Shown here: piece after piece, positions 1 through 64,000 of the stretch
Numbering within the stretch: the first letter of the stretch is position 1
Layout: the number at the start of each line of letters is the position of its first letter
Assembly (NCBI RefSeq): GCF_023703775.1
Contig: NZ_CP098514.1
Coordinates: 1,674,001 to 1,738,000 of the forward strand
DNA from: Haloplanus sp. GDY1
GTDB taxonomy: Archaea; Halobacteriota; Halobacteria; Halobacteriales; Haloferacaceae
Reading direction: 5' to 3'
Length of the DNA: 64,000 nucleotides
Made by a program: the position numbers and the translations under genes
Notes under the pieces: model-generated
Databases searched by the model: none
What the model was told of the DNA's origin: nothing
Seen by the model: only the letters and a program-made list of their open reading frames with translations

Positions 1-721
1 TCGCGTAGGGCACCGTCTCGAAGGTCATGTCCATCGCGTCGTAGAAGAGCATCCGGCCGATCAGGGGGTCGCCGGCGTCGAGCAGGAGTTTGACGGCCTC
101 GGTGGCCTGGATGCAGCCCACGGTGCCGGGGAGGACGCCGAGGACGCCCGTGGTCGCACAGTCGGGGACGGTACCCGGTTCGGGCGCCTCGCGGAACAGA
201 CACCGGTAGCAGGGCCCGTCGGGATGAAGCGTCGTGACCTGGCCCTCGAACTTGTAGATGGCGCCGTGGGAGACGGGGACCCCGGCGAGTCGGGCGGTGT
301 CGTTGACGAGATAGCGCGTCGGGAAGTTGTCGGAGGCGTCGACGACCACGTCGTAGTCCTCGATCAGGTCGGCGTCGTCCCGGTCGAGACGCGTCTCGTA
401 CGTCTCGACGTCGACGTCGGGATTGAGCGTCGCCACGAAGTCCTTCGCGCTGTCGACTTTGGGGCGACCCACGTCGCTATCCCCGTGGATCACCTGCCGC
501 TGGAGGTTCGATCGCTCGACCACGTCGTCGTCGACGACGCCGATGCGACCCACGCCCGCGGCCGCGAGGTACTGGATGACGGGCGCACCGAGCCCGCCGG
601 CACCGACGACGAGCGCGCTCGAATCTAACAGGCGCTGCTGCCCCTCCGGACCGACCTCGTCCATGATGATGTGTCGGGAGTAGCGATCCAGCTGTGTCGA
701 ATCGAGCGAGAGCCCACTCAT
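1..721 (-). CDS. ubaA: E1-like SAMP-activating enzyme UbaA (ThiF/MoeB family), 3' end cut by window edge
   Basis: Adenylates the C-terminal glycine of ubiquitin-like SAMP proteins for protein conjugation and for sulfur transfer to tRNA and molybdopterin; cytoplasmic. About 240 codons are visible from the ATG at 721. The nucleotide loop GAGGLG lies near residues 40-45, followed by the acidic VVDDD strand and the SNLQRQ motif near 71-76. A zinc CYRC pair is at 171-174 and the catalytic cysteine in PDCATTGVLG is near 188. The distal zinc pair lies beyond the edge. ThiF, MoeB and UbaA cannot be separated by motif alone; in haloarchaea a single such protein is normally UbaA. Confidence 0.9.
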   Translation of the reverse strand, partial: MSGLSLDSTQLDRYSRHIIMDEVGPEGQQRLLDSSALVVGAGGLGAPVIQYLAAAGVGRIGVVDDDVVERSNLQRQVIHGDSDVGRPKVDSAKDFVATLNPDVDVETYETRLDRDDADLIEDYDVVVDASDNFPTRYLVNDTARLAGVPVSHGAIYKFEGQVTTLHPDGPCYRCLFREAPEPGTVPDCATTGVLGVLPGTVGCIQATEAVKLLLDAGDPLIGRMLFYDAMDMTFETVPYA

Positions 722-744
722 ACCACACTCTCGGGGAGCGACGT

Positions 745-754
745 GGATAAATCC
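745..754 (-). promoter_or_regulatory. TATA box of ubaA
   Basis: The A/T core GGATAAATCC lies about 27 bases upstream of the ubaA ATG at 721, the spacing expected for a nearly leaderless haloarchaeal transcript. Inferred from position and composition only. Confidence 0.45.
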
Positions 755-898
755 GTGCCGTTCGGGCGCGGTCGGCGCCAGCCGTGATAAACCGAATACG
801 GCGATACGGAATCGGGACGATGCGGTGGGTGGCTACCTGGACCGACGGCGGCGAGACGGTGTCCGTACCCTCTTTGCCCGGGCGAACGAGCACCGGAT

Positions 899-1294
899 AT
901 GGCCCTCCGTGATCGACTCCGTCCGTGGCACGCGCTGATGGTCCTGGTCCTCCTCGCGGGAACGGGCGTCTCCCTGTCGCGTGCCGGCACCGTCACCGGC
1001 GAGACGCTGCTTCGCGCCCTCCTCTCGGGGCTGGTGGGACTCGTCCTCTTCCAGTTCACCGTCGGCAACGTCTGGGGGTACGCCGTCGAGTACTACAACG
1101 CCGGCGGGTCGTGGACCGACCTGCCGTTCCTGACGCCGTTCGGCCTCGCCGCGGTAGCGGGCGTCGCCGCGGGGGTTCGAACCGGCAGCGTCGGGGTCGG
1201 CGCCTGGGTTGCCTTCTGGGTGTTCGTACTCGTCGCGGCGGCCGTCGCACTGGGGACGTGGCTGCTGGTCGGGTATCGGGAAGCGGGGGCGTGA
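899..1294 (+). CDS. Small integral membrane protein, unknown function
   Basis: A 131-residue protein with four likely membrane segments (about residues 9-27, 37-57, 75-92 and 99-123) and short polar loops; no catalytic motif is visible. It is transcribed away from ubaA and ends 10 bases before the convergent aldehyde oxidoreductase gene. The ATG at 899 is preferred because the first hydrophobic segment then starts after a short basic N terminus. I do not recognise the family beyond a general haloarchaeal membrane protein. Confidence 0.7.
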   Translation: MALRDRLRPWHALMVLVLLAGTGVSLSRAGTVTGETLLRALLSGLVGLVLFQFTVGNVWGYAVEYYNAGGSWTDLPFLTPFGLAAVAGVAAGVRTGSVGVGAWVAFWVFVLVAAAVALGTWLLVGYREAGA

Positions 1295-1303
1295 GGTCGG
1301 CCG

Positions 1304-3169
1304 TCAGTTCGCCAGCTCCGCGATGTCGAGCGTTTCGAGGCGCTCGGCCGTGGGAATCCCGTCGTCGTCCCAGCCGCGGAAGTCGTAGTATTCGTCGAGC
1401 ATGGCCGAGAGTTCCTCGGGCGGACAGTACATCCCCTCGCTCGGTCCCTCGGGGATGGGTTCGTGCATCACGCGATGCGAGAGCGTGTCGGTCTCGCGGC
1501 GGGCGACGCCGCGTTCGACGTTGATGAGGCGCTCGAGGTTGTAGACGCGCTCGCCGATCCGTTCTACCTCGTCGGTCGAGAGGTCCCACCCGGTCGCGGC
1601 GGTGATGGCGTCGCGGTAGCGGTCGGTGACGCGCTTGCCCCAGCCGGCCTCGCTCACGAACCGACACTGGGTGAGCGAGTCGCCGAGCGCGGTGAAGTGT
1701 TGGGTGCGGGCGGCGAACTCCGGCGTCCCCTCGGTCGTCTCGGCGTGTTCGCCGTCGTACTGGAGGGTAGGCCGGGTGTCGTGGTGTGACCCGCCGCGGG
1801 TGGCGGTGGCGTAGCCGACGCTCATGCCCTTGAGGCCGCGGGGCGAGTGGGCCGCGAACTCCAGGCCCTTGACGCCGTGGAGGTAGCGCTCGGCTCCGTC
1901 GTCGAGTTCGGCGGCGAGGCGGAACGAGCCCTCGGCGAGGCGGTCGCCGAACCCCTCGCGGTGGGCCGTCAGGCGCGCGAGTTCGACCAGTCCGTCGGCG
2001 TCGCCGAACGCGAGGTGCGGGGAGTCCTCGTCGGTCAGGAGCCCCTCGTCGTAACACTCGCGCGCGAAGGCGACGGAGACGCCCCAGGAGATGGTGTCCA
2101 TCCCCAGTCGGTCACAGAGGTCGTTGGCCTTCATCACCCGCTCGACGTCGAAGACGTCGGTCATGGTCGCGGTGCCGAAGAGGCTCTCGAACTCGGGGAT
2201 CTTCCCGTCGGTCACCCCCTCGCCCTCGACGGTGACGTGTTTCCCGCAGGCGACGGCACAGTTCGCACACGTCGTGTCCTCGGTGACGTACGCCTCGCGG
2301 ATGCGCTCGCCGCTGATCGCCTCGGCGTCCTCGCGAGGGGCCTGCTCGATCCGGTTGTTCCGCCGGCCGAGTTTCCCCATCTCGTTGATCGGGTTGACGA
2401 GACCGCTGGTGCCGTAGTTCTGGAGCATCTCCGTCTCCGCCATCAGCGGCCCCATCCGGTCGCCGACCAGATCGCGCAGGTCGCCGTCGGCGGCCGGTTC
2501 GGGCCGGAACGACCCCTCGATCACCGCGACGGCCTTGACGTCCTTCGATCCGAGGACGGCGCCGGCGCCGCCGCGGCCGGCGACCCCCTCCCGCATCTCG
2601 GAGTCGTGGAGCAGGCAGGCGTAGCGTACCAGGTTCTCGCCCGCCGGCCCCGCGGCGACGACGTGGACGTCGTCGGCGTCGACGCCCTCGGCCTCGGCGA
2701 CCCGGTCGCCCACCTCGGCGCACGTCTCGTAGGTGTCCAGCCCCGCCAGGTCGGGCGCGGATACGACCGACGCCCCCTCCTCGTCGACCACGACGTAGGA
2801 GAGTTCGTCCGCGGCGCCGTGGAGGACGACGGACTCGAAGCCGGTCGTCTTCTGGGCGCGGGGGAAGGTGCCGCCGAAGGTGCTGTCGAAGAAGCCGTTC
2901 GTCTGCGGGCTGACGAAGCCGACGACGCCCCGACTCGTCGACTGGAAGGGCGTGCCGTTCATCGGACCGACGGTGAAGGCGACGACGTTCGCGGGGTCGA
3001 ACGGGTCCGCATCGGGCGGGACGTGGTCGTGGACCGCCTTCGCCGCGAAGCCGTTGCCGCCGAGGAAGCGCCTGGCGTCCGCGGGGTCGATGGCCGCAAC
3101 CTCGCTCTCACCGTCGCCCAGATGGACGTGGAGGGTCTCGCCGCCGTAGACGGGTGGCAGGTCGGACAC
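1304..3169 (-). CDS. Tungsten-containing aldehyde:ferredoxin oxidoreductase family protein
   Basis: Oxidises aldehydes to carboxylic acids with ferredoxin as acceptor, using a bis-pterin tungsten cofactor and one 4Fe-4S cluster; cytoplasmic. The 621 residues match the usual family length. The family signature [18 protein letters not shown] is near residues 193-210. Cluster cysteines are in CANCAVAC (301, 304, 308), with a further conserved cysteine in SLTQC near the C terminus and another in LCDRLGMDTIS, the pterin-binding region. The start is GTG at 3169; no upstream in-frame ATG fits. The natural substrate cannot be read from sequence. No ferredoxin or pterin gene is adjacent. Confidence 0.88.
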   Translation of the reverse strand: MSDLPPVYGGETLHVHLGDGESEVAAIDPADARRFLGGNGFAAKAVHDHVPPDADPFDPANVVAFTVGPMNGTPFQSTSRGVVGFVSPQTNGFFDSTFGGTFPRAQKTTGFESVVLHGAADELSYVVVDEEGASVVSAPDLAGLDTYETCAEVGDRVAEAEGVDADDVHVVAAGPAGENLVRYACLLHDSEMREGVAGRGGAGAVLGSKDVKAVAVIEGSFRPEPAADGDLRDLVGDRMGPLMAETEMLQNYGTSGLVNPINEMGKLGRRNNRIEQAPREDAEAISGERIREAYVTEDTTCANCAVACGKHVTVEGEGVTDGKIPEFESLFGTATMTDVFDVERVMKANDLCDRLGMDTISWGVSVAFARECYDEGLLTDEDSPHLAFGDADGLVELARLTAHREGFGDRLAEGSFRLAAELDDGAERYLHGVKGLEFAAHSPRGLKGMSVGYATATRGGSHHDTRPTLQYDGEHAETTEGTPEFAARTQHFTALGDSLTQCRFVSEAGWGKRVTDRYRDAITAATGWDLSTDEVERIGERVYNLERLINVERGVARRETDTLSHRVMHEPIPEGPSEGMYCPPEELSAMLDEYYDFRGWDDDGIPTAERLETLDIAELAN

Positions 3170-3352
3170 GCTACGCTCCCGCCGGCGAATCGGCCCGCCG
3201 GCCGGCCGCGGTAGTGATCCGTGACATGGGCGTCCGTCAACGCTCCGCGTACTAATCGTTTGTCGGTGGGCCGTCGTTCCATATCGCGATATGCGATTTA
3301 TCGACGCGGCACGGCGCGGCCGCTCACGGGTGGGGAAAACGGGAAAAGGGCG

Positions 3353-3943
3353 TTACTTGCCGCGCCGGGAGTCGCCGCCGACGCTCGGCCGAGTGTGTTC
3401 CGTGCCCTTGCCGCGCCCGTCCTGACCGCGGCCCTTGCGGCCGGCGCTGGTCCTGCCACGGAACGCACGCCCGCGCTGGGAGTCGTCACAGATCCAGTTC
3501 AGGTCGTCGTCGGACTGGATGGCGGGGTGTTCGGGGTCAACCAGGATCACCTCGTGCCACTTCTGGGAGCCGTCCTCGCCGACCCAGTAGGAGTTGAGCA
3601 CCCGGAGGTTGGGGTACTTGCGGGAGGTGCGCTCCTCGGCGATGCGCTGGATGCTCTTGCGGCGACCGATGCGGTTGACGCCCTGTCGCTTGGTGCGTCG
3701 GCCGGCCTTGAACCGTCGCTTCCGGGCCCCGCCCTTGCGGACGGAGGTCCGGACCACGACGATGCCCTGTTTGGCCTTGTAGCCCAGGTTCCGCGCCTTG
3801 TCGAGGCGGGTCGGTCGCTCGATGCGTTCGATGGCGCCCTGATCGCGCCACTCCTGCTTTCGTTGCCACTGCAGTTCGGCGAGGGCCCCGTCGTCGGGGT
3901 CCCGCCACGCGTCCCGGATGTGGGAGTAGAAGCTTCGTGCCAT
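3353..3943 (-). CDS. rpl15e: Large-subunit ribosomal protein L15e
   Basis: Archaeal/eukaryotic-type component of the 50S subunit. The 196-residue protein begins [13 protein letters not shown], the standard archaeal L15e N terminus, so the ATG at 3943 is chosen over one four codons upstream. The central part is very basic ([13 protein letters not shown]), as expected for an rRNA-binding extension, and the C-terminal tail is rich in Gly, Arg and Lys. It stands alone, followed on the same strand by the aldehyde oxidoreductase gene after 183 bases without a gene. Confidence 0.96.
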
Positions 3944-4069
3944 GGGTGTCACCACGGGCGCTTGCGATTCAGCGTCGCCGGCTGGCGAGCCACATCTCGT
4001 CCCGACGAGTCGGGTGCCCGCTGGAGGCCCGTCTACCAGCGAGTTGTCGGGGCTACCGGTCGGTACGGG

Positions 4070-4990
4070 TTAAGAACTTCGACTCGCCGCGAACTCCCGG
4101 ACCGTCTCGAACTCCTCGGCGGCGACGGCGTCGGCGACGCTCGCGGCGTCCACGTCGGGGACGACGGCGGGATACTTCCGCTCGAAGAAGCCGATCAGGT
4201 TGGACACGTCGCGTTCGAGCAGGTCGGCGGCGTTCTCGTGATCGGTCGACACCGACTGCGGCCAGTCGAAGACCGTGATCCCCGAGGACGCGACGGCGAC
4301 GTTGTGTTCGCTGAGGTCGGCGTGGATCAACCCCGCGTCGTGAGCGCTCGCCACCTCGCGGAGCACCAGATCGAGGACCCCCACCACCTGTTCGTCGTCG
4401 AGTGTCGCGCGAGCGAGTTCGACGCCCTCGAACTTCGCCATCACGATACCGTGGCGGTTGTGATCCACGGGTCGCGGGACCGCGACGTCGGGATAGAGGG
4501 TTTCGAGCGCCTCGTACTCCCGCTCGGCCGCCTTCCGCGCGGTGTAGAGCCAGGAGACGTGGTGGTGGTCGGCGGTGTACTCCCGCTCCCGGTTCACCTC
4601 CCGGAAGTTGGTGTAGCCCTCGCGGTGGAACTTCAGCGCCAGCGGCCGGTAGGACTGCACCTCGTAGACGTCGCTCTCCTTGCCCACGCCGAGCGGCGCG
4701 CCCACGCCCTCGATGGTGTCCCGCTCCGCGAAGGTGTGGAGGGCGAGGACGTCGTACCCCTCGAAGGTGAGCTGGTACCCCTCGTACTGGATGGTCCGGC
4801 GCTCGATCAGGTCGCGTTTCATGCAGCGATCCAGCCGGTACTCCACCTCCTCGGGCGTCAGGTCCGCGTAATCCGGCAGTTTCTCGCGGTTGACCCACTC
4901 GCTGAACCGCATCCCCTGCTCGACGCCCGAGAGGAGATAGAAGTCCTCGGGGTCGAGTTCGGCCACCACGCGGGCCACGTTTTCGACCAT
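4070..4990 (-). CDS. rio2: RIO-type atypical protein kinase Rio2
   Basis: Rio2 acts in late maturation of the small ribosomal subunit. In this 306-residue protein an N-terminal winged helix (about 1-90) precedes the kinase core: the nucleotide loop GVGKESDVYEV at 101-111, the catalytic loop HADLSEHN with Asp near 225, and the metal-binding Asp in FDWPQ near 242. The start MVENVARVVAEL at 4990 matches Rio2 proteins; a GTG nine codons upstream would add an atypical N terminus. It lies close to the ribosomal protein gene L15e on the same strand, 126 bases away, which fits a ribosome-related role. Confidence 0.93.
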   Translation of the reverse strand: MVENVARVVAELDPEDFYLLSGVEQGMRFSEWVNREKLPDYADLTPEEVEYRLDRCMKRDLIERRTIQYEGYQLTFEGYDVLALHTFAERDTIEGVGAPLGVGKESDVYEVQSYRPLALKFHREGYTNFREVNREREYTADHHHVSWLYTARKAAEREYEALETLYPDVAVPRPVDHNRHGIVMAKFEGVELARATLDDEQVVGVLDLVLREVASAHDAGLIHADLSEHNVAVASSGITVFDWPQSVSTDHENAADLLERDVSNLIGFFERKYPAVVPDVDAASVADAVAAEEFETVREFAASRSS

Positions 4991-5071
4991 ACTCCCGACT
5001 CCGCGCGCGAGGGACAAAAGCCCCCCGCGTCGGGTCGTAAACCGTATGGCGCGATAGCAAACGGCGGTCGG

Positions 5072-5398
5072 TCAGTCCTCGGCCGCGGGAATCGGGTCGA
5101 CCCGGAACACGTAGTCGTCGTAGGCACCGTCCAGGTTCGCGGGGCTCTCCTCGTCGGTGTGGGCGAGACAGAGGAACGCCTCCGCGGTGACGGCGCCGTG
5201 GCCCGTCTCCTCCTGGTACCGCTCGGTCACCACGAACGCCGCGGGGTCGTTGCACCCACGACGGTGACACGTGACCGGCCGGTCGTCGGGCGGTTCGGCC
5301 TCGTCACCCCGCTCGCGTTCCTCGTCGAGTGCCCGTCGCCGCTGGCGCTTCACCTCGTGGCGGGCTTGCTCCTCCCGCCCCCGTTTCGTATCTGGCAT
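5072..5398 (-). CDS. Small acidic protein of unknown function
   Basis: A 108-residue protein. The first 40 residues are strongly charged and probably helical (RRRALDEERER). The remainder holds two separated cysteines in TCHRRGC and one in FLCLAH, with nearby histidines, which could form a zinc site. I know no function. It is located between rio2 and a flavoprotein gene on the same strand, 81 bases upstream of rio2, so cotranscription is possible. Confidence 0.65.
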   Translation of the reverse strand: MPDTKRGREEQARHEVKRQRRRALDEERERGDEAEPPDDRPVTCHRRGCNDPAAFVVTERYQEETGHGAVTAEAFLCLAHTDEESPANLDGAYDDYVFRVDPIPAAED

Positions 5399-5440
5399 CG
5401 CATTGACACAGGACGGGTGGCGTGATAACGCTGTGGTGGC

Positions 5441-6163
5441 TCACCGATCGAGGCTCGGGTGGGTCGGCTGCTCGGAGGGGTGGGGCTCGGCGAACCGCTC
5501 GCGCATGAGCGCCAGCGATTCGGCCTCGCGTCGGCGGCGTTCCTCGTCGTCGATTTCCTCACACCCGGGCGGCAGGTCACGGCCGCGGTCGGTGAAGTAG
5601 CCCTCGGGCGCCACCCAGTCGTGGTAGAACGGGCGGTCCGCGTCCTCCAGGAGCGTGACGGCGACTTCGGCGCCGTGCCCGGCACTCACGACGGCCTGGT
5701 GGGGTTTGCCCGCGAGGCGGCCGGCCGCGTAGAGGCCCTCCACGCCCGTCCGCCCCCGCTCGTCGCACTCGACGAAGGGCTTGCCCCGGTCGACGACGTC
5801 GACCCCCGGGGGGAGGTAGTCGGTGGCGTTCTTGGTCGCGGCGACGACGTAGTCGGCCCGGTATCGGTCGGCGGCGTCCGTCTCGACGGCGAACCCGTCG
5901 TCGTCGCGGGCGACGCGCGCCACCCGTGCCTCGCGCCGGTCGGCGCCCGCGCGCTCCGCGCCCTCGGCCATCATGTCGAGCAACAGGCGGGCGTTGACGC
6001 CGGCCGGGAAGCCGGGGTAGTTCTCCAGGTGGGCGTTCCGACGGAGGATCGGCGAACCCGCGTCGAGGACGAGCGTCTCCAGGTCGGCGCGAGCGGTGAA
6101 GGTGGCCGCCGACAGGCCGGCGACCCCGCCCCCGACGATCACGACTTCGGCTGTGTCTGCCAT
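5441..6163 (-). CDS. FAD-dependent oxidoreductase, thioredoxin reductase-like, lacking the redox CxxC
   Basis: A 240-residue flavoprotein with the dinucleotide motif VVIVGGGVAGLSAA at 6-19, the LENYPGFP motif typical of thioredoxin reductase-like proteins, and the second FAD motif GLYAAGRLAG. The CxxC dithiol of true thioredoxin reductases is absent and the NAD(P)H domain is much reduced. It probably reduces an unknown partner or uses another electron donor. The start ATG at 6163 puts the FAD motif at the N terminus as usual; an in-frame extension upstream is basic, low-complexity and unlikely to be translated. Divergent from the CBS protein gene at 6246. Confidence 0.82.
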   Translation of the reverse strand: MADTAEVVIVGGGVAGLSAATFTARADLETLVLDAGSPILRRNAHLENYPGFPAGVNARLLLDMMAEGAERAGADRREARVARVARDDDGFAVETDAADRYRADYVVAATKNATDYLPPGVDVVDRGKPFVECDERGRTGVEGLYAAGRLAGKPHQAVVSAGHGAEVAVTLLEDADRPFYHDWVAPEGYFTDRGRDLPPGCEEIDDEERRRREAESLALMRERFAEPHPSEQPTHPSLDR

Positions 6164-6214
6164 GGTCGAACCCCGGGTTCGCCGCACTTGTATCCGCCGT
6201 GACCGCCGCGCTAC

Positions 6215-6223
6215 CCTTATGCT
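6215..6223 (+). promoter_or_regulatory. TATA box of the CBS protein gene
   Basis: CCTTATGCT lies about 27 bases before the ATG at 6246, consistent with a leaderless transcript. Positional inference. Confidence 0.4.
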
Positions 6224-6245
6224 ACGTGAACGCGTACCACGACGA

Positions 6246-6659
6246 ATGGAGGACGTGTTCGTCGGCAGTCTCATGTCGGCACCGGTCCACACGGTGAGCG
6301 CCGACGCCACGCTTCGGGAGGCGGCACGGGTACTGATCGAACACGACGTCGGCTCGGTCGTCGTCGTCGACGCGGAGGGGCGTCTCGACGGCATCCTCAC
6401 CGTGACCGACTTCGTTCGCGTCGTCGCCGGCGGCGGTCGACACGGCCCGGACGCCCCGGTGTCGGCGGTCATGAGCACGGACGTCGTCACCACGGGTGCG
6501 GACGTCCCCGTGGCGGGGGCGGCGGACGCGATGGTGGAATCCGGCCACTACCACCTCCCGGTAGTGGACGGCGAGACGGTGATCGGAATCGTCGCGGCGG
6601 CCGACCTCGCGGCGTACGTCTCGACGGTGCGGGCGCCGAGTCCGCCACACCGCCGCTAG
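6246..6659 (+). CDS. Tandem CBS-domain protein
   Basis: A 137-residue protein that is almost only a CBS pair (about residues 5-60 and 72-127), with the typical LMSAPVHTV and VMSTDVVTT starts of each repeat and the signature LPVVDGETVIGIV. Such stand-alone pairs bind adenine nucleotides or S-adenosylmethionine and sense energy or methylation state; the target is unknown. Start ATG at 6246 is favoured by a TATA-like element 27 bases upstream. Its stop codon shares the palindromic CTAG with the stop of the convergent AbrB/PhoU gene. Confidence 0.85.
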   Translation: MEDVFVGSLMSAPVHTVSADATLREAARVLIEHDVGSVVVVDAEGRLDGILTVTDFVRVVAGGGRHGPDAPVSAVMSTDVVTTGADVPVAGAADAMVESGHYHLPVVDGETVIGIVAAADLAAYVSTVRAPSPPHRR

Positions 6660-7651
6660 CCGTCGGGCCGGAGGCTCGTCCGGAGCGCGACGCGGGCGAC
6701 GTTGCCGCCGCACGCGGCGGTGCGAGTGAGGGCGCGGAGGACGCGGGAGAGGGCGTAGGCTCCGGGGGGAGACCGCTCGAAGAGCGCCCGATCGATGGCG
6801 CGGGCGTCGTCGACCACCGCGTCCCGGCGGTCGAGCACCGCGTAGGCGCGCTCGCTCGACGATTCGAGGACGGCCGTCGTCGCCGTCTCCACCACGTCGC
6901 GCGAGCGCTCCGCGAGCGAGGAGACGTCGGTCAGGACTTCCTCGGGAAGGGTCCCGTCAGTTCGGTCCGCGAGGGCGGCGACCTCGACGGCGTGGTCCGC
7001 GACCCGCTCCAACTGGCGGGCCGTCAGGTAGTAATCGAACAGCTCCGACCGCCGGACGTCGAGGTGATCGATCTCCTCGAAGTCGGTGAGCGAACGGTTG
7101 AAGTGACGCGTGATCATGCCGAACAGTCGATCCGCGCCGTCGTCCCGACCGTCGAGTCGCTCGGCCTCGTCGGGGTTCCGCAGCGCCTCCATCGCGGTGC
7201 GTTGCATCGACAGGGCGGTGAACTGGAGCTGGACGACCGACTGCTGGATCGACACCTCGCCGGCGTCGAGGAGGTTCTCGACGACGACCCGCCCGTCCCC
7301 CTCCTCGACGACCGACATCCCCACCATCCGGTCGACGAGTCGGCGGACGGTGCGGCACTCGGCGTCGGCGAACTCGTCGGGCGAGCGGAGGGAGACGGTG
7401 TCGTAGCCGACGGCGTAGGCCGCACCCAGCGCCCGTCTGACGGTGTCGGGATCGGAGTCGGGCAGGTGAATCTCCGTCGCGCCCAGGGCGCCGCCGTCCT
7501 CGGCCGCGCTCCGGACGACGAGCGAGCCGTCGGTGTGGGGATAGAGGTGAATCGGCATCCCCGCCTCGAGGGCGTGTTCCGTCGCCCACTCCTTGGGGAG
7601 CGACACCGAGTAGGTCGAGCCGCCGATCTTCTGTAGTTTGCGTGTCTCCAT
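6656..7651 (-). CDS. AbrB-type DNA-binding domain fused to PhoU domains, phosphate regulator
   Basis: The 331-residue protein starts with a SpoVT/AbrB swapped-hairpin domain (about 1-45, IGGSTYSVSLPKEWA), followed by helical PhoU-like repeats (about 90-330). In haloarchaea such hybrids are thought to couple phosphate sensing by the Pst transporter to transcription. It is the last gene of the pst operon, starting one base after the phoU stop. DNA target sites are unknown; the pstS promoter region (13357-13400) is the obvious candidate. Function is inferred from domain content and operon position. Confidence 0.87.
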   Translation of the reverse strand: METRKLQKIGGSTYSVSLPKEWATEHALEAGMPIHLYPHTDGSLVVRSAAEDGGALGATEIHLPDSDPDTVRRALGAAYAVGYDTVSLRSPDEFADAECRTVRRLVDRMVGMSVVEEGDGRVVVENLLDAGEVSIQQSVVQLQFTALSMQRTAMEALRNPDEAERLDGRDDGADRLFGMITRHFNRSLTDFEEIDHLDVRRSELFDYYLTARQLERVADHAVEVAALADRTDGTLPEEVLTDVSSLAERSRDVVETATTAVLESSSERAYAVLDRRDAVVDDARAIDRALFERSPPGAYALSRVLRALTRTAACGGNVARVALRTSLRPDG

Positions 7652-7652
7652 G

Positions 7653-8327
7653 TCAGACGAGCTCCGGATCGCTCTCGATCATGTACAGGGTGCGCGCGGC
7701 GACGTTGACGGCGTGATCCCCGACGCGTTCGAGGTCGCGGATCGTCAGCAGGAGCCGGGAGACGTCGTCCATCAGCCGCTCGACGGCCCACGAGTCCTCC
7801 GCCTCGACCTCGCGTTCGATCAGCTCCCGGACCACCCGCTCGCTCGCCGTCTGACACAGCGAGTCGAGTTCGTCGTCCCGGGCCGCCACCTCGTGACACA
7901 GCGCCGCGTCGTCGGTGCGGTAGGCGGTCATCGCGTCGTCCAACAGTTCGGTCGCCTGTGTGCCGATGGCCGAGAGGTCGACCTCCCCGAACCGCTCGCG
8001 GTCCGCTTCGAGGGTGTACTGCGCGAGGTTGACCGCCAGGTCGCCGACGCGCTCCAGATCCGTGAGGATCTTGAACGACGAGGCGACGAATCGGAGGTCG
8101 CCGGCGACGGGCTGTTGCTGGGCGAACAGCTGGATGCACGTCGACTCCAGATCCAGATACATCCGGTCGATCTCGTCGTCGGCGCCGATCACGCCCCGCG
8201 CCGTCGCCTCGTCGACCGTCTCCAGGGCCGTCAGTGACCGGTCGAGGCGGTCGGCGACGAGGGCGCTCATCCGCAGCACCTCGCTACGGAGTTCGGCGAG
8301 CGACTCTTGAAACTCGTCTCGGGTCAC
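7653..8327 (-). CDS. phoU: Phosphate signalling protein PhoU
   Basis: A 224-residue PhoU with two three-helix repeats carrying the metal-binding E/D-rich motifs (LERVGDLAVNLAQ and LERVGDHAVNVAA). PhoU represses or gates PstB-driven phosphate uptake when phosphate is ample; cytoplasmic, membrane-associated with the transporter. The GTG start at 8327 is two bases after the pstB stop, indicating translational coupling. The C-terminal AbrB/PhoU hybrid follows one base later, so two PhoU-type proteins are made from one operon. Confidence 0.93.
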   Translation of the reverse strand: MTRDEFQESLAELRSEVLRMSALVADRLDRSLTALETVDEATARGVIGADDEIDRMYLDLESTCIQLFAQQQPVAGDLRFVASSFKILTDLERVGDLAVNLAQYTLEADRERFGEVDLSAIGTQATELLDDAMTAYRTDDAALCHEVAARDDELDSLCQTASERVVRELIEREVEAEDSWAVERLMDDVSRLLLTIRDLERVGDHAVNVAARTLYMIESDPELV

Positions 8328-8329
8328 GG

Positions 8330-9259
8330 CTATCCGAACTTGCCGGTGATGTAGTCCTCCACCCGCTGGCTCTCGGGGTTCTCGAAGATCTTGTCGGTGT
8401 CGTCGTACTCGACGAGTTTGCCGCCGGTGAGGAAGACGGCGGTCTGATCCGAGATGCGGGCCGCTTGCTGCATGTTGTGGGTGACGATGACGACCGTGTA
8501 CTCCTTCGCGAGGTCGTCGATGAGGTCCTCGATCTTGGCGGTGGCGATGGGGTCGAGCGCGGACGCCGGCTCGTCCATCAGGATGACCTCCGGATCGACG
8601 GACAGACAGCGGGCGATACAGAGCCGCTGTTGCTGGCCGCCCGAGAGGCCGAGGGCGTTGTCGTCCAGTCGGTCGTGGACCTCGTCCCAGAGGGCGGCCT
8701 GCTTGAGCGCCCGCTCGACGAGTTCGCGCTCCTCTTCGGTGTCGTCACGGCCGAGCATTCGGGCCAGCAACCCGGTGTCGATGTCGCCGTGTTTCCGCGG
8801 ACCGTAGGAGATGTTCTCCCGGATCGACTTCGGGAACGGGTTCGGCGACTGGAACACCATACCGACCCGTTTGCGGAGTTCCACTAGGTTGATGCCGTCC
8901 TGATAGATCTCCTTCCCGTCGAGCTGGACCGATCCCTCGACGCGGGCCGCGTTGATCCGGTCGTTCATCCGGTTGAGACAGCGGAGATACGTCGACTTCC
9001 CACACCCCGAAGGGCCGATGAGCGCGGTGACGCTCTTTTCGGGGATCTTCATCGAGACGCCCTTCAGGGCGTGATCGTCGCCGTAGTGGACGTCGAGGTC
9101 GTCGGCGACCATCTTCGCCGTCCCCTGGAAGTCGTACTCGACCCACTCCTCTCTGGTCTCCTCGACCGTCTCGCCGCTGGTGGTTTCGAGGGGCTGGTCA
9201 CTGCCCGTCGTGCTGGTCCGTGTCTGGTTCTGACTTTGGGTCTGTCGTGAATCGCTCAT
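8330..9259 (-). CDS. pstB: Phosphate ABC transporter ATP-binding protein
   Basis: Energises phosphate import through PstC/PstA at the cytoplasmic face of the membrane. Walker A is GPSGCGKST, the ABC signature LSGGQQQR and Walker [14 protein letters not shown]. The 309-residue form from ATG 9259 carries a 40-50 residue Gln/Thr/Glu-rich N-terminal tail before the ABC domain, common in haloarchaeal PstB. It starts two bases after the pstA stop. The more upstream open frame would overlap pstA deeply and is not used. Confidence 0.95.
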
Positions 9260-9261
9260 CG

Positions 9262-10875
9262 TTAGTCGTGCCTGAGTCGCTGTCGGAAGTAGTATCGTGC
9301 GCCGATGCCGATCGCGTAAAACGAGAGGACGACGACGAGCAGGATGAGCGCCGTCGCCCACCGGAACTCGTTCGCATTGGAGACGTTACTCCCCAGACCG
9401 ACGCCCGCGGTGATGAGGGCGTACAGCTGGTAGGGGAGCGCCGACGTCGCCTGCAGGAGTTCGGGGTTGGCGACGAAGGGCGGCGTGCCGGTGAACTCGA
9501 AGCCGCCGATGACGTCGACCGTCTGTTCCCCGGGGACGAACGTCCCGCCCGCCATCGTCAGCAGGATCGGCGCCGTCTCGCCGGCGATCCGGCCGACGCC
9601 GAGGATGACCCCCGTGACGACGCCCGGAAGCGCGGCCGGGAGGACGACACTGCGGATCGTCTGCCACTTCGATACGCCGAGCGCCGCACTCGCGTCGCGG
9701 TACTCGTCGGGCACCGAGAGCATCGCCTCGCGGCTCGTGATGAGCACGAGCGGCAGGAGCATGAATCCGAGGGTGAGCATCCCGGCGAGCAGCGACTTCC
9801 GGTTGCCAAAGCGCGGGATGAGGAAGGCAAAGCCAAAGAGCCCGAAGACGATGCTCGGCGTGCTCCAGAGGCCGTTGGTCGCCACCTCGACGGCCTGGGT
9901 GAACCGGCCGCGCTCGGCGTACTCGGTGAGGAAGATGGCCGCGCCGACGCCCAGCGGCACCGCGAACAGCACCGCGCCGACGACCAGCCAGATGGTTCCC
10001 ACGATGGCCGGGAGGACCCCCTGGAAGTCGTTCAGGAGCGCGACGCCGTTCATCACGAACGGGACGTACACCGGCAACTCGAACGACCCGAACAGCTGCG
10101 GGCCGACGCCAGCGCCGACCTGAACGCCGTTGAGCAGGCCGGGAATCCCCTGGACGACGACGAAGGCGATGAGGATGAACAGGAAGGCGACGATGGACAG
10201 CGCGTTGAGGTAGACCAGGACGTACGCGCCCATGTGTCGGCCGCGTGCGCCGAACCGGCCGTAGGCCTTCGCGGCGGCCCAGCCGCCGTAGCAGGCACAA
10301 AACAGCGTCGCGACCGGGACGAGGAACTCGGCCGTGATCGAGGCCTGCTGTTCCCAGCCGAGGTTCCACAGCCACTCGGGACCGATCGTTCCGGTGAGGA
10401 AGACGGCGCCGACGAACGCGAGCAGGGCGCCGAGGGGCACCGTCGAGCCCACGTCCTCCCGGGGGAGGGCGGTCCCGCCGAAGGCCAGGCCGCCGCCGAG
10501 GACGCCCCCGACGACGCCGCCGGCGGTGCCGAGCCCGAGCGTCTGGGAGGCGACGCCGCCCCCGATGACGATCCACGGCACTGCCGCGCCGAAGCTCGCG
10601 ATCAGGCCGGCGCTCGCGTCGGGGTCGGTCTCGACGTAGCCGAGCCACGAGCCCAGACCGAAGACGGCCACCGCGACGCCGAGGCCGATCAACAGCCCGC
10701 CGAGCAGCGTCACCGTCGGCAGGCCGGCGATCGTGCCGGTGAGACTCACTCGCTCGAACATCGCCGCGACCGCGAGCACGAACAGGATCGCCGAGAGGCC
10801 GACCGTCGCGCCGGCGACCGCGTCGGTCGCCGTCGTGTCGCCCTCGACCAGCCGCGACTGGGTCGCGCCCGCCAT
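9262..10875 (-). CDS. pstA: Phosphate ABC transporter permease PstA with long N-terminal membrane extension
   Basis: Membrane channel subunit for phosphate import, paired with PstC. At 537 residues it is far longer than bacterial PstA (about 290). The extra 240 N-terminal residues form several predicted membrane helices; the permease core follows, with the EAA coupling loop [15 protein letters not shown] in the C-terminal third, where PstB docks. The ATG at 10875 overlaps the pstC stop as ATGA. The role of the extension is unknown but it is shared by haloarchaeal PstA as far as I recall. Confidence 0.93.
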
Positions 10876-12002
10876 CAGGCTTCACCTCCGAGCTTGCTGC
10901 GCATTCGCCACTCGATGTACTGTGCGCCGATCGAAATGAAGAGCACAGTGATAAAGAGGATCACGCCGGCGACGAACAGGGCGTCCATCTGGAGGCCGTC
11001 CGCCTCGCCGTAGTTGCGGGCGATGAGCGAGGTGAGCGTCTCCTGGCCGTAGAAGACGTTCACCAGCGGTTCGGTGAGTTGCGGGACGCCGCGCAGCATG
11101 ACCGTCGCGGCCATCGTCTCGCCGATGGCGCGTCCGACGCCGAGGAGGACCGCGGCGGAGACGCCCGAAAAGGCCGCCGGCAGGGTGATCGAGGTCATGG
11201 TCTGCCAGTCGGTCGTCCCGACCGCGAGCGATCCGCTTTTCATCGACTCGGGGACGCTACTGAGGGCGTCCTCGGCGACGGAGACGACCGTCGGAAGCGC
11301 CATCAACCCGACGACGATGCCGACGAAGAGATAACTCCCCTGTCCGACGGTCCGAAACTGGTCAGACGCCCACGGGCTCAGGATCGTGAAGCCGATGAAG
11401 CCGTAGACGATGGAGGGGATGCCGGCGAGGATCTCGACGCCCGGCTTGACGAACTCCCGGACGATATCGGGGGCGATCTCCGAGAGAAAGAGCGCGGCGG
11501 CGACCCCCAGCGGCCCCGCGACCGCCGTCGCGACGACGGTCACCATCAGCGTCCCGTGGATCATCGGCACCATCGAGTACCGGATCGGGGGCGACACCGC
11601 GTCCCAGTTGGGCTGGATGAACAGCCGAAGCCCCGGCACGCTCACGCCGAACACGGTCGCGGTCTCGTACCGGATGACCGGGATCGACTCCCGAAAGATG
11701 AACACGATGATCAGCCCGAGGATCAACAGCGTCGAGACGGTCATCGTCAGCGTCAGTATCAGTGCGGTCTCCTCCTGGTGTCGCACCCAGCCGTAGCCCG
11801 TCGCCGCGACGAACACGGCAAAGGGCAGGACGGTCAGGTTCGACACCGCGAGGAACCCGACGAACGCCGTCAGCAGGGAGACGGCGATGACCCCGACGAC
11901 GACCAGCGCGGCGGGTTCGGTGTCGTCGACGAAATCGCGGACGCGCTGGACCTGCTGTCCGGCGGCCGCGTTCAGTCGTTCGCTACGTGTTGCTGATGCC
12001 AT
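10875..12002 (-). CDS. pstC: Phosphate ABC transporter permease PstC
   Basis: A 375-residue membrane protein with about seven hydrophobic segments; the first pair (about 28-75) precedes a core similar to PstC, including the EAA-like loop PESMKSGSLAVGTTDWQ that contacts PstB. Forms the transport channel with PstA. It begins 91 bases after the pstS stop on the same strand and ends in an ATGA overlap with pstA. Confidence 0.93.
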   Translation of the reverse strand: MASATRSERLNAAAGQQVQRVRDFVDDTEPAALVVVGVIAVSLLTAFVGFLAVSNLTVLPFAVFVAATGYGWVRHQEETALILTLTMTVSTLLILGLIIVFIFRESIPVIRYETATVFGVSVPGLRLFIQPNWDAVSPPIRYSMVPMIHGTLMVTVVATAVAGPLGVAAALFLSEIAPDIVREFVKPGVEILAGIPSIVYGFIGFTILSPWASDQFRTVGQGSYLFVGIVVGLMALPTVVSVAEDALSSVPESMKSGSLAVGTTDWQTMTSITLPAAFSGVSAAVLLGVGRAIGETMAATVMLRGVPQLTEPLVNVFYGQETLTSLIARNYGEADGLQMDALFVAGVILFITVLFISIGAQYIEWRMRSKLGGEA

Positions 12003-12093
12003 GTTGCGTGCGTGGGGTGCATTGATAGGGAAGGTGTCATGAAAACGGGCGTTCGGTGGCCTAGCGGCGAGCCGATCCGGACTGGCCGCCGGA

Positions 12094-13353
12094 TCAGGGC
12101 ATGATCAGGTCTTCGGTGGCGAGCGCCGAGACCTTCTCCTTCATGGATTCCAGGTCGCTCGTCGGCAGCGGGATGTAGTTGTTCCCCTCGACGAAGACGG
12201 TCTGTCCGAACTCGTTGAGGAACATGTTGATGAACGCAGCCTCCCGTGCGTCGTACCCGCCGCCGTTGGGGTTGTCCTCCTCGATCAGCGTGTACATGTG
12301 GAGGTCACGGTTGAGCGGGTAGTCGCTGTCGAAGATGGTGTTCTCCGCGTCGCGGTCCGGCTCGTAGACCGTGCCCTCGAAGTTGATGGCGACCGGAACG
12401 ACCGTCTCGCTGGTGAACGCGAGCGCCATGTACGCGATGGCGCCCTCGTTCTGGGAGACGGCCTGCGCGACCTGCTGGTTCTGCCCGAAGCGGGTGTCGA
12501 CGCCCGGCATCGGGGCGTCGGCGCCACCGAGCATGTTCAGGCGGAACGAGGTGTCCGTCCCGGAGCCCTCGGCGCGGCCGATGGCGTAGATCTCCTGGTC
12601 GTAGTCGACCCCTTCGATCTGGTTCCAGTTGGTGATCTCGTCCTGGTAGATCCCGCGGACCTCCTCGCCGGTCAGTTCGGTGACGCCGGCGTCGACGACG
12701 TCCGAACTGACGACGACCGGCTGGCCGTCGCGGCCGACGACGTTGTCGACGACCGTGCTCTGGGCCCGCTCCTCGCTCCAGTCGAGTTCGGCCGTGATCG
12801 GTCCCGAGGAGTTGCCGATGTCGACCAGGCCCTCCGTGACGGCCTCACAGCCGGTCCCGGAGTGGCTCAGGCCGACCGTCGTCGGGAACGGCGGGCTGGA
12901 GCGCTGCTCGGTCGGCTCGAAGCCGAACTTCTGGGCGAAGTAATCGGCCAGAAGCATGTCCGGCTCGCCGAGCTGTTCCCAGCCCGGGACGGTGCTCTCC
13001 GAGTTCGACCCCCAGTACTCGCCGTCGCTCGGCGGCGCGTTGGAGTTCCAGTAGGAACTACCGGTGTTCGAGATGGGGTAGACGGTCGAGGACCCCTCGG
13101 CGTTGAGCAGCGAGGTGTTGAGGCCGTCGCCGCCGTCGCCGTCGTCGCTCGACTCCGTCTCCGTCGGTTCGCTGTCCATTCCCGACTCGGTTTCGGTAGC
13201 AGTAGGGTCGGGCTCGGACTCGCCGCCGCCGTCGCCCCCGCCCCCACCCGATTGGCCGCCACAGCCGGCCAGACCGGCGATACCGACTGTTCCAGTCGTT
13301 GCAATGAACGTCCGCCGCGAGACACGCCCGTTTCGGTCTGAGTCTTCGGACAT
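12094..13353 (-). CDS. pstS: Phosphate-binding lipoprotein PstS
   Basis: Captures phosphate outside the cell and delivers it to PstCA. The ATG at 13353 gives a Tat signal with SRRTFIATT at 12-20 and a lipobox ending LAGC (Cys 31), so it is exported folded and lipid-anchored. A Gly/Ser/Glu-rich spacer (about 32-85) precedes the PBP-like domain, with the motif EGSSTVYPIS and the phosphate-loop region HSGTGCEAVTEG. First gene of pstSCAB-phoU. The 419-residue length is normal for haloarchaeal PstS. Confidence 0.94.
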   Translation of the reverse strand: MSEDSDRNGRVSRRTFIATTGTVGIAGLAGCGGQSGGGGGDGGGESEPDPTATETESGMDSEPTETESSDDGDGGDGLNTSLLNAEGSSTVYPISNTGSSYWNSNAPPSDGEYWGSNSESTVPGWEQLGEPDMLLADYFAQKFGFEPTEQRSSPPFPTTVGLSHSGTGCEAVTEGLVDIGNSSGPITAELDWSEERAQSTVVDNVVGRDGQPVVVSSDVVDAGVTELTGEEVRGIYQDEITNWNQIEGVDYDQEIYAIGRAEGSGTDTSFRLNMLGGADAPMPGVDTRFGQNQQVAQAVSQNEGAIAYMALAFTSETVVPVAINFEGTVYEPDRDAENTIFDSDYPLNRDLHMYTLIEEDNPNGGGYDAREAAFINMFLNEFGQTVFVEGNNYIPLPTSDLESMKEKVSALATEDLIMP

Positions 13354-13361
13354 CACGTAAC

Positions 13362-13393
13362 GATCCCGTAGATCCCGTAAAGACGGTTTATAT
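13362..13393 (-). promoter_or_regulatory. pstS promoter: TATA box and tandem 9-base repeat
   Basis: TTTATAT at 13387-13393 (the same core on both strands, since it is largely A/T) lies 34-40 bases from the pstS ATG, giving an expected transcription start near 13364. Two abutting copies of GATCCCGTA (13362-13370 and 13371-13379) cover that start point. This is a plausible phosphate operator, but no binding protein is proven here. Confidence 0.5.
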
Positions 13394-13479
13394 GAGAGGT
13401 ACCTCCCGTCTCCATGTGAACGTGTGTCGAACTATTCGCTATATACCCCACAATAGCCACCGCCACCGTCGAGACGGAA

Positions 13480-13487
13480 GGTATAAC
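13480..13487 (+). promoter_or_regulatory. TATA box of the coiled-coil protein gene
   Basis: GGTATAAC lies about 28 bases ahead of the GTG at 13512 and supports that start as leaderless. It is separated from the divergent pstS promoter by about 90 bases. Confidence 0.45.
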
Positions 13488-13511
13488 GCCGCCTCGGCGG
13501 AAACGAGACGT

Positions 13512-14489
13512 GTGACCGACCACGACGACTCGCTCGACGGGCTGTCGCTGGACGCGGCCGTGGACGCGGTCGTCACCCGAACCGGCGACGACCCCGACGC
13601 GGTTCGGGCGGCGCTCGGACGGGTGACGACGGACGGCATCGTGCGCCGCGAGGCGGTCGACGACGCACTCGGCCACGTCTCGAAGGTGGTGTCCACCCCC
13701 GAGACCCGGGTCGAGAACGCCGGCATGCTGATCGACGACGCTCGCGAGGCCGCCGCGGCGGTCGATCACCTCGACAGCGTTGCCGAGCGCCTCGACGACT
13801 TCGAGGATCGGCACGCGGCGGTCGCCGACCGCGTCGACGACCTCGGCGACCGACTCCAGTCGGTCGTCGCCCTGGCGGACGACCCCGACGCAATCTACGA
13901 GACGGCAGTCGAGATTCGTCGGCTCGAGGCCGCGGCCAACTCGGCCCAGCACACTGCCGACAAACTCGGCGTCGACGCCGAGGAGTTCGAGGCGTGGGTC
14001 CGGAACCCCGGCCGTCGACTGGACGCCCTCGACGACGACGCCGACGCGGTGTCGGAGTTCGTCGACGGCGTGGCGGAGACCCTCGACTCGCTCGCGGCCG
14101 GGGACGTCGCTTCGGGCGTCGATCGCGCGGCCGTCAGATTCGACGCCGCCCTCAGACACCGGGTCTCCCGGCTCCTGCTCGAGGACCTCCGGTCCGAAGT
14201 CGACGACCTCCGGGCCTGGCCGGACCCCGCCCCGGACGACGCCCACGGTGCCGTCGACCCCGAGAGCCTCGACGCCCTCGACGACCGGCTGACGAGCCTC
14301 GAGGACCGCTGGCGGTCGATCGGCGACCGCTTCGACGGGTCGGCGGTCGAGTGGCGGGACCGCTACGGCGACCGGCTGGCCGACTTCGAGACAGCGCTCG
14401 ACGACCACGCCCCGCCGGTCGACTGGGGAGCAGTCGAGTCACTGCTCGGCGAGTACCGCCCGGAGACGGACGACGCGGAGTCGGCCTGA
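13512..14489 (+). CDS. Acidic coiled-coil protein (haloarchaeal, sometimes annotated halo transducer protein)
   Basis: A 325-residue soluble protein, very rich in Asp and Glu, with long heptad-like helices (about 60-140 and 210-320) and no membrane segment or known catalytic motif. I recall similar haloarchaeal proteins being called halo transducer protein, but nothing in the sequence shows a signalling methylation site. Start GTG 13512 is chosen from the TATA-like element; an open extension of 40 codons upstream covers the promoter and is unlikely to be translated. Divergent from pstS. Confidence 0.65.
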   Translation: MTDHDDSLDGLSLDAAVDAVVTRTGDDPDAVRAALGRVTTDGIVRREAVDDALGHVSKVVSTPETRVENAGMLIDDAREAAAAVDHLDSVAERLDDFEDRHAAVADRVDDLGDRLQSVVALADDPDAIYETAVEIRRLEAAANSAQHTADKLGVDAEEFEAWVRNPGRRLDALDDDADAVSEFVDGVAETLDSLAAGDVASGVDRAAVRFDAALRHRVSRLLLEDLRSEVDDLRAWPDPAPDDAHGAVDPESLDALDDRLTSLEDRWRSIGDRFDGSAVEWRDRYGDRLADFETALDDHAPPVDWGAVESLLGEYRPETDDAESA

Positions 14490-14584
14490 TCGGGGTCGGA
14501 GACGTCGCTCGAACCCCGCCGCGACCGGCGAGGTGAGCGCCCGCCTCGCGAAACCCATTTGCCGGCCGGCGCCGACCGGTGGGT

Positions 14585-15427
14585 ATGGACGGGAGCGACG
14601 GGCCGCTCGCCGACCGGGAGTGGCGGCTGATCCGCGAGGAGCGGTGGCCGGGGCCGATGAACATGGCGCTCGACGAGATCGCGGCGGAGACGGCCGCCGC
14701 CGGCGGTCCCCGGACGCTCCGGGTGTACCGCTGGGACCCGGGGACGCTCTCCCTGGGCTACCACCAGGACCCCGACACCGTCGACTGGGAGCGCTGTGAC
14801 CGCGACGGGATCACCGTGACCCGGCGACCGACCGGCGGCGGCGGCATCTACCACGACAGCCACGGCGACGTCTCCTACACCATCGTCGCGCCCGACGACG
14901 AACTCCCCGGGGACCTCGTGGAGTCGTACCGACTGCTCTGTGCGCCGATCCTCGACGCCTTCGACCGCCTCGGCGTCCCCGCGACGTTCGCGGAGACGGG
15001 GCGGCCGGCGCTGTACGACCCCGCGTGTTACCTTCGCGAACTCCACCCCGCGCACGACGTGGTCGTGCCCGGATCCGCGGGGCCACGGAAGGTGAGCGGC
15101 AACGCCCAGCACCGCCGCACCGACGCCGTCGTCCAGCACGGGTCGCTCACCTACGCGGTGCGGCCGGAGCGACACCTCGCGGTGTTCGCCGACCCCGGCG
15201 TCGACGCGGCGACGTTCCGCGAGCGCGTGACGGGCATCGAGGAGCACTCGGCGGCGACCCGCGAGGAGGCGGTAGCGGCCGTCGAGGCGGCGCTGCGGGA
15301 GTGGGCCGACGCCGAGGCGGGGTCGTGGACCGACGACGAACTGGCCCGGGCACGCGAGCGCGCGGCGGAGAAGTACGCGAGCGACGAGTGGACGAGACGG
15401 CGGCCCGGGGGCGACCGTCGCGATTGA
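14585..15427 (+). CDS. Lipoate/octanoate protein ligase family protein
   Basis: A 280-residue member of the biotin/lipoate A/B transferase family that attaches lipoate to lysines of 2-oxoacid dehydrogenase or glycine cleavage proteins. The substrate-binding motif TRRPTGGGGIYHD lies near 75-87 and the lysine motif GPRKVSGNAQHRR near 165-177. The C-terminal segment resembles the accessory region. ATG 14585 is preferred to the GTG two codons upstream. Octanoyl or biotin transfer cannot be excluded. Confidence 0.8.
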   Translation: MDGSDGPLADREWRLIREERWPGPMNMALDEIAAETAAAGGPRTLRVYRWDPGTLSLGYHQDPDTVDWERCDRDGITVTRRPTGGGGIYHDSHGDVSYTIVAPDDELPGDLVESYRLLCAPILDAFDRLGVPATFAETGRPALYDPACYLRELHPAHDVVVPGSAGPRKVSGNAQHRRTDAVVQHGSLTYAVRPERHLAVFADPGVDAATFRERVTGIEEHSAATREEAVAAVEAALREWADAEAGSWTDDELARARERAAEKYASDEWTRRRPGGDRRD

Positions 15428-15492
15428 AACCGATCGGACGTCCGATCGTACGCCGTATGTGAGCAGCTGTGCAACGACGTTCGATCGCCACG

Positions 15493-16026
15493 TTAGAAGC
15501 CGAACGTCTCCGGACCCTCGACGTCCAGTTCGTCGGAGATGGCCTCGTGAATCTCGTGGACCGGCGGCGTGTCGCGGGTGGGGTCGAGCCAGTGTTCGCT
15601 CACCCACCGGTACCGCACCGTCAGCTCCGAATCGAGGAGGAAACACGACCGGCGCGACCGGCGGGTGATCCCGAGGGCGCGGTAGGTGACGCCGAAGACG
15701 TCGGACAGTTCGAGATCCGGGTCGGCAAAGAGCGGGAAGTTCAGGCCGAGGTAGTCGATAAAGCGGCGGTGGAGGCCGGCGCTCGACTTGCTACAGCCGA
15801 CGACCTGGACGTGATCCCCGCTGGAGAACCAGTCGAAATCGCGGAAGGAACACCACTCGTCGATGCAGTCGGGGCTGAAGTCGACGGTGTAGAAGCTGAG
15901 CAACACCGGTCGGTCGGCGGTCAGTTCCCCGAGCGTCGCCTCCGCCGCCGTCCCGTCGGGGCGGACCAGCGTCGCGCCGACGTCGGGGACCGTCTCGCCG
16001 ACGTCGATGGGTTCCTCGCTCTCCAT
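15493..16026 (-). CDS. Peroxiredoxin-like redoxin domain protein
   Basis: A 177-residue thioredoxin-fold protein of the AhpC/TSA superfamily. The reactive region is [12 protein letters not shown] with cysteines at about 54 and 59, spaced four apart and not the usual single peroxidatic TPxC motif; a third cysteine is in VVGCSKS. It may reduce peroxides or act as a disulfide carrier. The start ATG 16026 is chosen because it begins just before the domain. Its promoter region overlaps the divergent endonuclease IV gene start at 16119. Confidence 0.8.
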
Positions 16027-16118
16027 GGACCCGGATTCGGACGGGGGTGACAAAACCGTTCGCCCGGAGCGACGGCCGGAGTCGAAGCGCCTTTGCTCGG
16101 CGGCGTCCTCTGGCCGGT

Positions 16119-16952
16119 ATGCGAATCGGAGCACACGTGTCCATCGCCGGCGGCGTCGACAACGCGGTCGGCAACGAGCGCGACGTCGGCGGGAACTGCG
16201 GCCAGATCTTCACCCACTCCCCGCAGGTCTGGCAGGACCCGAACGTCGGCGACGACGAGGCCGCGGCCTTCCGGGAGGGGACGGCCGAACACCTCGACGG
16301 ACCGTGGGTCATCCACTCCTCGTATCTCGTCAACCTCTGTACGCCGAAGGCGGACCTCCGCGAGAAGTCGGTCGACAGCATGCAGAAGGAGGTCGACGCC
16401 GCCGAGAAGCTCGGCATCGAGTACGTGAACGTCCACCTCGGCGCACACACGGGGGCGGGCGTCGACGGCGGCCTCGACAACGCCGTGAGCGCCCTCGACG
16501 AACTCGACGTGCCCGACGGCGTGACCGTCCTCGTCGAGAGCGACGCGGGCAGCGGGACGAAACTCGGTGGCGACTTCGAACACCTGGCGACGGTGCTGGC
16601 CGAGAGCCGTCACGACCTCGGCGTCTGTCTCGACACGGCCCACGCCTTCGCCGCGGGCTACGACCTCTCGACGCCCGAAAGCGTCGACGAGACGGTCGAC
16701 GAGTTCGACGACGTGGTCGGGATCGAGAACCTGCAGTGCATCCACCTCAACGACTCGAAGCACGCCTGCGGGACGAACAAGGACGAACACGCCCACGTCG
16801 GCGAGGGGCTGATCGGCGTCGACGGCATGCGCCGGATCGTCACCCACCCCGACCTCCGCGACCTGCCGTTCGTGCTGGAGACGCCGACCGAGGACGGCAG
16901 GGGCTTCGCGTGGAACATCGACCGCGCCCGCGAACTCCGGAACGGGGGGTAG
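16119..16952 (+). CDS. nfo: Endonuclease IV (AP endonuclease)
   Basis: Cleaves DNA 5' to abasic sites in base excision repair, using three zinc ions in a TIM barrel. The 277-residue protein shows the expected metal ligand segments in order: GAHVSIAGG at the N terminus, [53 protein letters not shown] and FVLETP. The ATG at 16119 gives the canonical MRIGAHVS start; an in-frame upstream GTG would add 24 basic residues of no similarity. Confidence 0.95.
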
Positions 16953-16993
16953 GCCGGACCGCTTTTGGGATGACCGGCCGTACGGGGCGACGG

Positions 16994-18220
16994 ATGGACG
17001 ACTCGGTATCCAGACGGCACGTGCTGGCCGGAGCGGCCGCCGCGCTCGGAACGGGCGTCGTCGGGCGGGCGCGCGCCCAGGGGACGCCGGTGACCGTCGC
17101 CACGCGCAACTGTTATCTCGGCGCCGACCTGTTCCGACTGCTCGCGGCCGCGACGAGCGGGAGCGAGGCCGTCCGGGACGCCGTCGGCGACCTCCTCCGG
17201 TCGGTCGACCGGAGCCACCCGCCGGCGCGCCTCGACGCCGTCGCGGGCGAAATCGAGCGGACCGCGCCGGACCTGCTCGGCGTGCAGGAGGCCGCGCTGA
17301 TCCGGACGGGCGAGCCGAGCGGCGGGGCGACGCCGACGGCGACGACCGTCCGCTACGACTTCCGCGACCGCCTGTCGGCCGCGCTCGCGGCGCGGGACCT
17401 CCCCTACCGCGTCGTCGCCGAGACGACGACCACCGACGTCCAACTGCCCGGGACGGTGGACGGGGAGCGCCGCGCGGTGCGCCTGACCGACCGCGACCTG
17501 ATCCTCGCCCGCGAGGACGTGGCGACCGCCGGCGTGACGACCGGGCGGTTCGACGCCGCGCTCACGCTCTCGGAGGGCGACCGCACGCTCGCCGTCCAGC
17601 GGGGCTACTGCGTCGCCGACGCCGACGTCGCCGGCGACCGCCTGGCGTTCTGTACCGCTCACCTCGAAGCGGCGTCGGCCGAGACGCGGACGGCGCAGGC
17701 GGCGGAACTGGAGACGCTGCTGACCGACCGGGGGGACCCTGTCGCGCTCGTGGGCGACCTCAACAGCGGACCGGGCGGGTCGCGGGCGGCCTACGACCGC
17801 CTCACGGGGCCCTTCCGCGACGCCGCCGCCGGCGTCGGGAACACCTGCTGTCACGCCGCCGACCTCCGGAACGACGCGGCGTCGCTGGACGCGCGCATCG
17901 ATCACGTCCTCGTCCGCGGCGGACTCGGCGCGACCGACGCGACGCGGGTGGGCGCCGATCCCGACCACCGGGTCGCGGTCGACGGCGACCGCCTCTGGCC
18001 GTCGGATCACGCGGGCGTGGTGGCGACGCTCGCACCCGGCGCGGCCGGCACGCCGACCGGGACGGCGACGGGGACGCCCACGCCGTCGCCGGAACCGACG
18101 GGGACGGGGACGGCCACCGCCACGGACGCCCCCACGGCGGGCGACGCCCCCGGGTTCGGCGCGACGGCGGCGCTCGCCGCGCTCCTCGGCGGGGCGCTGG
18201 CCGCCCGCGGCGACGGCTGA
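16994..18220 (+). CDS. Tat-exported endonuclease/exonuclease/phosphatase-fold protein with PGF-type C-terminal anchor
   Basis: The 408-residue precursor begins with a Tat signal (SRRHVLAG at 6-13, cleavage probably after ARAQ). The EEP fold follows: ATRNCYLG near 35, LGVQEAAL with the metal-binding Glu, VGDLNSGPGG and PSDHAGVVAT with the catalytic His. A Thr/Pro-rich stalk leads to the C-terminal APGFGATAALAALLGG-type segment and basic end, the architecture of PGF-CTERM proteins processed by archaeosortase A. It may be an extracellular nuclease or phosphodiesterase; substrate unknown. It lies 41 bases after endonuclease IV. Confidence 0.82.
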   Translation: MDDSVSRRHVLAGAAAALGTGVVGRARAQGTPVTVATRNCYLGADLFRLLAAATSGSEAVRDAVGDLLRSVDRSHPPARLDAVAGEIERTAPDLLGVQEAALIRTGEPSGGATPTATTVRYDFRDRLSAALAARDLPYRVVAETTTTDVQLPGTVDGERRAVRLTDRDLILAREDVATAGVTTGRFDAALTLSEGDRTLAVQRGYCVADADVAGDRLAFCTAHLEAASAETRTAQAAELETLLTDRGDPVALVGDLNSGPGGSRAAYDRLTGPFRDAAAGVGNTCCHAADLRNDAASLDARIDHVLVRGGLGATDATRVGADPDHRVAVDGDRLWPSDHAGVVATLAPGAAGTPTGTATGTPTPSPEPTGTGTATATDAPTAGDAPGFGATAALAALLGGALAARGDG

Positions 18221-18249
18221 CTCCGACGCGGCGAGTCGGGACGGCGGCC

Positions 18250-18257
18250 CTTATGGT
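18250..18257 (+). promoter_or_regulatory. TATA box of the methyltransferase gene
   Basis: CTTATGGT lies about 25 bases before the GTG at 18279, consistent with a leaderless transcript. Inferred from position. Confidence 0.35.
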
Positions 18258-18278
18258 GCCGGGCGGGGTAGGGCGCCC

Positions 18279-19076
18279 GTGCGCAGATTCTCGGCCGACT
18301 ACCTCCGGCGGACGCGACGGGGCCTGTGGTCGTCGCGCGAGGCGCTCGACGCCCTCGACCTCCCCGGGCGCGAGCGGATCCTCGACGTCGGGTGTGGCAC
18401 GGGCGAACTCACCCGCGTGCTCGCGGAGGAGTCCGGCGGCGAGGTGGTGGGCCTCGACGCCGACCCCGCGCTCCTGCGGGTCGCCCGCGAGGAGACCGAC
18501 TGCCCGGTCGTCGCCGGCGACGCCGGGCGCCTCCCCTTCGTCACGGGCGCGTTCGACCTCGTGGCGTGTCAGGCGCTGCTGGTGAACCTACCCGATCCGA
18601 CGGCGACGCTCCGGGAGTTCCGGCGCGTCGCCGCCGACGGCGTGGCGGCGGTCGAACCGGACAACGCGGACGTGTCGGTCGAGTCGACGGTCGACCGCGA
18701 GGTCGACCTCGAACGGCGGGTTCGCGAGGCCTATCTGGAGGGCGTCGGGACGGACGTGGCACTCGGCGACCGCGTCCGGGAGGCCTTCGAGGCCGCCGGC
18801 CTCGTCGACGTTCGGACGCGGCGACACTACCACCGCAAGGTGATCGAACCGCCGTACGACGAGGCCGACCTTCGGGACGCGACCCGGAAGGCGACCGGGG
18901 CGGGGCTGGCGGACCACGAGACGGAACTCCGGCGGGCGGTCGGCGACGAGTACGACGACCTCCGGACGGCGTGGCGGGAGATGGGCCGCGAGGTGGTCGC
19001 GGCGATGCAGGAGGGGACCTACCGCCGGGCCGAGGTGGTGCCGTTCGACGTGACGGTCGGACGAGTGCCCGGGTGA
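18279..19076 (+). CDS. Class I SAM-dependent methyltransferase
   Basis: A 265-residue protein with a Rossmann methyltransferase core: motif I ILDVGCGTGELTRV near residues 28-41, the acidic motif II end VVGLDADPALL, and motif IV region FDLVACQALLVNLPDP. Substrate unknown; small-molecule or quinone-type methyltransferases share this pattern. GTG start at 18279 with MRRFSADYLRRTR fits the family N terminus. It is followed by 115 bases without a gene and then a convergent gene. Confidence 0.83.
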   Translation: MRRFSADYLRRTRRGLWSSREALDALDLPGRERILDVGCGTGELTRVLAEESGGEVVGLDADPALLRVAREETDCPVVAGDAGRLPFVTGAFDLVACQALLVNLPDPTATLREFRRVAADGVAAVEPDNADVSVESTVDREVDLERRVREAYLEGVGTDVALGDRVREAFEAAGLVDVRTRRHYHRKVIEPPYDEADLRDATRKATGAGLADHETELRRAVGDEYDDLRTAWREMGREVVAAMQEGTYRRAEVVPFDVTVGRVPG

Positions 19077-19191
19077 CGAGGGGCCAACCCGGATCGGGCG
19101 GCCACTCTTCCCGTGCCCCGACCGTCGCCGCGGCGCGGGATAGCGTGACACCCCCGCGTCGCGACCGCCGTCGGTGTCACCCGCACGCCAC

Positions 19192-19878
19192 TCACACCAC
19201 GTCGCCGCGAACCGTCCGCCCCGTCCGCTCGGCGCGGCGGTCGCGCATGGCGTCGGCCGCCTCGGCGGCCGTCTCCGCGTCCAGCCCCAGCATCTCCAGG
19301 GCCTCCGGGAGCGTCGGGAAGGCGAGTTCGCCGCCGCGGAGTTTCGCCATCGCCTCGTCGTCGCGCCGGCCGTCGGCCCACAGACAGACGCCTCGGGGAT
19401 CGAGGATCTCACCGTAGGCCTCGCGCGCCATCGCCCCCTTCAGGCGCTGGGTGACGTTGTCCGTGAAGGAGGCGTTGCACACCTCCAGGTGGATCGGTTC
19501 GTCGTCGTCGACGAGGTGGGCGGCGAGACAGCGCTCGGGCGCCGCGTGGCCGCCGTCGTTGGCGCGGAGGTGTTCGGGGTACGCCTCGGCCCAGTCGGCG
19601 TCGACGGTCTTGCCGACGCCCTCGATCCCGAACCGCTCCGCGAACTCGGCGGTCCGGCCGTCGTCGCCGCGCATGAGGAGGTCCTTGGTGACGTACACGT
19701 CCAGTCGGTCGAGGGGGTCGAGGCCGAGGGCCACGTCGCCGTACACCCACACCTCGCGAACGGGAACGGGGAGGAGGGCGGGCCCGTCACCGTCGGACGG
19801 TGTCCGACCGTCGACAGACGCGCGGTCCACGGTGTCTACGATCTCCGCCGCCCGGTCCAGTGCCGCGTCTCGATCCAT
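19192..19878 (-). CDS. Uncharacterised haloarchaeal protein next to ncsA
   Basis: A 228-residue acidic protein. The segment REVWVYGDVALGLDPLDRLDVYVTKD has a weak resemblance to nucleotidyltransferase active sites (G, then spaced D-x-D), but the evidence is thin. I recall it as a haloarchaeal domain of unknown function (possibly DUF7095); the number is from memory. The start ATG 19878 is divergent from ncsA with 78 bases between. Confidence 0.6.
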   Translation of the reverse strand: MDRDAALDRAAEIVDTVDRASVDGRTPSDGDGPALLPVPVREVWVYGDVALGLDPLDRLDVYVTKDLLMRGDDGRTAEFAERFGIEGVGKTVDADWAEAYPEHLRANDGGHAAPERCLAAHLVDDDEPIHLEVCNASFTDNVTQRLKGAMAREAYGEILDPRGVCLWADGRRDDEAMAKLRGGELAFPTLPEALEMLGLDAETAAEAADAMRDRRAERTGRTVRGDVV

Positions 19879-19956
19879 CACGCGCCCTTGCGCCCCGGCG
19901 GGCAAAACGGTTGTCCAGCGAAACCGTGATACGACCCGCCGGACAAGGTGGCGCCG

Positions 19957-20925
19957 ATGGACTGTGACAGGTGCGGCCGCGAGGCGGTGATGCACGCGGC
20001 CTACTCGGGGGCTCACCTCTGTGACGAGCACTTCCGCGCCTCGGTCGAGAAGCGGGTGCGCCGACGGATTCGGGAGGACGGCCTCCTCCCGGCGGACGCC
20101 TCGCCGGAGAACCCACAGACGTGGGTGATCGGCCTCTCTGGCGGCAAGGACAGCGTCGTCCTGACCCACGTCCTCGATTCGACGTTCGGGAAGGACCCGC
20201 GGGTCGAACTGGTCGCCCTCTCGATCCACGAGGGGATCGAGGGCTACCGCGACGAGAGCCTCGACGCCTGTCGCGAACTGACCGCGGACCGCGACCTGCG
20301 CCACGAGGTGGTGTCCTACGCCGACGAACTCGGCGTCAGGATGGACGACGTCGTCGAGAAGGACCCGGAGGACATGGCGGCCTGTGCGTACTGCGGCGTG
20401 TTCCGACGCGACCTCCTGGAGTCGTACGCCGAGGAACTCGACGCCGACAAACTCCTGACGGGCCACAACCTCGACGACGAGGCCCAGACCGCACTCATGA
20501 ACTTCTTCGAGGGGGATCTGAAGCAGATGGCCAACCACTTCGACGCGAGCCTCGGTCCCTTCGACCGGCGCGCCGAGAGCAGCCACTTCGTCCCGCGCGC
20601 CAAACCCCTGCGCGACGTGCCGGAGAAGGAGGTGGCGCTGTACGCCCACCTCGCGGACCTGCCGGCACACATCACGGAGTGTCCGCACGCGAGCGAGGCC
20701 TATCGTGGCGAGATCCAGCGACTCCTGCTCGACGTGGAGGAGGACCACCCGGGAACCAGACACTCGATCATGGCGGGCTACGAGGAACTCGCGGAACTGG
20801 CGGCCGAACGCTACCGCGAGAACGACGACGGCCGTGACCTCGGCGAGTGCGAGCGCTGTGGGTCGAGCACGGGCGGGCGGATCTGTCGGAAGTGCCGACT
20901 GGTCGAATCGATCGAGGCGGTCTGA
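19957..20925 (+). CDS. ncsA: tRNA 2-thiolation adenylyltransferase NcsA (TtcA/CTU1 family)
   Basis: Adenylates U34 of certain tRNAs for 2-thiolation, with sulfur supplied through SAMP2 and UbaA. The 322-residue protein has an N-terminal zinc knuckle CDRCGREA, the PP-loop SGGKDSVVLTH near 61-71, the central CAYCGVFRR motif, and a C-terminal zinc ribbon (CERC and CRKC). ATG 19957 places the first cysteine at residue 3 as in homologues; a GTG three codons earlier is possible. ubaA, the partner E1, is the first gene of this window about 19 kb away. Confidence 0.93.
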   Translation: MDCDRCGREAVMHAAYSGAHLCDEHFRASVEKRVRRRIREDGLLPADASPENPQTWVIGLSGGKDSVVLTHVLDSTFGKDPRVELVALSIHEGIEGYRDESLDACRELTADRDLRHEVVSYADELGVRMDDVVEKDPEDMAACAYCGVFRRDLLESYAEELDADKLLTGHNLDDEAQTALMNFFEGDLKQMANHFDASLGPFDRRAESSHFVPRAKPLRDVPEKEVALYAHLADLPAHITECPHASEAYRGEIQRLLLDVEEDHPGTRHSIMAGYEELAELAAERYRENDDGRDLGECERCGSSTGGRICRKCRLVESIEAV

Positions 20926-20976
20926 GCCGTCGGTGGTCGGATCGGTCGAGCGAGAAGAGGGTGTCCGCCGCGGCCG

Positions 20977-22146
20977 CTACCGGATCACGTCGACGCCGTT
21001 GCGCTGGTCGACCTGATCGCGACCGCCGTCGGACCAGGACGCCTGATCCTGGCCGACGTTCTCGCTGGCGTCGAATTCCGAAACGTCCTCGCCGTTGAGA
21101 CTGCGGCGGGACTTCTCCGCCTGCCGCTGGGTGGAGGGGCCGAGTACCTGGGCGCTCTGGACGCCGGTCATGATGGCCATGACCCGCACCTTGCCCTTGT
21201 ACTCCTCCTGAATGCGGGCGCCCCAGATGACGTTGGCGCTCGCCTCCAGTCGCTCGGTGATGTTGTTGGCGATGCCCTCGGCCTCCTTCAGCGTGAGGTC
21301 GGGACCGCCGGTGATGTGGACGAGTCCCCCGGACGCACCGCGGTAGTCGACGTCGAGAAGCGGGTGGTTCATCGCGTCGCTCACCACCTCCTGGGTCTTG
21401 TTCTTGTCCTGGGTCTCGCCCACGAGCATCACCGCGACGCCGCCCTGGTTCATGATCGTGGACATGTCCGCGTAGTCCAGGTTGATGAGCGAGGGCTGGG
21501 TGATGGTCTCGCTGATCCCCTTGACGGTCTCGGCGATGATCTGGTCCATCACCGAGAACGCCTTGCCGATGGGCAGGTTGGGCACGTAATCCAGCAGGCG
21601 GTTGTTGTCGAGGACGATGATCGAGTCGGCCTCACCGCGAAGCTTCTCGAGTCCCTCCTCGGCCTTGACCGTGCGGGCGCGCTCGACGTTGAACGGCGTC
21701 GACACCATGCCGACGACGATGGCGCCCTGCTCTTTCGCGATCTTGGAGACGACGGGCGCGGCACCGGTCCCGGTGCCGCCCCCCATGCCCGCGGTGACGA
21801 ACACGAGGTCGGCCTCGCCGAGGACCTCCTTGATCGTCCCCTGGGCCATCTCGGTCGCTCGCTCCCCCATCGAGGGGTCGCCGCCGGCGCCCAGCCCCTG
21901 CGTGAGCGACTTGCCGACGAGGATCTTCGTGTCGGCCTCGATCATCTGCAGGTGCTGTTTGTCGGTGTTGATCGCGACCGTCTCGGCGCCGTCGACGCCG
22001 ATGTTGTACAGACGATTGACCGTGTTGTTGCCGGCGCCGCCGGCGCCGACGATGACGATCCGCGGATCGCCGAAGTCGTCGCCCTCGTCGGCGTCGCGCT
22101 GTTCGGCCTCCTCGCGCTCGATGGCGTCCTGGACGAATCCCTGCAT
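20977..22146 (-). CDS. ftsZ2: Cell division protein FtsZ2
   Basis: Tubulin-like GTPase that polymerises at midcell; haloarchaea have two division FtsZs, and FtsZ2 drives ring constriction. Visible motifs: [14 protein letters not shown] near 32, the tubulin signature [12 protein letters not shown] and the T7-loop segment LDYADM. The C-terminal tail after about 350 is acidic and disordered. It is called FtsZ2 because cdrS lies directly upstream, the arrangement known from Halobacterium and Haloferax. ATG 22146 (MQGFVQDA) is preferred; a GTG at 22152 would overlap the cdrS stop as GTGA. Transcription from the cdrS promoter is expected. Confidence 0.95.
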
Positions 22147-22148
22147 CG

Positions 22149-22331
22149 TCACACCTTCGCCCAGCTGCGGTTGCGGTTGCGGTTGTCGTCACGGGACTCG
22201 CTTTGCTCGTTGAGCATCTCGCGGACTGCCGAGCGGATGGCCTCGCTTCGGTTCGGGAACTCTCCCGTCTCGACCATCTGTTCGACCTCCTCGATCTGCT
22301 GCTTCGGAATTCGTAGTGTCACACGCTCCAT
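22149..22331 (-). CDS. cdrS: Short ribbon-helix-helix regulator CdrS
   Basis: A 60-residue regulator: the RHH domain occupies residues 1-45 ([18 protein letters not shown] then [12 protein letters not shown]), followed by a short polar tail. In Halobacterium CdrS is known to control ftsZ2 and cell division, and cdrS and ftsZ2 are cotranscribed. The stop overlaps the possible GTG of ftsZ2, showing translational coupling. The start at 22331 is fixed by the RHH N terminus; longer in-frame translation would run through the promoter. Transcription likely begins about 120 bases upstream, leaving a long leader with two GTAAGAC-type sites. Confidence 0.93.
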
Positions 22332-22346
22332 GTTTGCATTCCCCCG

Positions 22347-22353
22347 GTAAGAC
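22347..22353 (+). promoter_or_regulatory. GTAAGAC site 1 in the cdrS leader
   Basis: Single GTAAGAC element in the direct orientation, 16 bases upstream of the cdrS ATG, inside the predicted untranslated leader. One of five such elements in this 211-base region. Confidence 0.5.
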
Positions 22354-22377
22354 GGAAGGGGCAGCACCCCGCATACT

Positions 22378-22384
22378 GTCTTAC
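22378..22384 (-). promoter_or_regulatory. GTAAGAC site 2 in the cdrS leader
   Basis: Inverted element (GTCTTAC on the plus strand, within TGTCTTACA), about 50 bases upstream of the cdrS ATG. Faces site 1 across 24 bases. Confidence 0.5.
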
Positions 22385-22433
22385 AGGCCGAAACCGCCCG
22401 ACGGAGGCGTGCTACCTCCAGGGCGACCAGCTT

Positions 22434-22451
22434 GTAAGACGACCGTCTTAC
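22434..22451. promoter_or_regulatory. Palindromic operator at the cdrS transcription start (sites 3 and 4)
   Basis: Perfect inverted repeat: GTAAGACG, two bases AC, then CGTCTTAC. Its centre lies about 38 bases downstream of the TATA core at 22477-22484 in the direction of cdrS, so it starts at the expected transcription start. Arm length and spacing suit a dimeric ribbon-helix-helix protein such as CdrL or CdrS. Seen directly; function inferred. Confidence 0.65.
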
Positions 22452-22475
22452 GCGGACGTACCAACAGACCAATAC

Positions 22476-22485
22476 CTTATAAAAC
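22476..22485 (-). promoter_or_regulatory. TATA box of the cdrS-ftsZ2 operon
   Basis: Reverse-strand TTTATAAGG core in an otherwise G+C-rich region, the best TATA match between cdrL and cdrS. Predicts transcription from about 22452-22456. Confidence 0.6.
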
Positions 22486-22496
22486 TAACGGCCGGT

Positions 22497-22503
22497 GTAA
22501 GAC
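22497..22503 (+). promoter_or_regulatory. GTAAGAC site 5 upstream of the cdrS TATA box
   Basis: Element TGTAAGACG just upstream of the TATA/BRE region; together with the operator it brackets the core promoter. Confidence 0.5.
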
Positions 22504-22542
22504 GAACCCTCGAAACGGCCGTAAACACAGGTATCAGCCGGT

Positions 22543-23061
22543 TTACGCACGGTCCAACACGTCCGCAGCGGGAGTTCGTCGGCCACAGCTCGGACAGAAC
22601 GCCCAGTCCGAACGGATCTCGTCGCCGCAGTCGCAGAACACGCGGTGGGCACCCTTCTCACCGCAGTTCGGGCAGTAAACGTGTCCAGAGGACATCTCCT
22701 CGCCACATTGGGAACACGTTTTACTCGGCGTTTTCGCCTCGTCCGCCGCGTTTTCACGGGGTGTCTTACGCGTCGTCGGCTCCGGCTCGCTCTCGACGGA
22801 CACGTCCGACGAATCGACGGCTTCGCCGTCGAGCGTGACGTTTACGTTGATATCCGGCGGGTCGGGGCGCGCAAACGCGCGCTCGGTGAGCACCCGTTCC
22901 AGCAGGTCGAGGTGTCGCGCGTCGCCGCCGCTGCCGCCCTCACGCTCCGCGTCGTCGAGGTACGTGCGCAACGCGTCGCGCATCACCTCGCTCTTGGAGG
23001 CGTCGAACTCCTCCAGGCGCTCGACGAGGTCGTCGTCGGCGCGGAACGTGATCTTGCTCAT
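22543..23061 (-). CDS. cdrL: Long ribbon-helix-helix regulator CdrL with two zinc ribbons
   Basis: A 172-residue DNA-binding protein. The N-terminal RHH domain (1-40, SKITFRADDDLVERLEEF) is followed by an acidic linker and two C-terminal zinc ribbons: CSQC/CPNC (116-133) and CDC/CPSC (143-159). In Haloferax and Halobacterium the long partner CdrL regulates the downstream cdrS-ftsZ2 genes. It is separated from cdrS by a 211-base promoter region rich in GTAAGAC sites, and one further copy (22763-22769) lies inside this gene. Confidence 0.88.
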   Translation of the reverse strand: MSKITFRADDDLVERLEEFDASKSEVMRDALRTYLDDAEREGGSGGDARHLDLLERVLTERAFARPDPPDINVNVTLDGEAVDSSDVSVESEPEPTTRKTPRENAADEAKTPSKTCSQCGEEMSSGHVYCPNCGEKGAHRVFCDCGDEIRSDWAFCPSCGRRTPAADVLDRA

Positions 23062-23120
23062 CGTTCACGCACACGTCCCCGGGTTATTTCAAACCTTCGT
23101 GCGTGTCTGACGGCCGTCTG

Positions 23121-23849
23121 TCAGCCGTCGGCCGCGAGGCGCTCCCGCTCGGCGCCGAGCCACCGCTCCCAGCAGTCGAACACCCGACTGTCGAGCCCGT
23201 AGGCTTCGTCTATCTCCCGAACCCACGCGTGATCCGAGAACAGGAGGCGCTGGAAGCGGCGGACCCGCGTCGACAGCGTCCGACGCGTGCCGGCGTAGCG
23301 GGCGAGCGTCTCCGTCCGCGCCCGGGACAGGAACGCCGCCGGCACGTCGACGCCGTCGGCGGCCGCGGCGTGGGCGAACCACTCGAGGTGGGTCACCGCC
23401 GCCGCGAGGACGAACCGCTCGCGGAGCCCCGACACCCCCGCGAGCGGCGACCGCCCCTCGACGAGGGCGTCCCGCGGGCGCGGGAACCGCGGCAGGGTGA
23501 CGGTCAGTCCCGTCGCGGCGGCCACCCGGCGCGCGACGCCGCGCAACCGCCGCTCGAGGACGCGAACCGCCGGCCACAGGGCGAGTTCGTACCACGTCGG
23601 CATCCACTCACAGAACGGTTCGGAGAAGACGGCGTCGCCGACGAGGACGCCGACGACGGACTCGGCCTCGCGGGACGACAGGGTGGCGGGATCGGTGCGA
23701 AGCGCCGCGGTCACGGCCTCGCCGTCCACCGCGTCGACGCCGGCGAAGTCCATCCCCGCCGCGACCCGGCGGGTGTAGGCCCGGCCGGCCGCGTACCAGT
23801 CGGCGGCGTCGGCCGGCGTCTCGATTCCGAGCAGTCGGACGAGGGTCAC
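23121..23849 (-). CDS. Uncharacterised helical protein between cdrL and the cobalamin genes
   Basis: A 242-residue protein, mostly helical with many Arg and Ala residues, no signal sequence and no cofactor motif. Conserved-looking Trp and Glu clusters (EWMPTWYELALWP and SDHAWVREID) suggest a defined fold. I do not recognise it. Start ATG at 23849 with the opening TLVRLLGIETPADAA is reasonable; a TATA-like CGTTAGG lies 27 bases upstream. Divergent from the HAD hydrolase that heads the cobalamin operon. Confidence 0.65.
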   Translation of the reverse strand: MTLVRLLGIETPADAADWYAAGRAYTRRVAAGMDFAGVDAVDGEAVTAALRTDPATLSSREAESVVGVLVGDAVFSEPFCEWMPTWYELALWPAVRVLERRLRGVARRVAAATGLTVTLPRFPRPRDALVEGRSPLAGVSGLRERFVLAAAVTHLEWFAHAAAADGVDVPAAFLSRARTETLARYAGTRRTLSTRVRRFQRLLFSDHAWVREIDEAYGLDSRVFDCWERWLGAERERLAADG

Positions 23850-23934
23850 GGCCTCCCTTCCGGTCGGGGCGACCTAACGCTTCCGCGCCGACCGCGACGG
23901 TCAAGTGGGTGCGCGCCGACTGCGCCGACACACC

Positions 23935-24555
23935 GTGCCAGTCTCGTTCGACCTCTTCGGGACGCTCGTGCGGGCGACGACCCTGGACGACCCCGCCGCC
24001 GCCGTCGCCGCCGAACTCCGCGACCGCGACGTCCCCGTCCCCGGGGACTGGGCCGACGCCTACCGCACGTCCCACCTCGACGTCCCGGCCGACGCGGAGG
24101 TTCCCCTCCCGGCACACGTCGCCGCCGCGCTCCGGAGCCGCGGTGTGACGGCGTCCGACGGCGTCGTCAGACGCGCCGTCGTCGCGGCCTTCGACCCCGA
24201 CGTGGAGCGCCGCGAGGGGGTCGCCGCCGCCCTCGCCGCCGCCGAGGGGCGCGGCCCCGTCGGCCTCTGTTCGAACTGCAGCGTCCCCGAACTCGTCCCC
24301 CGGACGCTCGTTCGGGCGGACCTCCGGGGCCGGTTCGACGCCGTCGTCACCAGCGCCGCCTGTGGCTTCCGCAAACCCCACCCCCGACCTTTCGAGACGC
24401 TCGCGACCGACCTGGGCGTCGACGTCGCCGCCCTCGTCCACGTCGGCGACGACCCCGCGACCGACGGCGGCATCGACGCCCTCGGCGGCACCTTCGTGGA
24501 CGTGCGCGAGACGCCCCTGTCGGCGCTCGGCGACCGACTGGAGGCCCCCCCGTGA
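23935..24555 (+). CDS. HAD superfamily hydrolase, first gene of the cobalamin operon
   Basis: A 206-residue HAD protein: motif I FDLFGTL at 5-11 (nucleophile Asp 6; the usual second Asp is Phe), motif II CSNCS, motif III Lys in GFRKPHP, and motif IV HVGDDPATD. Its stop overlaps the cbiB start (GTGA), so the two are translationally coupled. The operon otherwise lacks the phosphatase that removes the phosphate of adenosylcobalamin 5'-phosphate or alpha-ribazole phosphate, so this is a candidate. The Phe in motif I is also seen in dehalogenase-like members, which weakens that idea. Start GTG at 23935. Confidence 0.8.
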   Translation: MPVSFDLFGTLVRATTLDDPAAAVAAELRDRDVPVPGDWADAYRTSHLDVPADAEVPLPAHVAAALRSRGVTASDGVVRRAVVAAFDPDVERREGVAAALAAAEGRGPVGLCSNCSVPELVPRTLVRADLRGRFDAVVTSAACGFRKPHPRPFETLATDLGVDVAALVHVGDDPATDGGIDALGGTFVDVRETPLSALGDRLEAPP

Positions 24556-25454
24556 CGCTCGTCGCCGCCGGGAGCGTCGCCCTCGCCGCCGGCCTCGACC
24601 GCCTCGTCGCCGAACCGCCGGCGGCCCTCCACCCGGTCGCGTGGCTCGGGCGGGCGCTCGGGCCGCTGGACCGACCCTGGTCGCGGCCGCGCCTCGCCGG
24701 CCTCCTCGTCGCGGGCGCCGTCCCCCTCCTCGTCGCGGCCCTCGCCGGCGGCCTCGTGGTCGTCGGCGACCGGATCGACCCGCTCGTCGGCGGGGTCGCC
24801 GCCGGCCTCGTCTGTTTCGTCGCCACCAGCCGACGCATGCTGCTGGCGGAGGCGCGGGCCGTCGTCGCCCTGAGCGGGACGGAGCTCCCGGCCGCACGGG
24901 AGCGCCTCCGGTCGCTCGCCGGCCGGGACGCCGCGGCCCTCGACGCCGGTGACGTGCGGAGCGCCGCCGTCGAGAGCGCGGCCGAGAACCTCGCGGACGG
25001 CCTCGTCGCGCCGCTCGCCGGCTTCGCCCTCCTCGCTCCCGTCTCCCTCCCCCTCGCCGCGGCGGCGGCGGCGTGGATCAAGGCCGTCAACACGCTCGAC
25101 TCGACGTTCGGCTACCGGTCGAAGCCGATGGGGTGGGCGCCCGCCCGCCTCGACGACCTGACCATGTGGCTGCCCGCGCGGGCGAGCGCCGCACTCCTCG
25201 CCGTCGCGGCCGGGCGGCCGGGCGCCCTCCGGTCGGCCCGGCCGCTCGCCCACGTCACCGACTCGCCGAACGCCGGGTGGCCGATGGCGACCCTCGCGGT
25301 CCTGCTGGGGGTGCGACTGGAGAAACCGGGCGCCTACGCGCTGCCCGGCGGGCCGGCGCCGCCGACGCCGGCCGACGCCGACCGCGGCGTCGCCGTCGTC
25401 TCCCGGGCGGGGTGGCTGGCGTTCGGCCTCGCGGGGGTGATCGCGCTGTGCTGA
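24552..25454 (+). CDS. cbiB: Adenosylcobinamide-phosphate synthase CbiB
   Basis: Membrane enzyme that joins aminopropanol phosphate to adenosylcobyric acid. The 300-residue protein has several hydrophobic segments and the CbiB motifs HPVAWLGRALG near 26-36, AVESAAENLADGLVAPL, NTLDSTFGYRSKPMGWAPARLDD and a C-terminal SPNAGWPMA segment. Start GTG at 24552 overlaps the upstream HAD stop by four bases; the next gene, cobS, starts inside its last codons. In other nomenclature this protein is CobD. Confidence 0.93.
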   Translation: MTLVAAGSVALAAGLDRLVAEPPAALHPVAWLGRALGPLDRPWSRPRLAGLLVAGAVPLLVAALAGGLVVVGDRIDPLVGGVAAGLVCFVATSRRMLLAEARAVVALSGTELPAARERLRSLAGRDAAALDAGDVRSAAVESAAENLADGLVAPLAGFALLAPVSLPLAAAAAAWIKAVNTLDSTFGYRSKPMGWAPARLDDLTMWLPARASAALLAVAAGRPGALRSARPLAHVTDSPNAGWPMATLAVLLGVRLEKPGAYALPGGPAPPTPADADRGVAVVSRAGWLAFGLAGVIALC

Positions 25455-26197
25455 CGGCGGTTCGGGGCGCGCTCGCCTTCCTCACCCGCCTGCCGGTCGG
25501 CGGCGACGAGGCCGCGTGGGACGCCTTCCGCGCCACGCCCGCCGCCTTCGTCGTCGCCGGCTACGTCGTCGGCGGCCTCGCCGCCCTCCCCCTCCTCGCC
25601 CCGACGCCGCTGCCCACGGCCGTCGCCGGCTACCTCCTCGCCCTCTATCTCGTGACGGGCGTGACCCACGCCGACGGCCTCGCGGACTGCGGCGACGCCG
25701 CCGCGGCCCACGGCCCCGCGACGGACCGGCGCGAGGTCCTGGAGGACCCGGGGACGGGCGTCGGCGGCGCGCTGGCGCTCGGACTCGCGCTCCTGGCGCT
25801 CGCGCTCGGCGGCCTCGGCGTCGCCGGCGCTGGCCCGCGGATCGCCGTCCGCCTCGCCCTCGCCGCGGAGGTGAGCGCCAAGGCCGGCATGGCGGCGCTC
25901 GCGGCGCTCGGCGACCCCGGACACGAGGGGCTGGGCTCGGCCGTCGTCGGCGAGGCGTCGGGGGTCGCCCTCCTCCCAGTCGTCGCCGTCGCCGCCCCCG
26001 CAGCCGTCGCCGCGCCGGCGGGGAGCGGCCCGGCGCTGGTCGCGGCGCTGCTCGCCGGGCCGGCCGTCGCGCTCCTCGTCGGCCGGTGGGCGACGGCACG
26101 GCTCGGCGGCGTCACCGGCGACGCCCTCGGCGCGGCGAACGAACTCGGCCGGGTCGCGGCGCTCCACGCGGGGGTGGTCGTGTGGACGCTCTGGTGA
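25448..26197 (+). CDS. cobS: Cobalamin 5'-phosphate synthase CobS
   Basis: Membrane enzyme joining adenosyl-GDP-cobinamide with alpha-ribazole (phosphate) to give the complete cobalamin. The 249-residue protein has about six hydrophobic segments and the active-site signature [16 protein letters not shown] with its acidic metal-binding residues, followed by [14 protein letters not shown] 25448 overlaps the cbiB end by seven bases and the 3' end overlaps cobY by 16 bases. Confidence 0.93.
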
Positions 26198-26739
26198 TGT
26201 GTGGCGGCGCGGGGACGCGCCTCGGCGGCGAGGTGGAGAAACCGCTCGTCGAGGTGGACGGGACGCCGATGGTCGACCGGGTGCGGGCGGCGCTCGCGGC
26301 GAGTCGGGTCGGGGCGGTCCACCTCGCCGTCTCGCCGCAGGCGCCCGCGACCCGCGAGCGCCTGCGGACGGCCGGGGCGACCGTCGTCGAGACGCCGGGC
26401 GACGGCTACGTCGCGGACCTGACCGCCGCGCTGGATCGGGTCGGGCGGCCGGCCCTGACCGTCGCCGCGGACCTCCCCCTGCTGACCGGCGGCGTCGTGA
26501 ACCGCGTCCTCGACGCCGCCGAGGACGGGTCGCTCGCGGTGGCGGTGCCGGTCGACCTGAAGCGACGGCTGGGGGTGAGCGTCGACGCGACGTTCGAGCG
26601 CGACGGACGGGCGCTGGCGCCCGCGGGCGTCAACGTCGTCGCGGGAACCGACGACGACATACGCGTCGCCGACGACCGGCGACTCGCCGTGAACGTGAAC
26701 CGCCCCTCGGACCTGTGGGTCGCGGAGGCGCTGTCGTGA
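26182..26739 (+). CDS. cobY: Adenosylcobinamide-phosphate guanylyltransferase CobY
   Basis: Archaeal, non-orthologous replacement of bacterial CobU; transfers GMP to adenosylcobinamide phosphate. The 185-residue nucleotidyltransferase has the sugar-nucleotide loop [19 protein letters not shown] at the N terminus and the metal-binding [10 protein letters not shown] segment. GTG at 26182 gives MDALVMCGG, the expected start, and overlaps the 3' end of cobS by 16 bases. Stop/start overlap GTGA with the following cobT-like gene. Confidence 0.92.
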
Positions 26740-27725
26740 CCCGGTTCGTCCTCGTCGCGGGGACGACGGCGACGGCCCGGATCGACGGGCTGAGCGCCGC
26801 GGGCGCCGACCCCGACCTGCGGGCCCACACGCCGAGCGCCGACGCGGAACTGATCGAGTACGGCCACCTGGTGCGCGCGCCGGTCGTCCCCGTGAGTCCG
26901 ACGGGGTGTCCGACGCCCGCGGCCGTCACCCGCGCCGTCCGGGAGCGGGCCGGCTTCGAGACGCTCGTCGTCGACGCCGGCCTCGCCGAACCCACGGGGG
27001 CGCCGACGGTGGGCGTGGGCGCCAAGCCCGGCCGCGACGTGCGCGACCCCGACCCCGTCCCCACCGCGCCGGGGGCGTGGGTGGCCGCCCGCGAACTCGG
27101 CCGGAACCTCCCCGACGACGAACTCGTGGTCGGCGAGACGGTTCCCGGCGGCACCACGACCGCCCTCGCCGTCTGCCGGGCGCTCGGCGTCGACGCCGCC
27201 GTCTCCTCGTCGCTTCCGGAGAACCCGCTGGCCCTGAAGGAGGAGGTGGTGGCGGCGGCCTTCGAGTCGAGCGACGTCGACCCGGGCGGGGCGGCCTACC
27301 GCCCGAAACTCGCCGTGCGCTTCCTCGGCGATCCGGTCCTCGCCGTCGTCGCCGGCCTGACCGCCGGCGCCCTGGAGTCGGGGACCGAGGTGGTCCTCGG
27401 CGGCGGGTCGCAGATGCTGGCCGCGGCGGCGCTGGTGCGACACGCCGGCGTCGCCGACCCGCTGACCCTCGCGACGACGACGTACGTCGCCGCCGACGCC
27501 GACGTCCGGTCGACGGCGGCCGGCCTGGACTGCGAGACGGTCGTCACCGATCCGGGTTTCGGCGGCCGCGACGACGCCCTCGCGCGCTACGCCGCGGGCG
27601 AGGCCAAGGAGGGGGCTGGGATGGGCGGGGCGCTCCTGCTGGCCGAGCGGGCGGGCGTCCTCGACGCCGTCCCGGACGGAACGCTTGAGGTAGTGGAGCG
27701 TCTTGGCACCCCACATGAACCCTGA
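26736..27725 (+). CDS. cobT: Archaeal CobT-like nicotinate-nucleotide:base phosphoribosyltransferase
   Basis: Activates the lower-ligand base as alpha-ribazole phosphate for nucleotide-loop assembly. The 329-residue protein belongs to the archaeal TIGR00303-type family: [14 protein letters not shown] in the middle, [13 protein letters not shown] and the C-terminal [16 protein letters not shown]. Starts with GTG at 26736 overlapping cobY by four bases and overlaps the next gene cobD by 11 bases. Whether it uses dimethylbenzimidazole or another base cannot be told. Confidence 0.87.
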
Positions 27726-28719
27726 GGCCGTCTCCGAGGTTGACCGCGTGCCGCACGGCGGAGCGACGGATACGGACCTCCTCGATTTCAGCGCCAACAC
27801 GAACCCGGAGCGGCCGAGCGGCGTCGTGAGCGTCTACGAGTCGGCGTACGGGGCGGCGACGCGGTATCCGAGCGACGACTACTGCGAGTTCCGCACCGCC
27901 GCCGGCGCGTATCTCGGCTGCGAGCCGCTGTCCGTCATTCCGACGGCCGGGGGGAGCGAGGCGCTCCGCCTCGCCTTCGAGGTGACGCTCGATAGGGGCG
28001 ACGGCGCCCTCCTCCCCGAGCCGAGTTTCGGCGAGTACGAACGCGAGGTGTGCCTCCAGGGGGCCGAACCGACGTTCGTCGCGCACGACCGACTGCTGGA
28101 GACCGACCCCGCCCCCTACGAGGTGGCGGTCCTCTGCAACCCCAACAACCCGACCGGCGAGGCCCACCCGCGGGCGGACGTCCGGGCGTACGCCGAGGAG
28201 TGTCGTGCCGCCGACACCGTCCTGATCGTCGACGAGGCGTTCCTCGATTTCACCGACTACCGGACGCTCGCGGGCGAACCCGGCGTCGTCGTCGCCCGCT
28301 CGCTCACCAAGATGTTCGGCCTCCCCGGCATCCGCGCCGGGATGGCCGTCGCGAGCGGCGACCTGCGCGACCGCCTCGACGCCGCGCGGCCGGCCTGGGG
28401 GCTCTCCATCCCCGCCGCGGACGTGGGGGCCTACTGCCTCCGCCGGACGAAGTTCGTCGCCGAGACGCGCGACCGGGTGCGCCGCGAACGCGAGCGCATG
28501 GCCGACGCCCTCGACGACGCGTACGAGGTGTGGCCCTCGGACGCGCCCTTTCTCCTCCTCGGGGTCGGCGACCGGCGCGTCGAGGACGTGACCGACGATG
28601 CCCGCCGGCGGGGAGTGGTGATCCGCGACGCCACCACCTTCCGCGGCCTCGACGCCCACGTCCGGGTCGCCGTGCGCCGCCCCGCGGAGAACGACCGCCT
28701 CCTCGACGCCCTGCTGTGA
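27715..28719 (+). CDS. cobD: Threonine-phosphate decarboxylase CobD (PLP enzyme)
   Basis: Makes (R)-1-amino-2-propanol phosphate for CbiB. The 334-residue fold-type I aminotransferase-like enzyme shows [10 protein letters not shown] near the N terminus, [13 protein letters not shown], the substrate-side [10 protein letters not shown], the PLP Asp in VDEAFLDF, and the Schiff-base lysine in [17 protein letters not shown] 27715 is chosen; it lies inside the end of cobT. Histidinol-phosphate aminotransferase is the closest alternative, but the operon context supports CobD. Confidence 0.92.
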
Positions 28720-29453
28720 CCTTCGAGGCCACCGTCCGCGACGGCGCGTGTCGGCTCGCCAGACCGAGGACGCGCTGGCTCTCGACCGGCCACGCGGGCG
28801 GCGAGCGGGTCGCACCCGCCGCCTACAACGTGACCGTCCCCGAGGGGTGGGAGCGGACCGACCTCGACGCCTACGTCGCCGAACGCCTCGCCGACGCGGG
28901 GTTCGACGCCCACCCCGACGCCCCCGCGCTGTTGACCGGCGTCGGCCAGCGACACGCCCGCCGGGCGCGACTGGGGAGCGTCGAGGCCGTCGCCACCGCC
29001 GGCGTCTCGAACCCCGCGGCGCTGCCCGTGGGGGAGCGCGACCCGCCGCCGGTCGAGGGGGCCGGCGACGGCGACGCCCGCGACGGCGGCGTTCGCGACC
29101 CTGGCCCCGGCACCGTGAACGTCGTCGTCGGGACGACCCGCTCGCTCGCGCCGGGTGCGCTCGCGAACCTGCTGACCGTCGCCGCGGAGGCGAAGGCGGC
29201 GACCCTCCTCGAACGCGTCGGCGTTCCGGGGACGACGACGGACGCCGTCGTCGCGGCCTGCGACCCGGCGGGCGAGCGGGCGGCGTTCTCGGGGAGCGCG
29301 ACGCCCGTCGGCGCGGCCGCGCGGGCTTGCGTCCGCGACGCCGTCGACGCGAGCCTCGCCTCCCGGTACCCCGACGGGGAGTACGGTCCGCCCGAGTCCG
29401 GCGTCCGAACCGACGAGCGCGCGGCGGTGTCGGCGCTCGCACCGGACCATTGA
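28716..29453 (+). CDS. cbiZ: Adenosylcobinamide amidohydrolase CbiZ
   Basis: Cleaves the aminopropanol side chain of adenosylcobinamide to give adenosylcobyric acid, the archaeal route for corrinoid salvage. The 245-residue protein has the CbiZ landmarks TGVGQRHARRA, VATAGVSNPAALPVG, VGTTRSLAPGALANLL, AAEAKAATL and the C-terminal GSATPVGAAARACVRDAV. GTG 28716 overlaps the cobD stop (GTGA). An Asp/Gly-rich insert of about 20 residues lies between residues 108 and 130. Confidence 0.92.
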   Translation: MTFEATVRDGACRLARPRTRWLSTGHAGGERVAPAAYNVTVPEGWERTDLDAYVAERLADAGFDAHPDAPALLTGVGQRHARRARLGSVEAVATAGVSNPAALPVGERDPPPVEGAGDGDARDGGVRDPGPGTVNVVVGTTRSLAPGALANLLTVAAEAKAATLLERVGVPGTTTDAVVAACDPAGERAAFSGSATPVGAAARACVRDAVDASLASRYPDGEYGPPESGVRTDERAAVSALAPDH

Positions 29454-29486
29454 AGGCCGATCCGCGTCGACTGGGAGCGAACGACC

Positions 29487-30122
29487 ATGACCGACGACAG
29501 CGACCGTATCGAGGCCCGGGCGCCGGAGGAGTTCGGCCTCGTCCAGGCGTGGTGGGGCGACGGGAAGGGGAAGACGACCGCCGCCCTCGGCATGGGTCTC
29601 CGCGCCGCCGGCCACGGCTACCGCGTCCACCTGCTCCAGTTCATGAAGGGTGGCGCGGAGAGCGTCGAGGACGTCCGCGGCGAGTACGAGGCCATCGCAC
29701 AGGTCGACGGGTTCTCCTACGAACACACGGGCCACTACGGCTGGCACGGCTTCACCGACGGGAGCGACGACGCCGACCACGCCGCGAAGGCCCGGGGCGG
29801 CCTCGAACGCGCCCGCGAGTTGCTGGACGCGGCGGACGCCGCCGACCTCACGTCCCCGCTCCCCCTTGACGGCGACCCCGAGGACGGGGTCCACATGCTC
29901 GTCCTCGACGAGGTGCTGTACGCGGCCAACCGCGACCTGATCGACCCCGCGGACGTGGCCGACCTCGCGGCGTCGAAGCCCGACGACCTGGAACTCGTCT
30001 GCACCGGCGGCCACGAGCGGCCGACGTACCTCACGGAGGACGCGGACCTGGTGACCGAGGTTCGGAAGGAGCGCCACCCCATCGACGCCGGCCAGCGCGC
30101 GCGGAAGGGCACCGAGTTCTAG
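29487..30122 (+). CDS. cobA: Cob(I)alamin/cobyric acid adenosyltransferase CobA
   Basis: Transfers adenosyl from ATP to the reduced cobalt of corrinoids. The 211-residue CobA/BtuR-type protein has the P-loop [19 protein letters not shown] near 15-33, the HLLQFMKGG segment, the [10 protein letters not shown] Walker B-like motif and the closing [12 protein letters not shown] motif. It starts 33 bases after cbiZ. The reductant for cobalt is unknown; a PduS/RnfC-like protein lies at 45131-46234. Confidence 0.93.
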
Positions 30123-30233
30123 GCGGCCGGCCGCGGAGCCCCCGTCCGACGCCCGCCGGGAGCGATCCGGGACGCCGTCGACTCCCGCCCGCCGGGGCCG
30201 AAGTGTTTTGCGCCACAGGCCGTAGGGTTCGGT

Positions 30234-31727
30234 ATGACGGCCGTTCCCGGACCGGCGTTCCGCGAGTGCCTCGACGCGCTCGACGACGAAGCGTTCGCGG
30301 CGTTCACCGCGGCGGCGTACGAGGCCCGCGGGTGGGACGTCGAGCGGACGGACGGGGGCCTGCGGGCGACGCCACCGCGAGCGGAGCGGCCGCGACGGCT
30401 CGCGATCAGGGACCCGGAGGACGACCGGGACGCCACGGACGGCGTCGTCGACGCCGCGGCGCTCCATCGGCTGGTCGCCTACGGCCTCGCGCCCGCCGAT
30501 CGGACGCGTCTCTGCCGGGAGTTCCTCGACCGCGATCCCGAGTCGTTCGAGCGGCGACCGGCGGACGGGACGGCGGACGCGGACGACGACGTGACGAGCG
30601 CGGACGACGACGCGACGAGCGCGGACGACGACCGGACGTCCGGCGACGACTCGGCGGGATCGGGCGGGACGCCGGGTCGCGCGTCCGCGGCAGTGGAGGG
30701 GGACGGGGACCGGAATCGGGAGCGATCGGCCACCGGGGACGGCGACGACCCGGGCGACGACGGCGGGACGAACGGCGACGGCGACGCGGCCGGCGGTCGA
30801 CGGAGGCTGGTGCGGCGCGCGACGGCCATCGGACTCGTCGTGGCGTTCGCCATCGGCGTCGGGGTGGCGGCGTTGGGCGCGAGCGACGGCGTGGGAGCGG
30901 CGGCCGTCCTCGGCGGGAACGGGGCGGGCGGCGACGGGACGGCGACGAACGCGACGGGACCGAACGCGACGGGACCGAACGCGACGGCGACGAACGCGAC
31001 GGCGTATCCGCCGGGCGTCGACGAAACCGGCATCACGGACGCGTCAGCGCTGGCCGACGCCCACGAGGCCGTCCTGTCGAACCGCTCCTATCGCCTCCGG
31101 GTCACCTACCGCGAGTTCGCCGACGGGGAACTGCGGGGCGTCGCCCACGAGCGTGCGGTCGTCGCGTCGCCGGATCACTACCGGTCGCGCGTGGGCCGAC
31201 TGGGGACGGTGAACCACGAATCGCAGGTGGTCGCGAGCGGATCGATGTACGCGAACGGGACGGTCGGCTACGTCCGGACGGACGAGGGCGTCCGGCAACG
31301 GAGGGAGGGTCGGCCGGCCATCGGCCTGCAGTCGGCCGAAACCGTCGGGTTCGTCGACCGGACCGAACGGATCGTACGGTGGTATCTCAGCGTCGACGAT
31401 TCCCGGATCGTGGGCCGGACGGAGCGCGACGGGACGACGACCTACCGGATCGCCTTCGCGGACGACCCGTGGCGGGAGTCGCGGAACGTGACCGGGTGGG
31501 CCCGCGTCGACGGGAGCGGCCTGGTCCGGGAACTGCACCGCGAGTACACACCGTCGTCGGCGCCGGCGGTACGGATCGAGGTCACCGTCCGCGTCCGGCC
31601 CGGCCCGGTGACGGTGACGCGGCCGGCGTGGGCGCCGGCGAACGCGACGTCGGCGAACGCCACCGCGCGGCGGCGGCCGACGGCGCCGACCCGAACCGAG
31701 GCGGCGGCCGTCGCGGGGGGCGAATGA
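30234..31727 (+). CDS. Membrane protein with nuclease-like N-terminal region and glycosylatable outer domain, coupled to cbiP
   Basis: A 497-residue protein of unknown function between cobA and cbiP. Residues 1-100 resemble the start of a restriction-endonuclase-like fold ([19 protein letters not shown]) but no clear D-ExK site is visible. A very acidic linker (105-188, with three TSADDD-type repeats) leads to one membrane helix (195-215) and an outer region with many NAT/NAS sequons. The C-terminal domain (265-470) is beta-rich, similar in style to haloarchaeal lipoprotein-like domains. Its TGA overlaps the cbiP ATG, so they are coupled. Cytoplasmic N terminus, outside C terminus inferred. 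Confidence 0.7.
30579..30641 (+). repeat. Three 21-base tandem units inside the acidic linker
   Basis: The units encode [14 protein letters not shown] and ADDDRTS. An in-frame coding repeat that lengthens a disordered linker. Confidence 0.75.
30943..31005 (+). repeat. Tandem repeat encoding N-glycosylation sequons
   Basis: Short near-identical units (GCGACGAACGCG, GGACCGAACGCG and similar) encode four or more consecutive NAT sequons just outside the membrane helix of the host protein. Confidence 0.65.
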
Positions 31728-33262
31728 CCGCCCGGACCCTCCTCGTCGCCGGCACCGCGAGCCACGTCGGCAAGTCGACGGTGGCGGCGGGGCTCTGTCG
31801 CCGCCTGACCGACGCCGGCTACGACGTCGCGCCGTTCAAGGCACAGAACATGTCGAACAACGCCCGCGCGGTGCCGCGTGCGGACGGCGAGGGGTTCGGC
31901 GAAATCGGCGTCTCGCAGTACGTCCAGGCCCGCGCCGCGGGCGTCCGGCCGACGACCGACCACAATCCGGTGCTGCTGAAGCCACGCGGTGACGGCGAGT
32001 CACAGCTGGTGATCGACGGCGAGGCCGTCGCCGACGTACCCCCCGGCGACTACTACGACGGGTGGTGGGGACGGGCGCGGGAGGCGGTCGTCGACGCCCA
32101 CGGACGACTGGCGGCCGACGCCGACGTGGTGGTCGCGGAGGGGGCGGGCTCCATCGCTGAGATCAACCTCCACGACCGCGACCTGGCGAACGTCGAGACG
32201 GCGCGGGTCGCCGACGCCGAGATCCTGCTGGTGGCGGACGTGGAGCGCGGGGGCGTCTTCGCCGCGGTCGTCGGCACCCTCGACCTCCTGCCCGACGACC
32301 TCCGGGAGCGGGTGCGAGGGGTCGTGATCACGAAGTTCCGTGGCGACCGGTCGCTGCTCGCGGACGGGGTCGAAACGGTCGAGGAGCGGACGGGCGTGCC
32401 CGTCCTCGCGGTCCTCCCCCACGACGATCCCGGCCTCCCGGCGGAGGACAGCGTGAGCCTGCCGGCGCGAGGGGAGCGGGGCGTCGCCGGCGGGGGCGAC
32501 GGGGTCGGCGCGGACCGGCGCGTCACGGTCGCGGTCCCGCGTCTCCCCCACCTCTCGAACGCGACCGACCTCGAACCGCTGGCGCGGGTGCCGGGCGTCC
32601 GGGTGGCGTACACGCCGCTGGACGCCGACCTCTCGGCGGTCGGCCCCCGGGGTCGCCCGGCCGACGCCGCGGTCCTCCCGGGGACGAAGAACACGGTCGA
32701 CGACCTGCTGGCGGCCCGGGCGGCGGGGCTCGGCGAGCGACTCCGCGCCCTCGACGCCCCCGTGGTCGGCCTCTGTGGCGGCTACCAGTTCCTCGGCGAG
32801 CGGATCGAGGGAGCCGGGATCGAGGGGACCGGCGACCGGGAGACGGTGCCGGGGCTCGGCCTCCTGCCGGTCGTCACGCGCTTCTCGCCCGAGAAGCGGG
32901 TCGAACCGGCGACGTGGCGCGTCGAGGGGTGCGGGCCGCTGGCCGGCGCCGCGGGGCGGGTCGAGGGCTACGAGATTCACGCGGGCGAGACGCGGGCCGC
33001 CGGCGCGGTGCGCACGCCCTTCTCGGCGCCGGACGGCCGGGCGGGCGCCGAACTCGGGGCGGCGCGGGGGGCGGTCCTCGGCACCTACCTCCACGGCCTG
33101 TTCGCGAACCCGGCGGCCCGGGAGGCGTTCGTCGACGCCGCCTACGCCGGGTGCGGGCGGGAGCGCCCCGCGAGCACGGCCGAGCGGTCGTCGCCCTACG
33201 ACCGCGCGGCTGCGCTGGTCGACCGGATCGACCTCGGGGCCGTCGGGGTGGGCGACGCCTGA
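31724..33262 (+). CDS. cbiP: Cobyric acid synthase CbiP
   Basis: Glutamine-dependent amidation of adenosylcobyrinic acid diamide to adenosylcobyric acid. The 512-residue protein has an N-terminal P-loop-like [18 protein letters not shown], the [10 protein letters not shown] segment, [14 protein letters not shown], the VLPGTKNT motif and a type-I glutamine amidotransferase half with the nucleophile Cys in [10 protein letters not shown] and the GTYLHGLF His motif. ATG 31724 overlaps the preceding stop (ATGA). It has no ring-building neighbours here. Confidence 0.94.
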
Positions 33263-33312
33263 TCGGGGCGGCGACCGAACGTTTAACCCGGGAGATGCGC
33301 AACCCCACGCCG

Positions 33313-34086
33313 ATGGTCGAGGCGTTCGCCGTGGCGAGCGGCAAGGGCGGGACGGGAAAGACGACCAGCACGCTCGCCCTCGGCATGGCGCTCGCCGCGG
33401 ACCACGACGTGACCGTCGTCGACGCCGACACGGGGATGGCGAACCTGCTCTTTCACGCCGGCCTCGACGACGCGCCGGTGACGCTCCACGACCTGCTGAT
33501 CGAGGGGACGGCGGCCGAGGTGTCCGACGCCGTCTACGAGCGCTTCGGGATGGAGGTGGTGCCCTGCGGGACGAGTCTGGCGGCGTTCGAGGCGGCCGAC
33601 CCCGAACGCCTGCGGGCCGTGGTGGCGGAACTGGCCGCGGACACCGACGTGCTCCTGCTGGACTCGCCGGCGGCGCTGGGATCGAAGAGCGCCGTCCTGC
33701 CCGTCGTCCTCGCGGACCGGACGGTGATCGTCCTCCAGCCGACGATTCCGGCGCTCTCTGACGGTCTGAAGGTCCAGGAGTACGCGCGGTCCTACGGCAC
33801 CGAGACGGCGGGGACGCTGTTCAACCGCGTCCGCGACGACGAGGGGATCGAACGGGTGGCCGAGCGGGCCGAGGAGTACTTCGGCGGCGAGACGCTGGGG
33901 GTGATCCCGGAGAGCGACGCCGCCCGCTCGGCCCGGCAGGCGGGCGAACCCCTGCTGGCACACGCACCGGACGCGCCCGCGTCGCGGGCCTTCCGCGAGG
34001 CGGCGAGTCGACTCGACGTGCGCGACGGGGCGAGCGGCGACGTCGCCGACCGCTTCCGGAGCGCGGTCGTCCCGGACGAGGTATGA
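33313..34086 (+). CDS. MinD/ParA-family ATPase
   Basis: A 257-residue deviant-Walker ATPase: SGKGGTGKTTSTLALG at 8-23, VVDADTGMANLLFHAG, and DSPAALGSKSAVLP. No C-terminal amphipathic targeting helix like that of bacterial MinD is evident. Haloarchaea encode several MinD paralogues and at least one acts in placing polar motility or chemosensory structures; which function this one has is unknown. ATG 33313 places the Walker motif at the usual distance; an ATG six codons upstream is possible. Overlaps the next gene as ATGA. Confidence 0.86.
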   Translation: MVEAFAVASGKGGTGKTTSTLALGMALAADHDVTVVDADTGMANLLFHAGLDDAPVTLHDLLIEGTAAEVSDAVYERFGMEVVPCGTSLAAFEAADPERLRAVVAELAADTDVLLLDSPAALGSKSAVLPVVLADRTVIVLQPTIPALSDGLKVQEYARSYGTETAGTLFNRVRDDEGIERVAERAEEYFGGETLGVIPESDAARSARQAGEPLLAHAPDAPASRAFREAASRLDVRDGASGDVADRFRSAVVPDEV

Positions 34087-34619
34087 GGATCCCCCGCGGC
34101 GACCTGCTCCGGTCGCGCGTCGTCGACGATCCCGGGACGACGCTGTCGACGGCGCTCGACCGCCGCCTCACCGGCTACGCGGTCTTCGAACCACAGGACG
34201 CCCTCCTGCTCGACGACGAAACCCGGGCCGTCGTCACCTTCGAGGACGGGGTGCCGACCCTCGCGTACTGCACCGACACCGACCGGGGCGGCGCGGACGC
34301 CCTCGACGACGTGGCCGGGCCGGGACCCTACAGCGTCGACCTCTACGAACTCGCGCCGGCGGATCTGGCCGACGCCCACGAGGACGAGGACCTCCGGGTC
34401 CCGCCCGGCCTGCCGGCGGAGCGACTGACCGAGGACCGCGACCTCGTGACGCGAACGCGGGAGGCTGCCCCCGACGAACGCCTCGGCAACGAGGGTACTG
34501 AGGCCGTCGAAGCGTTCCTGGACGACGAGGCGGGGATCGAGGCCATCCGCGAACAGGCCCGCGAGGAGGCCCGCGCCCGCGCCGAGGAGTGGGGACTGAC
34601 CGACGCTCTCGACGACTGA
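34083..34619 (+). CDS. Acidic protein coupled to the MinD-like ATPase, unknown function
   Basis: A 178-residue soluble protein. The first 100 residues look like an alpha/beta domain (GYAVFEPQDALLLDD then VTFEDGVPTLAYC), the rest is helical with an Arg/Glu-rich end (EEARARAEEWG). No known motif. The ATG overlaps the MinD-like stop (ATGA), so the two proteins are made together and may interact. I do not recognise the family. Confidence 0.7.
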   Translation: MRIPRGDLLRSRVVDDPGTTLSTALDRRLTGYAVFEPQDALLLDDETRAVVTFEDGVPTLAYCTDTDRGGADALDDVAGPGPYSVDLYELAPADLADAHEDEDLRVPPGLPAERLTEDRDLVTRTREAAPDERLGNEGTEAVEAFLDDEAGIEAIREQAREEARARAEEWGLTDALDD

Positions 34620-34684
34620 CCGGACCAAATGTCAATCTATTGTCGTCGTCTCCGGCCGGGGCGGGGTGCCAGAGACACACACAT

Positions 34685-34693
34685 CTTTATTAT
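34685..34693 (+). promoter_or_regulatory. TATA box of the HalOD1 gene
   Basis: CTTTATTAT in a short A/T-rich patch; predicts transcription from about 34712 and so favours the ATG at 34733 over the one at 34706. Confidence 0.45.
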
Positions 34694-34732
34694 TGGCTGA
34701 CCATAATGTCGGGTAGCGACGGCCGCATCACC

Positions 34733-35047
34733 ATGCAGGAAAATTCACACACTGAGTCCGACGTGACGACGTACGATCCGGCCACCGGGACGTACACCGT
34801 CGACTACAGCGAGACGAGCGACATCGAACTGAGCGTCACCGTCGTTCACGCGGTGCTCGAAGCGACGGGAAAGGAGCCGACGGAGGTGAACCTCAACGAC
34901 GCCATCCAGCCGGACGCGCTGAATCGCCTCTTCGGGGACAAACACGACGGGACGCCCCGCAGCGGCGGGACGCTCACGTTCGCGTTCGCGGGCTGTGAGG
35001 TGACGGTGACCGGCGACGGCGAGATCCGCGTGGACCCGGACCCGTAG
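34733..35047 (+). CDS. HalOD1 output-domain protein
   Basis: A 104-residue protein with the haloarchaeal output domain type 1: the opening TYDPATGTYTVDY, the helical VTVVHAVLEATGK and the strand pair GGTLTFAFAGCEVTVTGDG. HalOD1 proteins are thought to work in haloarchaeal signal transduction, but the mechanism is not established. ATG 34733 is chosen from the TATA position; ATG 34706 would add nine residues. Its stop abuts the stop of the convergent RecA-like/HTH gene at 35048. Confidence 0.82.
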   Translation: MQENSHTESDVTTYDPATGTYTVDYSETSDIELSVTVVHAVLEATGKEPTEVNLNDAIQPDALNRLFGDKHDGTPRSGGTLTFAFAGCEVTVTGDGEIRVDPDP

Positions 35048-35980
35048 TCACTCGAGCGACTCGTTCAGGTAGCCGTCGAGGCAGTCGGCGGCCCGCGCGG
35101 CCGCGGAGAGCTGGACGCGTTCCTCGGAGCGGTCGAACACCACCAGCCCCGCCTCCGCCAGTCGCGGGACGTGGACCGACGCCAGCGCGGTGAACGCCCG
35201 TCGCCGTTCCGCGTCCGTGGGCTCCTCGGCGGCGCTCTCCCGGGCCGCGAGCGCCGACGCCAGCCGATCCAGGGCCGTCCCGCCGTCCTCGAACAGCGAG
35301 CGAAGCACGAACCGACGGCGGGGGTTGCGGAGCAGTTCGCGGAGCGCGTCGGCGTCGAGCGCCGGCGGCGTCGAGTCGTCGCCGTCGACCACCGCGTCGA
35401 ACAGCGGCCGGAGCGTGTCGATCGTCCGCTCGTCGGCCGTCGACGGGTCGGCGCGGACGACCAGCGTGGCGTCCGTCCCCGCGACGGTCTGTTCCAGGAG
35501 GTGGAGAAACTGGAACGTCGACTCCAGGCCGCCCGCCTCGACGAACGGGTCGAGCGCGTCGACGTAGACGAGCGTCTCCCGGCCGGTGTCGGCCCAGTCG
35601 TCGAGATAGAGCGTGACTGCCGTTCCGAGTCGCTGCAGGTTGCCCGGATCGGACATCGCGGTCACCGTGATGTCCGATCCGGGGAGGGACCGCCGCGACG
35701 GCTCGTCGTCGGTCCCGGTCCGAGCGGCCGCGGAGCGGCCGAACTCCGCGAACGTGACCAGGCCGAACGCCGCCGGCAGCGCCCCGCAGTTCGCCCGCCA
35801 GTCGTCGACGACGTCCACCACCGACCGCTCGCCGGAGACCACGAGCGCCTCGGCCGAGTCGGGCGTCGCGTCCAGTCGGTCGACTGCGTCGCCCCCGTCG
35901 GCGTCCCCCAGCAGCAGCGTCGCCGCCGACCGCTCGGCGGGGCTCCCGTCGCTCGACGAACCACCGTTCACTCCCCCCAT
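35048..35980 (-). CDS. RecA/KaiC-like domain fused to a winged-helix domain, haloarchaeal regulator
   Basis: A 310-residue protein. The N-terminal part (about 20-195) has the alpha/beta pattern of a KaiC/RecA-like domain (LLGDADGGDAVDRL, TLVYVDALDPFVEAGG, VVRADPSTADE) but no intact Walker A. The C-terminal part (about 205-305) is a winged helix (RNPRRRFVLRSLFED, then PRLAEAGLVVFDR) of the type found in many haloarchaeal regulators. I recall these domains as DUF7504 and DUF7344; the numbers are from memory. Convergent with HalOD1. Confidence 0.75.
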   Translation of the reverse strand: MGGVNGGSSSDGSPAERSAATLLLGDADGGDAVDRLDATPDSAEALVVSGERSVVDVVDDWRANCGALPAAFGLVTFAEFGRSAAARTGTDDEPSRRSLPGSDITVTAMSDPGNLQRLGTAVTLYLDDWADTGRETLVYVDALDPFVEAGGLESTFQFLHLLEQTVAGTDATLVVRADPSTADERTIDTLRPLFDAVVDGDDSTPPALDADALRELLRNPRRRFVLRSLFEDGGTALDRLASALAARESAAEEPTDAERRRAFTALASVHVPRLAEAGLVVFDRSEERVQLSAAARAADCLDGYLNESLE

Positions 35981-36010
35981 AGCGCTGTCGACTTCCTATT
36001 GTCACGAGGG

Positions 36011-36020
36011 GAGTATAAAG
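36011..36020 (-). promoter_or_regulatory. TATA box of the RecA-like/HTH gene
   Basis: Reverse-strand CTTTATACTC about 31-40 bases from the ATG at 35980, giving a leader of roughly ten bases. Confidence 0.55.
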
Positions 36021-36039
36021 ATGCGGTAGACGCCGGTGG

Positions 36040-36291
36040 TCAGGCGTCGTCCCGTCGGTCGAGTGCCGTCCCGTCGCGCGGGCAGTAGTTCACCGACGGA
36101 TCCCGGGTGGAAAAGTCACAGACCGGACACTCCTCGACGGGCGGGCGGTCGTCGCCCCGACGGAACAACACCGGGACGAACGGCAGGAGGAGGAAGACCA
36201 GGAGCGTGTCGAAGTAGTACCACGCGGCGACGCTCACGGCGATGCTCGCGACCAGACCGACGGCGGCCGTCGCGGTTCGCGACCGGACCAT
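36040..36291 (-). CDS. Small membrane protein with C-terminal zinc ribbon
   Basis: An 83-residue protein: two hydrophobic segments (about 6-24 and 26-42), then a cytoplasmic zinc-ribbon with CPVCDF and CPRDG pairs (about 54-75). Function unknown. The ATG at 36291 is the only in-frame start before the first membrane segment. It begins 40 bases after the stop of the Moco-domain gene on the same strand. Confidence 0.72.
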   Translation of the reverse strand: MVRSRTATAAVGLVASIAVSVAAWYYFDTLLVFLLLPFVPVLFRRGDDRPPVEECPVCDFSTRDPSVNYCPRDGTALDRRDDA

Positions 36292-36331
36292 ACCGGCGGA
36301 AGGCGGGTCGCGGGCAAGTGGCTGGCGGTCG

Positions 36332-36805
36332 TCAGCCGTCGGCCGGCACGCGCTCCCGGGCCGTGTCGGCGTCGCCGGGCGGCCCCACCAGCACGTCGAT
36401 TCCGGTGACCCACTTCACCCGCTCCCAGCAGTCCGCGTCGGGGACCAGCAGACGGACGGGGCCGCCACGCTCCGTCGGGATCGGATCCCCCGCCAGCCTG
36501 GTCGCGAGCAGCGCCGACCGGAGGCGGTCGAGGGCGAACCCGCAGGCGTACTCGGGATCGGTCGTGTGAACCAGGCCGTGGGTCGCGTCGGCCGCGGGGC
36601 CGGCCCGGTCGAGGACCGTCCCGACGCGGACGCCGCGCCACGACCGGTCCGGCGCCGTCTCCCCCGCACAGGCCGTCGAGGACGCCATCGACGCGTCGGT
36701 CGGGAGGGCGGCGGCCGTGGTCGACAGCGGGTCGTCGACGGCGCCGTCGACGGTCACGGGCCAGCGGTCCGGATCGGCGTCGGCCGGCGGGTCCGAATGC
36801 GACAT
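36332..36805 (-). CDS. Molybdopterin-domain oxidoreductase, sulfite oxidase fold, short form
   Basis: A 157-residue protein with the landmarks of the sulfite-oxidase type Moco-binding domain: the cofactor cysteine in STACAGE near 48-54, SWRGVRVGTVLDRAGP, TERGGPVRLLVPDADCWERVKWV. At 157 residues it is close to a bare domain, with no signal peptide and no dimerisation domain. Possibly cytoplasmic or dependent on a partner. ATG 36805 is supported by a TATA-like element 26 bases upstream; an open extension upstream would overlap the divergent DUF2249 gene. Confidence 0.82.
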   Translation of the reverse strand: MSHSDPPADADPDRWPVTVDGAVDDPLSTTAAALPTDASMASSTACAGETAPDRSWRGVRVGTVLDRAGPAADATHGLVHTTDPEYACGFALDRLRSALLATRLAGDPIPTERGGPVRLLVPDADCWERVKWVTGIDVLVGPPGDADTARERVPADG

Positions 36806-36828
36806 GGGCGCGTGCAGGCAGACCACGG

Positions 36829-36837
36829 GCTTAACCC
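36829..36837 (-). promoter_or_regulatory. TATA box of the Moco-domain gene
   Basis: Reverse-strand GGGTTAAGC centred about 28 bases upstream of the ATG at 36805. Positional inference. Confidence 0.45.
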
Positions 36838-36907
36838 TTCGGCCGAGCGCGTTCGGCCCGAACGTGTTCGGGCCAACCGACACCAGCGGCGCGGCCGTGG
36901 GAGGGGT

Positions 36908-37138
36908 ATGGACCGCAAACTCGACCTGCGCGAGATGCCCCCGAGCGAGCGCCACCCCAAGATCCACGACGCCTTCGACGACCTCGAGTCGGGCGAGACG
37001 CTGACCATCGTCAACGACCACGATCCGAAGCCGCTGTTCTACGAGTTCGAGGCCGAACGCGACGCGTTCGACGCCGAGAACTACCACACCGAACGCCGCG
37101 GCCCGAACGAGTTCGTGGCGAAACTCCCGAAGCGGTAG
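36908..37138 (+). CDS. DUF2249 domain protein
   Basis: A 76-residue protein consisting of one DUF2249 domain: LDLREMPPSERHPKIHDAF, ESGETLTIVNDHDPKPL and FYEFEAER. These TusA-like small proteins often occur with denitrification or sulfur genes; the function is not settled. Divergent from the Moco-domain oxidoreductase with 102 bases between, so a shared redox role is possible. Confidence 0.85.
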   Translation: MDRKLDLREMPPSERHPKIHDAFDDLESGETLTIVNDHDPKPLFYEFEAERDAFDAENYHTERRGPNEFVAKLPKR

Positions 37139-37182
37139 CCGGGCGGCCCGGGGCGTCCCCGAGACGAAAGATACAACGGGAC

Positions 37183-37200
37183 CTAATTAGATGTAATTAC
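37183..37200. promoter_or_regulatory. Twin 8-base palindromes upstream of a small membrane protein
   Basis: CTAATTAG (37183-37190) and GTAATTAC (37193-37200) are each perfect palindromes separated by two bases. They lie immediately before the ATG at 37205, near the transcription start expected from a weak TATA-like AGATACAAC at 37170. Possible operator; unproven. Confidence 0.45.
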
Positions 37201-37204
37201 CAGC

Positions 37205-37405
37205 ATGGCCGATCCGACAGTTCGGTCGACGCCGGTGGTCCCTCGGGGCGTCGACTACCTGCTCGCGGCGATGGGCGTCGCGCTCTTCGGCGGCATCGCC
37301 GTCGGCGTCGTCTCCGCGCTCCCGCTACAGGTGACCGCCGCCGGCGGATCGCTGTTCGCGACGTGTCTGCTCGCCGTCGGGCTGGTTCGCTTCCCCCGGA
37401 ACTGA
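37205..37405 (+). CDS. Small two-helix membrane protein
   Basis: A 66-residue protein with two membrane segments (about 18-38 and 43-60) and a short basic end. No recognisable family beyond haloarchaeal small membrane proteins. Its stop abuts the stop of the convergent surface-protein gene at 37406. Confidence 0.65.
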   Translation: MADPTVRSTPVVPRGVDYLLAAMGVALFGGIAVGVVSALPLQVTAAGGSLFATCLLAVGLVRFPRN

Positions 37406-39301
37406 TCACCGGCGGCGAACGGCGACGACGGCGGCGAGCAGGGCCAGGCCGCCCACCGGAACGAGCGGGACGTCGAAGGGCCCCACGACCGGCACCGGCA
37501 CCGAGACGCTGGCGCCCAGGGGGTCGGGGATCGGGACGACGACGCCCAGAATCGGGATCCGGAAGCCCGCCGGGGCCTCGTCGTCGGGCACGTCGGCGTC
37601 GCCGTCGCCGTCGCCGGGGGCGGGGAGGGGCGTCGGCCGCGGGTCGGCCTCGCTCGCCGTCGGCGCCGGGTCCTCCGCGGGGGCGGTCACGGTCGTCTCG
37701 TTCAGATACTCCTCCCCGCTCGCGTCGCGGACCCGGACCCTGACGCGCGTCTCGTCGCGGGCGCCCTCGAGTCGGGTGCCGAAGGACCCGTCGGCCCCGA
37801 CGTCGACCGGTCGGATGTCGACGATCCGCCCGGTGTCGGGGTCCAGCGTCTCGACGCTCGCGCCGGCGACCTGTCCGCCAGCGATGCGGCCGGTGACCGA
37901 GACGGTCCGCCCCTCGACGTAGCCGGTCCCGCGGTCGCCGATGGTGATGTTCGGGGCGAGAAACGTCGAGAGCGCGTAAGTCCGGAGCCGTTCGTTGAGC
38001 GCGGTGTCGTTCGCGCCGACGGTGACGCTGTCGGCGCCGGCCGGGTGATAGACCGTCGTGTCGAAGCCGACGCGCTTCCGGTCGGCGTCGGGCACCGTCG
38101 GCTGCCGGTACACCACGCGGTGACGGACGACGAGTTCGTTCTCGTCCTCGCGGACCTGGACGGTCGCCTCGTCGTACACCGAACAGAGCTCCTCCTCGTC
38201 GTCGATCTCGAGTTCGGTGGTCGCCGCACAGAGGTTCCTCCCGTCGAGGCTCTCGATGTCGACGTCGGTCGCCACCTCGTCGAGCGTCAGGACCGTCTCG
38301 TCGACCCAGACGTCGTGGACCTGGACCGAATCGCTGACCGTGCCCTCGACGTGGAGCCGCGTCGGCGACACGTAGCGAACGTCGGTCACGTTCACCGTCG
38401 GGGGCGTCCCGTCGTCGACGGTGACGACGACGTGGTAGACGGCGACGTTCCCGAGGACGTCCTCGACGGCGACGCGGAGGTAGTTGGACCCGAGCGCGAG
38501 CGTCACCGTCTCGTTGAACGAGTCGCCGGGTGAGGGGAGGAGGTGCCGGTCGAGCCGTTCGGGATCGGCGTCGTCGTCGACGCCGTCGGTCGGAATCGAC
38601 AGCGCGGGATGGATCGGCGCCGTGTCGACGGGGTCGTAGGCGAACTCCTCGTCGTCGTCCGCGGACCGCCCGCCGACGGGGGCGTACTCGTAGGCGTGGT
38701 CGATCCGGACGGCCCGGATCGCCGAGTGGTCGTCGATGGTGCCCGCCACGGTCAGCGTGGAGTTGGCGACTGTCAGTTCCGGCACCGCGTCCGTGGCCGT
38801 GGACGTCGGCGTCTCGTCGACGACGAACAGCGGCGTCCGGCCGTCGAGTCGGTCGAGCGTCTCGGTGTCGTAGCCGACCGGCCCGCCACGGAGCGGCGGG
38901 GCGAACGTGACCGAGGGCGCGCGGTCGTCGCGGACGACGGTGGCGGAGTAGGTCGTGACGTCGCCGGCCCTGGCGACCACCGTGATCCGGTGGTCCCCGT
39001 TTCGCAGGTCGAGGACGAGGTTGCGCTCGACGGTCCGGGTCGACGGCTCGAAGACGTGTCGCGTCTCGCCGTCCACCCGTATCTCCACCAGTCGGATCGT
39101 CTCGCCCTCCGGGGCCGTCGCCGACACGCTCAGCCACGGGTCGGCGGACGTGTGATGGACCTCGCCGAGGGCGAGCGGCGCCCCGTCGACGGTGACGGTC
39201 ACCGACGGCGGCGACTCGGCCTGGGACTGGGCGGCGACCGGCCCGAGCGACGCGACTCCGGCGACGACCAGTACGGCGGCGACGACGACTGCGTTCCTCA
39301 T
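37406..39301 (-). CDS. Large exported surface protein with C-terminal membrane anchor
   Basis: A 631-residue acidic protein. A Sec signal (1-25, ending VAAQS) is followed by repeated Ig-like or carboxypeptidase-regulatory-like beta domains (for example LNETTVTAP and GTVSDSVQVHDVWVDE segments), a Pro/Asp-rich stalk near 560-585, and a C-terminal hydrophobic segment with a basic end (AAVVAVRRR). Several N-x-T sequons suggest glycosylation. No catalytic site is visible; probably cell-surface binding or structural. It lacks a clear PGF motif. Confidence 0.75.
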   Translation of the reverse strand: MRNAVVVAAVLVVAGVASLGPVAAQSQAESPPSVTVTVDGAPLALGEVHHTSADPWLSVSATAPEGETIRLVEIRVDGETRHVFEPSTRTVERNLVLDLRNGDHRITVVARAGDVTTYSATVVRDDRAPSVTFAPPLRGGPVGYDTETLDRLDGRTPLFVVDETPTSTATDAVPELTVANSTLTVAGTIDDHSAIRAVRIDHAYEYAPVGGRSADDDEEFAYDPVDTAPIHPALSIPTDGVDDDADPERLDRHLLPSPGDSFNETVTLALGSNYLRVAVEDVLGNVAVYHVVVTVDDGTPPTVNVTDVRYVSPTRLHVEGTVSDSVQVHDVWVDETVLTLDEVATDVDIESLDGRNLCAATTELEIDDEEELCSVYDEATVQVREDENELVVRHRVVYRQPTVPDADRKRVGFDTTVYHPAGADSVTVGANDTALNERLRTYALSTFLAPNITIGDRGTGYVEGRTVSVTGRIAGGQVAGASVETLDPDTGRIVDIRPVDVGADGSFGTRLEGARDETRVRVRVRDASGEEYLNETTVTAPAEDPAPTASEADPRPTPLPAPGDGDGDADVPDDEAPAGFRIPILGVVVPIPDPLGASVSVPVPVVGPFDVPLVPVGGLALLAAVVAVRRR

Positions 39302-39360
39302 GGGGGGACCCTCGGTCGGACACGTGGACGGGACGGGTTATGAGTGGTGTGGCCCAATTA

Positions 39361-40419
39361 TCAGCGCGTGGAGTCGGACGACCCCGGCGTCGGGCGCGCG
39401 CCGAGTTCCACCTCGACGGTCCGCTCGCTCCCGTCGCGGAGGACCGTCAGCGAGACGGCATCGCCCGGACGGGTCCGGAGGGCGAGGTGGCTCCCGAGCG
39501 CCTCCGTCGTGTCCGTGGCCCTCCCGTCGATGGCCAGCACCACGTCGCCGCCGACGGGGACGCCCTCGCCGTCGATCAGTTCCGGGTCGCTGGACCGGAG
39601 CGCACCCGCGGCGGGGCCGCCCGGCGCCACGTCGACGACCAGCAACCCCCGCGGTTCGTCGAGGTCGTTCGCCGCCGCGAGCCGCGGCGTCACTGGCGTC
39701 AGCGCGACGCCGAGGAAGGCGTGTTCGAACGAGCCGGTTTCGATCAGCGCGGGGAGCACCCGCCGGGCGAGGGCCGCCGAGATGCCGAAGGCGATGTCCT
39801 CGCCGCCGCCGGAGTTGATGACGGCGACGACCCGGCCGTCGAGGGCCGCCAGCGGCCCGCCGCTGTTGCCCGGGTTGACCGCCGCGTCCGTCTGGATGGC
39901 GTCCGGGATGCTGTAGCCGGTCGGGGCCGGAATCGAGCGGTCGACGCCGCTGACGATTCCGGTCGTGACCGAGCCGTCGAGGTCGAAGGGGTTGCCGATG
40001 GCGACCACCTCCTGCCCGACGACCGCGGGGTCCTCGGCCAGGTCGAGCGGCGAGGACGCCTCGGGCAGGTCGTCGACGGCGACGACCGCCAGGTCGCTGT
40101 TCGGGTCCGTGCCGACGACGTCGCCCTCGTGCCACCGCCCCTCGCTCGTCCGGAGATCCACGGCCGACGCCTCGCCGACGACGTGGGCGTTCGTGACGAC
40201 GTGGCGCCGGTCGTAGACGAACCCCGTGCCGCTCCCCGCGTCCGTCCGGACCAGGAGGACCGAGTCGATGGCGTCGCGGTAGACCCGAGTGTACGGGCTG
40301 ACCGACGACGCGTCGTCCGCGGCCGTCGGCGGCGACGCCCCACAGCCCGCGACGCCCGCGGCCAGCGCGAGGCCGCCCGCCCGGAGGAACCGCCGTCTGC
40401 TCGTGTCCGAGTCGACCAT
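39361..40419 (-). CDS. HtrA/DegP-type serine protease lipoprotein with PDZ domain
   Basis: A 352-residue extracytoplasmic protease for damaged proteins. Tat signal (SRRRFLRAG at 7-15) with lipobox VAGC (Cys 26). The trypsin-like domain has His 79 in VVTNAHVVG, Asp 109 in NSDLAVV and Ser 186 in GNSGGP; the PDZ domain spans about 250-340 (GLLVVDVAPGGPAAGAL). It ends 59 bases upstream of the surface protein gene on the same strand. Start ATG 40419. Confidence 0.92.
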   Translation of the reverse strand: MVDSDTSRRRFLRAGGLALAAGVAGCGASPPTAADDASSVSPYTRVYRDAIDSVLLVRTDAGSGTGFVYDRRHVVTNAHVVGEASAVDLRTSEGRWHEGDVVGTDPNSDLAVVAVDDLPEASSPLDLAEDPAVVGQEVVAIGNPFDLDGSVTTGIVSGVDRSIPAPTGYSIPDAIQTDAAVNPGNSGGPLAALDGRVVAVINSGGGEDIAFGISAALARRVLPALIETGSFEHAFLGVALTPVTPRLAAANDLDEPRGLLVVDVAPGGPAAGALRSSDPELIDGEGVPVGGDVVLAIDGRATDTTEALGSHLALRTRPGDAVSLTVLRDGSERTVEVELGARPTPGSSDSTR

Positions 40420-40460
40420 CACCGACCCTGGGGGGCACGGCGGAAAGTAGGTTTGGGTCG

Positions 40461-41093
40461 TCACCCCTCGACCAGCCGCCGCAACTGCTCGGGCGGGACC
40501 GCACCCCGCGCCGCGTGGCCGTCGTACGCGAACGTCGGCACCCCGGTGACGCCCCGCTGCTGGGCCGTCCGGAACAGGTCGTCGACCCGTGCGAACAGCG
40601 ACTCGTCGTCGAGGGCCTCGCGGACGACCGCCGGATCGAGGCCCGCGGCCTCGGCGCAGTCCGCGAGGACCGCGGCGTCGCCGACGTCCCGGCCGTCGAT
40701 CCACAGCGCCTCGAAGACCGCCTCGTCGAACGCCAGCCACGTCTCGTAGGGTTCGACCTCCCGCACGCGGTAGGAGGCGGCCTGTGCCGGCCGGGAGTCC
40801 ACGTCGGTCGCGATCTCCTGGGCCAGGTCGACGTCGTATTTCTCGCTCAGGCGGCGGACGTTCTCCCGGGCCTGCTCGTAGTACGCCTCGTCTTTCCCGT
40901 CGTCGGCCGAGTGGTCGATATCGCCGTCGGGGCCGCGCTTCCCCGCGCGGAGGTCGAAGGGTCGCCAGTCGATCTCCAGGGGGTCCTCGCGCTCGGCCTG
41001 ATACCGGGCGAGGGACTGCCGGCCGAGGTAACAGAACGGGCAGACGTAGTCGGAGTAGACCGTGATGCGCTCGCGGGCCTGCGTGTCGCTCAT
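40461..41093 (-). CDS. DsbA-family (FrnE-like) thiol oxidoreductase
   Basis: A 210-residue thioredoxin-fold protein with an inserted helical domain, of the FrnE/HCCA-isomerase-like group. The dithiol is CPFC in YSDYVCPFCYLGRQ near residues 13-26 and the cis-Pro lies in GVTGVPTFAYDG. No signal peptide, so it probably acts in the cytoplasm. Start ATG 41093; an in-frame GTG two codons upstream is less likely. Same strand as the protease gene, 41 bases upstream of it. Confidence 0.88.
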   Translation of the reverse strand: MSDTQARERITVYSDYVCPFCYLGRQSLARYQAEREDPLEIDWRPFDLRAGKRGPDGDIDHSADDGKDEAYYEQARENVRRLSEKYDVDLAQEIATDVDSRPAQAASYRVREVEPYETWLAFDEAVFEALWIDGRDVGDAAVLADCAEAAGLDPAVVREALDDESLFARVDDLFRTAQQRGVTGVPTFAYDGHAARGAVPPEQLRRLVEG

Positions 41094-41174
41094 GGCCACC
41101 CTACCGGCGCCGGGTACAAGAGTGCGACCCGGCTGTGACGCGTGGGCGCACGACCCCGGCAGGGGGCCGAGCCG

Positions 41175-41771
41175 TCACTCGACGACGACGGCCCCCTTCA
41201 TCCCCAGCGCCCGGTGGGGCGTACAGACGTACCGGTAGGTGCCAGCCGACGAGAAGGTGTGTTCGAAGGTGAACCCCTCCTCGGTGGAGCGGTCGCTCTC
41301 GAAGGCGCCGCCTTCGGCGGCGACGTCGTGCTGGGCGCCCTTCCCGGTCCACTCCCAGACGACCGTCGTCCCCGTCGAGATCCGGATCGCCGGCGGGTCG
41401 AACGCGTAGGCGCCGCCGTTGCCCTGGGCGCCGACGGCGACGGTCACCTCGCCGCTCCCCGTCTCGTCGACGACCCCGTCGTAGTTGCCGACGTTCGAGA
41501 ACCAGCCGTCGAAACCCGCGGGGGCGTCGCCGCTGCCGGCCCCGGCGGTGTCGGTGGCGGTGCCGCCACCGCCGTCGCTGCTCCCGTCGTCGCTCCCGCC
41601 GCCCTCGTCGCCACCGCCACCGCCGCTCCCGCCGCCCTCGTCGCCACTGCCACCGCCACCGCCACCGCCGCTCCCGCCGCTACACCCGGCCAGGGCGGTG
41701 AGGCCGCCGAGGGCGAGCGCGCTCGTCGACAGTACGACCGACCGACGCGTGAGCCGTTCGGGTTCGGACAT
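41175..41771 (-). CDS. Halocyanin-type blue copper lipoprotein
   Basis: A 198-residue electron carrier on the outer face of the membrane. Tat signal (TRRSVVLSTS at 8-17) and lipobox LAGC (Cys 30), then a long Gly/Ser/Asp/Glu spacer (31-80). The plastocyanin-like domain has copper ligands in GAQHDV (His), YVCTPHRALGMKG (Cys, His, Met). Probably carries electrons to a terminal oxidase or another respiratory partner; no oxidase gene is in the window. Confidence 0.92.
   Translation of the reverse strand: MSEPERLTRRSVVLSTSALALGGLTALAGCSGGSGGGGGGGSGDEGGGSGGGGGDEGGGSDDGSSDGGGGTATDTAGAGSGDAPAGFDGWFSNVGNYDGVVDETGSGEVTVAVGAQGNGGAYAFDPPAIRISTGTTVVWEWTGKGAQHDVAAEGGAFESDRSTEEGFTFEHTFSSAGTYRYVCTPHRALGMKGAVVVE
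41560..41685. repeat. Low-complexity CCGCC/GTCGCC tract encoding the halocyanin spacer
   Basis: Short imprecise repeats that encode Gly, Ser, Asp and Glu runs between the lipobox and the copper domain. In frame and without independent function. Confidence 0.7.
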
Positions 41772-41862
41772 CGTCCCGCGTCGTTCATCGCGTCGGTCGG
41801 ACGCGAGGGTTCGGGCGAACGGGTTCGGGTCGGTTACCGGACGCTGGGAACGGGGGCCGCCG

Positions 41863-42072
41863 TCACTCCTCGTCGTCGAGCAGTCCCATGTCGTCGGCGA
41901 CGAGGTCCGCGAGGCGGTCGGCGACGGCGGGGTCGACCTCCGCGACCGCCTCGCCGTCGTGGACGCTCTCGTTGTGTCGCTCGACCGCGTCGGCCACCGC
42001 CGACAGCGACACCCGAGTCGTCGTCTCACACGCCGAGCAGATGATCGGCACCGTCGGATCGTCGTCGGTCAT
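41863..42072 (-). CDS. Small zinc-finger-like protein
   Basis: A 69-residue protein with a CxxC pair in IICSACETTTRVSL and two histidines in ERHNESVHDGE, spaced as in C2H2-like fingers, then an acidic helical tail. DNA binding or protein contact is possible. Start MTDDDP at 42072; a GTG/ATG upstream would add six residues. Between halocyanin and photolyase on the same strand. Confidence 0.68.
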   Translation of the reverse strand: MTDDDPTVPIICSACETTTRVSLSAVADAVERHNESVHDGEAVAEVDPAVADRLADLVADDMGLLDDEE

Positions 42073-42178
42073 CGATGCGTCCCCTCGCACCCCGGAGTGA
42101 AAAGGACGGGGGACGACGGCGCTACGGATCGTCGGGGGCGTCGCCGGCGACGGGTCGAAACGGCGCCAGCGGACCGTC

Positions 42179-43585
42179 TCAGTCCCCGTCCTCGCCGCGC
42201 GCCCGTTCGAACATCGCGAGCGCCCGCTCCCGTCGCTCGCCGTGGTCGACGATCGGTGCCGGGTAGTCGGGCGCCGCCTCCCGGCGCCGCGCCGGCGACA
42301 GGTCGTGCCAGTCGTGGATCAGCTCCGGATCGACGCCCCGGAGTTCGGGGACGTACTCCCGGATGTACTCGGCGTCGGGGTCGTGGCGCTCCCCCTGCGT
42401 CATGGGGTTGAAGATGCGGAAGTAGGGCTGGGCGTCCGTCCCCGTGGAGGCGGCCCACTGCCAGCCGCCGTTGTCGTTCGCGGGGTTGTGGTCGACGAGC
42501 TTCCGCCGGAACCAGTCGTACCCCTCCCGCCAGTCGATCAGGAGGTCCTTCGTCAGGAAGGAGGCGACGATCATCCGCACGCGGTTGTGCATCCACGCCT
42601 CCGCGCGCAACTGGCGCATCCCGGCGTCGACGATGGGGTAGCCCGTCTCGCCGTCCGTCCACGCCCGCAGGGCCTCGGGGTCCTCGCGCCACTCGATGGG
42701 GTTCTCGTACTCGCGGTAGTTCTCCGTCACCACCTGGGGGTCGAAGTAGAGGACGTGGTGGTAGAACTCCCGCCAGGCGAGTTCGCCGCGGAACGTCTCG
42801 ACGGCCTCGCGGGCGTCCTCGTCGGGCGCCGTCTCGCGGGCGCGCACCACCCGGTCGTGGACCGTCCGGACGCCCACGGTGCCGTGGGTCAGGTGCGGCG
42901 AGAGCCGCGAGGTGGCGTCCGCGGCCGGGCGGTCCCGCGCCGCCTCGTACCGGTAGATGGGCCCCGAACAGAAGTCGTTGAGGCGGTGGCGGGCTTCCTC
43001 GTACCCGCCCGGGGGAACCGTCGCCTCGGGGTCGTCGAAGCCCAGGTCGGCGAGCGTGGGGATGGGCGTCTCGGCGTCGACGTCGGCGAGGCGGTCCGCG
43101 CCCGGCGCCGACACCGAGGGGGACTTCTCCCGGTCGCGCCACTTCTTCCAGAAGTAACTGTAGACCGAGTAGGGGTCGCCGTCGTTGGTGGTGATGGAGC
43201 CGGGTTCGTGGTGGAGGTGGTCCTGGACGACCCGGGTCTCGACCCCCGCGTCGGCGAGGCGGTCCGCGACCCGGTCGTCGCGCCGGCGGCCGAGCCCGGA
43301 GTAGGCCTGCGCCCACGACGCCGCGTCGGCGCCGTGCTCGTCGGCGAGACGGGCGAGTTCGGCCGGCGCCTCGCCGCGGACCACCACCAGGTCGCTCTCG
43401 CGGGCGCGGTACCACTCCCGGAGGGCGGCGAGGCTGTCGCGGACGAAGGCCACCCGGGGCGGCGCGGCGTGAGTCAGGATCCGCGGGTCGAACACGTACA
43501 CCGGAAGGATGGGATCGTCGTCGCCCGTCACCAGGGCCAGGTTGTCCGAGGGGCGGAGGTCCGTCCGGTGCCAGTGGAGGCGCAT
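42179..43585 (-). CDS. phr2: Deoxyribodipyrimidine photolyase
   Basis: Light-driven repair of cyclobutane pyrimidine dimers, important for a surface-living halophile. The 468-residue protein has an N-terminal antenna-binding domain (MRLHWHRTDLRPSDN) and the helical FAD domain with TSRLSPHLTHGTVGVRTV, AWREFYHHVLYFDP, GYPIVDAGMRQLRAEAW, NRVRMIVASFLTKDLL and NDNGGWQWAASTGTDAQPY. These are the classical class I photolyase motifs. Start ATG 43585 with a TATA box about 27 bases upstream. Confidence 0.95.
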   Translation of the reverse strand: MRLHWHRTDLRPSDNLALVTGDDDPILPVYVFDPRILTHAAPPRVAFVRDSLAALREWYRARESDLVVVRGEAPAELARLADEHGADAASWAQAYSGLGRRRDDRVADRLADAGVETRVVQDHLHHEPGSITTNDGDPYSVYSYFWKKWRDREKSPSVSAPGADRLADVDAETPIPTLADLGFDDPEATVPPGGYEEARHRLNDFCSGPIYRYEAARDRPAADATSRLSPHLTHGTVGVRTVHDRVVRARETAPDEDAREAVETFRGELAWREFYHHVLYFDPQVVTENYREYENPIEWREDPEALRAWTDGETGYPIVDAGMRQLRAEAWMHNRVRMIVASFLTKDLLIDWREGYDWFRRKLVDHNPANDNGGWQWAASTGTDAQPYFRIFNPMTQGERHDPDAEYIREYVPELRGVDPELIHDWHDLSPARRREAAPDYPAPIVDHGERRERALAMFERARGEDGD

Positions 43586-43606
43586 ACGGGGCGGTGGGAA
43601 CGGGTC

Positions 43607-43616
43607 GGCATAAATG
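43607..43616 (-). promoter_or_regulatory. TATA box of the photolyase gene
   Basis: Reverse-strand CATTTATGCC centred about 27 bases upstream of the ATG at 43585: a leaderless-type arrangement. Confidence 0.5.
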
Positions 43617-43695
43617 CTCGATCCGTCGAGCCGGGTGACGAATCGAGACTTTCATACGTTCACGGACACGTCATCCGACAACGGAGACCCCGCTA

Positions 43696-43983
43696 GTGCG
43701 CAGTCAGTCGCCGAACCTCGCCGAGAGAGACGTGCTCGCGACGTACGAACGCGAGGGAGACGAAACGCTCGAGATGGCCATCGCGAGGGCGTTCCGGCGG
43801 GCCGGCATCGACGTGATGGAGCGAGACGTCCCCTTCCACGAGATGGTCGACGTGGACGCCCTCCGGGACCTCCACCGGGGACCCCACCCGACGCCGATCC
43901 GGACCACGCTCGTGCTCTACGACCACCCCGTGACGATCACCGGCGAGGCGGTCCGTGTCTACGCGCCGACCGACGCGGAGTGA
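43696..43983 (+). CDS. Small haloarchaeal protein of unknown function
   Basis: A 95-residue acidic protein: a helical first half (LAERDVLATYEREGDETLEM) and a beta-rich second half (TTLVLYDHPVTITGEAVRVY). The compact size and ending in a strand pair recall haloarchaeal output-domain proteins, but I cannot assign it. GTG start at 43696. Confidence 0.6.
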   Translation: MRSQSPNLAERDVLATYEREGDETLEMAIARAFRRAGIDVMERDVPFHEMVDVDALRDLHRGPHPTPIRTTLVLYDHPVTITGEAVRVYAPTDAE

Positions 43984-44050
43984 TCGGCGGGCGGACCCGT
44001 TCCGGCCGGTCGCCCGAGCGGCGGTCGACGGCACCGACTCACGGCCGGCA

Positions 44051-44058
44051 GTATTAGG
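44051..44058 (+). promoter_or_regulatory. TATA-like element of the aldo/keto reductase gene
   Basis: GTATTAGG lies about 27 bases upstream of the ATG at 44082. Confidence 0.4.
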
Positions 44059-44081
44059 CCCCCGCAGCCCCGCGTGACGGT

Positions 44082-44939
44082 ATGACGCGCGAAGCCGTGA
44101 CCGTCGGCGACGTCGACGTGCCCGCGGTCGGACTCGGCACGTGGCGCCTGCGCGGCGACGACTGCCGTCGGGCCGTGGAGACGGCGCTCGAACTGGGGTA
44201 CCGACACGTCGACACCGCGCAGGCGTACGACAACGAACGACAGGTCGGCACCGCGATCGAGGGGAGTTCGGTCGACCGCGAGGACGTCTTCCTGACGACG
44301 AAACTCGACGGGGGCAACCGGAGCCGCGAGGCCGTCCACCGCTCGGTCGACCGGAGCCTCGACCGACTCGACACCGACTACCTCGACCTCCTCCTGATCC
44401 ACTGGCCGAACGGCAGACCGCCGTTCTCGCCGGTTCGCCTGCCCGGCGCCACCCCACTTTCGGAGACGCTCGCGGCGATGGCCGACCTGGTCGCCGACGG
44501 CCGGGTCCGCCGGATCGGCGTCTCGAACGTCGGAGTCCGCGGCCTCGACGAGGCGCGGTCGCTCTCGGACGTGCCCATCTTCGCGAACCAGGTGGGGTTC
44601 AACCCCTATCTGGAGCGGCGGAACCTCCTGTCGTACTGTCGCCGGCACGACGTCCTCCTGACCGCCTACAGCCCCCTGTGTCACGGGGGCGTCCTCGACG
44701 ACGAGGTGCTCGCGGCGGTCGGCCGGACGTACGGCAAGACCGCGGCACAGGTGGCGATCCGGTGGGTCGTCCAGCACGAGGGCGTCCGGGCGATTCCGAA
44801 GGCGACGGGCCGCGACCACCTCCGGGCGAACCTCGACGTGTTCGACTTCGAACTGACGGAGGCGGAGATGGAGCGGATCCGGCGGCCGTCGAAACTGCGG
44901 GCGCTCGCGGCGGCCGCCCGCTCGCGGCTGTCGGGCTGA
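44082..44939 (+). CDS. Aldo/keto reductase
   Basis: A 285-residue NADPH-dependent TIM-barrel reductase of carbonyl compounds. The catalytic tetrad is present: Asp 44 (VDTAQ), Tyr 49 (AYDNE), Lys 74 (TTKLDG) and His 107 (LIHWPN). The C-terminal coenzyme segment IPKATGRDHLRANL fits the 2,5-diketogluconate reductase-like group. Substrate unknown. Start ATG 44082. Confidence 0.92.
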   Translation: MTREAVTVGDVDVPAVGLGTWRLRGDDCRRAVETALELGYRHVDTAQAYDNERQVGTAIEGSSVDREDVFLTTKLDGGNRSREAVHRSVDRSLDRLDTDYLDLLLIHWPNGRPPFSPVRLPGATPLSETLAAMADLVADGRVRRIGVSNVGVRGLDEARSLSDVPIFANQVGFNPYLERRNLLSYCRRHDVLLTAYSPLCHGGVLDDEVLAAVGRTYGKTAAQVAIRWVVQHEGVRAIPKATGRDHLRANLDVFDFELTEAEMERIRRPSKLRALAAAARSRLSG

Positions 44940-44985
44940 CCGGAAACCACGTGACTGAAGGTGGCGGTGGGCCGAGCTACGGGGG

Positions 44986-45147
44986 ATGGAGAACCGACCC
45001 CGGTCGGTCCGGACGGCTCGCGAGCCCGACCCCCCCGACCTCGACCGGTACGCCGGCTACGACGACGGCGACGAGCGCGTCGTCTGTGACCGGCGGGACG
45101 CCCGGGCGTGGATCCGATCCGACACGGTCGTCACGCTCGATCCCTAG
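44986..45147 (+). CDS. 53-residue acidic protein (DUF7331-like)
   Basis: A 53-residue protein. After a variable polar start it has DLDRYAGYDDGDERVVCDRRDARA-type features split as DRYAGYDDGDERVV and CDRRDARAWIRSDTVV. This pattern, a short tyrosine motif followed by a strand and AWIRSD, I recall from small haloarchaeal DUF7331 proteins (number from memory). It begins 46 bases after the aldo/keto reductase and its 3' end overlaps the convergent flavoprotein gene by 17 bases. Confidence 0.62.
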   Translation: MENRPRSVRTAREPDPPDLDRYAGYDDGDERVVCDRRDARAWIRSDTVVTLDP

Positions 45148-46234
45148 CCGCGCCCGCTCGGATCGTGACGTGGGCCTCGTCGACGGCCGTGACGACGCCG
45201 TCGAGCGTGGCGTGGTGGGCGTTGCTGATGCCGTCGCCCGGCGTGGCGATCATCTCGCCGCGGGCGACCCGGTCGCCGGGCGAGACGATGGGGTCGGCCG
45301 CGGAGACGGGACCGAGCGAGGGGTTGGAGACCAGCGGAACGTGGACGGTGTCGGGGTCGAGCCCCGAGGGCGTCGACTCGTGATCGCCCGCCCAGTCGCG
45401 CGCGTCGAGGACGTCGATCCGGTCCGCGCCCAGCGTGTGTCCCGCGGCCGTCTCCCGGTCCACGACCAGGACGCCGTTCGTGCGCTTCGTGACGCGGAGC
45501 GTCTCGGGCGGGCCGTCCACCCGGAAACACCAGCCCGGACCGCCCTCCAGGAGCAACTGGTCGTCGGGGACGGCCTCCACCGGGAGGCCGGCGGCGTCGA
45601 GCAGTCGCCCCGCGGGGGTGCCGACGGGCACGTCGAGAAAGCGGTGACGGGGGACGTCGCCGGCGACGTGGACGTACTTCCGGGTCACGGGCGTCCCCGA
45701 ATCGAGCGCCCGGTGGAGGTTCGCCAGCGTCTCGACGTTCTGGACGATCCAGCCGTGATCCATGGGGAGGTCCTCGCCCGCGAGGACGGTACCGTCGACG
45801 ACCCGGAGGAGGACGCTCTCCATGCCGTACTCGTACCGGTCCCCGGTGTACGCGAAGACGACGCCCGACTCCGCGTCGGCGTCGAGCGGGAGGTCCTCCG
45901 GCAGGTAGACCGTCGCGTCCGCCGCGGCTTCGAGCGGGCGAAGCCAGTCCCGATCCGTCAGTTTGGGGGCGACGACGACGGTTTCGAAGGCCGACTCCAG
46001 CAGCGCGTCGAACAGGGTCGCGAACTCGGCCGCCCGCTCGCGGCCGAGCCACTTGTCCATGTAGTAGACCGGTTCGCTCTCCTGGTGGTTGACCAGGAGG
46101 TGATCCGCGTCGTCCAGTCGCCGCCACTTCGCGTACGTCGGGAAGCCGCTACCGCCCGCTCCCGCGACGCCGGCGTTCCGGATCGTCGTGGCGAGTTCGG
46201 GGGTCGTCGCCCCGTCGAGGCGAGGGAGACTCAT
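45131..46234 (-). CDS. PduS/RnfC-like flavoprotein without iron-sulfur motifs
   Basis: A 367-residue protein. The N-terminal part resembles the 51-kDa/RnfC nucleotide and flavin fold (GVAGAGGSGFPTYAKW, then VNHQESEPVYYMDKWLG, comparable with the RnfC GAECEP segment). An SLBB-like middle (GWIVQNVETLANL and VPVGTPAGRLLDAAG) is followed by a C-terminal barrel (VSPGDRVARGEMIATPG). No 4Fe-4S cysteine motif is present. It could be an electron-transfer or cobalamin-reductase type protein. ATG 46234 is preferred from the A/T-rich promoter; ATG 46252 is possible. Confidence 0.75.
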   Translation of the reverse strand: MSLPRLDGATTPELATTIRNAGVAGAGGSGFPTYAKWRRLDDADHLLVNHQESEPVYYMDKWLGRERAAEFATLFDALLESAFETVVVAPKLTDRDWLRPLEAAADATVYLPEDLPLDADAESGVVFAYTGDRYEYGMESVLLRVVDGTVLAGEDLPMDHGWIVQNVETLANLHRALDSGTPVTRKYVHVAGDVPRHRFLDVPVGTPAGRLLDAAGLPVEAVPDDQLLLEGGPGWCFRVDGPPETLRVTKRTNGVLVVDRETAAGHTLGADRIDVLDARDWAGDHESTPSGLDPDTVHVPLVSNPSLGPVSAADPIVSPGDRVARGEMIATPGDGISNAHHATLDGVVTAVDEAHVTIRAGAARDRA

Positions 46235-46261
46235 CGGTTCGGAGGCGTGCATACTGTTACC

Positions 46262-46278
46262 AAATATCTATATTAAAC
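46262..46278 (-). promoter_or_regulatory. A/T-rich promoter element of the PduS/RnfC-like gene
   Basis: Reverse-strand AGTTTAATATAGATA-like segment, the most A/T-rich stretch nearby. Its spacing fits transcription starting between the two candidate ATGs at 46252 and 46234. Confidence 0.45.
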
Positions 46279-46350
46279 TATCGTCTTATTTCCCTTCGAC
46301 AGTTGTGGAAGGAGATCGGAGCCGCGAGCGCGGCGGTCGAGCGGGCGGCG

Positions 46351-46986
46351 TCAGCAGACCGGCTTCGGGTCGACGCCCATCGCCTCCAGGCGCTCCTCGT
46401 ACTCGGCGTAGGCGACGGCGACGGTCCGGTCGGCGGCGTCGAGCGCGCGGTCCCAGTCGTCGTCCCCACAGCAGTCGTCGAGGAGGGCGGCCCCGTCGTC
46501 GACGAGGGCGCGCGTCTCGGCGCGCAGGTCGCGGACCACGTCGGCCGCCGCCTCGTCGGCCTCGTTGACGAAGAAGTTCACCACCTGCAACAGCGACCGC
46601 TCGCTCACCAGGGGGCGGGCGACCAGGCCCGCGGCGACGCGCTCGGGGGTGGAGTCGAGGTCCCGGAGGTGGGCGTGGAGGTCGTCGGGGTCGGGGTCGG
46701 GGTCCGCCTCCGGGTCGTCCAGTAGCTCCGCCACCCGCTCGGCGTGGTCGCGCTCCCGGGCGGCGACGCGTTCGAACGCCGCCCGCGCCGCGTCGGTGGA
46801 CTCGTCGGCCGCCCACCGCTCGAACGTCTCGGCGGCGCGACGCTCGGCGGCCGTCGCCGCCGCGAGCACCGACGCCCGGTCCAGTCGGGCCGCCGTCGAC
46901 GCCACCAGCGCCTTCTCGGAGCCCAGTCGGTCGAGTTCGGTCGCTCGGTTCTCGGTCAGGGTGTCGACCAGCGTGTCGCCGTCCAT
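46351..46986 (-). CDS. Ferritin-like/rubrerythrin-like helical protein
   Basis: A 211-residue all-helical acidic protein. Glu/His pairs spaced like a diiron site occur in TAAERRAAETFERW and ARERDHAERVAELL, and a later LLQVVNFFVNEADEAA helix; the C terminus ends with a CC pair (DDCCGDDD) and a final Cys. Iron binding is inferred, and no rubredoxin domain is present. Haloarchaeal homologues are usually called rubrerythrin family. Divergent from the rhodanese/metallo-hydrolase gene. Confidence 0.65.
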   Translation of the reverse strand: MDGDTLVDTLTENRATELDRLGSEKALVASTAARLDRASVLAAATAAERRAAETFERWAADESTDAARAAFERVAARERDHAERVAELLDDPEADPDPDPDDLHAHLRDLDSTPERVAAGLVARPLVSERSLLQVVNFFVNEADEAAADVVRDLRAETRALVDDGAALLDDCCGDDDWDRALDAADRTVAVAYAEYEERLEAMGVDPKPVC

Positions 46987-47058
46987 GCCCGGCCGTAGGG
47001 CGGCGGGGGGCATTACCCTGACCCCACGCTTAACGCCGTCGGGCGCGTAGGGAGGGCG

Positions 47059-48219
47059 ATGACAGCCGACACCGACGGGAGCGGGGCGGGCGCCGGGGAA
47101 CTCGCGCCGGCGGCGCTCCGGGGGCGCCTCGCCGCCGGCGACCCGGTGACGCTGCTGGACGTGCGGAACCGCGAGGAGGTCGAACGCTGGCGCATCGAGG
47201 CGCCGTCGCTCACCCGCGTCCACGTGCCCTACATGAAGTTCCTGGCGGCGGGCGTGAGCGGCGACGTGACCGACCTCCTGCCGGCCGGGATACGGGAGCC
47301 GGTGGTGGTCGTCTGCCCGCACGGCGAGGCGAGCGCCGAGGTTGCCGACCAGCTCGTCGCGGCCGGCATCGACGCCGAGAACCTCGCCGGCGGGATGGAG
47401 GGCTGGGCGCGGCTCTACGACCGGACGGCCGTCGCGGAGGGCGACGCGACGGTCTACCAGTACCGCCGCCCCGCGAGCGGGTGTCTCGGCTACGCCGTCG
47501 TCGCCGGCGGCGAGATGGCCGTCGTCGACCCGCTGCGGGCGTTCGTCGACCGCTACCGGAGCGACGCCGCCGCCCTCGGCGCCGACCTGGCCTACGCCGT
47601 CGACACGCACCTCCACGCCGACCACGTGAGCGGCGTGCGGGCGCTCGCGTCGGCGACGGGGGCCACGCCCGTCCTGCCGCGGGGCGCGGTGGAGCGCGGC
47701 GTCGACGACGCCGCGGCCTTCGAGACGGTGGCCGACGGCGACGCCCTCGACGTCGGCGGGGTGGTCGTCGAGGCCGTCGCCCTCCCGGGACACACGACGG
47801 GAATGACCGGGTTCCGGGTCGAGGACGCGGGCGTCCTCCTCACCGGCGACAGCCTCTTTCTCACCGGCGTCGCCCGCCCCGACCTGCAGGAGGGCGCCGA
47901 CCCCGAGGCCCAGGCCCGGGACCTGCACGCGACGCTCACCGACCGCCTCGCGCGGGTCCCGGACGACACCCTCGTCGCGCCCGGCCACGTCGACGCCGGC
48001 GTCGACGAGGGGCCGGCCGTCGCCCGCCTCGGCGACCTGCGCGACCGCCTCGCCGTCTTCGGGATGGACGAGACGGCGTTCGTCGACCACGCCACGCGCG
48101 CCGGCGCGGACCCGGCGAACGCCGCACGCATCGTCGCCATCAACCGCGGCCGGGAGGCCGTCGACGACGACGAGGCGTTCGAACTCGAACTCGGGCCGAA
48201 CAACTGCGCCGCCGGGTGA
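47059..48219 (+). CDS. Rhodanese fused to a persulfide dioxygenase-like metallo-beta-lactamase domain
   Basis: A 386-residue protein. N-terminal rhodanese (about 12-125: LLDVRNREEVERW, active-site Cys 86 in VVCPHGEAS). C-terminal MBL-fold domain (about 130-380) with THLHADHVSG at 183-192, LPGHTTGMTGF and LLTGDSLFLTG, and a late LVAPGHVDAGVDEG: the ETHE1-like non-haem iron persulfide dioxygenase pattern. Probably oxidises persulfides in sulfide detoxification. Bacterial fusions have the reverse order (MBL first) in several families. Start ATG 47059 after a TATA-like CTTAAC near 47030. Confidence 0.86.
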   Translation: MTADTDGSGAGAGELAPAALRGRLAAGDPVTLLDVRNREEVERWRIEAPSLTRVHVPYMKFLAAGVSGDVTDLLPAGIREPVVVVCPHGEASAEVADQLVAAGIDAENLAGGMEGWARLYDRTAVAEGDATVYQYRRPASGCLGYAVVAGGEMAVVDPLRAFVDRYRSDAAALGADLAYAVDTHLHADHVSGVRALASATGATPVLPRGAVERGVDDAAAFETVADGDALDVGGVVVEAVALPGHTTGMTGFRVEDAGVLLTGDSLFLTGVARPDLQEGADPEAQARDLHATLTDRLARVPDDTLVAPGHVDAGVDEGPAVARLGDLRDRLAVFGMDETAFVDHATRAGADPANAARIVAINRGREAVDDDEAFELELGPNNCAAG

Positions 48220-48231
48220 CGGCCCCGCACC

Positions 48232-48238
48232 CTTTATC
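48232..48238 (+). promoter_or_regulatory. TATA box of the tartrate/D-malate dehydrogenase-type gene
   Basis: CTTTATC lies about 27 bases ahead of the ATG at 48262, giving a leaderless transcript. Positional inference. Confidence 0.5.
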
Positions 48239-48261
48239 ACCGCGCCCGGTCACCCACGCCC

Positions 48262-49323
48262 ATGTCCTACGACATCGCGGTCATTCCCGGCGACGGCATC
48301 GGGACCGAGGTGGTGGAGGCGGTCGAACCGCTGCTGGTCGACACCGCGGCGACCCGCGGCGTCGAGGTGGCGACGACGTGGTTCGACTGGGGGAGCGAGC
48401 GCTACCTGTCGGCGGGCGCGATGATGCCCGAGGACGCCCTCGACCGGCTGGCGGCCTTCGACGCCATCCTGCTGGGGGCCGTCGGCCACCCCGAGGTCCC
48501 GGATCACGTCACCCTACGGGGTCTCCGTCTCCCCATCACCAAGGGGTTCGACCAGCACGTCTGCAAGCGCCCCACCTACCTGTTCGAGGGCGTCGACAGC
48601 CCGCTCCGGGGGTACGAGGGCGGCGACATCGACTTCGTGGTCTACCGCCAGAACACCGAGGGGGAGTACGCGGACGTGGGCGGGCGCGAACACCGCGGCT
48701 TCGAGAACGAGGTGGCGGTGCAGGCGTCGGTGTTCACCCGCGAGGCCACCGAGGCGGTCGTCCGGCCGGCCTTCGAGGCGGCCAGCGAGCGCGCGGGCCA
48801 CCTGACGAACGTCACCAAGTCGAACGCGCAGGCCCACGGGATGGTGTTCTGGGACGACGTCGTCGCGGAGGTGAGCGAGGAGTACCCCGACGTGGCGGTC
48901 GAACGGTTGCTGGTCGACGCCGCGAGCATGGACCTGATCCGCCGCCCCGACGAGTTCGACGTGGTGGTCGCCTCCAACCTCTTCGGCGACATCCTCACCG
49001 ACATCGGCGGCGGCATCTCCGGATCGCTCGGCCTCGCGCCGTCGGCGAACATCGACCCCGAGGGCACCTACCCCTCGATGTTCGAACCCGTCCACGGCAG
49101 CGCCTTCGACATCATGGGGGAGGGGATCGCCAACCCGCTGGGGACCGTCCTGTCGGTCGAACTCCTGTTCGACCACCTCGGGGAGGAGGCTATCGCGGAA
49201 GCGCTCCACGGCGCGGTCGCCGACCAGTTGGCCGACCCGTCGGCCCCGCGGACGGCCGACATCGGGGGATCGGCGACGACGGTCGAAGTCGTCGACGACC
49301 TGGCCGCGCGCCTGGTCGAGTGA
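48262..49323 (+). CDS. Tartrate/D-malate dehydrogenase-type decarboxylating dehydrogenase
   Basis: A 353-residue member of the isocitrate/isopropylmalate dehydrogenase family. Landmarks: PGDGIGTEV at the N terminus, FDAILLGAVGHPEVPDHVTL and LRLPITKGFDQHVCKRP, YRQNTEGEYADVG, VTKSNAQAHG with the catalytic Lys, and SNLFGDILTDIGGG with the metal Asp. The WGSERYLSAGAMMPED segment and the VPDH...LRGLRL pattern fit the tartrate/D-malate dehydrogenase branch better than LeuB, and no leu genes are near. LeuB activity remains possible. Confidence 0.82.
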   Translation: MSYDIAVIPGDGIGTEVVEAVEPLLVDTAATRGVEVATTWFDWGSERYLSAGAMMPEDALDRLAAFDAILLGAVGHPEVPDHVTLRGLRLPITKGFDQHVCKRPTYLFEGVDSPLRGYEGGDIDFVVYRQNTEGEYADVGGREHRGFENEVAVQASVFTREATEAVVRPAFEAASERAGHLTNVTKSNAQAHGMVFWDDVVAEVSEEYPDVAVERLLVDAASMDLIRRPDEFDVVVASNLFGDILTDIGGGISGSLGLAPSANIDPEGTYPSMFEPVHGSAFDIMGEGIANPLGTVLSVELLFDHLGEEAIAEALHGAVADQLADPSAPRTADIGGSATTVEVVDDLAARLVE

Positions 49324-49327
49324 GGCG

Positions 49328-49753
49328 TCACAGCCGCCCGCTGCCCACGTACGCCAGCGCCAGACTCCCGGCGAGGATCAGGGCGCCGAACGCGGGGTCG
49401 GGGAGCCGACCCAGCGCGTCGCCGACGACGCCGACGGCGACGAGCGACAGGGCGGCGGCGGTCGGCAGCGGATGAGCGCGCAGTTCCCGAGCGAACGCCC
49501 GGAGCGACCAGTAGCCAACCTCGACGACCGAGCCGAGGGAGCGGTCGCCGTCCGGGTTCGCGGCCGGGTCGAAGGCGTCGAACGCGTCGCGGTCGACGGT
49601 GATCGTCTCGCCGCCGTGGACGCGGTGACCGTCGGCGTCGGCGACCCGGAGCAGGGTCACCGTCCCCCCGGTCACGCCGACGACGCGGTAGGTCCCGGGC
49701 GGATGGGCGGTGCCGGCGAGTGACACGTGATCGTAGACGGCGGGCGCGGGCAT
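49328..49753 (-). CDS. Membrane protein with N-terminal beta domain, unknown function
   Basis: A 141-residue protein. The first 85 residues are beta-rich and soluble (YDHVSLAGTAHPPGTYRVVG, VHGGETITVDRDAFDAFD); two hydrophobic segments follow near 98-116 and 121-138. Convergent with the dehydrogenase gene, four bases apart. I do not recognise the family. Confidence 0.65.
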   Translation of the reverse strand: MPAPAVYDHVSLAGTAHPPGTYRVVGVTGGTVTLLRVADADGHRVHGGETITVDRDAFDAFDPAANPDGDRSLGSVVEVGYWSLRAFARELRAHPLPTAAALSLVAVGVVGDALGRLPDPAFGALILAGSLALAYVGSGRL

Positions 49754-49857
49754 CGTCGTCCGATAGGGCGGCCGGATCCCTAAAACGGGCGCCCCCCCGA
49801 ACGCCGATTCGAGCCATCAGGAGGACTATACGCCTCGTCCGAGAACGTGTCGGACGC

Positions 49858-50520
49858 ATGGAACTATCCGAGTTCACGCGCTCCAACGCCCCCACGGAGG
49901 GTGGCGAGGGGTTCCGGACGGAGAACAACCGCCTGCTGAGCGTGCCGGTCGACGGGACGGTGACGATCAAGGCCGGGTCGATGATCGCCTACACCGGCGA
50001 GATGACCTTCACGGGCAAGTCCTCCGCCGAGGGCGGCCTCACGGGGTTCGTCAAGGACGCCGTCACGAGCGAGGGGACGCCGGTCATGGAGGCGGAGGGG
50101 AGCGGTCGCCTCTACGTCGCCGACCAGGGCAAGAAGGTCCGGATCCTCGACCTCGACGCCGACGAGTCGATTTCGGTCAACGGCACCGACGTCCTCGCGT
50201 TCGAGTCGGACGTCGACTACGAGATCGACACCATCGGGGACATCTCCGAGGTGGCGGCCGGCGGCCTGACGAACGTCTACCTCACCGGCCCCGGGCAGGT
50301 CGCCCTCTCGACGCACGGCGACCCGGTGGTGATGACGCCGCCGGTCGTCACCGATCCGGACGCGACCGTCGCGTGGAGTACCGACCTCTCGCCGTCGTTC
50401 GCGACGAACAAGGCGTTCGAGATCGGGCAGACCTCGGGCGAGGGGATCCAGATGCAGTTCACCGGGTCGACGGGGTTCGTCGTCGTCCAGCCCTACGAGG
50501 AGGGGGGCCAGCACCCCTAG
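49858..50520 (+). CDS. AIM24-family protein
   Basis: A 220-residue protein of the AIM24/TRAP-like double-jelly-roll family. Typical elements: GTVTIKAGSMIAYTGEM near 37-53, the Gly-rich TEGGEG-type and KSSAEGGLTGFVKDAV linker, GSGRLYVADQGKK and the Gly-rich LTGPGQVALST and QFTGSTGFVVVQPYE end. The family's role is uncertain (membrane-associated in mitochondria). Start ATG 49858. Confidence 0.83.
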   Translation: MELSEFTRSNAPTEGGEGFRTENNRLLSVPVDGTVTIKAGSMIAYTGEMTFTGKSSAEGGLTGFVKDAVTSEGTPVMEAEGSGRLYVADQGKKVRILDLDADESISVNGTDVLAFESDVDYEIDTIGDISEVAAGGLTNVYLTGPGQVALSTHGDPVVMTPPVVTDPDATVAWSTDLSPSFATNKAFEIGQTSGEGIQMQFTGSTGFVVVQPYEEGGQHP

Positions 50521-50586
50521 TCCGGCCACGCGCCGTCGTCGAGCCCCCGTGGTATATCACGCGGCGGGGCGTACGCTCGGCCGACG

Positions 50587-50955
50587 ATGGCCATTCCGAC
50601 CTGGCTGTACGGCGACGGATCGCCGGACGACCGCCCCCCTGCCGACGACGCGCTCGACCCGTCGGCGCTGACGGACGCCACCGACGTGTTCGAGGTGCTC
50701 TCGGATCCGACGCGGGCGTCGATCCTCGCCGTCCTCCACGGCCGGTCGGCACCGATGTCGTACACGGCGCTCCGGGAGGCGGCAGGGGTCGAGGACAAGG
50801 GGCGGTTCAACTACCACCTCCGACGGTTGGACCGCCTCGTGCGGACCGCCGACGGGGCCTACGCCCTGACGGCGCGGGGGGAGCGCGTCGTGGGGAGCCT
50901 CCTCGCCGACGGGGCGCTCCTCGACGCGGAGAACTCGCGTTCTCCGAGGGTTTAG
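50587..50955 (+). CDS. Winged-helix transcriptional regulator, single-domain form
   Basis: A 122-residue protein with an ArsR-like winged helix (about 32-110: FEVLSDPTRASILAVLHG, SYTALREAAGVEDKG, FNYHLRRLDRLV, YALTARGERVVGSLL). Longer haloarchaeal relatives that I recall carry a second ligand or zinc domain after this point; here translation stops about 14 residues later. It is 67 bases upstream of azlC, and may regulate azlCD. ATG 50587 start; the N-terminal 30 residues are disordered. Confidence 0.78.
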   Translation: MAIPTWLYGDGSPDDRPPADDALDPSALTDATDVFEVLSDPTRASILAVLHGRSAPMSYTALREAAGVEDKGRFNYHLRRLDRLVRTADGAYALTARGERVVGSLLADGALLDAENSRSPRV

Positions 50956-51021
50956 GCCGGGGCCGACCGTCGAGTCGGCCGTGAGGATGCTGGGTTCGAT
51001 CAACCACGGGATGGAGAACGG

Positions 51022-51759
51022 ATGACGGCCGACGCCGCCGACTCGCCGCGGTCCCCGGCGGCGTCGGAGGGGTCCGCCGTGCGCTTCTCGGCCGAGGGCG
51101 TCCGCGACGGGTTCGTCGAGTGCGTGCCGGTCGCGTTCGGCGTCGCCGGGTACGGCATCGTCTTCGGCATGCTGGCCCGGCGGGCCGGGCTGCGCGTCGC
51201 CGAAGCGGCGCTCATGAGCGCGACGGTCCTCGCCGGCGCGGCGCAGTTGCTCGCAATCGAACTCTGGGAGACGCCGCTCCCGGTCGTGGCGGTCATCGGC
51301 ACGACCCTCGTCGTCAACCTCCGGTACGTGCTGATGGGGGCGGCGCTCCGGCCGTGGTTCGAGGGCCTCTCGCCCGCGAAGGCCTACGGGAGCGTCTTCT
51401 TCATCGCGGACGAGAACTGGGCGCTCACGATGGGGGAACTCACGTCGGGGAGCCGGCAGGGCGCGTACCTCCTCGGCAGCGGCCTCGCCGTCTGGGCGGC
51501 CTGGGTGCTCGCCACCGTCGTCGGCGCCGTCGCCGGCGGCCTGATCGGCGATCCGGCGCGGTACGGCCTCGATTTCGTCCTCACGGCGGTCTTCCTCGCC
51601 ATCGCCGTCGGCCTCTGGGAGGGGCGGTCGACCCTGCTGCCGTGGCTGACCGCCCTCGTCGTCGCCGTCCTGTCCGCGCGGTACCTCCCCGGCCGGTGGT
51701 ACATCCTCCTGGGCGGCGTCGCCGGGTGTCTCGTGGGGGTGGCTCGCGTTGGCGAGTGA
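51022..51759 (+). CDS. azlC: AzlC-family branched-chain amino acid exporter permease
   Basis: A 245-residue membrane protein with about seven segments. The family landmarks FVECVPVAFGVAGYGIVFGM near 30-49, GAAQLLAIELW and NLRYVLMGAAL are present. AzlC works with AzlD to export branched-chain amino acids. ATG 51022 follows the winged-helix gene, and the AzlD open frame starts within its last codons. Confidence 0.9.
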   Translation: MTADAADSPRSPAASEGSAVRFSAEGVRDGFVECVPVAFGVAGYGIVFGMLARRAGLRVAEAALMSATVLAGAAQLLAIELWETPLPVVAVIGTTLVVNLRYVLMGAALRPWFEGLSPAKAYGSVFFIADENWALTMGELTSGSRQGAYLLGSGLAVWAAWVLATVVGAVAGGLIGDPARYGLDFVLTAVFLAIAVGLWEGRSTLLPWLTALVVAVLSARYLPGRWYILLGGVAGCLVGVARVGE

Positions 51760-52144
51760 CCCCCTGGCGAGCCCACAGCTTCACTCACTACGTCCGCTCG
51801 GTCACGGACTCGCCGACGTCCCGTTCGCTCCGGTCACGGGATTGTCGCTCGATCCGGTCGTCGTCGCGGTGGTGGTGGGGATGGCCGCCGTCACCTACGC
51901 GACGAAGGCGGGTGGGCTGTGGGTCCTCGGGCGCGTCGAGGTGCCGGAGCGGGTCGAGACGGGGCTGGAACTGCTGCCCGGCGCGATCATCGTCTCGATC
52001 GTCGGGCCGGAACTGGTCGACGCCGGCCCGCCGGAGTGGGGCGCGGGCGCCGTCGTCGTGGCCGTGATGTGGCGCACCGGAAACGTCCTCCTCTCGCTGC
52101 TCGGCGGCGTCGGGGCGGTCCTCCTCCTCCGGACCGTGACGTGA
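51749..52144 (+). CDS. azlD: AzlD-family partner subunit of AzlC
   Basis: A short membrane protein with about four segments (DPVVVAVVVGMAAVTYATKAGG then LELLPGAIIVSIVGPELV), the AzlD pattern. The start is uncertain: TTG 51749 overlaps azlC by 11 bases and gives 131 residues with a polar N-terminal extension; TTG 51842 gives a 100-residue protein closer to the family's normal length. The upstream start is listed as the maximum extent. Confidence 0.8.
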   Translation: MASDPLASPQLHSLRPLGHGLADVPFAPVTGLSLDPVVVAVVVGMAAVTYATKAGGLWVLGRVEVPERVETGLELLPGAIIVSIVGPELVDAGPPEWGAGAVVVAVMWRTGNVLLSLLGGVGAVLLLRTVT

Positions 52145-52187
52145 GGCGGCGTCGGGGCGCCGAGCCCGAATCACCCCCGTCCCGTGC

Positions 52188-52197
52188 CCCTAAATAC
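52188..52197 (+). promoter_or_regulatory. TATA box of the potassium channel gene
   Basis: CCCTAAATAC lies about 27 bases before the ATG at 52219, giving a leaderless transcript. Confidence 0.5.
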
Positions 52198-52218
52198 GGG
52201 TGTGGTGTAGGCACCGGC

Positions 52219-53856
52219 ATGGCGATCCGAAGCCGGCGCACCGTCTACTATCTCGTGCTCGTCGTCGTCACGACGGCCCTCTTCACCGTCACCTACAACG
52301 TCGGGATGGCGGTGTGGGAGGGGCGCCCCCAGCCCCTGTATCGGTCCCTCGAAGTCGTCGTGCAGAGCTTCACCACGACCGGCTACGGCGAGGACGCCCC
52401 CTGGCGGACGCCACAGATGAACCTCCTCGCGATCACGATGCAACTGGCGGGGATCGGCCTCATCCTCACCGCCGTCGACGTGTTCGCGGTGCCGTGGCTC
52501 CGCGGGACGCTCGCGCCCACCGCGCCCGAGTCGGTGTCCGGGGTGTCGGATCACGTCGTCGTCTGCGAGCACACCCCCCGGACCGAGGCGTTCATCACGG
52601 AACTCGACGCCCGCGACCGGGCGTACGTCCTGGTCGAGGCCGACGAGGAGACGGCGGGCGACCTCCACGAGGCGGGCTACCGGGTCGTCCACGGCGACCC
52701 GGAGGCGACGGCGACCCTCGAGGGCGCGCGTCTCGACGCGGCGCGGGCGCTCGTCGCCGACGCGGCCGACGACACGAACGCGAGCATCGTCCTCTCGGCG
52801 CGGGAGACGGCCCCCGAGGTGCGCGTGATCACGCTCGTCGACGACGCGTCGCTCGCGCGCTACCACCGGGCGGCCGGCGCGGACGAGGTGCTCTCCCCCC
52901 GGCAGTTGCTGGGCCGGAGCCTGGCCGAGCGCGCCCCCACGCCCGTCACGACCGACGTGGACGACGGCATCCCCATCGGCGACGACTTCGAACTCGTCGA
53001 ACTGACGGTCGCGTCGGAGAGCGACCTCGCCGGGCGGCCGTTCGGCGAGGTGCGATTGCGCGAGGGCTTCGGCGTCAACGTGATCGGCGCGTGGGTCGAG
53101 GGCGACTTCGAGACGCCCGTGTCGCCGTCGACGACCCTCGCGGCCGGCACGCGACTCCTCGTCACCGGCGAACCGGAGCGGGTGACGCGGCTGGCGGAGG
53201 CGACGGCGACGACCGTCCGCGAGTTCGGCCCCCGGCGGGTCGTCCTCGCGGGGTACGGCGACTCCGGGCGGGCGGCGGCCGAGGCGCTCGCGGGGTCCGG
53301 ATCGGCCCTGACCGTCCTCGACGTCGAGGACGAACCGGCGGTCGACGTCGTCGGCGACGCCCGCGACCCGGACGTCCTCGCCGCGGCGGGGATCGAGGAC
53401 GCCGCGGCGCTGATCGTCACCGTCGGCGACGACACGACCGCCATCTTCGCGACGCTCATCGCCCGCGAGTCGAACCCGGACCTTCACATCGTCGTGCGGG
53501 CGAACGAGGAGGCGGACGTCCAGAAGCTCTACCGGGCGGGCGGCGACTACGTCCAGTCGCTCGCGACGGTCAGCGGGCGCATGCTGGCCTCGACGGTGTT
53601 CGAGGACGAGGAGGTGCTGGCCTACGACAAGCAGGTGAGCGTCGTCCGCCTCCCCGCCGGCGACCTGGCGGGGCGGACCCTCGCGGGGGCGGACGTGCGG
53701 GCGGTGACCGGCTGTACCGTCGTCGCCGTCGTCAGGGACGGGGAGACGATCACGGAGGTCGACCCCGCCTCGTTCACCGTCGCGCCCGACGACGAGGTGA
53801 TCATCGCCGGCACCGACGAGGCGACCACGCGCTTCGAACGCGAGTTCGGTGGGTGA
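52219..53856 (+). CDS. Two-helix potassium channel with tandem RCK/TrkA domains
   Basis: A 545-residue K+ channel-like protein. Two membrane helices (about 10-30 and 68-92) flank a pore with the selectivity motif TTGYGED (53-59). Two cytoplasmic RCK_N domains follow (about 110-230 and 330-450; VVLAGYGDSGRAAAEALAG is the second Rossmann loop), with TrkA-C domains between and at the end (VVELTVASESDLAGRPF and VVRLPAGDLAGRTL). The first Rossmann loop lacks the glycines (VVVCEHTPRTEAFI), so it may not bind nucleotide. Gating by nucleotide or metal is likely but unproven. Confidence 0.9.
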   Translation: MAIRSRRTVYYLVLVVVTTALFTVTYNVGMAVWEGRPQPLYRSLEVVVQSFTTTGYGEDAPWRTPQMNLLAITMQLAGIGLILTAVDVFAVPWLRGTLAPTAPESVSGVSDHVVVCEHTPRTEAFITELDARDRAYVLVEADEETAGDLHEAGYRVVHGDPEATATLEGARLDAARALVADAADDTNASIVLSARETAPEVRVITLVDDASLARYHRAAGADEVLSPRQLLGRSLAERAPTPVTTDVDDGIPIGDDFELVELTVASESDLAGRPFGEVRLREGFGVNVIGAWVEGDFETPVSPSTTLAAGTRLLVTGEPERVTRLAEATATTVREFGPRRVVLAGYGDSGRAAAEALAGSGSALTVLDVEDEPAVDVVGDARDPDVLAAAGIEDAAALIVTVGDDTTAIFATLIARESNPDLHIVVRANEEADVQKLYRAGGDYVQSLATVSGRMLASTVFEDEEVLAYDKQVSVVRLPAGDLAGRTLAGADVRAVTGCTVVAVVRDGETITEVDPASFTVAPDDEVIIAGTDEATTRFEREFGG

Positions 53857-53925
53857 CCCGTTGGGCGTGACCCGTTGGGCGCATCGAGCGACAGATTCAA
53901 TGGAGAACGGCCCGCTTCGACCGAT

Positions 53926-56217
53926 ATGTCCAACGGGGGGCGCGTGTTGTACGTCGGCGGCGACGAGCGAACGGCCGTCGATCGTCTCGCGGACGCCGTC
54001 GAGGGGGCCGAGGTCCGCGAGGCGACGACGGCCGAGGGAGCGCTCGAACGGGTCGCGGAGGGATCGGTCGACTGCGTCGTGTCGGCGTATCGGCTCCCCG
54101 ACGCCGACGGCCTCGACCTGCTCTCGCGGCTCCGGGAACGCGAGCCCGGCCTCCCCTTCGTCCTCCATCCCGCGGAGGGCTCCGAGCGGCTCGCGAGCGC
54201 GGCGGTCGGGGCGGACGCCACCGACTACGTGTCGGAGGCGACCGACGACGGGATCGTCGACGCCGTGACCGCCGCGCTCGACGGGACGGCGGGCGGGCGA
54301 CGGGAGCGGGGGGCGGCACGCGTCGCCGACCTCGTCCGGACGATCCAGGCGCGTCTCGTCCGGGCGCGGACGACCGAGGAGATCGACCGCGGCGTCTGCG
54401 AGGCCATCGTCGACACGGAGCCCTACGCCTTCGCGTGGGTCGGCGAGTACGACCGCGACGACGGGCGGGTGGTGCCGCGGGCCTCGGCGGGCTTCGAGGC
54501 GGGGTATCTCGAAGCCATCGAGATCACGGCCGACGAGGGGTCGCTCGGCCAGGGGCCGACCGGGACGGCCGTCAGGGAGCGGACGCTCGAAACCGTCCAG
54601 AACATCCCGGCGGAGCCGACGTACGAACCCTGGCGGGCGGACGCCGTGGAGCGGACGTACCGATCCAGCGCCGCCGTGCCGCTCGTCCACGAGGATCGGC
54701 TCTACGGCGTGTTGAACGTCTACGCCGACCGAACGGGGGCGTTCGACGAGGCGGAGAACGACCTGTTGCGGGAGCTGGGAGCGACGATCGCACACGCGTT
54801 CCACCGGATCCGGATACAGGAGCAGTACGAGTCCCAGTACCGCGAACTGTTCGAGGAGGCGCCGGTGATGGTCGCGCTGACGGACGACGCGGACGGCGGC
54901 CCGATCGTCGAGGACTGCAACCGGCGGTTCGCCGCCAAACTCGGCTACTCGCGCGAGGAACTCCGCGGTCGGCCGCTGACCGACGTGTACACGGCGGAGG
55001 CGGCGGCGAAACTCGCCGACGGCGGGTACGAACGGGCGCTCGCCGGCGAGTTCGTCACCGCGGAACGGACGCTCCGCACGCGCGACGGCGTTCGGCTGGA
55101 GACGCTGTTGCAGGCGACGCCGCGGCGGGACTCGAACGGGGACATCGTCGGCACGCACGCGCTCTACGTCGACATGACCGAGCGCAGGCGGGCGAAGGAA
55201 GTGATCGACCGGGCGGAGGCGATGGAGGCGTCGATGGACGGGATGGCGATCCTCACCGAGGACGGCGAGTACCGCTACGCCAACCAGGCCCACGCGGACA
55301 TCTACGGCTACGACGACCCCGAGGTCTTCCTCGGCAACACCTGGCGGATGAACTACGAGGCGGAGGAGATCGAGCGGTTCGAGTCGACCGTGTTGCCGCT
55401 GGTCGCCGACGGCGAGGAGTGGCGCGGCGAGGCCACGGGCGTGCGGGCCGACGGGAGTTCGTTCCCGCAGGAGCTCTCGCTGAGTCCGCTGGCCGACGGG
55501 CGGTACATCTGTGTCGTCCGCGACGCCACCGAGCGCCGGCGGTACGAGCGCCGGCTGGAACGCCAGCGCGACAACCTCGAAATCCTCAATCAGGTGGTCC
55601 GACACGACATCCGCAACGACCTGCAGGTCGTCCTGGGGTACGCGGAGTCGCTCCGAGAGGCCGTCGACGACGAGCGAAACGACCACGTCGAGCGGGTGGT
55701 CACGAGCGCCCGCGACGCCGTCGAGATCACCGAGACGGCCGGCGACGTTGCCGAGGTGATGCTCACGGCCGACACCGAGACGAAGCCGGTCGGGCTCAGA
55801 TACGTCCTCAACGACCGGATCGGCGAGGTCAGATCGGCCTACCAGGACGCGGTCCTGACGACCGACGGCGCGATTCCCGACGTCGAGGTCCGCGCCGACG
55901 ACATGCTGGGGTCGGTGTTCCGGAACCTGCTCACCAACGCCATCGAGCACAACGACGAACCGGTGCCCGAGGTGACCGTCTCCGCGAGCGTCGACGACGC
56001 GGTGACCGTCCGCGTGGCCGACAACGGCCCCGGCATCCGCGACGAGCGAAAGGGGGCCATCTTCGAGGAGGGGGAGAAGGACCTCGACAGCGAGGGGACG
56101 GGACTGGGGCTGTATCTGGTCGCGACGCTCGTCGACCGGTACGACGGCGACATCCGGGTCGCGGACAACGACCCGAAGGGGACCGTCTTCACCGTCGAGT
56201 TGCCTGTCGCCGAGTGA
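53926..56217 (+). CDS. Sensor histidine kinase: pseudo-receiver, GAF, two PAS, HisKA and ATPase domains
   Basis: A 763-residue soluble kinase. Residues 1-120 have a receiver fold, but the phosphoacceptor Asp is Ala 54 in VVSAYRLPDADG and the acidic pocket is missing. A GAF domain (about 135-295) and PAS domains (about 300-420 and 430-540) follow. The HisKA helix has His 560 in VVRHDIRNDLQVVLGY; the ATPase has NLLTNAIEHND and VADNGPGIRDE. There are no membrane segments, so it senses a cytoplasmic signal. No response regulator is adjacent. Confidence 0.9.
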   Translation: MSNGGRVLYVGGDERTAVDRLADAVEGAEVREATTAEGALERVAEGSVDCVVSAYRLPDADGLDLLSRLREREPGLPFVLHPAEGSERLASAAVGADATDYVSEATDDGIVDAVTAALDGTAGGRRERGAARVADLVRTIQARLVRARTTEEIDRGVCEAIVDTEPYAFAWVGEYDRDDGRVVPRASAGFEAGYLEAIEITADEGSLGQGPTGTAVRERTLETVQNIPAEPTYEPWRADAVERTYRSSAAVPLVHEDRLYGVLNVYADRTGAFDEAENDLLRELGATIAHAFHRIRIQEQYESQYRELFEEAPVMVALTDDADGGPIVEDCNRRFAAKLGYSREELRGRPLTDVYTAEAAAKLADGGYERALAGEFVTAERTLRTRDGVRLETLLQATPRRDSNGDIVGTHALYVDMTERRRAKEVIDRAEAMEASMDGMAILTEDGEYRYANQAHADIYGYDDPEVFLGNTWRMNYEAEEIERFESTVLPLVADGEEWRGEATGVRADGSSFPQELSLSPLADGRYICVVRDATERRRYERRLERQRDNLEILNQVVRHDIRNDLQVVLGYAESLREAVDDERNDHVERVVTSARDAVEITETAGDVAEVMLTADTETKPVGLRYVLNDRIGEVRSAYQDAVLTTDGAIPDVEVRADDMLGSVFRNLLTNAIEHNDEPVPEVTVSASVDDAVTVRVADNGPGIRDERKGAIFEEGEKDLDSEGTGLGLYLVATLVDRYDGDIRVADNDPKGTVFTVELPVAE

Positions 56218-56256
56218 CGGGCGGGATTTTTCCGCGACGGGTGCGAACCGACGCCG

Positions 56257-56619
56257 GTGAGACGCCGTCGACTGCTCGCCGCGCTGGCCGGGGCGCTCCC
56301 GGTCGCCGGCTGTACGGGCGGGCCGGGCGATCCGATCACCAGCCTCGCCGTCAACCGGGACGACACGGACCACCGCGTGACCGTCTGGATCGCCCGCGAC
56401 GACCGCCTCGTCGTGGCGAACGCGGTGACCGTGGCGGCCGGCGACGTTGCCGAAGTGGGGGAGGCGCCGTGGCGGCGCGGCCGCTACCGGGTGACGGTGC
56501 GCGTCGACGGCGAGGCCCGGATCGCCAGGGAGTTCCGGGCCACGGAGCCGTTCAACCAGCTCGACGCCGTCGTCGCCGCCGACGGGACGGTCGCGCTGAA
56601 CCGGGGGCTGGCGGCCTAG
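56257..56619 (+). CDS. Small exported lipoprotein
   Basis: A 120-residue protein with a basic start, hydrophobic segment and lipobox PVAGC (RRRRLLAALAGALPVAGC); the RR pair suggests Tat export. A single beta domain follows (VTVWIARDDRLVVANAVTV). Function unknown. GTG start at 56257. Its stop shares the palindrome CTAG with the convergent DUF1684 gene. Confidence 0.75.
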   Translation: MRRRRLLAALAGALPVAGCTGGPGDPITSLAVNRDDTDHRVTVWIARDDRLVVANAVTVAAGDVAEVGEAPWRRGRYRVTVRVDGEARIAREFRATEPFNQLDAVVAADGTVALNRGLAA

Positions 56620-57155
56620 GGCGCCCGCTCGCCGGCGGGAACCGTCGTCTCCAGCCAGTTCTCCTCGGGCGGGAGCGGACAGGAGAAGGCGTCGCTGAAC
56701 GCACAGAACGGCGTGTACGCCAGGTTGAAATCGAGCGGCACCCGATCGCCGTCGGTCAGGTCCCGGTCGGGGGCGAGTTCCATGTAGCGGCCACCGCGGT
56801 ACGTCTGCTGACCGGTCGTCTTGTCCCGGAAGGGGACGAACAGCTCGTCGCCGGCGGCGCTCTCCTGCCGGTAGGCGTGCAGGGTGTGGGTGTCGCCGTC
56901 CAGGTCGAACGTCAGGGTGGCGACCCGCAGGTAGCGGACGGTGCGGTCGTCGCTCGTCTCCATGTCGACTGGCTCGGGGTCGTCGTGGACCGTCACCGTC
57001 GCCTCGACGCGGTAGTCGGGGGCGGGGTCGAAGTAGTCGAGGCCGTCGAAGTCGTCGCGCTCCTCGGGCGGGAGGGGCGACGTCCGGTCCTCCGCGAACG
57101 CCCGGTCCTTCTCGGCGCGCTTCTCGCGCAGGCGGTCGGCGTAGTCGTCGGTCAT
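56616..57155 (-). CDS. DUF1684 family protein
   Basis: A 179-residue soluble protein with the DUF1684 signatures: PFRDKTTGQQTYRGGRYMEL near 114-133 and the C-terminal NLAYTPFCAFSDAFSCPLPP. The family is conserved in bacteria and haloarchaea but its function is not established; an enzymatic role has been suggested from the invariant Asp, Tyr and Cys residues. Start ATG 57155. Confidence 0.87.
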   Translation of the reverse strand: MTDDYADRLREKRAEKDRAFAEDRTSPLPPEERDDFDGLDYFDPAPDYRVEATVTVHDDPEPVDMETSDDRTVRYLRVATLTFDLDGDTHTLHAYRQESAAGDELFVPFRDKTTGQQTYRGGRYMELAPDRDLTDGDRVPLDFNLAYTPFCAFSDAFSCPLPPEENWLETTVPAGERAP

Positions 57156-57250
57156 ACGGTCCGTTCCGGCCGGACGGGTTTCAGTCCGGCGACCGGCGGC
57201 GCAGTCCCGGTGACACCGACACAACCCGGTGACGTCGGCGACGGGGAACG

Positions 57251-57260
57251 CCTATATCCG
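57251..57260 (+). promoter_or_regulatory. TATA box ahead of the esterase gene
   Basis: CCTATATCCG predicts transcription near 57278-57284, just before an ATG at 57286 that opens a 17-codon upstream frame. Confidence 0.5.
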
Positions 57261-57285
57261 CGCCGACCATACGTCCGGCGAGCCA

Positions 57286-57339
57286 ATGCGGAGCGAACTA
57301 CCAGACCGACCGGACGCGATCGACACGGGGGCGACCTGA
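57286..57339 (+). CDS. Possible 17-residue upstream open reading frame
   Basis: ATG at 57286 and TGA at 57337-57339 enclose a 17-residue polar peptide (starting MRSELPDRPD), ending two bases before the esterase ATG and in a different frame. The TATA position would place this ATG at or next to the transcript's 5' end, where leaderless initiation occurs. Translation is not shown. Confidence 0.35.
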   Translation: MRSELPDRPDAIDTGAT

Positions 57340-57341
57340 CG

Positions 57342-57980
57342 ATGGAGCCACACGGGAGCCAGCCGCTCCTGACGGCCGGAACGCCCCTGGCGGAGGCGAC
57401 GGCCGCCGCCGTCCTCGTCCACGGCCGGGGGGCGTCGGCACGGAGCATCCTCGGGATGGGCGAGGCGTTCGGCGTCGAGGGCGTCGCCTACCTCGCCCCG
57501 CAGGCCGCCGGCAACACCTGGTATCCGAACCCGTTCACCGCGCCCGTGGCGTCGAACGAGCCCGGACGCTCGTCGGGGCTGGCGGCCGTCGCGTCCGCCG
57601 TCGAGGAGGCCGCCGACGCGGGAGTCCCGACCGAGCGGGTCCTCCTGCTGGGATTCTCGCAGGGGGCCTGCCTCGCCAGCGAGTTCGTCGCCCGCAACCC
57701 CCGGCGGTACGGCGGGCTAGCGGCACTCAGCGGCGGCCTCATCGGCGAGCGGATCGACCCCGCGGACTACGCGGGCGACCTCGACGGGACGCCGGTCTTT
57801 CTCGGCTGTAGCGACGTCGACCCCCACATCCCCGCGGAGCGCGTCCACGAGACGGCCGCCGTCTTCGAGCGCTTGGACGGCGACGTGACGACGCGGCTCT
57901 ACGAGGGGATGGGCCACACCGTCAACGCCGACGAGCGCGACCGCGTGACGTCGATGCTGTCGGCGCTCGTGGCGGAGTGA
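57342..57980 (+). CDS. Phospholipase/carboxylesterase-type alpha/beta hydrolase
   Basis: A 212-residue serine hydrolase. VLVHGRGASARSI near 22-34 is the oxyanion region, the nucleophile Ser lies in LLGFSQGACLA, the Asp in GCSDVDPHIP, and the His in GMGHTVN. It resembles the acyl-protein thioesterase/carboxylesterase group; substrate unknown. ATG 57342 follows a possible upstream peptide frame by two bases. Confidence 0.88.
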   Translation: MEPHGSQPLLTAGTPLAEATAAAVLVHGRGASARSILGMGEAFGVEGVAYLAPQAAGNTWYPNPFTAPVASNEPGRSSGLAAVASAVEEAADAGVPTERVLLLGFSQGACLASEFVARNPRRYGGLAALSGGLIGERIDPADYAGDLDGTPVFLGCSDVDPHIPAERVHETAAVFERLDGDVTTRLYEGMGHTVNADERDRVTSMLSALVAE

Positions 57981-57999
57981 GACGGCGACGCGGCGGAGC

Positions 58000-58983
58000 C
58001 TACCGCTCCCGCGACGCCGCGGACTCGTCTTCCCGCAGGTTCTCGTCGAGGAAGCGCAGCGTCCTGTTCCACGCGTCTCGCGTGTCGTTCGGGCGGAAGC
58101 TCTCGCCGCTCGGGTTGGCGAAGGCGTGGCCCGCCCCCTCGTAGACGTGGATCTCGCGTTCGACCCCCAGGTCGCCCAGCGTCCGGTCGAACTCGCGGAC
58201 GGTCTCGATCCCGACCACCCGGTCCTCGGAGCCGAAGATCCCGAGGACGGGGCCGTCGATGCGCCGCAGCGTCGACGCGTTCGTCGTCAGCGTGCCGTAG
58301 TAGATGACCGTCGCGTTCAGATCGGCGTCGCTCAGGCTCAACTGGAGGCTCTGCCCGCCGCCGAAACACCAGCCGAGGCTGGCGACCCGATCGGTGGTGT
58401 CGGGGCGGTCGCGAAGCCCCGAGACGGCCCGGCTCATCTTCGAGACGGCGACGTCGGGGTTCTCGCGCACCTGCCCGGAGAGTTCGGCCGCCCGGGAGGC
58501 GTTCGTCGCCACCTCGCCGCCGTAGAGATCCACCGCGAAGACGACGTAGCCGTGGCCGGCGAGGACGTCGGCCATGTGCTCGACGTTCCCGTTGAGCCCC
58601 CACCACTCGTGGATCACGACGACGGCGGGGTAGGTGCCGTCGTCGGCGGGTCGGGCGAGGTAGCCCGGCGTGCCGTCGATGGTCGTCCGGGTGCTCGTGA
58701 TGGCCGAGAGGTTCTCGGCGTCGAAGACGTCGGCGTTGCCGCCGCTCGTGACCGCCTGGCAGGTGCCGTTCTTCTCGATGGCACCGGGCTGACAGCCCGT
58801 GTGGGGCGTCTGGGTGTAGGACGCCTCGGCGGTCGCCGTCGGCTCGGGGACGGGCGTCGGCGTGGGATCGGGCTGGTCGGTGGGGGTCGCCGTCGGCGTG
58901 TCCTCACCCGAGAGGACTCCCGAACAGCCGCTCAGGAGCACCAGCGCGGCGACGAGGACGGGAACGAGTCGTGAACTGGGCAT
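58000..58983 (-). CDS. Exported dienelactone hydrolase-family lipoprotein
   Basis: A 327-residue hydrolase. Sec-type signal with lipobox LLSGC (Cys 20), then a Thr/Pro-rich linker (28-60). The dienelactone hydrolase domain has VVVIHEWWGLN with the catalytic Glu, the nucleophile Cys in LGWCFGGGQS, the Asp in GSEDRVVG and the His in GAGHAFANP. The natural substrate outside the cell is unknown. Cysteines in TGCQPGAIEKNGTCQ near 63-77 could form a disulfide. Start ATG 58983. Confidence 0.87.
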   Translation of the reverse strand: MPSSRLVPVLVAALVLLSGCSGVLSGEDTPTATPTDQPDPTPTPVPEPTATAEASYTQTPHTGCQPGAIEKNGTCQAVTSGGNADVFDAENLSAITSTRTTIDGTPGYLARPADDGTYPAVVVIHEWWGLNGNVEHMADVLAGHGYVVFAVDLYGGEVATNASRAAELSGQVRENPDVAVSKMSRAVSGLRDRPDTTDRVASLGWCFGGGQSLQLSLSDADLNATVIYYGTLTTNASTLRRIDGPVLGIFGSEDRVVGIETVREFDRTLGDLGVEREIHVYEGAGHAFANPSGESFRPNDTRDAWNRTLRFLDENLREDESAASRER

Positions 58984-59186
58984 CTCGTGTTGGGAAGGGA
59001 ACGTGTCGGCAAAACCGTGTCGCCGACGGGGGCGCCGCGTCACTGCCGGTGCGTGGCGGACTGGACGGCGACGCAGGCGGTCCCGGCACCCGAGGGATCG
59101 GCAGGGGCGCCGCGGGGGCCAGCCGACGCCGTTCGTCGCGGACCGACCGGGGCGCGAGTTATCCGTCCCGGCCGCGTAGCGGGCAC

Positions 59187-59513
59187 ATGGCCCACCGATT
59201 CGTCCGCGCGACCCCGGACCGGGACCGCCTCCCCGAACTCCGCCGACGGCTCGACGACGGCGAGATAGCGACGATGCGCCCCTTCGGGAGCGCGCTGACG
59301 GCGGCGCTGGAGCGGGCACGGTACGACCCGGCGACCGGCGAGGCGGCGTGGGTCGAGGAGGACTACTGCTCGCCGCCGCTGGCCCAGGAGCGGGCGGCGG
59401 TCCTCGACGACTACTTCACCGAGATACGGGTCGTCGACCCGGACGTCGACCCCGCGGCCGGCTGGGAGCGACTGGACGACCTCCCCGGACTGTGGGCGGC
59501 GCTCGACGCCTGA
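59187..59513 (+). CDS. Small uncharacterised haloarchaeal protein
   Basis: A 108-residue protein with an alpha/beta appearance: HRFVRATPDRDRLPELRRRL, a central GSALTAALERARYDPATG and DYCSPPLAQERAAVLDDYF with one Cys. No known motif. ATG 59187 is selected; an open frame upstream is basic and not protein-like. Followed by the histidine kinase gene. Confidence 0.62.
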   Translation: MAHRFVRATPDRDRLPELRRRLDDGEIATMRPFGSALTAALERARYDPATGEAAWVEEDYCSPPLAQERAAVLDDYFTEIRVVDPDVDPAAGWERLDDLPGLWAALDA

Positions 59514-59566
59514 CACGCCGCTACCGCGTCCGTCCGCCGGAATCAGGGCTGATAACCGGGTCACCT

Positions 59567-59575
59567 CATTTATAC
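59567..59575 (+). promoter_or_regulatory. TATA box of the membrane histidine kinase gene
   Basis: CATTTATAC about 27-34 bases ahead of the ATG at 59601, indicating a nearly leaderless transcript. Confidence 0.55.
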
Positions 59576-59600
59576 GATCGGTGAGACATGAGCCGGTAGC

Positions 59601-60707
59601 ATGGTTTCGAAGGGGGAACTGGGGGTGAGCTACCTCATCGGCGTCGGCATCGTCCTCTCCGGCACGCTCGGCATCGGCGTGGCGATGCCGTCGGGCGTGG
59701 TCGAACACACGTCGACGTCGCTTCTCGGGCTCACCATGGGGTTGATGGTCGCCGCCGGGTTCAGCCTGACGGGCATCGGGCTGGCCAACAGCCAACTCGA
59801 CGACGAGCGGGTGTGGCGCGTGGCCGCCTGGTCGACGCTGGGACTGGGCGTCCCGACCGGGATCGCCCTCCTCCTGCCCCTGTGGTATCCGTCGTTGCTC
59901 CACGGCATCGACTGGCGGAGCGTCGTCATGGTCAACGTCGCGGCCGGCGGCGTCGTCGGCGTGCTCGTCGGCTCGCTGTTCGAACTCCGTGCCGAGCACG
60001 AGCGCACCCGGGCGCTGAACCAGCGCAACACGGTCTTCCTGCGGCTGTTCCGTCACGACATCCGCACCAGCATCAACCTCCTCCGCGGACACGTCGACCG
60101 GCTCGACGTCGACGCCGAGGAGCCGATCGAGGTGATCCACGAACAGATCGACCACGTCGAGCGCCTGAGCGACGCCGCACACCGCCTCGAAGAGCTCGAA
60201 TCGATGACCGAGACGGAGCCGATCGACCTCGGCCGACTCGTCGAGGAGCGGGTCGACGACCTCCGGCGGACCGAGGATCGCGTGACCGTCGAGACAAACG
60301 TACGACCCGGGACGTACGTGTGGGCCAACGACCTGCTGGCGTCGGTCGTGGACAACCTGCTTCGGAACGCCGTGGAACACGGGGCCACGGAGGAGGAGTC
60401 GGAAGCCGACGGCCACCCGTGGCTGGCCGTGAGCGTCCGGTCCGCCGAGGGGCGGACGGGGGTCGTCGAACTGCGGGTCCGCGACGACGGCCCGGGCTTC
60501 TCGGAGACCGAACTCGCGGTCCACACCGGCGCGACCGAGACGGCGCTCCAGCACAGCGACGGCATCGGGCTCTGGCTGGTCCGCTGGATCGTCGACTCCT
60601 TCGACGGCGACGTGACGGTCGCCAACCACGCCGAGGGCGGGGCCGTCGTCACCGTCGCGCTCCCCGCGGCGGACCCGGACGCGGCGGCCGTGAGCCCGGA
60701 TCCCTGA
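59601..60707 (+). CDS. Membrane-bound sensor histidine kinase
   Basis: A 368-residue kinase. Four membrane segments (about 8-28, 38-58, 72-92 and 108-130) are followed by the HisKA helix with His in FRHDIRTSINLLRGH near 154 and an ATPase domain with NLLRNAVEHG, VRDDGPGFSE and GIGLWLVRWIVDSFDG. No large sensory domain, so the membrane part itself may sense a change. No response regulator is adjacent. Start ATG 59601. Confidence 0.9.
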   Translation: MVSKGELGVSYLIGVGIVLSGTLGIGVAMPSGVVEHTSTSLLGLTMGLMVAAGFSLTGIGLANSQLDDERVWRVAAWSTLGLGVPTGIALLLPLWYPSLLHGIDWRSVVMVNVAAGGVVGVLVGSLFELRAEHERTRALNQRNTVFLRLFRHDIRTSINLLRGHVDRLDVDAEEPIEVIHEQIDHVERLSDAAHRLEELESMTETEPIDLGRLVEERVDDLRRTEDRVTVETNVRPGTYVWANDLLASVVDNLLRNAVEHGATEEESEADGHPWLAVSVRSAEGRTGVVELRVRDDGPGFSETELAVHTGATETALQHSDGIGLWLVRWIVDSFDGDVTVANHAEGGAVVTVALPAADPDAAAVSPDP

Positions 60708-60825
60708 CTCCCGCTGGACTGACCGCCCGTCGCTCGCCCGCCGGCCCCGCGACCACGGCGCCGGTCCCTCACCCGGGCGACGGACCGACCGACCACGGAC
60801 CCGATAGCGCGTCGGCCCCGCCCGA

Positions 60826-61158
60826 TCAGTGGGCGGACATGTCGGAGACGACGTTGAGACAGTAGACGCCGGCGACGACGAGGGCGATACCGACGGCCCC
60901 CGCGGCGTCGACCTGCTCGTCGAACGCCACGACGCCGATGGCCGCGATGGCGACGATGCCGACCGCGGCCCACGTTCCGTAGACGACGCCGACCGGGAGC
61001 TCCTCTAGCGCCAGCGAGAGACAGTAGAAGGCAGCCGCGTACCCGACGAGAACGCCCAGACTCGGGATCGGGCGCGAGAATCCCTGGGAGAGCTTCAGGG
61101 CGGTCGTTCCGAGAACCTCGGAGAGGATCGCAGCGGCGAGCAACACGTAGGGGTTCAT
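60826..61158 (-). CDS. Small multidrug resistance (SMR/EmrE) transporter
   Basis: A 110-residue four-helix protein. The proton- and drug-coupled Glu lies in AAILSEVLGTTALKLS near position 14; other family marks are YCLSLALEELPVGVVYGTWAAVG and the last helix GIALVVAGVYCLNVVS. Exports cationic drugs or guanidinium in exchange for protons; single SMR proteins normally form antiparallel dimers. Start ATG 61158. Confidence 0.92.
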   Translation of the reverse strand: MNPYVLLAAAILSEVLGTTALKLSQGFSRPIPSLGVLVGYAAAFYCLSLALEELPVGVVYGTWAAVGIVAIAAIGVVAFDEQVDAAGAVGIALVVAGVYCLNVVSDMSAH

Positions 61159-61323
61159 GTGCCCCGGTTCTCCGCCCTCTCCGATGTGAATTTCGGCTCC
61201 GCTCACCGCCCGGCGTGCCGAGGCGACGTCCGCGGCCCCCGCGGGAGCGGTCGAAACGGGTCGGTCGCGGCGACGACTGCCCGACCGGCGGGTTCGGGAC
61301 GAGCCGGCCCGAAGCGGCCCCGC

Positions 61324-61512
61324 CTACGCCGCCCGGAACTCACCGTGTTTCACGCCGATGCCGAACGCGAGCAGGCCGAACACGAGCATCGACGGCGCGA
61401 CCATCGTCAGTACCGTCCCAGTTCCCATCATGCCGCCACCGACGAGGCCGGCGACGCCGAGGACGACGATTCCGAGGACTGCACCGAGCGCGACCGGTAG
61501 GCTGAACTCCAT
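61324..61512 (-). CDS. Small two-helix membrane protein (DUF7333-like)
   Basis: A 62-residue protein. MEFSLPVALGAVLGIVVLG opens the first helix, TVLTMVAPSMLVFGLLAFGIGVKHGEF ends the second with a conserved-looking basic terminus. I recall small haloarchaeal proteins with the same PSM-FG-GVKHGE end as DUF7333 (number from memory). Start ATG 61512; an upstream in-frame ATG at 61536 is possible. Confidence 0.62.
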   Translation of the reverse strand: MEFSLPVALGAVLGIVVLGVAGLVGGGMMGTGTVLTMVAPSMLVFGLLAFGIGVKHGEFRAA

Positions 61513-61563
61513 GCGTGACGGGAAGTGCTGGAGCACAATAGCATCGTCGCGACGGCGCCGCCG

Positions 61564-62013
61564 TCAGTCGCCGGCCGGAAACTTCCGACCACCGTCGGTG
61601 CCGACGGAGAGCGGGTCGTCCTGCCACTCGATGTCGAGGCTGTAGCGGGGGAGGTAGGGAGCCAGGTCGGCCGCCGACACGACGCCCCGGTAGCCCTCGT
61701 CGGTCACGACCGGCAGGTGCTTCACGCCCGCGGTCCGCATGCGCTCGGCGGCCTCACACACCGTCGAGTCCGGCGAAATCGTCGTCACCGGCGCCGACAT
61801 GATCGCCCGAACGGCCGGCCGGTCGGCCGTCTCCGCGACCATCGCCACCAGATCGGAGTCGGTGACGACGCCGACGACGTCCCCGTCCGCGAGGACCGGG
61901 AGGGCCGACACCGTCGCTCGACGGAGGTACGCCGCCGCCGCGGACGCGGACGTCCCGGGCGAAATCGTGGGCGGTTCGCGGAGGCCGACGGCGTCGACGG
62001 TCGTTCGGATCAT
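61564..62013 (-). CDS. Tandem CBS-domain protein
   Basis: A 149-residue CBS pair (about 12-60 and 72-125): ALPVLADGDVVGVVTDSDLV and HLPVVTDEGYRGVVSAADLA are the two signature strands. A C-terminal tail of 25 polar residues. Stand-alone sensor of adenine nucleotides by family knowledge. The ATG at 62013 has a TATA-like ATAAAAC about 30 bases upstream. It is the second CBS pair in the window. Confidence 0.85.
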   Translation of the reverse strand: MIRTTVDAVGLREPPTISPGTSASAAAAYLRRATVSALPVLADGDVVGVVTDSDLVAMVAETADRPAVRAIMSAPVTTISPDSTVCEAAERMRTAGVKHLPVVTDEGYRGVVSAADLAPYLPRYSLDIEWQDDPLSVGTDGGRKFPAGD

Positions 62014-62039
62014 CCGTGCGACACGATACCGATCGACGG

Positions 62040-62047
62040 CATAAAAC
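62040..62047 (-). promoter_or_regulatory. TATA box of the second CBS protein gene
   Basis: Reverse-strand GGTTTTAT about 28-35 bases upstream of the ATG at 62013. The region up to 62165 is unusually A/T-rich for this genome and shows no gene. Confidence 0.5.
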
Positions 62048-62164
62048 CTTGGTGGACATACACGTTACTAGTGATAATATTCCTAATAGATTCGTCGCTA
62101 TACGTCGGTTCGGCGTTCGTATCGTGGTCGAATCGCTCGTATTTTCGGACGTTCGGTTTCCACT

Positions 62165-62734
62165 TCACCGATCCGAGGGGGACGCAGGGGCCGGTCGGCG
62201 GTCGGCCACGGCCCCGCGGACGCCCCGGACGACGAACGTCGCGCGCGCCGCGCCGTCGGGGCCGCCGACGCGCACGTCGACGGCGACGGCGACGAGGGCG
62301 GTGGTGTTCGCGCGGGTCTGGGTGACGACTCCGTCCGTGGTGAGACAGGCGCCGAACGCGCGGTGGGGGCCGCGCGGGCAGTGCTCGGCGGCCCATCGAC
62401 GCGCCGCGCTGGCGTTGCGGGTCACCTCGACGGCCACGCCCCGCTCCGTCCCGGCGGATTCGACGGCGGCGACGGCCGGATCGAGTCGGTCGGTGGCGAC
62501 CTCGACCGCCAGTCGGTGTTCGTCGGCCGCGGTCCCGTTCGACACCGCACCGGTCGTCTCGGCCACCGACCGTTCGAGGACGCGCTTGCTCTCGGTCAGC
62601 GTCGTCCGCTCGTCGGCGGTGGCGGCCACGTCGCCCGCGTAGCCGAGTTGGGCGTACGCCAGAAGCATCGGGACGAGCGCGGTGACGACGACGGTGGCCG
62701 CGAGCAGGACGAGCTGACCGCGCCGGCGGGTCAT
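62165..62734 (-). CDS. Pilin-like secreted protein, last gene of the operon at the right edge
   Basis: A 189-residue protein that starts TRRRGQLVLLAATVVVTALVP, a class-III-like or archaellin-like signal segment (R-G-Q then hydrophobic helix), followed by an acidic outer domain with Asn-x-Thr sequons and two cysteines (EHCPRG and GACLTT). I recall this as the DUF7261-type member of a haloarchaeal pilin-like cluster. Start ATG 62734 overlaps the previous stop (ATGA). Confidence 0.72.
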   Translation of the reverse strand: MTRRRGQLVLLAATVVVTALVPMLLAYAQLGYAGDVAATADERTTLTESKRVLERSVAETTGAVSNGTAADEHRLAVEVATDRLDPAVAAVESAGTERGVAVEVTRNASAARRWAAEHCPRGPHRAFGACLTTDGVVTQTRANTTALVAVAVDVRVGGPDGAARATFVVRGVRGAVADRRPAPASPSDR

Positions 62735-63135
62735 CCGTACCACACCCAGACGGTGACGGAGCCGTGGCGCGTCGGCACCGTCGTCGATTCGGCGGTCGCC
62801 CGCGGCGGTCGGGGGTAGCCGAGCGTCCCGTGGGGCGTGTGGACCCGGAAGGCGACGTCCGCGGGCAGGAGATCCACGATGCGCTCCCTGGTGTCGGGAC
62901 GCGCGCGCTCGAACGACTCGGGCGAGCGGGCGAGCGCGACGAGCCGCGAGTCCCTGCCGTTCGGGGTCGGCTCCGAACCGAGGACCGTCGCGGTGTCACG
63001 GGCCAGGGCGTCGAGTCGCGGCTCCGCCGAGGGGTGGTCGGCCACGCCGACGGTGAATCCGGCGGCGATACCGACGACGAGGACGACCCCGATGGCGGCC
63101 TCGACGACCGACAGCGAGAGCTGTGCCCTAGGCAT
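62731..63135 (-). CDS. Pilin-like secreted protein
   Basis: A 134-residue protein starting MPRAQLSLSVVEAAIGVVLV, the A-Q-L-S-hydrophobic pattern seen in haloarchaeal pilin-like proteins, then an outer domain with a conserved DLLPADVAFRVHTPHG segment. I recall a DUF7262-type family. Overlaps the upstream gene by eight bases and the downstream gene by four. Confidence 0.72.
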   Translation of the reverse strand: MPRAQLSLSVVEAAIGVVLVVGIAAGFTVGVADHPSAEPRLDALARDTATVLGSEPTPNGRDSRLVALARSPESFERARPDTRERIVDLLPADVAFRVHTPHGTLGYPRPPRATAESTTVPTRHGSVTVWVWYG

Positions 63136-63799
63136 CGACGGTCACCGTGAGGATCCGCTCGTCGACGACGGGGCGCCGGTAGGTCACCTCGATCCGTCCG
63201 GTGGCGTTCGCTCCGGTGCCGACGCGGAGCGTGGTCGGCTCGTACCGCGAGAGCCGGACGGTCGCCGTGGTGTTCAGCCCCGCCCCGTCGTACAGGACGA
63301 CGCGACCGTCCGCGCTGACGGACCGGACGGTGGTGTTCGGGCCGGGATCGAGCGTGACGTTCGCGCGGCCGACGCCCCGCGGGATCCGGACGGTCGACCG
63401 CCGGGTGAGGTTGGCCGGCGTCACGACGACCCCCGATCGATCGACGACGACGACCGAGCGTCGAACCGTCCAGCCGCCGCCCGGCGACCCGCGGGAGACG
63501 AGGGTCCGACCGCCGAGCGCGACCCGCACGTCCCCCTCGGTCGCGGGGGGCGCGAGTTCGGCCAGTCGGCTCGCGTTCAGGGTCTCGACGCGCGAGTCGT
63601 TGAGCGCGTTCGCCCGCACCGTGATCGGCGAGTCGGCGGCGGTCAGGCGGTCGGCGACCGCGGCCGCGGCGTGGCGCTCGACGGGGTCCCGGTCGGCGCC
63701 GGCGAGCGCCGAGTCGGCGAGGCTCACGCCGACGACCGTCGCCCCCGTCAGCAGGACGAGGGCGACGGCGAGGGCGAGCAGGTTGGTCTGCCCCCTCAC
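63128..63799 (-). CDS. Pilin-like secreted protein
   Basis: A 223-residue protein with the start RGQTNLLALAVALVLLTGAT, a type IV pilin-like N terminus, and a beta-rich outer domain with several N-x-T/S sequons (NDSR, NASR, NLTR, NVT, NTTV, NTTAT, NATG). I recall it as DUF7263-type. The GTG at 63799 overlaps the stop of the gene to the right (GTGA). Confidence 0.72.
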   Translation of the reverse strand: MRGQTNLLALAVALVLLTGATVVGVSLADSALAGADRDPVERHAAAAVADRLTAADSPITVRANALNDSRVETLNASRLAELAPPATEGDVRVALGGRTLVSRGSPGGGWTVRRSVVVVDRSGVVVTPANLTRRSTVRIPRGVGRANVTLDPGPNTTVRSVSADGRVVLYDGAGLNTTATVRLSRYEPTTLRVGTGANATGRIEVTYRRPVVDERILTVTVDA

Positions 63800-64000
63800 G
63801 CGAGGATCACCCGGAGTCGGCCGTCGTCGCCGCGGATCCGGAGGACGGCCCGGTCGTCGCTCCGCCAGGAGCCCTCGACGGCGACGACCCGCGGGGGTAC
63901 CGCGAGGCGGAGGCGCCCGGAGAGGGCGGGGTCGGGGTGATCGAGGACGAGCGAGCGGTTCTCGACCCGGAGTCGGTAGGCCGCGCGGTCGATGGCACCC
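63796..64000 (-). CDS. C-terminal part of a further operon protein, cut by window edge
   Basis: About 67 codons remain, ending in TGA at 63796-63798. The residues are beta-rich (RLRVENRSLVLDHPDP and LRLAVPPRVVAVEGSW), consistent with the outer domain of another pilin-like protein. Start and N terminus lie outside the window. Confidence 0.6.
   Translation of the reverse strand, partial: GAIDRAAYRLRVENRSLVLDHPDPALSGRLRLAVPPRVVAVEGSWRSDDRAVLRIRGDDGRLRVILA

Follow-up and report, generated by a model that had tools for sequence, protein, structure and literature searches.

A conserved array of GTAAGAC words at the haloarchaeal cdrS-ftsZ2 promoter, probable operator of RHH division regulators

The short gap upstream of the cell-division operon cdrS-ftsZ2 in Haloplanus sp. 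GDY1 holds five copies of the seven-base word GTAAGAC (or its complement GTCTTAC), two of which form a perfect inverted pair where transcription is predicted to start; the upstream gene cdrL contains a sixth. This array is very probably a docking site for CdrL and/or CdrS, small regulators that set division-gene expression. The reading that we favour, and hold to be reasonably likely, is that the RHH regulators of the locus use the words as an operator array, with CdrL as the main reader here and CdrS probably a reader too, and that the array likely limits cdrS-ftsZ2 expression. It draws on the array itself, its conservation, its constraint at the DNA level, its position and its near-uniqueness, all observed here, and on the published finding of CdrL on the cdrS-ftsZ2 promoter only.

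Results

The array in the cdrL-cdrS gap

Coordinates are positions in the window, the whole stretch of 64,000 nucleotides that was analysed, and cdrS-ftsZ2 is transcribed from its minus strand. A preliminary description had placed five words in the 211-base gap between cdrL and cdrS, and all of them are where it put them, at 22347 (+), 22378 (-), 22434 (+), 22445 (-) and 22497 (+); it had missed the sixth, at 22763-22769 (-). Along the direction of transcription the locus begins with cdrL (22543-23061, minus strand), which encodes an RHH domain (residues 4-36) and a double zinc ribbon (residues 116-160) and carries the sixth word about 313 bases upstream of the predicted start. Site 5 (22497-22503, plus strand, near -47) lies directly upstream of the TATA/BRE region, whose TATA box occupies 22476-22483 (CTTATAAA; on the minus, transcribed strand, TTTATAAG). 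Next comes the core pair of sites 3 and 4, GTAAGAC-N4-GTCTTAC (22434-22451, reading GTAAGACGACCGTCTTAC), exactly as previously described. The TATA spacing predicts transcription to start at about 22453, at the edge of this pair. Site 2 (22378-22384, minus strand, near +73) and site 1 (22347-22353, plus strand) are leader words, the latter adjoining a GGGGGA purine stretch ahead of the cdrS ATG at 22331. The gene cdrS (22149-22331, minus strand) encodes a 60-residue RHH protein, and ftsZ2 (20977-22146, minus strand) lies immediately 3' of it.

Pfam searches bore out the assignment of both regulators to the RHH proteins, with RHH_1 matches for CdrS (E 4.6e-9) and CdrL (E 5.5e-6, plus DZR at E 5e-8 and a weak CdrL_M match), and identified FtsZ2 (Tubulin, E 6.5e-44; FtsZ_C, E 1.2e-35). 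In a search of solved structures, CdrS matched a CopG/Arc/MetJ antidote and NikR, and no close relative of CdrL was found.

Such clustering is not expected of this word, which had been claimed to occur by chance far less than once per gap: the genome of 3,435,985 bases has 33 copies, or 0.0015 expected per 157 bp, giving a Poisson P of about 6e-17 for five. Among all 7-mers of the window, GTAAGAC makes the most surprising 160-bp cluster for its own frequency, so that choosing the word after the fact does not explain it. Genome frequency and this comparison together rule out a chance or low-complexity word. The exact core pair occurs once in the genome.

The sole copy of the core pair with one mismatch elsewhere in the genome (G000:C1:2075449-2075466, locus L002) lies directly ahead of an RHH antitoxin-like gene, whose RHH match is weak (E 7e-4, slightly under the curated cut-off). 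That gene is followed by a gene with the appearance of a RelE/ParE-type toxin and no Pfam match, and a second Haloplanus (L289) has the same arrangement. This copy is probably the operator of the antitoxin/toxin-like pair itself, and another RHH protein may use a nearly identical operator.

Conservation across the Halobacteria

We searched 391 genomes of the class Halobacteria with the CdrL protein, of which 380 gave a match, some through the zinc ribbon only. From whole genomes and from genome records with names, including Haloplanus, Haloferax, Halorubrum, Natronomonas, Haloarcula and Haladaptatus, we extracted 150 loci. GTAAGAC words were present in all 150 loci; their absence from orthologous promoters had been named beforehand as a ground for discarding the operator. 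Independently of CdrL, the pattern GTAAGAC-N2-6-GTCTTAC was found in 383 of the 391 genomes, and exactly once in 380, which matches a regulator with a single ChIP target, as CdrL is. Among the eight genomes lacking the pair, four have a one-base variant, two a set of GTATGAC/GTAAGAC words, and two (G230 and G342) no detectable cdrS-ftsZ2 locus or ftsZ2 in the assembly, so that these last are uninformative on loss of the pair. Since relatedness makes the genomes non-independent, we give conservation as counts, without probabilities. One genome has another exact core pair (G239:C1:32069-32086, L284), near unidentified genes on a contig other than that of the division locus.

In every locus examined the core pair lies directly 3' of the TATA box, and alignment of 141 distinct loci bearing an exact pair places a T/A-rich block, TTTTATA, at -33 to -27 from it. 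The upstream word stands at -51 to -53 from the core pair or, in other genomes, is replaced by a copy in the opposite orientation at -62 to -65; most loci have a leader word at +52 to +57 and another 20-33 bases 5' of the ATG. Site 1 is exact in 128 of the 141 CdrL-bearing loci. The variants of words 2 and 5 cluster at central positions (GTATGAC, GTAAAAC), as expected of a dyad with outer half-sites, and the 7-bp unit recurs in both orientations, singly and paired, in the manner of an omega-like RHH heptad. From start to start, the arms of the pair are spaced by 11 bp in 121 loci, 12 in 15, 13 in two, 10 in one and 9 in two. Spacings from 9 to 13 bp, confined to a few families, would be odd for a rigid tetramer and count against the favoured explanation.

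Since the pair would lie at the extreme 5' end of the message and could form a 7-bp stem, it might instead be a stem-loop that controls stability or translation of the cdrS-ftsZ2 mRNA. The arms are invariant, with no compensatory change; where one arm is mutated, three of four cases give a stem mismatch and one leaves a G-U. Moreover, the message would not include the upstream and in-gene copies, conservation extends to single words that have no partner, and no Rfam family matches. With neither compensatory changes nor an Rfam family to its credit, we rejected the RNA element as very improbable.

Constraint on the copy inside cdrL

The sixth word spans codons CGT AAG AC- for Arg-Lys-Thr in the variable linker of CdrL. 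Among 143 distinct cdrL genes, 111 GTAAGAC copies were observed, against 21 after synonymous-codon shuffling (at most 32 in 500 shuffles). Arginine is encoded by CGT in all 117 Arg-Lys-Thr triplets of the linker, while CGT makes up about 20% of arginine codons in cdrL genes, and in 11 further in-gene copies Ser, Gly or Cys replaces Arg with the DNA word unchanged. Codon use and residue changes rule out a protein motif: the in-gene word is constrained at the DNA level. In the predicted model of CdrL, which is poor as a whole, linker residues 78-112 have pLDDT below 50. In 11 loci of other families (among them L116-L119, L121, L122, L125, L137, L140 and L141), the cdrL stop codon is itself embedded in the word (G-TAA-GAC). 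Taken with the constraint at the DNA level, these overlaps indicate that the operator reaches into the upstream gene.

Looping, with the in-gene copy and the core pair at a fixed helical phase, found no support; the distances between them are mostly 279-357 bp and show no helical phase once repeated distances are removed. The in-gene word might act as a roadblock for polymerase on its way through cdrL.

Genomes without CdrL

The gene cdrL had been described in all Halobacteria; 11 haloarchaeal genomes, several of them single-contig, have the locus and no CdrL detectable by protein or profile search, with a different neighbour upstream of cdrS (L155-L160, L163, L165-L168). A CdrL hidden elsewhere in these genomes was discarded, as profile search returned zinc-ribbon or unrelated RHH proteins only, mostly at E about 1e-3. 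The core pair and site 1 are exact in all 11, and in two of them (L167 and L168), whose leaders are just 46% identical, the entire core pair is common to both. The pair is thus not restricted to CdrL-bearing genomes, and CdrL cannot be its only reader; a second reader, CdrS or some other protein, is probable. The outer words behave differently: the upstream word is exact in two of 11 CdrL-less loci versus 90 of 141 CdrL-bearing ones (Fisher P 0.007), and site 2 in one of 11 versus 95 of 141 (Fisher P 0.0002), both values being uncorrected for phylogeny. The lower share of exact words in loci lacking CdrL supports a link to CdrL. Several losses of CdrL appear to be recent, since other species of the genus still have CdrL, and decay of the words may lag behind.

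Retention of the pair without CdrL would also suit a third, unidentified DNA-binding protein that reads GTAAGAC independently of CdrL. We consider this improbable, given the published CdrL peak on the cdrS-ftsZ2 promoter, the RHH-type 11-bp geometry, and a locus tied to no other regulator gene. Most simply, the core pair can probably be held by CdrS, which besides CdrL is the one regulator tied to the locus.

CdrL and CdrS as candidate readers

Control of the cdrS-ftsZ2 operon by CdrL is already known. In ChIP-seq of Hbt. salinarum over two growth phases, the cdrS-ftsZ2 promoter was the sole reproducible genome-wide target of CdrL; the paper reports the peak without a binding word, the term 'motif' being absent from its main text, and the cdrL deletion described there carried second-site mutations (PMC7439475). 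The array lies upstream of cdrS-ftsZ2 at this published target, the ChIP peak being of less than base-level resolution (PMC7439475), and CdrL is the best candidate reader, as we predict. For CdrS, ChIP-seq in Haloferax volcanii gave 18 sites, the cdrS promoter not among them (PMC8406309). The CdrS used was N-terminally FLAG-tagged and expressed from a plasmid (PMC8406309), so that a missed site at the cdrS promoter is conceivable.

These data divide the earlier proposal of an autoregulatory RHH operator. The evidence supports an operator of RHH type at this promoter, conserved in orthologues, but not its autoregulatory part: cdrL's own promoter (23062-23120) has no copy, the one copy being in its coding sequence, CdrL ChIP points to the cdrS promoter (PMC7439475), and the CdrS list lacks that promoter (PMC8406309). 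CdrS may nonetheless regulate itself, since the pair persists where CdrL is missing and the cdrS leaders of methanogens carry a CdrS-type array with an 11-bp pitch.

A related word at CdrS-type sites and in methanogen leaders

We reconstructed a CdrS word, GTCNGAC, from sequence rather than from the published logo. GTCTGAC-N4-GTCTGAC or near variants precede ftsZ1 in several genera, and Haloferax massiliensis has five exact GTCNGAC-N4-GTCNGAC sites, one ahead of hisB and one ahead of ftsZ1, both published CdrS ChIP targets (PMC8406309). Two exact sites in this species lie ahead of a DUF7093 gene and a PUA-domain gene (L270, L271), which are possible further CdrS targets.

Methanogens and other relatives in the same phylum lack CdrL (PMC7439475). 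Their cdrS leaders (L235-L254) hold up to six GTCNGAC words in a row at an exact 11-bp pitch, with words separated by 11, 22, 33, 44 and 55 bp and almost none between; pairs at 11 bp number 37, against 0.025 in shuffled leaders. The window words read GTAAGAC in place of the twofold GTCNGAC of CdrS-type sites, and the 11-bp pitch is common to both. GTCNGAC gives way to GTAAGAC on the lineage with cdrL, the class Halobacteria. Judged by sequence, the 11-bp array in the cdrS leader would be the oldest arrangement, and an ancient CdrS-type operator apparently switched to GTAAGAC in the cdrL-bearing lineage.

This history lends itself to another explanation, in which the methanogen-type GTCNGAC array gave rise to an autorepression operator with CdrS as its main reader, and CdrL merely modulates. 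It accommodates the 11 CdrL-less genomes that keep the core pair and site 1, the ancestral 11-bp array in outgroup leaders, and the GAC half of each word, which is the CdrS-type half-site. We nevertheless think it unlikely, as none of the 18 Hfx. volcanii CdrS sites is at cdrS (PMC8406309), haloarchaeal CdrS-type sites are GTCNGAC rather than GTAAGAC, and a single site per genome mismatches a protein with 18 targets.

Discussion

The explanation that we favour, CdrL as main reader of an RHH operator array, suggests a simple mechanism. Each 7-bp word, GTA-N-GAC, would be an imperfect dyad (half-sites, GTA and GTC) that docks one RHH dimer. Two dimers could occupy the core pair cooperatively, spanning the transcription start, with additional dimers at the upstream, leader and in-gene words. 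CdrL would be the main reader in this genome, and the core pair probably readable by CdrS as well. Occupancy of the start site would block initiation and most likely limit cdrS-ftsZ2 expression. Three elements of this mechanism are inferred: that each word takes a single dimer, by analogy with the omega repressor (PMC9499535), which protein reads the words, and that the effect is repression. An RHH operator is further supported by the fixed placement and spacing of the words with respect to TATA box and ATG, by the RHH domains of both CdrL and CdrS, by the one-mismatch pair ahead of another RHH-like gene, and by the related GTCNGAC arrays in methanogen leaders and sites before ftsZ1 and hisB.

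A more speculative version, to which we give the same limited credence as to CdrS as main reader, has GTA-N-GAC read jointly by CdrL and CdrS, as a mixed dimer or in competition: a CdrS autorepression array would have been taken over once cdrL arrived upstream, and the operator extended into the cdrL coding sequence. If true, the regulator gene itself would carry part of the operator for the regulator's only target.

How archaea control the levels of their division proteins is poorly known, and the array offers a candidate operator defined to the exact base and mutable in model haloarchaea. It separates CdrL-linked from CdrL-independent words, predicts the CdrS word and an ancestral methanogen array, and provides an example of a regulatory site maintained within a coding sequence over much of a class. 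In the literature searched, outside which lay most subscription journals and all preprints, we found no mention of the operator words or of how nearly universal they are, nor of the in-gene copy, a core independent of CdrL or the change from GTCNGAC to GTAAGAC.

The operators of Arc and MetJ place a pair of RHH dimers roughly one helical turn from each other, and the MetJ box has an AGAC half-site; these are bacterial or phage regulators of unrelated genes. Closer in its words is the omega (ParB) repressor of plasmid pSM19035, each RHH dimer of which binds one non-palindromic 7-bp word, cooperatively and in either orientation, at sites overlapping promoters (PMC9499535). The likeness lies in 7-bp words, direct or inverted, that overlap the promoter, but omega words are contiguous whereas those here are 11-bp spaced or scattered, and omega serves plasmid partition rather than cell division. 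The CdrS motif of Haloferax volcanii belongs to an RHH protein and is a symmetric motif of two parts, and in its reconstructed form, GTCNGAC-N4-GTCNGAC, has the same geometry of 7 plus 4 bp; it differs in having GTC where one half here has GTA, in its genes, and in its position, which is upstream of promoters and not across the start (PMC8406309). With the CdrL region of Halobacterium salinarum the promoter and genes are identical (PMC7439475), and to it the present analysis adds the words, the site within the gene and conservation throughout the class.
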